From a virus: a DNA stretch of 29,529 nt. Positions 1 to 29,529 of this stretch are shown here, piece by piece. A model generated the notes under the pieces. The model was not told the DNA's origin. It searched no databases and worked only from the letters and a program-made list of their open reading frames with translations. Position numbers and translations under genes: made by a program. The stretch lies in the IMG/VR virus record IMGVR_UViG_3300041809_000236, positions 1-29,529 of that record; one strand, given 5' to 3'. Numbering within the stretch: the first letter of the stretch is position 1; every line of letters starts with the position of its first letter.

Positions 1-98
1 GCCTCTTTGCCGTCGCGTGATTGCAGATTGCCCGCAAATACTCCTGCTGAGTAGGTGCGAACAATGACATACTTTCCTTTTGTTTTCTTCGTGGTCAT
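1..98 (-). CDS. DUF6948-like small phage protein, 3' part missing
   Basis: The ATG at 98 opens a frame that runs leftward off the window, leaving 32 visible codons. An AAAGGA Shine-Dalgarno sequence lies just upstream. The residues after a Lys-rich start read KYVIVRTYSAGVFAG and then NLQSRDGKE. I recognise this opening (YVIVRTYSAGVxAG, then a (S/N)R(D/N)GKE turn) from small phage proteins grouped as DUF6948, whose function is unknown. It lies 31 nt downstream of the YqaJ-like exonuclease gene on the same strand, so it is probably the next gene of the recombination operon. The C-terminal part, which would carry the family's Trp/Tyr-rich segment, is outside the window. Confidence 0.72.
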   Translation of the reverse strand, partial: MTTKKTKGKYVIVRTYSAGVFAGNLQSRDGKE

Positions 99-129
99 GC
101 TGTCCTTTCTTGGTTGGGTTAGAACGGTT

Positions 130-759
130 CTAGGCTGCGTTGAATTGCGCGATCAGGGCATCGACTTCGGCGTCCATCTTGATCGCCTCGGCTTCAAGCT
201 CTGCAACTCGCGGTCCATCATAGGCCACCGGGATGATGACAAGCTGTCCGCGTTCCGGCACGCGCGGGTCAAAGCAAACAAAGTCCCAGGATTGGCGTTC
301 ACAGCAGACCATGTTCCACTGAATCTGATCGTAATACTCCTGCGGGACCTGCTTGTTCTGCCGAATCTCCAAGTGCCGTGCTGTGGTGAGGCACTTGATT
401 TCAATACCTGAATCATTGCCCACAAGACCGTCCGGGGAAGCCCCGGCAAAGTTCAGCGTGGGATGGACGGCAAATCCGATGTGATCGACCAGCACTTGCT
501 TTGCCTGCTCATAGGCCGCGCAGGCGTACTCTTCCTGCTCCTGGCCCCACTTCATCTCGTTGGTAACGAAGTGATCTGCGAGGTTGCCGGTCAACCGCTC
601 GGTAAACAGAGCCATCCGGTAATCGGCGCGGGCTTTCATCTCGCCCTTGCCGCTCTTGAGATAGGCGGTCAGGTGGCACATATGGCTGGCGGTGATGCGG
701 CCACAACGCACCTTGAACCATTCCGCTGAACGCTGTTCACAATCAACGAATTTAGGCAT
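130..759 (-). CDS. YqaJ/lambda-exonuclease-like recombinase nuclease
   Basis: This 209-aa protein has the layout of YqaJ-type viral recombinases (PD-(D/E)XK superfamily), which resect double-stranded ends to give 3' single strands for annealing. The N-terminus has the RSAEWFKVRCGRITAS segment (residues 10-25) typical of the family, followed by an acidic WGQEQEEYA patch (71-79). The catalytic signature is GASPDG (106-111) with E120-I-K122 as the ExK motif, and Q145 in YYDQIQW is the usual downstream Gln. Its start overlaps the end of the ERF-like gene by 8 nt, so the two are probably translationally coupled and act as a pair. The length matches the family and no active-site residue looks lost. 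Confidence 0.93.
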   Translation of the reverse strand: MPKFVDCEQRSAEWFKVRCGRITASHMCHLTAYLKSGKGEMKARADYRMALFTERLTGNLADHFVTNEMKWGQEQEEYACAAYEQAKQVLVDHIGFAVHPTLNFAGASPDGLVGNDSGIEIKCLTTARHLEIRQNKQVPQEYYDQIQWNMVCCERQSWDFVCFDPRVPERGQLVIIPVAYDGPRVAELEAEAIKMDAEVDALIAQFNAA

Positions 760-1522
760 GGGCCAACTCCTTCTTACGGGTTTCCTTGGCTTCGGTGAAC
801 AAACGCAGGGCTTCGGTATCCTTGGTTTCGGTCGCGGCCTTGGACGCGGCGAAGTACACCTTTTTCAGCGCCTCCAGATCGGGCGCGGTGCGAATGGCCT
901 TGAGACGAGCCTCTCGGTCTTCTGGGGAAATTCCGTTCAGGTTCCCATCGGTGTCTGGCATCGCTGCCGTGAGTCCGGTCGCACCGCAGAACGTGTACCG
1001 TTCCAAATAGGCGACGGTTGACCCTTTTGCCTGAAGGTCGTTCTTAGCTCCAGATGTATCGGGAGCAGCCGTCAGAGTGGTGGGAGTGTGATTGTAGAGG
1101 CCGTAGCGAAGGATACAGCTTACCGTGATGAGGTTGCCATTCTCGGAGAAGGGAAACGACCAAGTAATGCCACGCTTCGCCATTTCAGGCATTGCCTCCT
1201 TGCAGTAGGCGTCAAGGTCAGCAAAAGGAACAACCCAAGACGTACTGCCGTCCTTGCTTTTCATCTGGGCCTTGCGGTTCTTGATGATCTCTGGCGGGTT
1301 TTCCTTGAATTCCGCCATCCGGTGCGCGAACTCCTGCTCGTCCATCATCTCGCGCATCTTCCGCTGGCCGTTGATGAAGACGTTGAACAGCTTTTCGATC
1401 TTGTCCGCATCGAGGTTCGGGTTGGAAGCCAGGCGCTCCATCACCGCAAGGATGGATGAATCTGGTTCAGCCGGTACAAGGGATGCACTCCGCTTGTCCT
1501 CTATTACAATCTCTGTGCTCAT
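752..1522 (-). CDS. erf: ERF-family single-strand annealing protein
   Basis: This is a 256-aa protein when started at the ATG at 1522 (MSTEIVIEDK), which has an AAGGAT Shine-Dalgarno sequence; an in-frame start 8 codons upstream is less well placed. The central region carries the ERF hallmark: a Gly-Ser-Thr followed by an AYLERYTFCGATGL-like helix (about residues 167-183), after a segment with WVVPFADLDAY. ERF proteins anneal complementary single strands during phage recombination or genome circularisation. The C-terminal ~60 residues (DLEALKKVYFAASKAATETK) form a charged helical tail like that on many phage ERF proteins. The downstream overlapping exonuclease supports the assignment. Confidence 0.92.
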   Translation of the reverse strand: MSTEIVIEDKRSASLVPAEPDSSILAVMERLASNPNLDADKIEKLFNVFINGQRKMREMMDEQEFAHRMAEFKENPPEIIKNRKAQMKSKDGSTSWVVPFADLDAYCKEAMPEMAKRGITWSFPFSENGNLITVSCILRYGLYNHTPTTLTAAPDTSGAKNDLQAKGSTVAYLERYTFCGATGLTAAMPDTDGNLNGISPEDREARLKAIRTAPDLEALKKVYFAASKAATETKDTEALRLFTEAKETRKKELAHA

Positions 1523-1563
1523 GGTTATCCTTGTGCAATCTTGCATCTTGAGGTATTGCCGCT

Positions 1564-1615
1564 ACTGAATCCGAGGACTTAGGTTCGCGGTGAACGTGCG
1601 CCTAGACGATTCAGT
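1564..1615. repeat. Inverted repeat enclosing nested hairpins, upstream of erf
   Basis: ACTGAATC at 1564-1571 is the perfect inverse of GATTCAGT at 1608-1615. Between them TAGG/CCTA can pair, and GTTC-gcggt-GAAC forms an inner hairpin, so the 52 nt can fold into one long nested structure on either strand. It lies in the 128-nt gap between the 120-aa gene and the erf start on the leftward transcript. No U-tract follows on the minus strand, so it is not a canonical terminator. It could be an mRNA processing or attenuation element, or a protein-binding site. Confidence 0.5.
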
Positions 1616-1650
1616 CAGCTTCGTGCCCGTGTTAGGGGAGCGGCAAGCGG

Positions 1651-2013
1651 TTAGGACTGTTCCAGTGTGCTCTCTTCTTCAGGCGATAGAAGCGGTGCAC
1701 AGCGCCATTCGGCAGGCTTCGCGGGGGCGACCAACTCGCAGATTGAGTTGCGGTCAATTGCGGCCCAGAGACGCACGATGCTTGTGTCCGGGTTGCGCAA
1801 CTCCACGTCGGACGACCCGAAGACTTTTACCAGCGGGCGGGGCAATATACGGGCGACATTCAAAAAAACAGACTTGCCCTTGTCTGCTGCGATGTAGTCG
1901 TTGCAGTGGAACGAAACCATCGGCGTTCCAACCACGGTGTTTGGTTCCCTATCGAACGAATCGGCGATGCGCCTCAGTTCGGCTGCGACTTGTCCTGCTG
2001 TCGGGTTGCTCAT
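1651..2013 (-). CDS. Hypothetical protein, first gene of the recombination operon
   Basis: I do not recognise this 120-aa protein. The start at 2013 (MSNPTAGQVAAELRRIADSF) is fixed by a strong GGAGGAAC ribosome-binding site; a longer frame adds 16 residues but bypasses it. The N-terminal AAELRRIADSF helix is a pattern common in small phage and actinobacterial helical proteins. The rest looks mixed alpha/beta with three spaced Cys (37, 92, 105), no membrane segment and an acidic C-terminus. It is the first gene behind the leftward promoter and is followed by erf and the exonuclease, so an accessory role in recombination or replication is possible but unproven. Confidence 0.8.
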   Translation of the reverse strand: MSNPTAGQVAAELRRIADSFDREPNTVVGTPMVSFHCNDYIAADKGKSVFLNVARILPRPLVKVFGSSDVELRNPDTSIVRLWAAIDRNSICELVAPAKPAEWRCAPLLSPEEESTLEQS

Positions 2014-2032
2014 TTGTTCCTCCATTTCCCGA

Positions 2033-2061
2033 AGATTACGCCTGTTGCTTTTCCGTGTCAA
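2033..2061 (-). promoter_or_regulatory. Sigma70-like leftward promoter
   Basis: On the minus strand TTGACA (2061-2056) matches the -35 consensus perfectly. It is followed by a 17-bp spacer and TAATCT (2038-2033), which keeps the key T, A and final T of the -10 box. Transcription would begin near 2026, giving a leader of roughly a dozen bases before the ATG at 2013. It would drive the 120-aa gene, erf and the exonuclease. Confidence 0.65.
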
Positions 2062-2093
2062 GCGAATATTTCGGTTTTAATTCGAGATTTTCG

Positions 2094-2122
2094 TTGCAAT
2101 TTGTTTTGGGGTGTGGAATACT
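2094..2122 (+). promoter_or_regulatory. Candidate rightward early promoter
   Basis: TTGCAA (2094-2099), a 17-bp spacer and AATACT (2117-2122) give a 4/6 plus 4/6 match to sigma70 boxes. The site lies just upstream of the first rightward gene (ATG at 2140), back to back with the stronger leftward promoter. The match is modest and rests mainly on position between divergent genes. Confidence 0.35.
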
Positions 2123-2139
2123 CTGTTTGGGAGTCTCTC

Positions 2140-2298
2140 ATGGGAGCACACAAGAGCTACAAATGCAGCAAAGGGCACATTCTGAAGGACAGCAATTTGT
2201 ACGTCCGCAAGAACGGAACGCGGGAGTGCAAAAAGTGCTCTTTAATTCGCGGCCAGGCAAGACGCGAGACGCTGCGGGCGCAATCGAACGGAGGGTAA
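2140..2298 (+). CDS. 52-aa zinc-ribbon-like protein
   Basis: The ATG at 2140 begins a short basic protein whose core reads YKCSKGHILKDSNLYV, then a Gly-Thr-Arg turn and ECKKCSL. This C-x2-GH ... C-x2-C arrangement resembles the zinc-binding knuckle seen at the ends of HNH endonucleases, but the protein is too short to hold a full HNH domain. A GGGAG sequence precedes the start. The stop lies 2 nt before the next ATG, so it is co-translated with the exported protein. It is probably a small DNA- or RNA-binding regulator, the first gene of the rightward early operon. The frame continues upstream without a sensible start. Confidence 0.68.
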   Translation: MGAHKSYKCSKGHILKDSNLYVRKNGTRECKKCSLIRGQARRETLRAQSNGG

Positions 2299-2300
2299 GC

Positions 2301-2720
2301 ATGAGCGCAATGAATCGCATCGCAGTACTCACCATCGGCGCACTGGCGGCTCTAGCAGTCGGAGCCGCGCAGTTAACAGACGATCACCCTCCGCTGCTTT
2401 CGTCGGCGTGGGCCACTCGTGTAGAGCAGCGGCTTGACGCATTGGAAGCGCCCGGCAAACTGGCAGATCAACAGATACCGGCTAAAATGGTAGATTTGCC
2501 GAGTGTTACGATGGCCTGTGTCTCGAAGCAGCTCTGCTACGACATATCTCCGGTTATAACCACGCTTACTGGGCAGACATCTGTACTCAGGATCGCTACA
2601 CTCGCCGATGTGGAAGAGGAATGCCGTAAGCAAGCGCCGCGCGTGTCGGATCAGGTTTGCATCGACTTGCACACCTGGACCTACACGCAAGTAAAGGCCG
2701 CGATGGAGGGAAGAAAATGA
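2301..2720 (+). CDS. Small exported protein with signal peptide and four Cys
   Basis: This 139-aa protein starts at the ATG at 2301 behind a textbook GGAGGGTAAGC site. Residues 1-24 (MSAMNR, then a hydrophobic stretch ending GAAQ) look like a Sec signal peptide with a possible cleavage near AAQ, or a membrane anchor. The mature part has a short helix (WATRVEQRLDAL) and four Cys at 73, 79, 108 and 120, which could form two disulfides in an oxidising compartment. The family is not recognised. An exported product in an early phage operon could act in superinfection exclusion or membrane alteration, but that is inference. Its stop overlaps the next start (ATGA). Confidence 0.8.
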   Translation: MSAMNRIAVLTIGALAALAVGAAQLTDDHPPLLSSAWATRVEQRLDALEAPGKLADQQIPAKMVDLPSVTMACVSKQLCYDISPVITTLTGQTSVLRIATLADVEEECRKQAPRVSDQVCIDLHTWTYTQVKAAMEGRK

Positions 2721-3181
2721 GCGCACCAACACCAGAAGACCTGAAGAGTATGGACGAATGCACTATGCTGCAACCGGAAACTAGGCCGATGATGATTGAG
2801 CCTAGTTGCTTGCAGTTTCTTGTTGAACGTATAGCGGAATTGGAAGCGAAAATCTCACGTATGAAGAAGAGTAATGCCGATCCATTCATCAATTGCTCTT
2901 ACTGTGGGTCGTTTATCTGCAATGAATCGGAATTTGCGGATAAAGTTCCTGCACACATGTACCTGTGCAAAAAGAATCCCGTGAATGTGCTACGCAGGGA
3001 GTATGAGACTCTTCAGGAAAAGTACGATGCTCTGGAAGCAGAGAACGCGAGGCTCAAGGCTCCGGTGAGCGATGAAGAGAAGAAAGACCATAAGACGTGG
3101 GATGGCGCGGATACTTTGATGTTTGAAGAACTTATTGCCGCACGAGCGCAGGGGAGGGAGGCGAAGAATGATCACGAATGA
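2717..3181 (+). CDS. Coiled-coil protein with C2HC zinc-finger-like motif
   Basis: This 154-aa protein is started at the ATG overlapping the preceding stop (ATGA), with GGAGGGAAGA upstream. Two heptad-rich helices (about residues 32-50, LVERIAELEAKISRMKK, and 92-114, ending DALEAENARLK) flank a Cys/His cluster: C60-x2-C63, H80-x3-C84. The pattern is that of a zinc finger carried between dimerising coiled coils. The family is not recognised. A DNA-binding or host-takeover role would fit its place in the early operon but is not shown. The last 14 nt overlap the next gene. Confidence 0.75.
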   Translation: MSAPTPEDLKSMDECTMLQPETRPMMIEPSCLQFLVERIAELEAKISRMKKSNADPFINCSYCGSFICNESEFADKVPAHMYLCKKNPVNVLRREYETLQEKYDALEAENARLKAPVSDEEKKDHKTWDGADTLMFEELIAARAQGREAKNDHE

Positions 3182-3569
3182 ACAGCTGGAACGCATAGCA
3201 GGGATGTCGTGTTATGCGCAAGAGGTGCGAGAGATGGCCCGTGGCTGGCTGGCCGCGCGGAAGGAACTAGAGGGCCTGCGCCAAATACTATACAAGGCTG
3301 TGCGCGAACTAGCATATGTCCAAGAAGTCGAGAATTGCCATTCTGGCTTGTGCGCGACAGCAGCGGGCAACGAGATCATTGCTCTCGGTATGGCGCAACT
3401 TGGCGTGAAGGATTTAAGTGCCGAATCCCTCAACCCTCCCCAGGAGGGCGCCAACAATAAATGTCCCAACTGCCGCGACTCCGAGGCGGGGTGCCGCGAG
3501 TTCGGATGCTGGAAGTACACGCCGGAACAGGAAGCGAAACTCAGGGAGGACGCCGATGCTTCCAATTGA
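3168..3569 (+). CDS. Hypothetical early protein with C-terminal Cys cluster
   Basis: This 133-aa protein is started at the ATG at 3168 (MITNEQLERIAG), preceded by a purine-rich GGGGAGGGAGG. The N-terminal half is helical (EVREMARGWLAARKELEGLRQI). A C57-H58-x3-C62 group sits in the middle, and the C-terminal part has C99-x2-C102-x6-C109-x4-C114, consistent with a small zinc knuckle. Closely spaced acidic residues end the chain. The function is unknown. It overlaps both neighbours by 14 nt, which ties its translation to theirs. Confidence 0.75.
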   Translation: MITNEQLERIAGMSCYAQEVREMARGWLAARKELEGLRQILYKAVRELAYVQEVENCHSGLCATAAGNEIIALGMAQLGVKDLSAESLNPPQEGANNKCPNCRDSEAGCREFGCWKYTPEQEAKLREDADASN

Positions 3570-3765
3570 GGCCGTCCCACAGGAGCCGACACCGATTGTT
3601 GCGTTTGAAAACCCACCGCAGCCCAGGGACGCGCCCGGCACAAGGCCACCGACCGACCACGAACGGGTGACGCTGCTGGTGGACGCGATCCGCACGCAGT
3701 TGAACGCAGAGCGCGAAGGGCGAGAGAAGGAAAGTACTAAGTTGGGAACCGCTAAACGTCACTGA
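3556..3765 (+). CDS. 69-aa hypothetical early protein
   Basis: The start at 3556 follows CAGGGAGGACGCCG and overlaps the preceding gene by 14 nt, the same overlap length as one gene earlier. The first 35 residues are Pro-rich and probably disordered (IEAVPQEPTPIVAFENPPQP); the rest is a charged helix (HERVTLLVDAIRTQLNAERE). No Cys cluster or membrane segment is visible. It is the last gene of the first rightward block; a 190-nt control region follows. Confidence 0.62.
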   Translation: MLPIEAVPQEPTPIVAFENPPQPRDAPGTRPPTDHERVTLLVDAIRTQLNAEREGREKESTKLGTAKRH

Positions 3766-3795
3766 AACGACAGGCGGCGATGTCACCTGCCACAA

Positions 3796-3828
3796 CTGTT
3801 TGCGGGGTCGCTTTGCTTCTGCAAACAG
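3796..3828 (+). promoter_or_regulatory. Competing hairpin element after the first early block
   Basis: CTGTTTGC (3796-3803) is the exact inverse of GCAAACAG (3821-3828), giving an 8-bp stem with a 17-nt loop. Inside that loop TTTGC (3812-3816) can instead pair with GCAAA (3821-3825) around a TTCT loop. The two stems are mutually exclusive because they share the same right arm. No U-tract follows, so intrinsic termination is not evident. The arrangement resembles an attenuator or switch between the two early gene blocks. Confidence 0.4.
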
Positions 3829-3837
3829 CATACTCTA

Positions 3838-3939
3838 CCGTGTCAAGACACTAGATATTGTGGTTTCGCGGTAGGGTCAACAAGATATGGCGCACAATTA
3901 GTTGTGGTTTTCGTACTAGGTACCACAATATGTTGTGGT
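3838..3939. promoter_or_regulatory. Three-site operator array (ACCACAA-N4-TTGTGGT dyads)
   Basis: TTGTGGT occurs at 3858-3864, 3902-3908 and 3933-3939. The third copy is half of a perfect dyad, ACCACAATATGTTGTGGT (3922-3939), with 7-bp arms and a 4-bp spacer. The second keeps five arm pairs (CACAA-TTAG-TTGTG) and the first about four of seven. Site spacing is 44 and 31 bp, near whole helical turns. The array ends just before the GTG start of the DUF1064 gene, so a dimeric repressor bound here would control the second early block. The 10-mer CCGTGTCAAG at 3838-3847 also occurs in the divergent promoter region at 2053-2062. Replication iterons are the alternative. Confidence 0.6.
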
Positions 3940-3955
3940 TCAGGAAAGGGCGCAA

Positions 3956-4321
3956 GTGAAGGAACGCCGTGGCGAACGCGAAGCATGGACGGCATTTGTG
4001 GAGAACCGTTCTCCGGTCGCAGAGAACAAGTACGGAGCCAAGCGGGAAGGGAAGTACGCTTCCAAGCATGAGGCGTCTGTTGCTGCGAACCTTTCAGCCC
4101 TGGAACGCGCCGGAAAGATAACCGGGCTCCGGGAGCAGCACCGCATTATTCTCGTGCCCGCAGACGGCAAATTGAGGGCTATCGTCTACGTGGCAGATTT
4201 TACCTATTCGGACGAATCCGGCTTTCATGTGGTTGACGCCAAAGGTTACAAGACCCAGGTTTATCGCCTGAAGAAGAGACTTGCAGCACTGTTGCTGCAC
4301 ATTACAATTGAGGAGGTTTGA
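3956..4321 (+). CDS. DUF1064-family PD-(D/E)XK nuclease
   Basis: This 121-aa protein is started at the GTG at 3956 because AGGAAAGGGC lies at the right distance; a GTG 21 nt upstream lies inside the operator dyad and lacks a site. It has the DUF1064 layout: NKYGAKREGKYASKHEA (E39 in the first helix), an AGKI.GL..Q strand, VYVADFTY (D81), and HVVDAKGYKT, where D94-A-K96 is the (D/E)xK catalytic pair. A KTQVYRLKKRL helix follows. DUF1064 proteins are phage nucleases thought to resolve branched DNA in replication or recombination. Here it would complement the annealing protein and exonuclease encoded leftward. All expected catalytic residues are present. Confidence 0.87.
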   Translation: MKERRGEREAWTAFVENRSPVAENKYGAKREGKYASKHEASVAANLSALERAGKITGLREQHRIILVPADGKLRAIVYVADFTYSDESGFHVVDAKGYKTQVYRLKKRLAALLLHITIEEV

Positions 4322-4606
4322 ATGCCCGGTAAGCGCAGAGGCGGTCGTTTCGTCGAGAGCAGCCCCCGATTCATGGAGGCCATTATCGCCAAAGAAGAAC
4401 GGGAGCAGGCAGAGTGTTCTCCCATCGTCAGGTCTGGATGCACCTGCACCGGGAGCATACGCATTGACGGCGTGGAGTACACCGGACTGCGGAACCCAAG
4501 CTGCATGGAGCACGGCCTGCACACGCGCTGGCCAACCAGCATTAGCCTGTCGAGCGCGGAGATTCGCACGCCGGGTAAAACGCACGATCCTGTGAGGCAC
4601 AAATGA
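4322..4606 (+). CDS. 94-aa hypothetical Cys-containing protein
   Basis: The ATG directly follows the TGA of the DUF1064 gene, with GAGGAGG in place, so initiation is coupled and strong. The N-terminus is basic (KRRGGRF) and leads into a helix (RFMEAIIAKEEREQAE). A Cys group C32, C40-T-C42 and C61 followed by H64 could bind a metal; between them GSIRIDGVEYTG looks like a beta hairpin. The C-terminus is basic. The family is not recognised; a small DNA-binding accessory is possible. It overlaps the next gene by 4 nt (ATGA). Confidence 0.75.
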   Translation: MPGKRRGGRFVESSPRFMEAIIAKEEREQAECSPIVRSGCTCTGSIRIDGVEYTGLRNPSCMEHGLHTRWPTSISLSSAEIRTPGKTHDPVRHK

Positions 4607-4944
4607 CTGCACAAGAATGGATCATCGAAGGGCATACGGGCATATCGAGCAAAACGATTTGGTCCCATTTTGTTCTCAACAAGGAGCCTAAATGGCCGTC
4701 CCCTCCATCTGACCCGTCCGATCTTCTGCGCTGCTATTGGCTGTTGAAGATCGCGCCAGAGTGGAAGATTCGCATGGGCGAGATAGCCGAACGGTATCCC
4801 GAGTGGCGGGGCCTAGTGGATCACTGGAGCGAATTAGAGCAAATGCTTGAGCAGGCTTGGCCGAAGTCTTGCGCCAGTGGCGAATACGAGGACGAACCGC
4901 CAGCGAAGGCGCTTTACAAACGCATGAAAGAGCTACTGGCGTAG
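4603..4944 (+). CDS. Conserved phage hypothetical (GISSKTIW / SDPSDLLRC type)
   Basis: This 113-aa protein is coupled to the previous gene by an ATGA overlap. Its motifs GISSKTIWSHF, then PSDPSDLLRCYWLL and a later P-E-W plus LVDHWSELEQM pattern are familiar from many phage early proteins of unknown function, where a Ser/Lys/Thr-Trp segment precedes a Pro-rich SDPSDxxRCxxLL core. It is helical, has no membrane segment and ends in a charged helix (ALYKRMKELL). I know no experimentally based function. Placement beside a branched-DNA nuclease suggests a role in phage DNA metabolism. Confidence 0.83.
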   Translation: MTAQEWIIEGHTGISSKTIWSHFVLNKEPKWPSPPSDPSDLLRCYWLLKIAPEWKIRMGEIAERYPEWRGLVDHWSELEQMLEQAWPKSCASGEYEDEPPAKALYKRMKELLA

Positions 4945-4968
4945 GAACCTTTATTGGAGAGTGCCGCG

Positions 4969-5157
4969 ATGATCCGTCTTCAGGAAGCATACCTCTGCTG
5001 TGATTGCGAAGTGGTGAGCGACAGCGCCACGGTATGCCCTGCGTGCGCCAGCCGGTCACTGTTGGCGCTCTCTCGGGTGCTGTCGAGGGAATCATCGGCC
5101 CAGGTGCCTATGGGTCTGTGGCGGGCTGTGAGCGCCTTGGAGGCGTCTTTGCAGTGA
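4969..5157 (+). CDS. 62-aa zinc-ribbon protein
   Basis: It starts at the ATG at 4969 behind GGAGAG. The first half is a compact zinc ribbon, C10-x2-C13-x9-C23-x2-C26 (core CDCEVVSDSATVCPACASR). The second half is a helix (SLLALSRVLSRE). Such four-Cys mini-proteins are common in phage early regions and may bind nucleic acid or polymerase, but no specific role can be assigned. It is the last gene of the rightward operon, 24 nt after the previous stop. Confidence 0.75.
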   Translation: MIRLQEAYLCCDCEVVSDSATVCPACASRSLLALSRVLSRESSAQVPMGLWRAVSALEASLQ

Positions 5158-5540
5158 GCACAGCGCGGCTTCCCTTGGGGCAGAGGGTGTTTGCACTGCA
5201 TTGAAGTGAGGAGATAGCCTCTTGGGGCGCCAGATTCAGATTAGTAGCAGTCTGCCCCGTAGGACCGGGACGTAGCCGCGATTGCGCCATCAACTAGACG
5301 CCCGTTGCCCGGATTTCCCTGAATCGTCTGCATCATGCGGTGCCTTTCGCCGCTAGGCTTTACAACACTGGACCGTTGCTTTGTATTTGGGAGAGGGTGT
5401 TCCAGGAACCGACCCTGGTGACGAATCACCTTTCCTCACTTCGCAAGTCCAGTGTAACATGGGGATGTGGGCGTGCGGCATCACGCCCGTGGGCTGTGCC
5501 TCACTTCGCAACTGACCCCAGCCCCCGCCCACTCCCCATC
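5158..5540. other. Gene-poor convergence zone between early and late operons
   Basis: No convincing gene lies in this stretch, where rightward early and leftward late transcription meet. Visible elements are: GGGGC...GCCCC arms at about 5222-5263; a GGTGA-CGAA-TCACC hairpin (5417-5430, loop UUCG on the minus strand); two direct copies of CCTCACTTCGCAA; and a GGGCGTG-cggcat-CACGCCC hairpin (5469-5488). No strong rightward terminator with a U-run is seen; the 5417-5430 hairpin followed by TTTCCTC is the best weak candidate. A 62-codon minus-strand frame with a GTG start at 5429 exists, but its start lies inside that hairpin. An origin or packaging-related site is possible and unproven. Confidence 0.6.
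5434..5511 (+). repeat. Pair of 13-bp direct repeats, CCTCACTTCGCAA
   Basis: The same 13-mer occurs at 5434-5446 and 5499-5511, 65 bp apart start to start. The GGGCGTG/CACGCCC hairpin (5469-5488) lies between them. A shorter inverted copy (GAAGTGAGG) occurs near 5204-5213. Identical 13-mers so close together in non-coding DNA suggest protein-binding sites. Confidence 0.6.
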
Positions 5541-5570
5541 AAATAAAAGGGCCAGCCGTGAGACTGGCCC
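5541..5570 (-). terminator. Intrinsic terminator of the late operon
   Basis: On the minus strand the 7-bp stem GGGCCAG/CTGGCCC with an 8-nt loop (5570-5549) is followed at once by TTTTATTT (5548-5541). It lies 22 nt past the lysozyme stop, at the end of about 24 kb of leftward late genes. There is no U-run on the plus side, so it acts on leftward transcription only. Confidence 0.85.
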
Positions 5571-5592
5571 CGCTCTGGCTCCGCGACCTCCT

Positions 5593-6009
5593 TTACTTTG
5601 AATTGAACAACGCAACCTCTGCGGAACGCCGCGCAACCATGCCGGGGAGCACCTGGCCACCAGCGTGGACCCATCTCGGCAATTGCGCGGGGATCTGATC
5701 CACGCCATGCGCCAGCAATTGAACCAGCGCCCCCGACCCACATTCAAAAGTGAAATCAGCGACAGCATCCCATTGATTCTGGTTCAGGTCGAGCGCGAGA
5801 TGCTGCGCGTTCATGGCTGCATCGACCTTGGCTACATCCTTGCCTAGCAGTTCATCGGCTTCGGCCTCCGTGATGCCATTGGGGAACGACTCGCCCGGTA
5901 GCAAGTCGTGGCCATGACCGATCACCTGATGGCCATAGTCTCCCTGAACAGTTCCGACGAATCCCTCTTGGGTCTTGATGAATTCGATTCCTCTTACGCT
6001 TGTGTGCAT
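5593..6009 (-). CDS. Phage lysozyme (GH24-like endolysin)
   Basis: This 138-aa protein is preceded by a GAGGAT site. The N-terminus places E15 as the catalytic Glu (FIKTQEGF), with D24 nine residues later as in T4/P22-type lysozymes, then VIGHGHDLLPGE in the place of the usual TIGYGH block. Further family landmarks are GITEAEADELLGKDV, LNQNQWDAVADFTFECGSGAL and the C-terminal LPGMVARRSAEVALF. It hydrolyses peptidoglycan at the end of infection. No signal peptide is present, so a holin is expected to release it. The active-site Thr position appears to be V29, with one residue fewer between it and Asp. It is the last gene before the late terminator. Confidence 0.9.
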   Translation of the reverse strand: MHTSVRGIEFIKTQEGFVGTVQGDYGHQVIGHGHDLLPGESFPNGITEAEADELLGKDVAKVDAAMNAQHLALDLNQNQWDAVADFTFECGSGALVQLLAHGVDQIPAQLPRWVHAGGQVLPGMVARRSAEVALFNSK

Positions 6010-6019
6010 GTATCCTCAC

Positions 6020-6053
6020 AAAAGGGCGGGGCGCCAGCCTAAGCCAGCGCCCC
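6020..6053 (-). terminator. GC-rich hairpin in front of the lysozyme gene
   Basis: GGGGCGC (6028-6034) and GCGCCCC (6047-6053) form a 7-bp GC stem, extendable by two pairs past an internal loop. On the minus strand it is followed by GCCC and then TTTT (6023-6020). It lies between the 112-aa gene and the lysozyme ribosome-binding site, so it could be a leaky terminator that lowers lysozyme expression. The U-run is short and offset by 4 nt. Confidence 0.45.
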
Positions 6054-6096
6054 GGTTGAGGCGGCTCCAATCCCCTTGGCCGGCCGCGTGGATGAA

Positions 6097-6435
6097 CTAC
6101 TGCACGTCTGCGTTGATGGCAGCGTATGCGGCCTCCACGTCCGTGTACAGGCGCTTGCCAGCGGCCAGGAGCGTCGGCACGTCCTGAATGGCGGTAATGT
6201 CCGCCGAGACGTTGGTGAAGCCGGAGGTAACCGCTGCCAGGCCAGGCGTGCCAAAGGCAATAACGGCCTGTTCAAATGCGGCGATGTCGGCCTTCAGTTC
6301 GGGATACTCAGTGTCTGCGGTCTTCCGGACTGCTTCGAGCTTCGCGGGAAACTCGACAACCTCCACAACAACATGACCGAGGTCCTTGGCAACGTCTTCA
6401 ACGCCGTGCTCAAACTTCTGAAAAATGTTATCCAT
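6097..6435 (-). CDS. Hypothetical helical protein in the lysis region
   Basis: This 112-aa acidic protein has a GGAGG site 10 nt before its ATG. It is predicted helical throughout (HGVEDVAKDLGHVVVEVVEF, then ADIAAFEQAVIAFGTPGLAAV, and a C-terminal helix KRLYTDVEAAYAAINADV) with no transmembrane segment, signal peptide or Cys. The family is not recognised. It lies between a tiny membrane protein and the lysozyme, so it is either a minor virion component or part of the lysis block. Confidence 0.8.
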   Translation of the reverse strand: MDNIFQKFEHGVEDVAKDLGHVVVEVVEFPAKLEAVRKTADTEYPELKADIAAFEQAVIAFGTPGLAAVTSGFTNVSADITAIQDVPTLLAAGKRLYTDVEAAYAAINADVQ

Positions 6436-6506
6436 GTGCTTCGCGCCTCCTTCTAGCGCTTGTTCAGGGTTCTGTTTCGAGGTGGGTTGAATGGTTCATA
6501 GGAACC

Positions 6507-6617
6507 TCAGTTGTTGCGCGGGGCCACGAGCCAAAAGAGAATCGCCAGCCCAGCGAGGGCGAACGCCACTCCGGCCAATATCCCCAAGATTGTTCGGACA
6601 ATGGCAATCGAACTCAT
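6507..6617 (-). CDS. 36-aa single-span membrane protein, holin-type candidate
   Basis: This very short gene has a GGAGGATCT site directly before its ATG, overlapping the stop of the 54-aa gene (ATGA). After a short N-terminus (MSSIAIVRT) almost the whole chain is one hydrophobic span (ILGILAGVAFALAGLAILFW) ending in a small basic APRNN tail. Size and topology fit a small membrane lysis protein or phage membrane peptide. Lying within 1 kb of the lysozyme, it is a reasonable pinholin or accessory holin candidate, but sequence alone cannot show it. Confidence 0.72.
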   Translation of the reverse strand: MSSIAIVRTILGILAGVAFALAGLAILFWLVAPRNN

Positions 6618-6778
6618 AGATCCTCCAGTAGCGGATGGCAGTCTTCCGGCTTGGGCATTCGATCCCAAATGGTTGAAGTGGGGACTGGCTCCTGGGAAGC
6701 CTCGGTCTCTTCAGTCTCCGCACAAGGCTGCGGCTGCGGCTTCGGTGGGAACGGGTATCCGGTTGGGCTGGTTGCCAT
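6614..6778 (-). CDS. 54-aa Pro-rich small protein
   Basis: It starts at the ATG at 6778 behind GAGGTAAACT and ends in an ATGA overlap with the 36-aa membrane protein. The chain begins with a Pro-rich stretch (YPFPPKPQPQP), continues with an acidic Thr/Glu segment (ETEETEASQE) and ends IWDRMPKPEDCHPLLEDL. It looks largely disordered, with two Cys. No function is recognised. The good ribosome-binding site and the tight coupling on both sides argue that it is a real gene. Confidence 0.62.
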   Translation of the reverse strand: MATSPTGYPFPPKPQPQPCAETEETEASQEPVPTSTIWDRMPKPEDCHPLLEDL

Positions 6779-6786
6779 AGTTTACC

Positions 6787-7152
6787 TCAATTCCTTGGGT
6801 AGTCCGAGGGCAGAGTGGCGCTCTGCGGATGCGACGGTTGAACCCGGCGCGATATATCCGGGTCATTGGAATCAGTATACGTCCGGCCTGGGATGGCGGA
6901 TGGAGGAATCTGAAAATAATTTTCTACCCGCTTCAGTTCTTTTTCGAGATTGGCTTGACCAGCGGACAGGCTTCCGATCTTGTCCGAAAGGTTCCAAGCC
7001 CCTATCGAGAGAGCAATAGCCAACGGGACCGTGGCCCCAATTCCGGTGAGCAGATATTTGAGGATGCTTCCCCTCGTTGCGGCGCTGATTTTTTCTTCCA
7101 TGGCTTGCATCCTAGCCTCGCACGTATCTTGGTGAACGCATTCTCCAGACAT
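6787..7152 (-). CDS. Membrane protein with coiled coil, holin/XhlA-like candidate
   Basis: This 121-aa protein starts behind AGGAGAAAGG. A short hydrophilic head with two Cys (residues 5 and 11) and an amphipathic helix (EARMQAMEEKISAATRG) leads to one hydrophobic segment (about 33-53, LLTGIGATVPLAIALSIGAW). A heptad-type helix (LSAGQANLEKELKRVENYF) and a Pro/Ser-rich tail follow. One span plus a charged helix resembles small phage membrane proteins of the lysis cassette. Holin function is an inference from this and from the downstream 36-aa membrane protein and lysozyme. Confidence 0.78.
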   Translation of the reverse strand: MSGECVHQDTCEARMQAMEEKISAATRGSILKYLLTGIGATVPLAIALSIGAWNLSDKIGSLSAGQANLEKELKRVENYFQIPPSAIPGRTYTDSNDPDISRRVQPSHPQSATLPSDYPRN

Positions 7153-7290
7153 CCCTTTCTCCTGGCCGTCGTACTCTACATCCCCGCTCTTCCTATCACT
7201 GGAGCCTCAGCGGTATTGCTTTGTTACTTGTACCCGACCGTGCAGTTTGGAGTGTACGACCCAGTGGTCGCTGTCGCCACGGCCATTAGA

Positions 7291-7377
7291 TCAATCGCCG
7301 TTCCCGCTGAGATCGACGCCGATAAGCATACGCATCTCGTCATCGCATATTTGCGTAGTCAAAGTTCTATCCTTCAT
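7291..7377 (-). CDS. Possible 28-aa ORF between tail and lysis genes
   Basis: The ATG at 7377 has a good AAAGGAAGC sequence directly upstream and opens a 28-codon frame (MKDRTLTTQICDDEMRMLIG, then VDLSGNGD). Nothing is recognisable. It occupies part of the 263-nt gap between the tail protein and the first lysis gene; the remaining ~138 nt (7153-7290) hold no other frame with a ribosome-binding site. Support is the start context only. Confidence 0.35.
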   Translation of the reverse strand: MKDRTLTTQICDDEMRMLIGVDLSGNGD

Positions 7378-7387
7378 TGCTTCCTTT

Positions 7388-7405
7388 CAGGCACCGAAGC
7401 GCCTG
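7388..7405 (-). other. UUCG-tetraloop hairpin after the tail protein gene
   Basis: On the leftward transcript CAGGCGC-UUCG-GUGCCUG folds into a 7-bp stem (one G-U pair) capped by the exceptionally stable C(UUCG)G tetraloop. It begins 10 nt after the tail protein stop codon and ends just before the Shine-Dalgarno sequence of the 28-codon ORF. No U-run follows, so it is more likely an mRNA 3'-end stabiliser or processing signal than a terminator. Confidence 0.6.
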
Positions 7406-7415
7406 TTCAACGTCG

Positions 7416-10400
7416 CTACTCGTAGTATCCCCACACCCTGACTGTCGCAACGAGTGTGGATGCGGTTGCCAAGGCAGTCGTGATATCCAAACTCACCGCA
7501 GTATTTGCCGCCACAGAGTTCGTTCCGTAGAGAGCACCTGTTGATAGGTTGAATTGCGGCAGCAGCGGCAGTGTCGTTCCAACTGCTATGTTTCCGCTTC
7601 CCGTTCCTATCCCGATGTTCGCCGCTGTCGTACTTAATGGATAAACTACATCACCATAGCTCTGACCAGAAGTGCCGATTTTCGCAACAAGATTTCCGGT
7701 TGCTGCGCTTCCGGTTGTGGAAGTAACTTCGATCTCTGCGCGAATCGGGTGAAACCGGCCATACCCCGAGGCTGTAGTGAAAATCGACGTAAGCCCTGTT
7801 GAAAGCAAGCTCACGCCAGTCGCTTCGTACTCATACAAAGCGTTGGCCGCGTTGGCGGTGATGGGTCCGCTCGGAGAACTGACACTGACACACGACCAAG
7901 CGTGCGTTGACGTGTTGTAAAGATCAGCCCCCGTCGTGCAGGTTGGCATTGCGACGGCTGTCGGTGCTGCCGACCCGCCCGTTGCGTTCATCACCGTCGT
8001 ATCCGCCGCTTGCGGCACTAAGGCGGTTGCCGTGGCCGCGTTTCCGCTTATATTGGCTGCTCCCAATGGCACGAAGATGGTTCCATTGCAGTAGCCAGCA
8101 ATATGCGTAGAGCCGCCTCCAACAAATGCCGAACCCGCAGTCGGATTTAAGGCATTGGTAACTCCAATGATCTGTCCCTCTGGATTTTCTCCAGTTCCAC
8201 AATTTGGGCTGCCCGCGACCGTGTAGGTCGGCAGAGTTGCCGCGCCGCCTTGAATCACCAGCCCTGTCTTCGGCGTGCCGCTTGTGCGCGTTCTCAGCCA
8301 GATCGCACTTGCTGCGTTGTTATAGGTGTTATCGAGATAGGTGTTGTCGTTGCTGTTTTTTGTCCACAGGTCAGTGCCGTATCCGTCAGGCTGATAGACC
8401 GAGAAGAAGTCGTCTAAGCCCACAGGTCCGGTCCAAGTCCAAGTGTTTCCGCGCAGCACGACCGTGCCTGAATTTGGATGAATGTCAAAAATGGGCGAAC
8501 TGTTAGTCCTAAAGCTGTAATATGCCGCGCTCGAATCGAGTGGGTTATTGATGATGTTCCATGCATAGGAGTTTCCGCCGATCTCGTTTATATCGAAGGT
8601 CAACCCGCCCGGCACTTCATTCTGTGATACGCCATTTGCTCCGATTAAATTCAGGTTCTTATACAGATTCACGTCATAGAGAAATGTTCCGCCGTATGCC
8701 GTCAACCCCACGACCGGAGAGAAAGTGCTCGTCTCGGTGAGCATCCCAAAAAAAGTGCTCGCCACACCGCCGCTGTCGATAGCGAGGATTTGACCGACAG
8801 TGCCACCAGTCAAAAACACGAATCCCGAATAATCGAAGATGTTGGTACTCTGAATCATCTCCGCGCTCCACCCGGAGCTATTGGGATTCGGCGTGATCCT
8901 CAGCGATGGCCAACCCCCGGCAAAACTGCTTACCGTCGCTGCCGACCGATATCCCACCATGATTTTTCCGTCAGGAAATTGATAGCCGTTGGGCCTTCCT
9001 GTGCCGGTGAACTGCGCCGCCGCAGTTGTCCACGTCACCCCGCCATCGCTGGAAGTGGAAGTAGCAATATTGTTCACCGTGGGCCAGTCGCGCAAAAAAG
9101 CCTCAAGGTTTCCATTATTGAGTTTGATCATCGTCACTTCGGTTGCGCCTGCGGTCGAAGTGTCGATGTTGCCGCGCACAGCCCACGAGGTTCCCTCGTT
9201 CGTCGTGCGAAAAATGCGATGGATGAAGTTGTTCGCGGATGTGTCGCGGCCATAGAGCGGCACCACAACCGACCCGTCGCCAAGCGGCACGCCGGGAGCG
9301 GTCACGGCGTTTTCATAGGCAAAGTTTCCGATGGCGCTATCAGAGGACCACGTTGCTCCAAGGTCTGTAGAGATGCGCGATTGAGCCTGTCCAATAGAAC
9401 TCAAATCGACCAGCATATAGGTCAACATGATGTGACCGTTGGAAAGCTGCACGCAGTTCGGATCACGCGAATCGTAGCTTGCGTTCGTCGCAATGACAGC
9501 CGGAGTGCTCCACGTAAACGTGTTGTTAGCTTGCAGCGTTCCGGTGCTGGCCATGATCGACGTTCCGTAAGAAATGGCGTGCGCTGGAGCGAGCCTCCAA
9601 ACCGCATACAAATTGCCGCCCGAGAGGCTGCAAATTCCGGGGAACGACGAAAACTGAGTGGACGCAAGAACCGTACTCGATGCGCTTGCCGGAAGGTTCT
9701 GAGCAACTACCCCATTCGTAGCCGCGACGGTGCCGGTAACGCTAAAGTTTCCCGTCCCATCCGTAGAGATTCCCGGCGCTGTGCTGACTGTCGTGCCGTT
9801 GGCTGCGTAGTAGGGTATCTGGCCGGTCGTGCCCGGATAGATTGTGCTACCGATCAGAGTTCCACTATCATCATCCCCTATATTCTCAACGTAAGCGACC
9901 GGCGTCGATCCAGCCACAATCATCGGTGCTGAGAACAGAATGGTCTTCCCGGCAGCAATCGTCGTCCCCGTTGTAGCAGCCAGAAGAATCGAAGGATACG
10001 CCGCGCCTACCGTACATGCGGCTGGTGAAAAGGTGAACGTGCCCGCTACTAAGAGCTTGTTGGGAGGCGTCATGTTGAGGTCTTCATAGTGCACCGTGCG
10101 CGACGGATTCTGAAGCGACCATCCAAAATTGTTCCCGGACGCATAGGTTCCATCCAGATACCCCGACATGGTGTAAGTCTGTCCGCAGATCAAATTGAAG
10201 GTCTCGGTTTGCGCCCACTGACTCTGGCCCGATGCTGCCGAACTCACCACAAAAGCGTTGGTATCTCCATAACCGAGTTTATTACCTATGCTGAAGTTCG
10301 CGCCCGGCGCGGTTCCGAATGTCCAGTAGGTTCCGGTTCCTGAACCTTCCAATTTAAGAGAACTGTCAGGTACAAGATTCTTGAAGATTGTTCCTGTTGG

Positions 10401-12356
10401 ATTCACTGGGTCGGCGCAATTCGCGGTACCATACGCTGTTACTCCAGTCGAAAACAAGTTCGTTCCGCACTGACCTGGAGCACTTTGAAAGGCCGAAGAC
10501 GTACCTGCGTTGCCGCTGATGTTTACGGGAAGGATAGAAGCGCTCGACGCGAGGCTCGGCACGTTGTCTGAATATCCCACCAAACCCTTCGTTAACAGCC
10601 CGTCGATGAATTTGGCAATGTTCACGTCGCCATTGGGATTAGGGTGATTGTTGTTGAGAAAAAACCCTTGCGCGTAGGTCCCACCGGGTCCAGCATACGG
10701 CCCCCATAGGTCGTACAGGTCGCCCCACACATAGTTGCTTGAGAGCAGCCAAGGCTGCACCGAGTTCTTATAACTCAGCAGTGTGCTAGAAATTCCGCCT
10801 CCATTATCTGGCTCAGAAACAAACACAATATCCGCTGCCGGGTTCGATGCCAATTCTTCTGCCACTAAAGCCTGCGAGTTAGATAGATAAGTCGCCGTGG
10901 AAACCGCTGCGTTCGCATCGTTGATGCCGAGCATATTGACATACGTGCTGCACCCAAGCGCCATCCATGCTGCCTCCATGGTCGCAGCATTCGCCCCCGC
11001 CCAAGCGCCTGTGGTGCTCCCACTATGGCCCAGGTCGTGCAGGATGGTTCCGTACTTCCCGTTCAGACCGTTCGTGCCGAATATGATGACGCCGTTTGTC
11101 CCAGCCGCTGTGACTGTCACCGTCTCGCTATTGCTGAAGGCGGCGAGATTGAAGCCGGTGATCTTAGTGATTTGAAGTCCAGTGTAAGATGCCGTGTTGA
11201 TCGTGTGCGGCCCTCCGCTTCCATCTGTATACGTAAATGAACCGCCGCCCGGCTGGCCCCACCAAAAGAGGTCGACTTCTGACACTGACGAGCCCCATGG
11301 AAGATCCGAAGGGAAGGCCGGAGACTGAGGAAAAGCCCAAATAATAGTTCCGCCTGTACCAGCCGATTTAGCTGCGGTCAGATCGGGACCAACGGGAGAT
11401 TGGCCCGCATTCCCGTCCAATACCGTCCAGCTTCCAGTCAGCGTCACTGATACACCGTTAATAGGGTAGTTGCCGTACCCTGCTCCGTAGCCAGTCGTGT
11501 TTGTCCACCCCGGTCCTCCGCTTCCCCAAGTTTCGCCCATGAACAAAGCAGAATAGAGCGTCCAATGAAATGAACTCCATGAATCGGCAGGTGCGGCGCA
11601 TACCACAGCAGAGCGGGAGCCACCAGCTAAACGCGGGTTTTCTATTGCGCTTACCGCTGACTGGAAATTGAGCGCTTGTTGGTTGATTGATATTGAACTT
11701 GGCGAGGTAGATACCGTAGCCTTATCCGCTAGGGTGCCTGTCACGTTGAGGTTGCCGGTGATGGTGCAGGTGATGGGAGAACCCGAACAAGAGAAGCCAA
11801 TCGGAAGAGAGCCCTGAATCCATGAGACCCCGTCCCAGCTTAGACTTACGTTGGTCGTGGTGTTCATAAAGATAGCGCCGGGCTTTGGGCTAGGCGAGAC
11901 TTCAATGGTTCCGTATCCGTAGGCGTTTGGGTTGGCGGCGAAGCGTGGTCCAGAGGCAGATGCGCTGAGAAGTGAGGTCAAATTGACACTTGATCCCGTC
12001 ACTAGCCAAGTCACTGCAAAACATCCCGAAGTTGCCAGAGGGCAAATGGAAAAATTCCATTTAGACCCGCTCGGAGTGATTTGGTTATTGTCTGGCAAGG
12101 ATACTGAGAACGCTCCAGACGCATCGAGAGACCCGGTAAACAGGTTGTTTTGTTGGAGGTTGCCACCAGTCCATACATAGCTCTGCGGATTCGGCCATTG
12201 CGGGTTTGGTGCAAAGCTGATACGGTATGAGCCGTTCATCCACGCAAATCCGTCCGAGTCGGTAATCGTTGCCGAAGTAGTGGTGGACTGAGCGCAGGCA
12301 AACACGCCGCACAACAAGAACACGCAAACCAAAGCGATGATGACAATGCGTTTCAT
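7416..12356 (-). CDS. Giant tail/receptor-binding protein with SGNH and sialidase domains
   Basis: This 1646-aa protein begins with a Sec-type signal peptide (MKRIVIIALV, hydrophobic to residue 19, then FACAQ). A beta-rich N-terminal module follows, with close Cys pairs C105/C112 and C190/C197. Residues ~245-590 look like an SGNH/GDSL hydrolase: PADS259, G443 in HDLGHSG, LGIND (N479) and NNNHPNPNG (H571). Residues ~650-825 resemble a jelly-roll carbohydrate-binding module. Residues ~900-1190 are a sialidase-like propeller with three Asp-boxes (STDLGATW, TTNEGTSW, SSDGGVTW). NISGNAG and NISGNAATATAL segments are typical of tail fibres. It probably binds and deacylates or cleaves surface glycans. 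It is coupled to the ATP-grasp gene (ATGA). Confidence 0.85.
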   Translation of the reverse strand: MKRIVIIALVCVFLLCGVFACAQSTTTSATITDSDGFAWMNGSYRISFAPNPQWPNPQSYVWTGGNLQQNNLFTGSLDASGAFSVSLPDNNQITPSGSKWNFSICPLATSGCFAVTWLVTGSSVNLTSLLSASASGPRFAANPNAYGYGTIEVSPSPKPGAIFMNTTTNVSLSWDGVSWIQGSLPIGFSCSGSPITCTITGNLNVTGTLADKATVSTSPSSISINQQALNFQSAVSAIENPRLAGGSRSAVVCAAPADSWSSFHWTLYSALFMGETWGSGGPGWTNTTGYGAGYGNYPINGVSVTLTGSWTVLDGNAGQSPVGPDLTAAKSAGTGGTIIWAFPQSPAFPSDLPWGSSVSEVDLFWWGQPGGGSFTYTDGSGGPHTINTASYTGLQITKITGFNLAAFSNSETVTVTAAGTNGVIIFGTNGLNGKYGTILHDLGHSGSTTGAWAGANAATMEAAWMALGCSTYVNMLGINDANAAVSTATYLSNSQALVAEELASNPAADIVFVSEPDNGGGISSTLLSYKNSVQPWLLSSNYVWGDLYDLWGPYAGPGGTYAQGFFLNNNHPNPNGDVNIAKFIDGLLTKGLVGYSDNVPSLASSASILPVNISGNAGTSSAFQSAPGQCGTNLFSTGVTAYGTANCADPVNPTGTIFKNLVPDSSLKLEGSGTGTYWTFGTAPGANFSIGNKLGYGDTNAFVVSSAASGQSQWAQTETFNLICGQTYTMSGYLDGTYASGNNFGWSLQNPSRTVHYEDLNMTPPNKLLVAGTFTFSPAACTVGAAYPSILLAATTGTTIAAGKTILFSAPMIVAGSTPVAYVENIGDDDSGTLIGSTIYPGTTGQIPYYAANGTTVSTAPGISTDGTGNFSVTGTVAATNGVVAQNLPASASSTVLASTQFSSFPGICSLSGGNLYAVWRLAPAHAISYGTSIMASTGTLQANNTFTWSTPAVIATNASYDSRDPNCVQLSNGHIMLTYMLVDLSSIGQAQSRISTDLGATWSSDSAIGNFAYENAVTAPGVPLGDGSVVVPLYGRDTSANNFIHRIFRTTNEGTSWAVRGNIDTSTAGATEVTMIKLNNGNLEAFLRDWPTVNNIATSTSSDGGVTWTTAAAQFTGTGRPNGYQFPDGKIMVGYRSAATVSSFAGGWPSLRITPNPNSSGWSAEMIQSTNIFDYSGFVFLTGGTVGQILAIDSGGVASTFFGMLTETSTFSPVVGLTAYGGTFLYDVNLYKNLNLIGANGVSQNEVPGGLTFDINEIGGNSYAWNIINNPLDSSAAYYSFRTNSSPIFDIHPNSGTVVLRGNTWTWTGPVGLDDFFSVYQPDGYGTDLWTKNSNDNTYLDNTYNNAASAIWLRTRTSGTPKTGLVIQGGAATLPTYTVAGSPNCGTGENPEGQIIGVTNALNPTAGSAFVGGGSTHIAGYCNGTIFVPLGAANISGNAATATALVPQAADTTVMNATGGSAAPTAVAMPTCTTGADLYNTSTHAWSCVSVSSPSGPITANAANALYEYEATGVSLLSTGLTSIFTTASGYGRFHPIRAEIEVTSTTGSAATGNLVAKIGTSGQSYGDVVYPLSTTAANIGIGTGSGNIAVGTTLPLLPQFNLSTGALYGTNSVAANTAVSLDITTALATASTLVATVRVWGYYE

Positions 12357-13651
12357 TCAAGCCACCCCATCACGCGGACTTCTTCAAGCCGCTTTGCTGT
12401 TGAGTCTTCCAAGTCGTCCCGACATTGCAGATTCGGAAACTTGATTGGTTTCGAGATGCGGTCCAGTCCCTTCCATGCACCTTCGGGAGTGTAGGCGCTG
12501 GCGATTGGGCAGCAAACAATTCCGTTGATTCCAACCGTTACGAGTCCATCTTCGCCGCCGCGATGCTTGTCCATCATGGCATCCCAGAGGTAGCAGTTCC
12601 GCCATGCGCTGTCGATGTCGATTCCCTTGATGGGGAGGCCCGCTGCGAAGTCGGCGTGCTCTTCGGGATACGGAGGCATGGTCAAACGCTCGGAAGCCGC
12701 CCAGCGGCCACGCAAGGGAGGGGCCGGGCTACTCTCAATGTATCCGTCTTCTGGAGCGGTCACGATGTCATAGAAGAACTGTCCCAGGTCTCCATCGATC
12801 AGAGAGAATATCGTTGCACTCGCGTCGTATCCGAAACGTGGAGTGAATTCCAGTCCGTAAGCGTGCGACTCGTTGACGATTGTGTTGAGGTCGATCATGC
12901 CCCGGTATCCAGCCTCTTTGAGAAATGGAGCAAGTTTCTGTAGTTCGCCGGCCAGCCTGTTCGGTCGATCTAGCGCCCAAACCAGATTGCCAGAGCATCC
13001 GGTATTCGGCCCGAACGATCCCGACATGAACTTCTTCTCTTCCAACGTGTGATTGAGGAAATGGAAATACGTCCCATCGAAGTACCCCTCGGTAGAGATT
13101 TCCGTGCCTTCCACCACCTCTTGAAGCAAAAACGATGCCTGATGGGAGTCCTCCCATAATGAATCGATTGTGCGGATCAAATCCTCTGCGGAGTCGGCAA
13201 CGTAGGTTGTGTCGCATTCCTGCTCTACGCCGTCCTCCACAAACGGTTTGAAGACATACCGCTTTGGGTTCTCAGCGATGAACGCCTTGGCCTCTTCGGG
13301 ATTGTCGAACGTCTCGTAGGCGGGAACTTCGATTCCGGCTTCTTCCATGACCTGAATACCGTAAAGGCGGTCGTCTTCAAGTTTGGATGCAAGTTCGGAA
13401 TCGCCGATGACGGGGCAAACCTTCGACGCTTCCTCGGCCAGTTCTGCGTTGCCCGTGCAGTCGAATATGGTCAGGTCGTAGTCGGAGAAGTTGGGCTTCT
13501 CTTTGAGCGGGGGAGGGATGAGGCCCTTCAAGACAGAAGAATGGCGCGGCTCCGGTTCAATCTCGAACCACGCCACTTCATGTCCTTCGCGGGCGAGTCG
13601 CATGAGCATCCAAGCGCCGATGCCGCCCGCCGATGCAAGCAGGATGCGCAT
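12353..13651 (-). CDS. ATP-grasp ligase, PurD-like fold
   Basis: This 432-aa protein, preceded by GGGAGAGAAC, has an N-terminal nucleotide-binding-type strand-loop-helix (ILLASAGGIGAWMLMRLARE) and an ATP-grasp core. The core shows YVFKPFVEDG (ATP-binding Lys), LLQEVVEGTEISTEGYFDG (Glu-rich adenine/hinge strand) and YGLEFTPRFGYDASATI, the counterpart of the EfNxRFGDPE metal site of PurD (phosphoribosylamine-glycine ligase). The metal-binding Asn is replaced by Thr here, although the Glu and Arg remain. ATP-grasp enzymes join a carboxylate to an amine or thiol. Lying in a structural operon, coupled to the tail protein, a role in purine synthesis seems unlikely; modifying a virion protein or small molecule is more plausible. 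The substrate is unknown. Confidence 0.88.
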   Translation of the reverse strand: MRILLASAGGIGAWMLMRLAREGHEVAWFEIEPEPRHSSVLKGLIPPPLKEKPNFSDYDLTIFDCTGNAELAEEASKVCPVIGDSELASKLEDDRLYGIQVMEEAGIEVPAYETFDNPEEAKAFIAENPKRYVFKPFVEDGVEQECDTTYVADSAEDLIRTIDSLWEDSHQASFLLQEVVEGTEISTEGYFDGTYFHFLNHTLEEKKFMSGSFGPNTGCSGNLVWALDRPNRLAGELQKLAPFLKEAGYRGMIDLNTIVNESHAYGLEFTPRFGYDASATIFSLIDGDLGQFFYDIVTAPEDGYIESSPAPPLRGRWAASERLTMPPYPEEHADFAAGLPIKGIDIDSAWRNCYLWDAMMDKHRGGEDGLVTVGINGIVCCPIASAYTPEGAWKGLDRISKPIKFPNLQCRDDLEDSTAKRLEEVRVMGWLE

Positions 13652-13663
13652 GTTCTCTCCCGG

Positions 13664-13912
13664 CTAGGTGGTCTTGCCGCTTCCGCTGTTGACGCCGGTT
13701 ACGCCGCCCGTGGCATTGCCGCCCATCGACGACAGAAACTCGTCGCAGATGTTCTTGTGCGGTGCGATCTCCGGGCCTTCGCCCGCGCCGCCCTTGCGGC
13801 CCATGCCGCCGATGGCGCTGGTGTCGGACGCGGTGACGCCGCCCCTGGTCTTGATTTCGCTGATGGCGCTCTTCACGCCGCCCATCGTCTGTCCTGCGCT
13901 CTGTCCAGCCAT
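13664..13912 (-). CDS. 82-aa Gly/Ser/Thr-rich protein before the ATP-grasp gene
   Basis: The start at 13912 (MAGQSAGQTMGG) is set by a GGAGGGAA sequence; longer upstream frames run into the preceding gene. The protein is Gly-rich (about a quarter Gly) with a short helix in the middle (PHKNICDEFLSSM) and a Gly/Thr/Ser/Asn tail ending SGSGKTT. No domain is recognised and no membrane segment is present. Its stop is 12 nt before the ATP-grasp start, so the two are co-translated. It may be a minor virion protein or a substrate or partner of the ligase; both are inference. Confidence 0.75.
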   Translation of the reverse strand: MAGQSAGQTMGGVKSAISEIKTRGGVTASDTSAIGGMGRKGGAGEGPEIAPHKNICDEFLSSMGGNATGGVTGVNSGSGKTT

Positions 13913-13952
13913 GTCATTCCCTCCAAAAGGGTTTGGTGAAAGTTTACCACGG

Positions 13953-15443
13953 TTACTGTTGCGAATCGCGCGAACGAATGGCATCGAGGATACCCTGAAC
14001 CACCCGAACGCCCTCCGGGGACTTCTTTGCGGCCTTGGCAATATAGGGAGCAGCGTTGGCGATGGCCCGTTGTGTTGCGATGTCAGCAAATGGAGAATCG
14101 GATAGATGTCTGGCTCCCCCAGCGGCAACCGCTCCAAAAGCAGCATCCTTTAGCATATTTTCTGGGTGTCCAGTTGCCGCAGCATACCCCGCGCCCGCCG
14201 CCGCTCCCCCTACAGCCCATTTTGCCCTGGTGGCTATTCCATGAGACGGAGAAAGTTCTTGCCCAACGATCTTCTTATTCGCGGCTTCGCGGGCGATGAT
14301 AAGGTTCGTCTGAATCTTGTTGTTTGAGCGGAATGCGCGGGCCTCTGCTTCAGGAAGGCCCTGTGCGATGGAATCGTTTAGATCGTGGTAAATCTTCTGC
14401 AAGAACCACTGCCTGGGATTCGTGGTTTCAGGATTCCAGTCCTTGATTTGCTGCTGGATCGACTTGCGCATGGCGTGCATTTGCGCGGGAGTCATCTTGC
14501 CCGTTGCAGATGCACCGTGTTCACCTGCAACCCGCTGCATCTCTTCAAGGTTGGCATCAATCATTCCCTTGGTCGTTTCGGGAAACTCGCCCAGAGATAC
14601 CGCCTTGTCAAGTTCCACCGCCCGGTCGAGGATCTTGGCGTCGAGGTCTACCAGTCTCCCGCTCGGAGATGCGACAATCCTCTCCGTTTGGGTGTTGCGC
14701 AGCGCCCGCGCCGCCTCTATGGCGTCCCGCTGCATCGGCAAAGTCTTCTTGATTCCGCACTCGTTCAGAACGGTTCTGGCAATCTCGTTCGAGTCCTCTA
14801 CCGTTCTTCCCCACTTCGGCAGGTCTGTCGGCTTGAGTCCGATGTAGTTGTTTACTCCTTTGATAACCTTCGGCAGAGCAGCCGCACCGATTTTCTCGAA
14901 AAGTTTCCCCGCACCGATTCCGCCAAGCTCGAATGCCCCCTGTTCCGCTCCCGCCGCCAGTTCCGCGCCAGCCGAACGTGGTTTCCCTGCTGCATCTCGC
15001 GCGATTCCCTCCCCAACGAATCCACCGTAGGCCGCGCCGGCCACCGCGCCCGCAGGGCCGGCTACAGCCGCGCCGCCGATTCCGCCAAAAGTGGCAAGGA
15101 TCGGAGATGCCGCGCCCACTACGGAGCGCATGTTCTTTCCGAGCATAGATTCAGGTTTACGAGGAGCGCCTGCCTTTTCATCTGGCGCAAGCTCTCCTCC
15201 CAAGTCCTTCTGGTAGTGGTCGAGTTTATCTTGGGGAACCCACTTCGTTGCGTTCAGTGTCTTTTGATCGCCCGCTGTGGTGTAGAAGTTCATCTTCCAC
15301 GCACGCACCCCACCCTTCGCACGCATGGAATCGTACTGCGAAGCAGGCACCATCTTCACCACGTTCCCATGCTTCGGAAACATTACGGGGATTTGCGCCT
15401 CGTCAGACGATGGAAGGTTCGGCAATGTGGGAGTCGTAGCCAT
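13953..15443 (-). CDS. Internal virion (ejection-type) protein with glycine zippers
   Basis: This 496-aa protein starts by a TAATG overlap with the preceding gene. After an N-terminal segment with NFYTTAGDQKTLNATKWVP there is an Ala/Gly-rich hydrophobic stretch (about 110-150, FGGIGGAAVAGPAGAVAGAA) of glycine-zipper type. A long helical middle follows (ERIVASPSGRLVDLDAKILD; MHAMRKSIQQQIKDW), then a second Gly/Ala stretch (about 405-445, AVGGAAAGAGYAAATG). Membrane-active zippers inside a helical virion protein are characteristic of podovirus internal core or ejection proteins that form a channel for DNA entry. No lytic transglycosylase motif is evident. Confidence 0.72.
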   Translation of the reverse strand: MATTPTLPNLPSSDEAQIPVMFPKHGNVVKMVPASQYDSMRAKGGVRAWKMNFYTTAGDQKTLNATKWVPQDKLDHYQKDLGGELAPDEKAGAPRKPESMLGKNMRSVVGAASPILATFGGIGGAAVAGPAGAVAGAAYGGFVGEGIARDAAGKPRSAGAELAAGAEQGAFELGGIGAGKLFEKIGAAALPKVIKGVNNYIGLKPTDLPKWGRTVEDSNEIARTVLNECGIKKTLPMQRDAIEAARALRNTQTERIVASPSGRLVDLDAKILDRAVELDKAVSLGEFPETTKGMIDANLEEMQRVAGEHGASATGKMTPAQMHAMRKSIQQQIKDWNPETTNPRQWFLQKIYHDLNDSIAQGLPEAEARAFRSNNKIQTNLIIAREAANKKIVGQELSPSHGIATRAKWAVGGAAAGAGYAAATGHPENMLKDAAFGAVAAGGARHLSDSPFADIATQRAIANAAPYIAKAAKKSPEGVRVVQGILDAIRSRDSQQ

Positions 15444-17224
15444 TAGTGCGCATCCGGCAGTGAGTCAATTTCGTTGTCGCCCGTCTTCGCTGCCCCCGTT
15501 TGTTCCGCCTGTGCTTTCAGAAACGGACCGCCCTGTTCCAAAAACGCCTTCTGGCGGTTGACAAGCAGGGTCTTCAGTTCGCGGGCCGTTGCCGCAAGTT
15601 GCTGAGGGTTGAACTTCCCTGAGAGAACGGCCTGAGCTTGGCGCAGCTTGAAATCAGAACTCCCGCCAGTGCCGCCCGCCGCCATGACTTGACCGATCTG
15701 GTCGGCAACGTCCGTCGCAACCGCAGCATAAGCCGCAGCCTCTTTGTCGCCCCCGGCAATCAACGCAGACATCTCAACCGAGTTTACGGGCGGGAACTTC
15801 GTCCTCTTGATCTTGGATGATTGAGAGATAACCTCATCGAGCGATCCCTTGGTATCGCCGTATCCGGTCAGAGAATTGATAAGCGACAACTGCTGCTGCA
15901 CGCGCGGATTGTTGGCGAATTTGTATTGTACGTCCGCCTTGGCCGGGTTAAAGTTCGGGTCCATTTTCGATGCTGCCGCCATGGCTTCCGACCGCGCGGA
16001 ACCAAATGCCGGTAGCTCTGCCGGAGCCATCTTTCCGGAAATAAGCTGCTTGGCAAGGTAGTCTGTGGTCTGCTGCTTCTGTCCGCTCTGCCCGCCGCCG
16101 GGAACGTACTTCTGCGCTCGCAGCATCGACGCTCGCGCCGCCAGCATCTTTGCGGCGGAATCCGCGGCCTTGATCTGCAATTCCGGGTTGTTCGGATTGG
16201 TCTTGGCGTCCGCCGCCGCTTTCTGCGCCGCCGTCTGAGCGGCCTTGAAATCCATCTGCGACTTCGTGATGGGATTCTGCTTTACCTCTTCCTCTGTCAT
16301 GGGACGGAGCTTAGGCGATCCGTCCTCGTTGTACATACGCTCGCCGTCCTTGTCGGTTTCAAAGGTCAGGCCGCGCTTGTTCATCTCTATGTCGAGCTTT
16401 TCTTGCGTCAGTCCCGCCTTGATTCCGGCATCGGCCATCTTCGAGTAAGTCTGGAGAACTTGCCCCTGAGTCGCGGGCTTCCCTATCACCCTGGCCTGCT
16501 GCATTTGAGACTGAGCCTGTTCCTGGGGGGAGAGTTGCTGAGTCTGCGGCATCTGGCTCTGTAATGAGGCGGCAGACTGGCTCATGCCCGGATTCTGCTT
16601 CTGCATCATCTGAATCAACGCTTGGCGTTCGGGAGACTGAGCGTTTTTGTCGTCGATGCCAAACGCCTTGGAGATGATCTTGTGAGCCTTCTTGTCGTTC
16701 GTCATGTCGTTCAGGTTGGTCATGTTCTGCTGAACGGCACCCTGCGCTTGCTGAATCATTTGCTGCGCTTGCTTGACCTGTTGCTGGGCTTGCGGGTCTT
16801 GCGGGTTCTTCTTGAGCGCCTCGGTAGCCTGCTGCATTGCCTGCTGGCCCTGTTGAAGTTGCGCCTGCGCCTGGTTCAAGCCCTGGACGGTCTGCGTGTA
16901 GCGAGTGAGAGTGACTTGGTAATCGCGCTGCTGCTTGGCCTGAACCGCCTGCGTCATGGTGTTGGCAAGAGTCTGCGAGGTCTTGACGAGGTTCTGCATC
17001 GACTGGCGCTGATGTGCGCCCTTCTCGCCTACCCCGAAAGCAGACACTTCCTGCGGACCTACTGGAGTCGTGGGACGTTGCGCGGGAGCCACCGGAGACA
17101 TCGCCGGAGCCATTTGCGTCATGCCTTGGGTGTTCGTCTGTTGACCCAAGAGAGCACGAACGTACTCCTGCTCCGCAGCGGCGTTCTGCTGTGGCATCGG
17201 CATCGAAATGGGTGTTGTGCTCAT
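15443..17224 (-). CDS. Gln/Ala-rich internal virion protein
   Basis: The ATG at 17224 (MSTTPISMPM) with GAGGATCGTAGC upstream is preferred; an in-frame start 11 codons earlier has no site. The product has 592 aa. Residues ~90-240 are an extreme Gln/Ala helical region (QAQAQLQQGQQAMQQ) likely to form coiled coils. A charged helical middle and a C-terminal half follow, with QQLSLINSLTGYGDTKGSLDE and EMSALIAGGDKEAAAYAAVA. Large Gln-rich helical proteins between adaptor and fibre genes are typical of podovirus internal core proteins. It is flanked by the two other candidate ejection proteins, with which it probably assembles. It ends in a TAATG overlap. Confidence 0.7.
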   Translation of the reverse strand: MSTTPISMPMPQQNAAAEQEYVRALLGQQTNTQGMTQMAPAMSPVAPAQRPTTPVGPQEVSAFGVGEKGAHQRQSMQNLVKTSQTLANTMTQAVQAKQQRDYQVTLTRYTQTVQGLNQAQAQLQQGQQAMQQATEALKKNPQDPQAQQQVKQAQQMIQQAQGAVQQNMTNLNDMTNDKKAHKIISKAFGIDDKNAQSPERQALIQMMQKQNPGMSQSAASLQSQMPQTQQLSPQEQAQSQMQQARVIGKPATQGQVLQTYSKMADAGIKAGLTQEKLDIEMNKRGLTFETDKDGERMYNEDGSPKLRPMTEEEVKQNPITKSQMDFKAAQTAAQKAAADAKTNPNNPELQIKAADSAAKMLAARASMLRAQKYVPGGGQSGQKQQTTDYLAKQLISGKMAPAELPAFGSARSEAMAAASKMDPNFNPAKADVQYKFANNPRVQQQLSLINSLTGYGDTKGSLDEVISQSSKIKRTKFPPVNSVEMSALIAGGDKEAAAYAAVATDVADQIGQVMAAGGTGGSSDFKLRQAQAVLSGKFNPQQLAATARELKTLLVNRQKAFLEQGGPFLKAQAEQTGAAKTGDNEIDSLPDAH

Positions 17225-17266
17225 GCTACGATCCTCATACTGCAAGTGCTGCGCCAAGTCCCGATC

Positions 17267-18067
17267 CTATGATGGAGGTGGCACAATCCCGGTCATGCCG
17301 GCAGTCATAATCCCGGCAGCAGCTATCCCCCCAAGTTCCAAGCCCATTCCCGTGTAGTCCATCCAATTCGGCTTATTCGCCAGGGTCTTCGCAGTTCCGG
17401 TTGCAGCAAACTCCATCATGTTCAACTCGTTGGCCTGCGCCTCCGCCCACATGTTGTAGTATTCCTGGGCAGTGATCTGGTTTTGCGCCGCTGTGGACTG
17501 GTTTTCATACGATTGAAGCGCACCACCCATCTCCGAACTGGACCCGCTCACACCCATTGCGCTCAGACTGGAAGTGAGATTGTTTGCGCCCGCTTGCGAT
17601 TGGTTCTGCATCGCATTCGTGGTCGCTCCCACCACCTGCCCCGTGAGCACGGAATTGTATCCCCCGTTACTCTGGAGGTACTGGTAGATCAATGCACCCA
17701 TGCCGCCGCCGTAGGTTTCTTGGAGGTACTTTTCCATCCAATTGGCTTGCGATTGAGAGAGTCCATACGGGTTTCCGCTGGTTGTGGTTGATCCTTCGCT
17801 CGTGACGGTGAGATTTGCTGGCTGTGTCGAACCCGGAGAACTGCTTCCCGGATTCTGGCTGACCGATTGCAACGAAGTTCCACCTGACACGCCGGAGGTC
17901 TGCGGCATGAGGTTCATCGTATTTCCGAAATTCATAGTTCCCGGCCCGCCAGTCGCGGGAGTCTGAAATCCGGTCGAAGTCGAGAATAGGCCCGCGCCAT
18001 TAAAGTTTCCTGCGCCGGTCACGCCGGTTGGGTTGGTCATCGGATTAGGCATCGGCATCGTTGCCAT
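17267..18067 (-). CDS. Low-complexity virion protein, C-terminal membrane-active segment
   Basis: This 266-aa protein starts behind GAGGTGAT. The first ~100 residues are Gly/Thr/Ser/Asn/Pro-rich and probably disordered. Then comes a helical part: LSQSQANWMEKYLQETYGGG, followed by repeated Asn/Gln helices (NAMQNQSQAGANNLTSSLSA; ENQSTAAQNQITAQEYYNMW). The C-terminus is hydrophobic and Gly-rich (YTGMGLELGGIAAAGIMTAG). It lies immediately upstream in transcription of the two larger internal proteins, so it is the third and smallest member of a likely ejection-protein set. The family is not recognised. Confidence 0.68.
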   Translation of the reverse strand: MATMPMPNPMTNPTGVTGAGNFNGAGLFSTSTGFQTPATGGPGTMNFGNTMNLMPQTSGVSGGTSLQSVSQNPGSSSPGSTQPANLTVTSEGSTTTSGNPYGLSQSQANWMEKYLQETYGGGMGALIYQYLQSNGGYNSVLTGQVVGATTNAMQNQSQAGANNLTSSLSAMGVSGSSSEMGGALQSYENQSTAAQNQITAQEYYNMWAEAQANELNMMEFAATGTAKTLANKPNWMDYTGMGLELGGIAAAGIMTAGMTGIVPPPS

Positions 18068-18075
18068 ACATCACC

Positions 18076-18891
18076 TCATGCGTATGTGTAGCGTGACGTG
18101 CGAAGGCTCATGCTCCGCTGGTTATGCGTCTCATCGCGGTCTCTTTGGAGTTTGCGCAACTGCCACATTGCCATGCCGCGCGATTCAAGAAACTCCTTCG
18201 CCGTCTTGCAGATGGAAGAAGATGAGTCGATTCCCTCATCCTTTGCCAACTGCTCGATTGCCGCGTATTGAAACACCTGCATCCAGGAATCGGGAGCGAA
18301 GATCGGCATGGATGCCTGACTCGTCGCCGGAAACGGATGCCTCAACTTGAGACGGAAGAAGAATGGATAATTCTGATCTGGCGATGGTCCGATCTGGTAG
18401 TTCTGGTTGAACCGCGTGTAGTAGACGGACGGTGCGGTTCCGTAGCTCGTTTGCGTGCTGCTGGTCACTCCGTAGGTGAACATGTCAACCGCAACCACCC
18501 GGCGGTACTCAATCACCCGGCCCGACTGGTTTACTGCGTTCGGTTGAAACCCGCTTCCCTGGAACCATAGCCACCCGTCATACTGGTCAGTCACGTCAGT
18601 AAATAGGCTGGAGTATGGTTCAAACTGCGGATACGCGGTATTGCCCGCAATCGTCGCCAGCAATGAGGAAATCGGGATGATCGGGTTCCCTGCGGTAAGC
18701 GAGAGTGCCGTAGCAGGCGGAACCGGAGTCTGATACTTCAACTCCTCAAGTTCAGCCGTTTCCGTGATCTCAATCACTGCCTGCATGGCCGCAATCATAC
18801 CGAGGGAATTGTCGGTGGTCGTACCCCAATTCAGGCGACCTCCGCCCTTGGCAGGCAATCCGCTCACGATTTGTCCCAGCGTGTAGCTCAC
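18076..18891 (-). CDS. Head-tail adaptor / tail-tubular-A-like protein
   Basis: This 271-aa protein starts MSYTLGQIVSGLPAKGGGRL. The N-terminal half is helical and acidic (MQAVIEITETAELEELKY). The middle is beta-rich with many aromatic residues (DQYDGWLWFQGSGFQ). The C-terminal third is helical (FQYAAIEQLAKDEGIDSSSS, then TAKEFLESRGMAMWQLRKLQ). Size, helical ends with a beta middle, and position between the nozzle candidate and internal virion proteins match the adaptor ring that joins portal to tail in short-tailed phages. I recognise the overall pattern but no diagnostic motif. Confidence 0.6.
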   Translation of the reverse strand: MSYTLGQIVSGLPAKGGGRLNWGTTTDNSLGMIAAMQAVIEITETAELEELKYQTPVPPATALSLTAGNPIIPISSLLATIAGNTAYPQFEPYSSLFTDVTDQYDGWLWFQGSGFQPNAVNQSGRVIEYRRVVAVDMFTYGVTSSTQTSYGTAPSVYYTRFNQNYQIGPSPDQNYPFFFRLKLRHPFPATSQASMPIFAPDSWMQVFQYAAIEQLAKDEGIDSSSSICKTAKEFLESRGMAMWQLRKLQRDRDETHNQRSMSLRTSRYTYA

Positions 18892-18900
18892 GAGACCACC

Positions 18901-19251
18901 CTACTCCAGAAAGTACGGAAGTTTCACCCGTCGCCCATTGATGACCTGCACCAGATACCCTGCTGGCGTGGCGGGAAGGGCCGCCGCGCCTCCCGCTGAT
19001 GCTGCGGAGGTAGTATTTGCCGCCGTGAGGTGCGGAGCGGATTGTAGTGTGACCTGGCCAGTGAAAGCAGGTGAATCGATAGGCGCTTTTCCTTGAACTG
19101 CCTGGTTCAGTGCCCCCAAGTCTCCGGTGTTGGTTGCAATAGCCCCCACCTGCTGCGAGACTTGCGAGACCATGTCGTTTGCACGACGCCGCATCTGCCG
19201 GGTATTGTTGTCGGGCGGTGCCACATGTGGAAGATAGGCAATCGAACTCAT
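18901..19251 (-). CDS. Small tail-fibre-like protein
   Basis: This 116-aa protein is coupled to the nozzle gene by a TAATG overlap. After a charged N-terminus a helix (MVSQVSQQVGAIATNTGDLG) leads to the segment KAPIDSPAFTG (55-65), a motif typical of repeats in tail fibre and phage lectin proteins. An Ala/Gly/Thr-rich linker follows. The end GYLVQVINGRRVKLPYF is a beta-strand pair often found at the C-termini of small phage structural proteins. It is probably a short fibre or fibre-attachment protein on the tail. It is not long enough to be a full receptor-binding protein. Confidence 0.72.
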   Translation of the reverse strand: MSSIAYLPHVAPPDNNTRQMRRRANDMVSQVSQQVGAIATNTGDLGALNQAVQGKAPIDSPAFTGQVTLQSAPHLTAANTTSAASAGGAAALPATPAGYLVQVINGRRVKLPYFLE

Positions 19252-22200
19252 TACGTCACCTCACTCTTCATTATGACAGCCGCCTGGCTCAACCGCACCA
19301 GTGCCACCAAAGGATTCGACACGCCATTCAATGCAAGCGACGTGCAAACCCCGGTAAAGGTTCCAAAGTCCACTTGAGACGTGAAAACCTGTCCGTTCAC
19401 CACTCCCGCGCTCAACTGCAGAAGGTCTTTTTCGATTGCAACCATAGGGTTGACAACCGTTCCGGTCTGCGATGTTGGGTCTTGCTGCCCTGAATAGGTG
19501 AGCGAGATTGACGGCGTAATTGGAGCTCCAAGGCTTGCAAGTGTCGGCTGATTCTCGTACTCAAGCAGGATTCTCCGCTCCGACTGCATCCTGGCAATCG
19601 ACGGAGCTTCAGTGCGGAACTGGTATGCCAATACCTCGGCAAAAGTGGGAGATACAGACAAAGAGAGCAACTGCAACGATCTAACCAGAGGAGCAATCTC
19701 AACAATCGATGCAAGATCGTAGTACCTGTGACTGAGATTCGATGTGGTAACCGAATAGGCTGCGAGAATCCACGAATCAGAAGCCAACTGCACGGCTCCT
19801 ACAGGAGACTCTGCGACATATTGGGCAGTGTCGAAGCTCTGATAGATTGGGCAAGTAAATGTGATTCCGCTCCACGTCCAATTATGCCAACTGTTCTCGT
19901 TCATATTGAAATCGAAGACAGTAGATGCTCGTGTTCCGGCAGGAAACAGCCCAAGTTGGTACTGATCCTCAGACATGGCGATAAGGTAGTGCTTTTGACC
20001 TTCGATCAGAACAATGGATCCATATAAACCCTGGAGAGGAAAAGAGCCATCGTTCCATTGAACAGGCTGGAGAGAAGAAGGAATTCCGAATTGCAGGATG
20101 TTGGCGATGGTCTGTCCGGTCTCTGTAAGTCCGTTCGGCGTGAGAGTATATCCAGTATCCTGCGAAAGAAATGCGAGTGTGGTTCCGAACTGAGCCATCG
20201 ATCCATAGCGCACAATCTGCCCCTGGTCGCCTCCCCAGAGCGGATAGAAGGAGAAGGGAACCTGTGCGCTGGTAGTGTTGGGCGTCATCTCGGTAATGCC
20301 GCCATTGTGTCCAATGAATGCCACAGATTCGACTACATTCACCGAAGAAATCAGACCGCGGGCCTCGGACAGAGAATCCCATCCCCCCGGAGCAATCAAG
20401 AAGTTTGGGTCGAAATATCCGGGCGCGTTTGGTGCTGACCAAGCGATGCGATCGTAGTAGCGAATTGTCGAGGATGCCGATTGAACAGTGGAACTGAGTT
20501 GAGCGTAGGCCGTGGCAGTGCTGGTTGAGTTTCCAAGGATGTTCACGTAAGGCGTGGCGTAGTAGCCCTGTCCTTGATTTCCCGGCTTGAATCCCGTAGC
20601 GACGATTTGCTCTGTGGCGCTCTGTATTGCGTTGGCCGACATGGTGACGTTCGATCCAGGGATGGCCGTGAATTGCGCTCCGTAGTTTCGGTACTGAGCT
20701 TGTTCTGAAAGCTGGATATTTCCACCAGTGAGCGAGATGATGGTTGTTCCTGGGGGCAGGCAGTCGTTCACAATCGTCTGTCCAACCGCAAAACTGGAGT
20801 AACTGTAACCGGGAGAGTACCCTCCTAAATACGCGATTTGATTGGTTCCTGCATCGATGTTCCCGCTAAATGAAAAGTTCGACGCGGAAGAGATAGAGGC
20901 AATGGTCGTTGCCGCCGGGATGCCATAGAGGTTGTCAGAAACCCCCATTCTTTCTTGAAGACCATCGATGTTGAAGACGTTGGAGATCACATCGCTTCCA
21001 GAAGTCAGAATACCCTCGAATTGAACAGACGAACCGATTTTTGTGCCTGTCAACGACACTTGCCCGGATGCGTTGACGCTTGTGTATCCAGATGCACCCT
21101 CACCGCCTCCACTCACAAATTGCACGCTTGGGGCAATCGAGTATCCTGAACCGGCAGTCATTTGAACAATATCGAGAACAGAAGTCGTATTGTTTCCGTC
21201 ACCTCCGATGATCCCGCCGAGGATCAGCCGGCCGGCCATCGAGGCCATGAAGTCTCCGCCGATGAATGGGAGACCGGAAAACAGATTTGCCGAGGCGGTG
21301 TACGTCCCAGTGCCGGTTGGATCGATAATCTGAACCGTTGGAACAGAGGTGTAGTTCTGGCCAAACGAGTCCACGACGATACCCTGAATGGTTCCGAGGC
21401 CGTCCGTACTGAGGATTGCCGTTGCTGTTGCCCCGGTTCCGCCGCCGCCAATGAATACCACGGTCGGACTGGTGAATCCCGATCCGGTTCCGCCCAAGGC
21501 CACGCTGGAAACTCCAGTGAAAGCCGTCATCTCTTGAACGATATAAGAGGCAGGAAACGAGGAAAGAACCGCGACCGCGCGGGCTGGCAACTGCCCTGGC
21601 CCAGGTCCGGTCGTGCTGCCACCTTGAAGGCTTACGATAGGAGGTTGAACGTATCCACTTCCGCCAGCGTTGTTGGTGATGCTGGTCAGGTTGCTTCCGG
21701 TCAGAGTTGCCGTTCCGGTTGCCCCGGTCCCGGCTCCATCGGAGAACACAACCGTAGGTGTAGTTGCAAAGTACCCCCCAGGATTGAGCACCTGAACGCT
21801 TGCAACCGAGTAGGTAGGCCGAACGGCGTACACGCCCAACTGAGAACCAGACGAAAACCAGAGAGTGTTTCCGATGACCTGAGTTCCGAAACGAGCATAT
21901 CGAGGATAAGCCGTGGGGAACGTGAAGATTTTCGAGAATGTCTTCACTGTCACCCCCGGAGTCTGCGGATTGTAATCGGCATAGACTGCAAGGTTTGTGA
22001 TGATGACCGTGAACCCTTGCTGAAGTCCCGGAGCCGGTAGATTAGCCCACCCGCAGACATTCTCCCCCAGTGCAAGCGTCGGGAGAGTCACGGACATGCC
22101 AGAGGTTCCAGTGACGGGATAAAGAGCAGGCTGGGGCGTCAGACGCCCGCGAACGGCCATCGCAGAGCATGACGAGCAGGCCCCTGGTGGAATACGAGAA

Positions 22201-22289
22201 GTAGGAAGATTTGTGACAAGACCGGGCCAGTCCGAACCGTACTCCGTTTCGAAGTAGCCCGTCAGAGGCTTATTCGACAGGCCCGGCAT
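19251..22289 (-). CDS. Tail nozzle / stabilisation-like protein with GxGY repeats
   Basis: In this 1012-aa protein the opening (LPTSRIPPGACSSCSAMAVR) and the end, with polar beta-propeller-like text (WGGDQGQIVRYGSMAQFGTT; DFNMNENSWHNWTWSG), resemble P22 gp10- or T7 gp12-type proteins that close or extend the short tail. Inserted between residues ~165 and 600 are six copies of a loose repeat, GxGY/F-x3-4-P-x-V-x-F, followed by GxGTGATxTAxL, as in GSGFTSPTVVF and GGGGTGATATA. Such copies are beta-solenoid-like and may form a peripheral domain. It is among the largest virion proteins here and lies between the minor head proteins and the adaptor. Confidence 0.75.
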   Translation of the reverse strand: MPGLSNKPLTGYFETEYGSDWPGLVTNLPTSRIPPGACSSCSAMAVRGRLTPQPALYPVTGTSGMSVTLPTLALGENVCGWANLPAPGLQQGFTVIITNLAVYADYNPQTPGVTVKTFSKIFTFPTAYPRYARFGTQVIGNTLWFSSGSQLGVYAVRPTYSVASVQVLNPGGYFATTPTVVFSDGAGTGATGTATLTGSNLTSITNNAGGSGYVQPPIVSLQGGSTTGPGPGQLPARAVAVLSSFPASYIVQEMTAFTGVSSVALGGTGSGFTSPTVVFIGGGGTGATATAILSTDGLGTIQGIVVDSFGQNYTSVPTVQIIDPTGTGTYTASANLFSGLPFIGGDFMASMAGRLILGGIIGGDGNNTTSVLDIVQMTAGSGYSIAPSVQFVSGGGEGASGYTSVNASGQVSLTGTKIGSSVQFEGILTSGSDVISNVFNIDGLQERMGVSDNLYGIPAATTIASISSASNFSFSGNIDAGTNQIAYLGGYSPGYSYSSFAVGQTIVNDCLPPGTTIISLTGGNIQLSEQAQYRNYGAQFTAIPGSNVTMSANAIQSATEQIVATGFKPGNQGQGYYATPYVNILGNSTSTATAYAQLSSTVQSASSTIRYYDRIAWSAPNAPGYFDPNFLIAPGGWDSLSEARGLISSVNVVESVAFIGHNGGITEMTPNTTSAQVPFSFYPLWGGDQGQIVRYGSMAQFGTTLAFLSQDTGYTLTPNGLTETGQTIANILQFGIPSSLQPVQWNDGSFPLQGLYGSIVLIEGQKHYLIAMSEDQYQLGLFPAGTRASTVFDFNMNENSWHNWTWSGITFTCPIYQSFDTAQYVAESPVGAVQLASDSWILAAYSVTTSNLSHRYYDLASIVEIAPLVRSLQLLSLSVSPTFAEVLAYQFRTEAPSIARMQSERRILLEYENQPTLASLGAPITPSISLTYSGQQDPTSQTGTVVNPMVAIEKDLLQLSAGVVNGQVFTSQVDFGTFTGVCTSLALNGVSNPLVALVRLSQAAVIMKSEVT

Positions 22290-22292
22290 GGG

Positions 22293-22574
22293 TCACTTCC
22301 CTGCGCCGACAGCGATAGTGACAACAGCGGAAGAACCGAGACCGCCGGTAGTGATGACAATCCCATTCACCCAACCGAGTTTTCCGACACGGTACTGGAG
22401 TTCGCTGCTGGTTGCGGTAAAGTCCACCAGCGTTCGACCGGCAGCATCCTTGATGACCACATGATCGCTGGCGGTGCAGTCCGTGATGTTGAGGTTCTCG
22501 ACCTTCACCGGATAGAGATAGGAGAAGGGGACGGCATTCAACGTCCACACTGCACCTGTGGCGCTATTCGCCAT
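22293..22574 (-). CDS. 93-aa beta-rich structural protein
   Basis: The ATG at 22574 (MANSATGAVW) with an upstream AAGGAGG is chosen; the longer frame to 22697 is a shadow of the overlapping gene. The protein is almost all beta: FSYLYPVKVENLNITD, DHVVIKDAAGRTLVDF, then a Gly/Val/Thr-rich end (VVTIAVGAG). It resembles small beta-sandwich phage proteins, often decoration or tail-associated, of unknown function. It overlaps the preceding 59-aa gene by 11 nt and ends 3 nt before the nozzle start. Confidence 0.75.
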   Translation of the reverse strand: MANSATGAVWTLNAVPFSYLYPVKVENLNITDCTASDHVVIKDAAGRTLVDFTATSSELQYRVGKLGWVNGIVITTGGLGSSAVVTIAVGAGK

Positions 22575-22743
22575 GATCGTTGGCCTCCTTCTCCAGTTCC
22601 GCAATCTTGTCTTGCAGAGTCTCACGCGCAACCGTGCAATCGTGCGACATCGCTTCCACGTTGACGCGGTACATGTGGCAATGGATGCACTGACCATGCT
22701 GGTCGTATTCGTGCGCCGTCGATGGTTTTCCGCGCTGGCTCAT
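22564..22743 (-). CDS. 59-aa His/Cys-rich zinc-knuckle-like protein
   Basis: A short gene with GTGAGGCGGTC before its ATG at 22743. The core reads YDQHGQCIHCHMYRVNVEAM and then SHDC, giving C19-x2-C22 with H21, H23, H34 and C36 as possible metal ligands. The C-terminal third is a heptad-like helix (VARETLQDKIAELEKEAN). The pattern suggests a zinc knuckle with a coiled-coil tail, unusual among the beta-rich structural neighbours. It overlaps the next gene by 11 nt. Function unknown. Confidence 0.7.
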   Translation of the reverse strand: MSQRGKPSTAHEYDQHGQCIHCHMYRVNVEAMSHDCTVARETLQDKIAELEKEANDHGE

Positions 22744-22750
22744 GACCGCC

Positions 22751-23443
22751 TCACTGATAGTTGAAGGTCACTCCAAAAATCAACCCATAGATGAATGCCG
22801 TGCCGGTGGCTGCTCCGGTCGTCAGATTCCATTCAAGAACGTACTCAGCATTCAGGGTTGTCAAGTAAGGGGTGTTGAGAGTGAGCTTGGTGACGTATGG
22901 TTGAGCCTGAACAGCCGTTGAAATATTCGTGGTTGCGAGGATGGTAGTCACGGCTGGAGCGGTATTATTGGCAAACACCGTCTGGGTGATGCCAAGCGTA
23001 TTGACACTGGCCGCCGCCCCTCCAATTGTGTAAACCGCCGAAATGCTGTTGATTGCCAGGCCCTTTGGACGAGGAGACGTGACCGGAGTAAACTGCGACA
23101 ACCCCGTAAATGGGGGAGGTCCGGAAACTCCAGCAGGTGTGGTGAATATCGCCGGTGGCGATGCAAGACCCTGCGCTCCGGTCAAGGTTGCATAACCGGT
23201 TCCGTGTCCAAACTGTTCCTGCAAGTCATCCTGCATACCGGTTCTTCCCATAACGTAGGAAGACGGCTTGTCGAGGACATACGCGGTTGCGGCGGTTGGA
23301 AGGCTCAGGCCGAGAAGGCCGGAACCGGAACGAGTCCATACAGCGCCAGTGCCGGAGGTTACGTCTCCAATTCCAAACTGAATGAAGATTTGACCGTCAG
23401 GCATCCCCTGATCGGCGAGCCATCTTTTCTGAGTGCGGGGCAT
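22751..23443 (-). CDS. Minor structural protein (unassigned)
   Basis: This 230-aa protein sits behind a strong AAGGAGACGAA site. The N-terminal part has KRWLADQGMPDGQIFIQFGI and a segment with MGRTGMQDDLQEQFG. The second half is a Thr/Ala/Val-rich beta domain with alternating hydrophobic residues (AVYTIGGAAASVNTLGITQT; YVLEWNLTTGAATGTAFIYG). There are no Cys and no membrane segment. Composition and place between capsid and nozzle genes fit a head fibre, decoration or tail-attached protein. I do not recognise the family. Confidence 0.78.
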   Translation of the reverse strand: MPRTQKRWLADQGMPDGQIFIQFGIGDVTSGTGAVWTRSGSGLLGLSLPTAATAYVLDKPSSYVMGRTGMQDDLQEQFGHGTGYATLTGAQGLASPPAIFTTPAGVSGPPPFTGLSQFTPVTSPRPKGLAINSISAVYTIGGAAASVNTLGITQTVFANNTAPAVTTILATTNISTAVQAQPYVTKLTLNTPYLTTLNAEYVLEWNLTTGAATGTAFIYGLIFGVTFNYQ

Positions 23444-23495
23444 TTCGTCTCCTTTGCCGGATTTCTCAGCGTTCCGGTCCGCGTTTACTCAAAGG

Positions 23496-23696
23496 TCAAT
23501 CCTGCTTTGACGGCACCATAATTTCGCTACTCAATGCCGAATGGTACGACTCGTTGATCTTACCGATCAAATCCCTGACCTCTTCACCCTCTGAATAGAT
23601 GTCGAGTTTTCGCTTTCCAACCATCGCCAGCGTGTCGTCGTTCGCGCCCCAGACCGGCGGCGTAAGTAGGTTGTCAAGCGACTTGAGATTCTGCAT
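23496..23696 (-). CDS. 66-aa hypothetical protein
   Basis: The start at 23696 (MQNLKSLDNLLTPP) has AGGAG at the right distance; the frame extends six codons further without one. The chain contains VWGANDDTLAMVGKRKLDIY, then GEEVRDLIGKINESYHS, a charged helix. No motif is recognised. It is followed by a 52-nt gap before the 230-aa gene. It may be a head-completion accessory. Confidence 0.66.
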   Translation of the reverse strand: MQNLKSLDNLLTPPVWGANDDTLAMVGKRKLDIYSEGEEVRDLIGKINESYHSALSSEIMVPSKQD

Positions 23697-23704
23697 GGCG
23701 ACTC

Positions 23705-23983
23705 CTAAATCCATACGTCCTGGTCTGGTTCGTTTGGCTGCGAGAGTTTTGGATGCGGTTGGAGGTCGGAAGTGTTCTGCTTGATGTGCCGGGCAATGTC
23801 CGCATCACGTGAGCCAAGCAAGCCGAAGTTTCCACCGGAAACCAAATCGGAAAAGTCGGGAGACACGAGAATACCCTGCTCCCACACCGCATCGTCAAGG
23901 TTCATGCGAATTCCAGATCGAGAGCAGTACCACCATGCACCGCTCTCGATCTTTTTGCCCGGCCACCCGACTCCCATACTCAT
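23705..23983 (-). CDS. 92-aa hypothetical protein next to the capsid gene
   Basis: It starts at the ATG at 23983 with GGTGAG upstream, 10 nt after the capsid stop. The first half is Gly/Trp-rich (GVGWPGKKIESGAWWYCSRS) and leads to MNLDDAVWEQGILVSPDF. The second half is polar with DADIARHIKQNTSDLQP and a Pro/Gln-rich tail. It has one Cys and no membrane segment. The function is unknown; a virion or head-tail joining accessory is a reasonable guess from position. Confidence 0.7.
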   Translation of the reverse strand: MSMGVGWPGKKIESGAWWYCSRSGIRMNLDDAVWEQGILVSPDFSDLVSGGNFGLLGSRDADIARHIKQNTSDLQPHPKLSQPNEPDQDVWI

Positions 23984-23993
23984 TGCTCACCGC

Positions 23994-24953
23994 CTACGGG
24001 CCATTACTTCCGAACGTGTTGATCCAGGTATCGGCTCCCGCCGAGAACCTGCTGATTGCCAGGAACTTCAGAGCCTGCTGGTCGAAGTCGCGGTCGTAGT
24101 CGCCGTAAATGGGCTGGCGCTCGTAGAACATCATGCGATGCTCGTCCTTGTTGCCGCGAAGGAACCACGGCGACGGCCCAGTGAGGTAATGCAGAACCTC
24201 GTACTGGAGACCCGCACCGATGAGTGCATTCACTTCGTTGTCCGAGGTGTACGGCTTGCCGGCCGATCCGAGCAGTTCAATAGCGATGTACTCAAGCTCC
24301 GGGGGGATCGTCAGGTGCTTGGGCTTGGTCGCTACCAGAATACCGCGCGCATTCGGCATCCGCTGGAACGTCATGGTGCCGTACTGCAACGAGGTGAAGC
24401 TCAGGTCGGCATCGGTTGCGGGGCGGTTTGGATACGTGCCCGCCAGCGTCGAGAAGTTTCCGACGCCGGGAGCCACGTTGGTCGCCGTCACGCCGCCAAG
24501 CAGCGGGTGCTGGTTATTGAAGAGGCTCACGCCGTCATCGGTGATCGTGCCGGTCGAAGAGAATCCGAGGTTCAGCACATTGGCCGCAGTGTACTCCTGG
24601 GCAAAAAGATGTCCCTGAACCAGAGACTTCGGGCTTGAAGCCATCAAACCAGTCTGATCATCCTGCATCAACTCGTAGCTCATGCGGATGCCCAGGCCAT
24701 AGGTCTGGTGGATGTATCGCCGGGTGCCGCCCTGAATCAGGTTGTCGTACACCACGGGGTTGTTTTCGTTCTTCGGCTGCGCGGGTCCGGTGCCAGCGTA
24801 ATGCACCGCATCCTCGTAAGCCTTCTTCGACGGCAGCACATTCATGTACGAGCGGAACTCGACAGAACGCTGTCGCAGGTCCAGATGCTCGATGAAGTTG
24901 TGGGCTGCGGCAACCGTCATCGCCTGGAAGAATTGATTTCTGACCATTGTCAC
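23994..24953 (-). CDS. Major capsid protein
   Basis: This 319-aa protein is started at the GTG at 24953, because GGGAGGGT lies 6 nt before it; the ATG two codons on is too far. The N-terminus is helical (FFQAMTVAAAHNFIEHLDLR) and followed by FRSYMNVLPSKKAYEDAVHY. Then come YGLGIRMSYELMQDDQTGLM and LFAQEYTAANVLNLGFSST with LFNNQHPLLGG, and the region LTIPPELEYIAIELLGSAGK typical of HK97-fold capsid proteins of the Mu gpT-like group. Position after the scaffold and decoration candidates, and absence of another capsid candidate, support the call. Confidence 0.85.
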   Translation of the reverse strand: MTMVRNQFFQAMTVAAAHNFIEHLDLRQRSVEFRSYMNVLPSKKAYEDAVHYAGTGPAQPKNENNPVVYDNLIQGGTRRYIHQTYGLGIRMSYELMQDDQTGLMASSPKSLVQGHLFAQEYTAANVLNLGFSSTGTITDDGVSLFNNQHPLLGGVTATNVAPGVGNFSTLAGTYPNRPATDADLSFTSLQYGTMTFQRMPNARGILVATKPKHLTIPPELEYIAIELLGSAGKPYTSDNEVNALIGAGLQYEVLHYLTGPSPWFLRGNKDEHRMMFYERQPIYGDYDRDFDQQALKFLAISRFSAGADTWINTFGSNGP

Positions 24954-24983
24954 GTAAGTACCCTCCCATCAATGACTTGCCGA

Positions 24984-25667
24984 CTACTCAAGCCCCTGGA
25001 TCGCGCTGGTATTGACGACACAATAGATCGTGCCGTAGTTCTGCTGCGTGACCGTCGAACCGGCCACGAGGTCTTGTGCGTTATAGCCGACGATGTTCAA
25101 ATCGGCATACGATGAATTGTTGACATGGGCCAGGTCGGCGTACCAGAACCCATTTGAGTCCTTGTTGAGCGCAATGGTCGATCCGAGCGGAATCGCCGTG
25201 GCGTCGTAGTTGTAGGTAATGCCGCTCGACGCATCGACCTGTACGGCCCAAATAACGTCAAGAGTGGCCATGCCGCCGACGACCAGACCATCGACAAATG
25301 GTGCGCCCCCATAGATTGAATACGCGGACGGCTGGTTGACGATGTTCTGGACCGCGCCAGCACCGCCCGGATAGCCGATGGAACCGAAAGGAGGAGCGGC
25401 GCCCTGGCCATTCGATGAGTAGTTGCGTCCCGGCAGATATGCGAAACCCTTGATGATGATCTGGGTTGTGCCATTCGATGCTGTCGAGGCAATGGCATAG
25501 CCCTTTGTGTTCGGAGGCCCGGTCGAGGTGGAAATCTGGAACGGGGTTCCCGGTTGCCAGGTCTGGCCGGAGCCTTCTAGAATGTTGGATGTGCCCAACT
25601 CTGCATTGCCGCTGATGGTTCCCACCTGATAGATGGGATTGTGGTAGCTCAAGCCTGGATTCGCCAT
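24984..25667 (-). CDS. Capsid-associated structural protein, decoration candidate
   Basis: This 227-aa protein sits behind GAGGATAGGCG. It is Gly/Ser/Thr/Asn-rich and beta-type throughout (YQVGTISGNAELGTSNILEG; GLVVGGMATLDVIWAVQVDA), with YNAQDLVAGSTVTQQNYGTI near the end. It lies directly upstream of the capsid gene in transcription order (30-nt gap), the usual place for a decoration or head-stabilising protein. The family is not recognised by motif. Confidence 0.75.
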   Translation of the reverse strand: MANPGLSYHNPIYQVGTISGNAELGTSNILEGSGQTWQPGTPFQISTSTGPPNTKGYAIASTASNGTTQIIIKGFAYLPGRNYSSNGQGAAPPFGSIGYPGGAGAVQNIVNQPSAYSIYGGAPFVDGLVVGGMATLDVIWAVQVDASSGITYNYDATAIPLGSTIALNKDSNGFWYADLAHVNNSSYADLNIVGYNAQDLVAGSTVTQQNYGTIYCVVNTSAIQGLE

Positions 25668-25670
25668 CGC

Positions 25671-26393
25671 CTATCCTCTCTGTCCGATCAGGGCAGTTTC
25701 CGGGTTGGAAACAACCGGACCGAGCCCTGAAAATTCATTGTTTGCCTGGTTCGTGAAATAGTGACTCACCATGCCTGAATTGTTGCCGGGCACGGCACCC
25801 TGCGCTTGCGACAAGTACGAGTCCTTGTTCCCCATTTTTCGCGCCTCGTCCATGTGGCCCTTCGAGAATGAAAGGAGCTTCGCCTTGTGAATCTTGAACA
25901 GAACCAAGTCTCCGTCCGTGACTGCGCCGTCGGCATCGTTGAGCGAGTGCGATACCCACTCACAATCCTCGATCTTGGCGGGGACGAATCCAAGGGTGCG
26001 GGCAATCTGAACGCGCCGGCCATCCTTGGCAGAACGGTTGAACCACTGTCCACACCATTGCGGGTCTTTGAACTTGACGGTCAAATCCTGCGGAATGCGG
26101 TTTGCGGAAGAAGCTGCCAGAGAAAATGGGCTGCGGTCGAAGTCCTCAATCGACATCTGCTCGATTGGCTTCGAAGTGATGATGGTTTCGCCGTCGATGA
26201 CATACTTGTAGAGTTGTGCAGTCGATCCGTCCGGGTACTTGTGCAGGAACATACCCGACTCGACGCCGGGCTGCTTGACGCCATCGGGAACCGTAACGGA
26301 TGCGGGAACGGCCTGCGTGGTCTGTCCGGCGGTCACCGCGGCCAAGAGTTCGTCGCCGCTCACGGGTGCTTTTGGATCGTCGTTACGCGGCAT
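25671..26393 (-). CDS. Head-module protein of unknown function
   Basis: This 240-aa protein starts behind GGTGAGGAGAGAAC and overlaps the upstream gene by 11 nt. The N-terminal 50 residues are polar. A mixed alpha/beta core has FLHKYPDGSTAQLYKYVIDG, then WCGQWFNRSAKDGRRVQIAR and GDLVLFKIHKAKLLSF. The C-terminal 50 residues are Gly/Asn/Gln-rich (GAVPGNNSGMVSHYFTNQAN). There is no recognisable protease triad. Its site between scaffold and decoration candidates suggests a head assembly role. Confidence 0.75.
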   Translation of the reverse strand: MPRNDDPKAPVSGDELLAAVTAGQTTQAVPASVTVPDGVKQPGVESGMFLHKYPDGSTAQLYKYVIDGETIITSKPIEQMSIEDFDRSPFSLAASSANRIPQDLTVKFKDPQWCGQWFNRSAKDGRRVQIARTLGFVPAKIEDCEWVSHSLNDADGAVTDGDLVLFKIHKAKLLSFSKGHMDEARKMGNKDSYLSQAQGAVPGNNSGMVSHYFTNQANNEFSGLGPVVSNPETALIGQRG

Positions 26394-27108
26394 GTTCTCT
26401 CCTCACCCGTTCCTTCCAACGCTGCATGTCGATGGGTTCCTGGTCAACGGCCATGAGCTTCTGAATCTGCGCGGCCTCGGCCAGAGGAACGCCCTGTTCC
26501 TTGAAAAACGCAGCTTGATCGGCGGTAAACCCATGATTGGGGTCTACGGTGTCTCGCGCCATTGTGCCATCCCCCGCAACGGTTGAGCTTCCCAGCAGAC
26601 TCGGATAACTGCCCGCGTCAATGTCGCCCGAGCGCATCTTGCCACCGAGGAAGGAGTTGATGAGGAAGTTCCAGAACCCTTCCTGACAGCGGCTTTGCAG
26701 ATTGTACGTCTTGGCTGCTTCCGCGATTTCCTTGCCATACTTGCCAAAGATGCCAGCATTTTCATTTCGCGCCCGCATCTCCAACACGTCGGCGCGGGCC
26801 TGAAGCGCAACTGCTTCGGTGTTTGCCCCTGCCCGGCGCACAAAACCCGCCGGATCGGTCAACAGCGCCGTGGTGGGATCGTCCTGGTCGCCGGTAGCTA
26901 CCGGATCGGGGACCGGAGGCGGTGTGGTGAGTTTGGCAAGAGATGCCTGAATCGCGGAGAGGGCCGAACCGGTCTCGTCCAGTTTGGTTTGAAGCGAGGT
27001 CACATCGTCTTTCGACGCTGCCCCTTCCATCTTCTTTTTGAAGTCGTCGGTGGACATTCCGAGTATTTGCTCGGCTGTCAATCGACCCCCCATCCCAGGT
27101 AGCGGCAT
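26383..27108 (-). CDS. Candidate capsid scaffolding protein
   Basis: This 241-aa protein has AGGAAAGGAAG upstream. The N-terminus holds TAEQILGMSTDDFKKKME and a coiled-coil stretch (SLQTKLDETGSALSAIQASL), then a Pro-rich acidic linker (TPPPVPDPVATGDQDD). The C-terminal half is helical (FGKYGKEIAEAAKTYNLQSR) and ends in a basic helix (RWKERVRREH). An acidic, elongated, helical protein between the portal and capsid genes with a basic C-terminal helix is the profile of a phage scaffold, though no family motif proves it. Confidence 0.65.
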   Translation of the reverse strand: MPLPGMGGRLTAEQILGMSTDDFKKKMEGAASKDDVTSLQTKLDETGSALSAIQASLAKLTTPPPVPDPVATGDQDDPTTALLTDPAGFVRRAGANTEAVALQARADVLEMRARNENAGIFGKYGKEIAEAAKTYNLQSRCQEGFWNFLINSFLGGKMRSGDIDAGSYPSLLGSSTVAGDGTMARDTVDPNHGFTADQAAFFKEQGVPLAEAAQIQKLMAVDQEPIDMQRWKERVRREHAA

Positions 27109-27198
27109 ATACTTCCTTTCCTCAAAGTGGAACGCTGTTGAATGGAATTGTCAAGCCCATTGTTTTCAACGAACTACAATGAACACCGAACGAGTGAA

Positions 27199-27564
27199 TC
27201 AATATCCTGCGGAACCTTGAGGGCGTCCCGCGTCCACTTTCTTCTCTTCCTGCGCAATCTGCGCTTCAACACTTGCCGGAAGCGAGAGAAGGATTTCGAT
27301 GGCCGCAATGAACCCGCGCATGTAGTCAGCGCCGCCACTCATGCGGTACTCTGGTTTGCCGCCGTTGCGCATGAACTGGCGCAGGCACGCGCCCATGCTG
27401 GCCGAGAGGTACGGTGAAATTCCCTTTTGCCACGCCTCCTGAGCAAGGTACCCGCGCATGACCTCCAGACGCCCGGAGATGCATTTCTGCCACTCATCGG
27501 TAAGCGTCTTGGCCAGCACTTCCGACAGATCCAATTCATTACTAACTGTAGAAGTTCGAGACAC
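27199..27564 (-). CDS. Small phage protein next to the portal gene
   Basis: This 121-aa protein sits behind a strong GGAGGAACTAG site. It is mainly helical (LDLSEVLAKTLTDEWQKCIS; YLAQEAWQKGISPYLSASMG) with a Gly-rich turn (NGGKPEYRMSGGADY) and a C-terminal helix LLSLPASVEAQIAQEEKK. Function unknown. It lies 57 nt after the portal stop; a 90-nt gap with an imperfect GTTGAA/TTCAAC inverted repeat separates it from the scaffold candidate. Confidence 0.75.
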   Translation of the reverse strand: MSRTSTVSNELDLSEVLAKTLTDEWQKCISGRLEVMRGYLAQEAWQKGISPYLSASMGACLRQFMRNGGKPEYRMSGGADYMRGFIAAIEILLSLPASVEAQIAQEEKKVDAGRPQGSAGY

Positions 27565-27621
27565 CTAGTTCCTCCTCAATGCACTCAATGATGTGCGCCC
27601 ACGAGTTGCAACCCATCACTT

Positions 27622-29529
27622 TCATTGCACTTGTCCTTGTGGGGGCTGTTCAGGCGGCTGCTGTTGCCCCTGTTGCGGCGGCTCACCGCCCGGTTGCTGT
27701 TCCTGCGGCATCCCCGGCAAAGCCTTCAACCCGCCCGGCTGCTGCATCATCTGTTGCACTACCATTTGCACGGTTTCCATCTGCGCGGCCTTGTGAGCCA
27801 TCTGGGCCTGTTCCTCGGCACCGCCCGGAGCAGGAAGAAGCGAAGTCGGGTCTTCAAAACCAAAGTCCTTGTCGATCTTGGTCATGAGCATGTTCGCAGC
27901 CTGGAATGTCTGCCAGATGTAGTCTTTCTGCATCGGACTCATCATCGGGCTTTGAATCGCCTGCAACAGTTGCGCCTGCATCTGCCAGTGGGCGCGGTGG
28001 TTGTTGAGCAGCAGCATCTCGTTCTGCTTCTCGACTTCCTTGTTGATCGACCCGGTCGCCGCACGAATGGGCAGTACCAGACGCTTTTTGCGGATGTTCT
28101 CAAGCGCCAGTTTCAGGCTCTTTCCCTGCTTGCCGAATGCGGCAATGTCGCGCTCCGGGATGCCGAAGTTTGCGTCGAAAAGGATTTTCAATCGGCCCAG
28201 GGTATAGTGCGCGTGCTTGAATCCGGTCTTCGACAGGTTGGCCCGCGTGTCGCCCTCCTGCATCACCGCGTAGGTTCCCATCGCAGAGTAGGCGTTCTTC
28301 TTGTTTACTGTTCCGGCACCTGCCCCCGAAGAAGATGGCCCGATGCCAGCCCGGTCGGTTGCCAGGTTCAGGGTCATCTGCTCGTCCTTGATTGTTTCGT
28401 TTGCCGTCCTGCCCAGAGGAATAATCTCGATTGAACCCGTCTCGCCGGGGAAGATGGCGTTGGGGTAAATCGAGAATTGCTCCCCAAGTTGCGTACCCCC
28501 GCCCACACGCATGATGTTGGTGTTCGAGAGGGTCGAAGCATCGCCGCGTCGGTTGTGGATGGCCGATACTTCCTCCTGGTAGTCCTTGAGCATCTCGCAG
28601 AAACCAAACCCATGGCTGCGCTCCCCGTCATACCCAAGAACGCTCTTGACGAATGGCAAACTGTTCTCAGGAAGCCAGTTGAAGACGCGCTTGATGGTCT
28701 TCTTGGTGCCAAGGTGGTAGGTGTAGATGATAGAGAAGCGGCGTCCTGCCACGATATACGGGAACCAGCACTCATAGATGTCCCACACCTTCGCCGCCGG
28801 TCCTCCGGTATCTCCACCTTGAACGCCCTGGTCCATGATCTGGTCTTGCTCGGTGCGCTCCGGTCCTTCCCGGTCGGGAGTCTTCAACACCGTCTCGATT
28901 GCTTCCTTGTCGTAGGTTGGATCGTAGCGCAGGGCCTCAAGCTCGAACTTGGACATTCTGACGCGCTGTGCGGTAAATGGGCTGCGCTCAATCTCTGCCA
29001 CGGTCAACGGAATCAGAAAGTCCTCGAACAGCAGTGGCATTGCAACGGGTCCGTCGTGCTTCACAAAGTCCGAGAACATGACCCGTCCATTTGAATCCGA
29101 GTACGCGGCAACCTTCTCGACCACGCGCTCCGGCATGATCTTCATTGCGCCCAGGCCGTACCGAATGACCGTTGAACCCCATGCCTGGTACTTGGGAAGG
29201 AGATTTAGGTATCCCGGCTCCATGCCGCTGAAAATGAGCCAGTCCTGAATCGCGGCCCTCTTCTCCTCGGCCCGCTCTTCCCGCTCCCAGATTCCATTGA
29301 TGTTCACCTGCCAGAGAGGATCGATTCCGAAGATGCTCATCAGCCACTTGGCCAACATCTGATCGGAGAATGAACCCACAAGCTGAATCACGACATTGCT
29401 GGCGTTCTGCCACGGAAACGACTTGGTTTTTTCAAGAGGCATTCCCTGATAGATTCGCCTCCACTGCGTAATCTTTCGCTCACGCAGGTCGGACAGAGAC
29501 ATGACAAGAGCCTGAAGGCGCTCATCGAC
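27622..29529 (-). CDS. Portal protein, 5' end beyond the window
   Basis: The frame is open to the right edge. The first ATG inside the window (29502) lacks a Shine-Dalgarno sequence, and the nine codons before it (VDERLQALV) continue the helix, so the true start probably lies upstream. From 29502 there are 626 residues. KTKSFPWQNASN (about 26-37) matches the FPWxxASN segment I associate with podovirus portals. It continues with a beta/alpha wing (YECWFPYIVAGRRFSIIYTY), a long stem helix region (RLKILFDANFGIPERDIAAF) and a barrel-type C-terminal helix (PMQKDYIWQTFQAANMLMTK). It ends with a Gln/Pro-rich tail (QQGQQQPPEQPPQGQ). It forms the DNA entry ring of the capsid. Confidence 0.87.
   Translation of the reverse strand, partial: VDERLQALVMSLSDLRERKITQWRRIYQGMPLEKTKSFPWQNASNVVIQLVGSFSDQMLAKWLMSIFGIDPLWQVNINGIWEREERAEEKRAAIQDWLIFSGMEPGYLNLLPKYQAWGSTVIRYGLGAMKIMPERVVEKVAAYSDSNGRVMFSDFVKHDGPVAMPLLFEDFLIPLTVAEIERSPFTAQRVRMSKFELEALRYDPTYDKEAIETVLKTPDREGPERTEQDQIMDQGVQGGDTGGPAAKVWDIYECWFPYIVAGRRFSIIYTYHLGTKKTIKRVFNWLPENSLPFVKSVLGYDGERSHGFGFCEMLKDYQEEVSAIHNRRGDASTLSNTNIMRVGGGTQLGEQFSIYPNAIFPGETGSIEIIPLGRTANETIKDEQMTLNLATDRAGIGPSSSGAGAGTVNKKNAYSAMGTYAVMQEGDTRANLSKTGFKHAHYTLGRLKILFDANFGIPERDIAAFGKQGKSLKLALENIRKKRLVLPIRAATGSINKEVEKQNEMLLLNNHRAHWQMQAQLLQAIQSPMMSPMQKDYIWQTFQAANMLMTKIDKDFGFEDPTSLLPAPGGAEEQAQMAHKAAQMETVQMVVQQMMQQPGGLKALPGMPQEQQPGGEPPQQGQQQPPEQPPQGQVQ

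Follow-up and report, generated by a model that had tools for sequence, protein, structure and literature searches.

What does an ATP-grasp ligase do inside the virion module of a soil phage, and is the small gene in front of it its partner? These questions are raised by the window, that is, the whole stretch of DNA that was analyzed, which is a full virus record of 29,529 bases. On its minus strand lies a gene for a 432-aa ligase (12353..13651, ATG start), preceded by an 82-aa ORF (13664..13912) with its own Shine-Dalgarno GGAGG (13920..13924). The two ORFs are separated by 12 nt, and the ligase stop overlaps the start of a fiber gene in an ATGA (12353..12356). These ORFs read as the initial annotation had claimed, including the coupling to what it called a tail protein, and the composition bears out its description of the 82-aa protein as rich in Gly, Ser, and Thr.

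The fiber-like protein (7416..12356, minus strand; 1646 aa) has GDSL-like and BNR regions (Pfam BNR_2, 4.3e-17; Lipase_GDSL_2, weak, 2.3e-4). Upstream of the small gene is a 496-aa protein (13953..15443, minus strand) that has no Pfam match and is, by its conserved position, a putative internal virion protein. The nearby genes also include those for an SU10-like portal and for a protein that resembles head-closure proteins. The usual order in relatives is tail and connector genes, internal-protein genes, the small gene, the ligase, sometimes a gene here called c10 (product of 125-145 aa), and the fiber, and the same fiber cluster lies downstream of the ligase in these relatives. Rfam and tRNA searches of the window gave no matches. 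An ORF at 5593-6009 (minus strand) resembles a phage lysozyme, as judged by eye.

Fold, active site, and separation from PurD

In Pfam, the ligase matches GARS_A (E = 3.9e-12), and the scan named GARS_A, ATP-grasp_3, and ATP-grasp_4 only. The ATP-grasp (GARS_A-like) domain spans residues 97-274 (12830..13363, minus strand), and GARS_C was matched significantly in one or more relatives. An AlphaFold2 model built from 38 sequences (pLDDT 91.6, pTM 0.90) has the complete GARS fold, A and C domains included. In a fold search with this model, GAR synthetases fill the top 15 places among PDB structures (E values starting at 2.8e-26; identity near 20%), with biotin carboxylase (1.7e-16) and PylC (4.9e-15) ranked lower. 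Residues K135, E178, TLEEKKFM (202-209, with E204-M209 invariant), D254, N256, E268, and R272 are conserved in the 38 sequences, and the ligase thus has the nucleotide-binding Lys and metal-binding acidic residues of the ATP-grasp superfamily. Because the active-site positions are conserved across this alignment, the ligase is very probably an active enzyme.

We detected at least 80 viral homologs, with identities of 33 to 69%. No PHROGs family was found for the ligase, none of the viral structure models matched it over its full length (best TM 0.40), and our literature search found no description of this phage family.

The initial annotation had suspected an enzyme divergent from purine synthesis, and several lines of evidence agree. 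The ligase scores 66.6 bits against TIGR00877 (PurD), for which the cut-off is 288. In a phylogenetic tree, PurD sequences are separated from the phage enzymes and their cellular paralogs by a branch of length 4.1 (support 100/100). Throughout the phage family, the PurD motif DHKR is replaced by EEKKFM, and EFNARFGDPE by EFTPRFGYD (residues 268-276 of the window ligase; 12824..12850, minus strand). The annotation was also right to point out a metal-site Thr where PurD has Asn. This Thr is common to phage enzymes and cellular paralogs, with Asn in the PurD sequences compared, and EFTPRFGY is a family signature rather than a peculiarity of the window phage. Furthermore, each of the four haloarchaeal genomes examined encodes a PurD above the cut-off together with a separate, weak-scoring homolog that resembles the phage enzyme. 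On sequence comparison, then, the ligase groups with cellular PurD paralogs and is not PurD.

These paralogs occur in haloarchaea, some Acidobacteriota, and single Nanoarchaeota and Patescibacteria metagenome-assembled genomes (MAGs). They form a conserved chromosomal gene in the haloarchaeal (L055-L132) and acidobacterial (L220-L229) loci. We looked for conserved neighbors of the haloarchaeal homologs and found none; some acidobacterial copies adjoin an AmpG-like permease and an aminotransferase, both named by eye. A ligase homolog was present in 12 of 396 Acidobacteriota genomes surveyed, and the neighborhoods retrieved were of the cellular paralog kind, not prophage, except for one frameshifted phage-like copy. 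This copy, in an Acidobacteriaceae bog MAG (L054, G005:C256), is about 66% identical to the window ligase and hints at an acidobacterial host.

The small gene and its pairing with the ligase

Two ligase-based scans of IMG/VR yielded 84 loci, a set in which some contigs are near-identical. A small gene with a comparable conserved N-terminus lies upstream of the ligase in all 75 testable main-clade loci, which include the window, L038, and, on a contig from a bacterial MAG, L053; L004 and L047 are truncated where their contigs stop. The arrangement of ligase and small gene is not due to chance, given at least 80 viral homologs, an invariant active site, and a small ORF that recurs in 75 of 75 loci. 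The pairing persists even where genes have been inserted between its two members (e.g., L018, L028, L034, and L155). In L028 the insertion is an HNH-endonuclease-like ORF, identified by eye (-424 to +19 of the ligase match), and insertions also occur in L018, L030, L032, L034, and L155.

Scans that started from the small gene gave the same picture: the ligase was present at every type-A locus (28 of 28) and at every testable type-C locus (7 of 7). A scan with the tail gene c2, which presupposes neither gene, yielded 62 loci that extended far enough downstream, many of them on contigs already known from the other scans. Both the small gene and the ligase (type 1) are present in 59 of these. Of the other three, L301 has a distant ligase elsewhere in the locus and no small gene, and L293 and L332 keep the small gene without a type-1 ligase, carrying a second ATP-grasp-like family instead.

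Outside the main clade, no small gene was found at nine distant loci (L049, L050, and L160-L166), and it is absent from the distant phage ligases L052 and L301 and from the cellular homologs. Since these ligases occur without it, the small gene is not needed for the chemistry of the family. The expectation of the initial annotation that the small gene and the fiber gene regularly accompany the ligase therefore stands for the main clade and its downstream fiber cluster; homologs without the small gene, which it had named as contrary evidence, do exist, all of them beyond that clade.

The small proteins are fast-changing. The 66 distinct sequences fall into several types (A, C, and D among those named), and types C and D show little conservation when placed in one mixed alignment. 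They share a short arm at the N-terminus and, next to it, what is probably a helix; the remainder is a variable tail in which Gly, Lys, Ser, and Thr abound. In the window protein, the conserved N-terminal stretch is about 25 aa long. Typical N-termini are MSGQSAxLSLKEAKAMQERVQ, MVAPHxHTxEEVKxxIK, and MSFYGNxEDAKxxA. At residue 2 only Ser, Ala, Val, Gly, Thr, and Pro occur, all of which permit removal of the initial Met, and every tail has at least two lysines (66 of 66 in each case). Asp and Glu are absent from four of the 66 tails, and eight more have a single such residue. We found no common modification motif and no repeated core in the 66 tails, and neither the window protein nor the representatives tested matched a family in Pfam or PHROGs.

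A partial distance correlation at first seemed to show that the small protein follows the ligase and not its upstream neighbor. However, a control with all genes gave just as high a correlation with the ligase for the tail gene c2 (0.88 versus 0.87). In view of this control, we dropped specific co-evolution of ligase and small protein as evidence.

A second ATP-grasp-like family and a fiber with a predicted export signal

In L293 (17084-18436) and L332 (15713-17014), the small gene is followed by a different protein of 427-450 aa, in L332 with one 125-aa ORF in between. This type-2 protein has no ATP-grasp match in Pfam. Its profile nevertheless aligns with that of the ligase family in hhalign at 98.8% probability (E = 4.5e-17; 385 collinear columns), against 0.3% for a control comparison with the tail-gene alignment, and a type-2 HMM matches type-1 ligases directly at 1e-6 to 1e-9. 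On the strength of the profile comparison, its control, and these direct matches, the type-2 family is a remote homolog of the window ligase. A structure model from three type-2 sequences reached a pLDDT of 45, too low for a confident fold, and we set it aside as evidence.

The type-2 family is found in 15 viral loci (L293, L332, L343, and L347-L358), mostly of other phages, and no such small gene was found in most of them. The type-2 enzymes of L293 and L332 are 54% identical, yet the small proteins beside them belong to different types (A and D). In other phages, type-2 ligases are often preceded by a very long ORF (1,078-2,450 aa).

Two further genes recur near these ligases. The c10 gene encodes a protein of 125-220 aa with an HE(L/M)xEAxLC motif (e.g., L135:10944-11330) and adjoins either ligase type: at 31 of 113 type-1 loci it is found no more than 1.5 kb downstream, and a c10-like gene is directly beside the type-2 gene in 9 of 20 type-2 loci, both counts being redundant. 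No match to c10 was found in Pfam, PHROGs, or 50,697 phage records. GNAT acetyltransferase genes also recur near phage ATP-grasp genes (L293:18433-18903; L356, -472 to -56; L357; and MW202796, L052).

The tail protein of the initial annotation bears a predicted export signal at its N-terminus (MKRIVIIALVCVFLLCGVFACA/Q; 12291..12356, minus strand; rule-based call), and a signal-peptide scan of the window flagged this fiber alone. An export signal is unusual on the fiber of a tailed phage. A strict rule predicts a signal peptide for the first fiber downstream of the ligase at 54 or more of 66 loci, versus 1 of 530 other module proteins. The fibers of L035 and L047 were missed by this rule, yet are signal-peptide-like. 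The peptide often ends in AQ before TTTV.ATVTDSDG, and in L005, L011, L016, and L145 the same domain begins directly after Met.

What the ligase might act on

Late in infection, the ligase probably couples some group to a molecule of the phage or of the host. The reading that we tentatively favor, with less than even confidence, is that of a late carboxylate-amine ligase, encoded in the virion module, whose likeliest cognate partner is the small protein. By homology with GAR synthetase, the enzyme would use ATP to convert a carboxylate, probably that of an amino acid, to an acyl phosphate, which would then be passed to an amine. The conserved N-terminal stretch of the small protein might be the recognition part, and the acceptors could be the amines of its tail lysines or of its exposed N-terminus. 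We infer this chemistry, the amine acceptor, and a product that acts in or with the virion.

Two things make the small protein the leading candidate for a substrate or cofactor: it is the most consistent partner in one lineage, and it stays when the enzyme is swapped. The GARS fold, the invariant catalytic residues, the pairing, the retention of the small gene at the type-2 swap, the tail lysines, and the nature of residue 2 all argue for such a partnership. Against it stands the absence of the small gene from distant phage ligases, cellular homologs, and most type-2 loci. The virion module is also syntenic throughout, so adjacency alone is weak evidence, and type-2 enzymes of 54% identity beside small proteins of different types argue against strict leader-enzyme matching. 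Our confidence is held low by the wide occurrence of the enzyme without the small gene, by this mismatch, and by the c2 control. More doubtful is a broader proposal that this is a peptide-ligation system of a widespread soil-phage lineage, in which two divergent PurD-fold ligase families serve a fast-evolving, leader-like small protein, and the modified product is part of the virion or is delivered by it.

Somewhat less likely than our favored reading is that the enzyme makes a small molecule or alters a host metabolite or envelope precursor (e.g., for superinfection exclusion) with neither neighbor needed. The modeled fold, which is that of a small-molecule ligase, is consistent with this, as are the solitary haloarchaeal homologs, the permease-like gene beside some acidobacterial copies (AmpG-like by eye), and phage amidoligase/GATase pairs proposed as cell-wall modifiers (PMC10580990). 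However, it leaves unexplained why the small gene is invariant, why it persists when another enzyme takes over, and why the ligase has a fixed place in the virion module. Slightly less likely again is a ligase that modifies a virion protein, either an internal protein or the exported fiber, with the small protein an independent minor virion component of the lineage. The location of the ligase between the internal-protein block and the fiber gene in relatives of the window points that way, as do the long ORFs upstream of many type-2 ligases, but there is no fusion or shared motif, and, given the export signal of the fiber in most relatives, a cytoplasmic ligase could reach it only ahead of export.

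The initial annotation had drawn an analogy with graspetides, in which side-chain ester or amide cross-links would form within the small protein. Such a pathway is consistent with an ATP-grasp enzyme whose small neighbor has a conserved N-terminal part and a variable tail, but the enzyme is of the GAR-synthetase type, not RimK/MdnC-like, as its top 15 fold matches indicate, and the four tails without an Asp/Glu donor, the eight with one, and the absence of a repeated core do not suit a core of Asp/Glu donors and Ser/Thr/Lys acceptors. We therefore rejected this highly improbable pathway on enzyme fold and tail composition; the broader notion of a ligase encoded next to a small substrate survives. 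Least probable of all is that the phage boosts purine synthesis with a phosphoribosylamine-glycine ligase of its own. This would account for a fold and architecture the same as those of GAR synthetase, but was rejected on the score far below the PurD cut-off, the long branch, the replaced motifs, and the true PurD that also resides in homologous genomes.

Essentially every member of the lineage has the ligase, which suggests a role for amide ligation in how these phages make or deploy their virions. For our preferred reading, a ligase acting with the small protein, the small gene provides a concrete candidate substrate. The ligase family would otherwise be annotated as PurD, a false purine gene.

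Amidoligases are glutamine-synthetase-like and differ in fold from the ligase described here. Phage pairs of amidoligase and GATase (PF12224 and PF13522), for which envelope or peptide targets have been suggested (PMC10580990), are phage ligases like that of the window, but the window locus has no GATase. The R2K ligases of phages are likewise ATP-grasp enzymes and predicted protein modifiers, and they are described as a CDC123-related clade with no linked target genes (PMC4431377), a description that sets them apart from the window ligase. Graspetide systems likewise pair an ATP-grasp enzyme with a neighboring small protein whose N-terminus is conserved, whereas here the enzyme is PurD-type and the donor Asp/Glu is missing from several tails. 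PurD itself (GAR synthetase; TIGR00877, PF01071, and PF02843) has the same full-length fold, ATP-grasp Lys and acidic residues, and GPNTG loop. The phage ligase differs in its sub-cut-off score, in Thr for the metal-site Asn, EEKKFM for DHKR, and GYD for GDPE, in its separate phylogenetic position, and in its place in a virion module. The cellular PurD-like paralogs, in turn, are chromosomal, stand without the small gene, and in haloarchaea have no conserved neighbors, yet they are about 30% identical to the phage ligase and share its LEFTPRFGY and R-x-D signatures.
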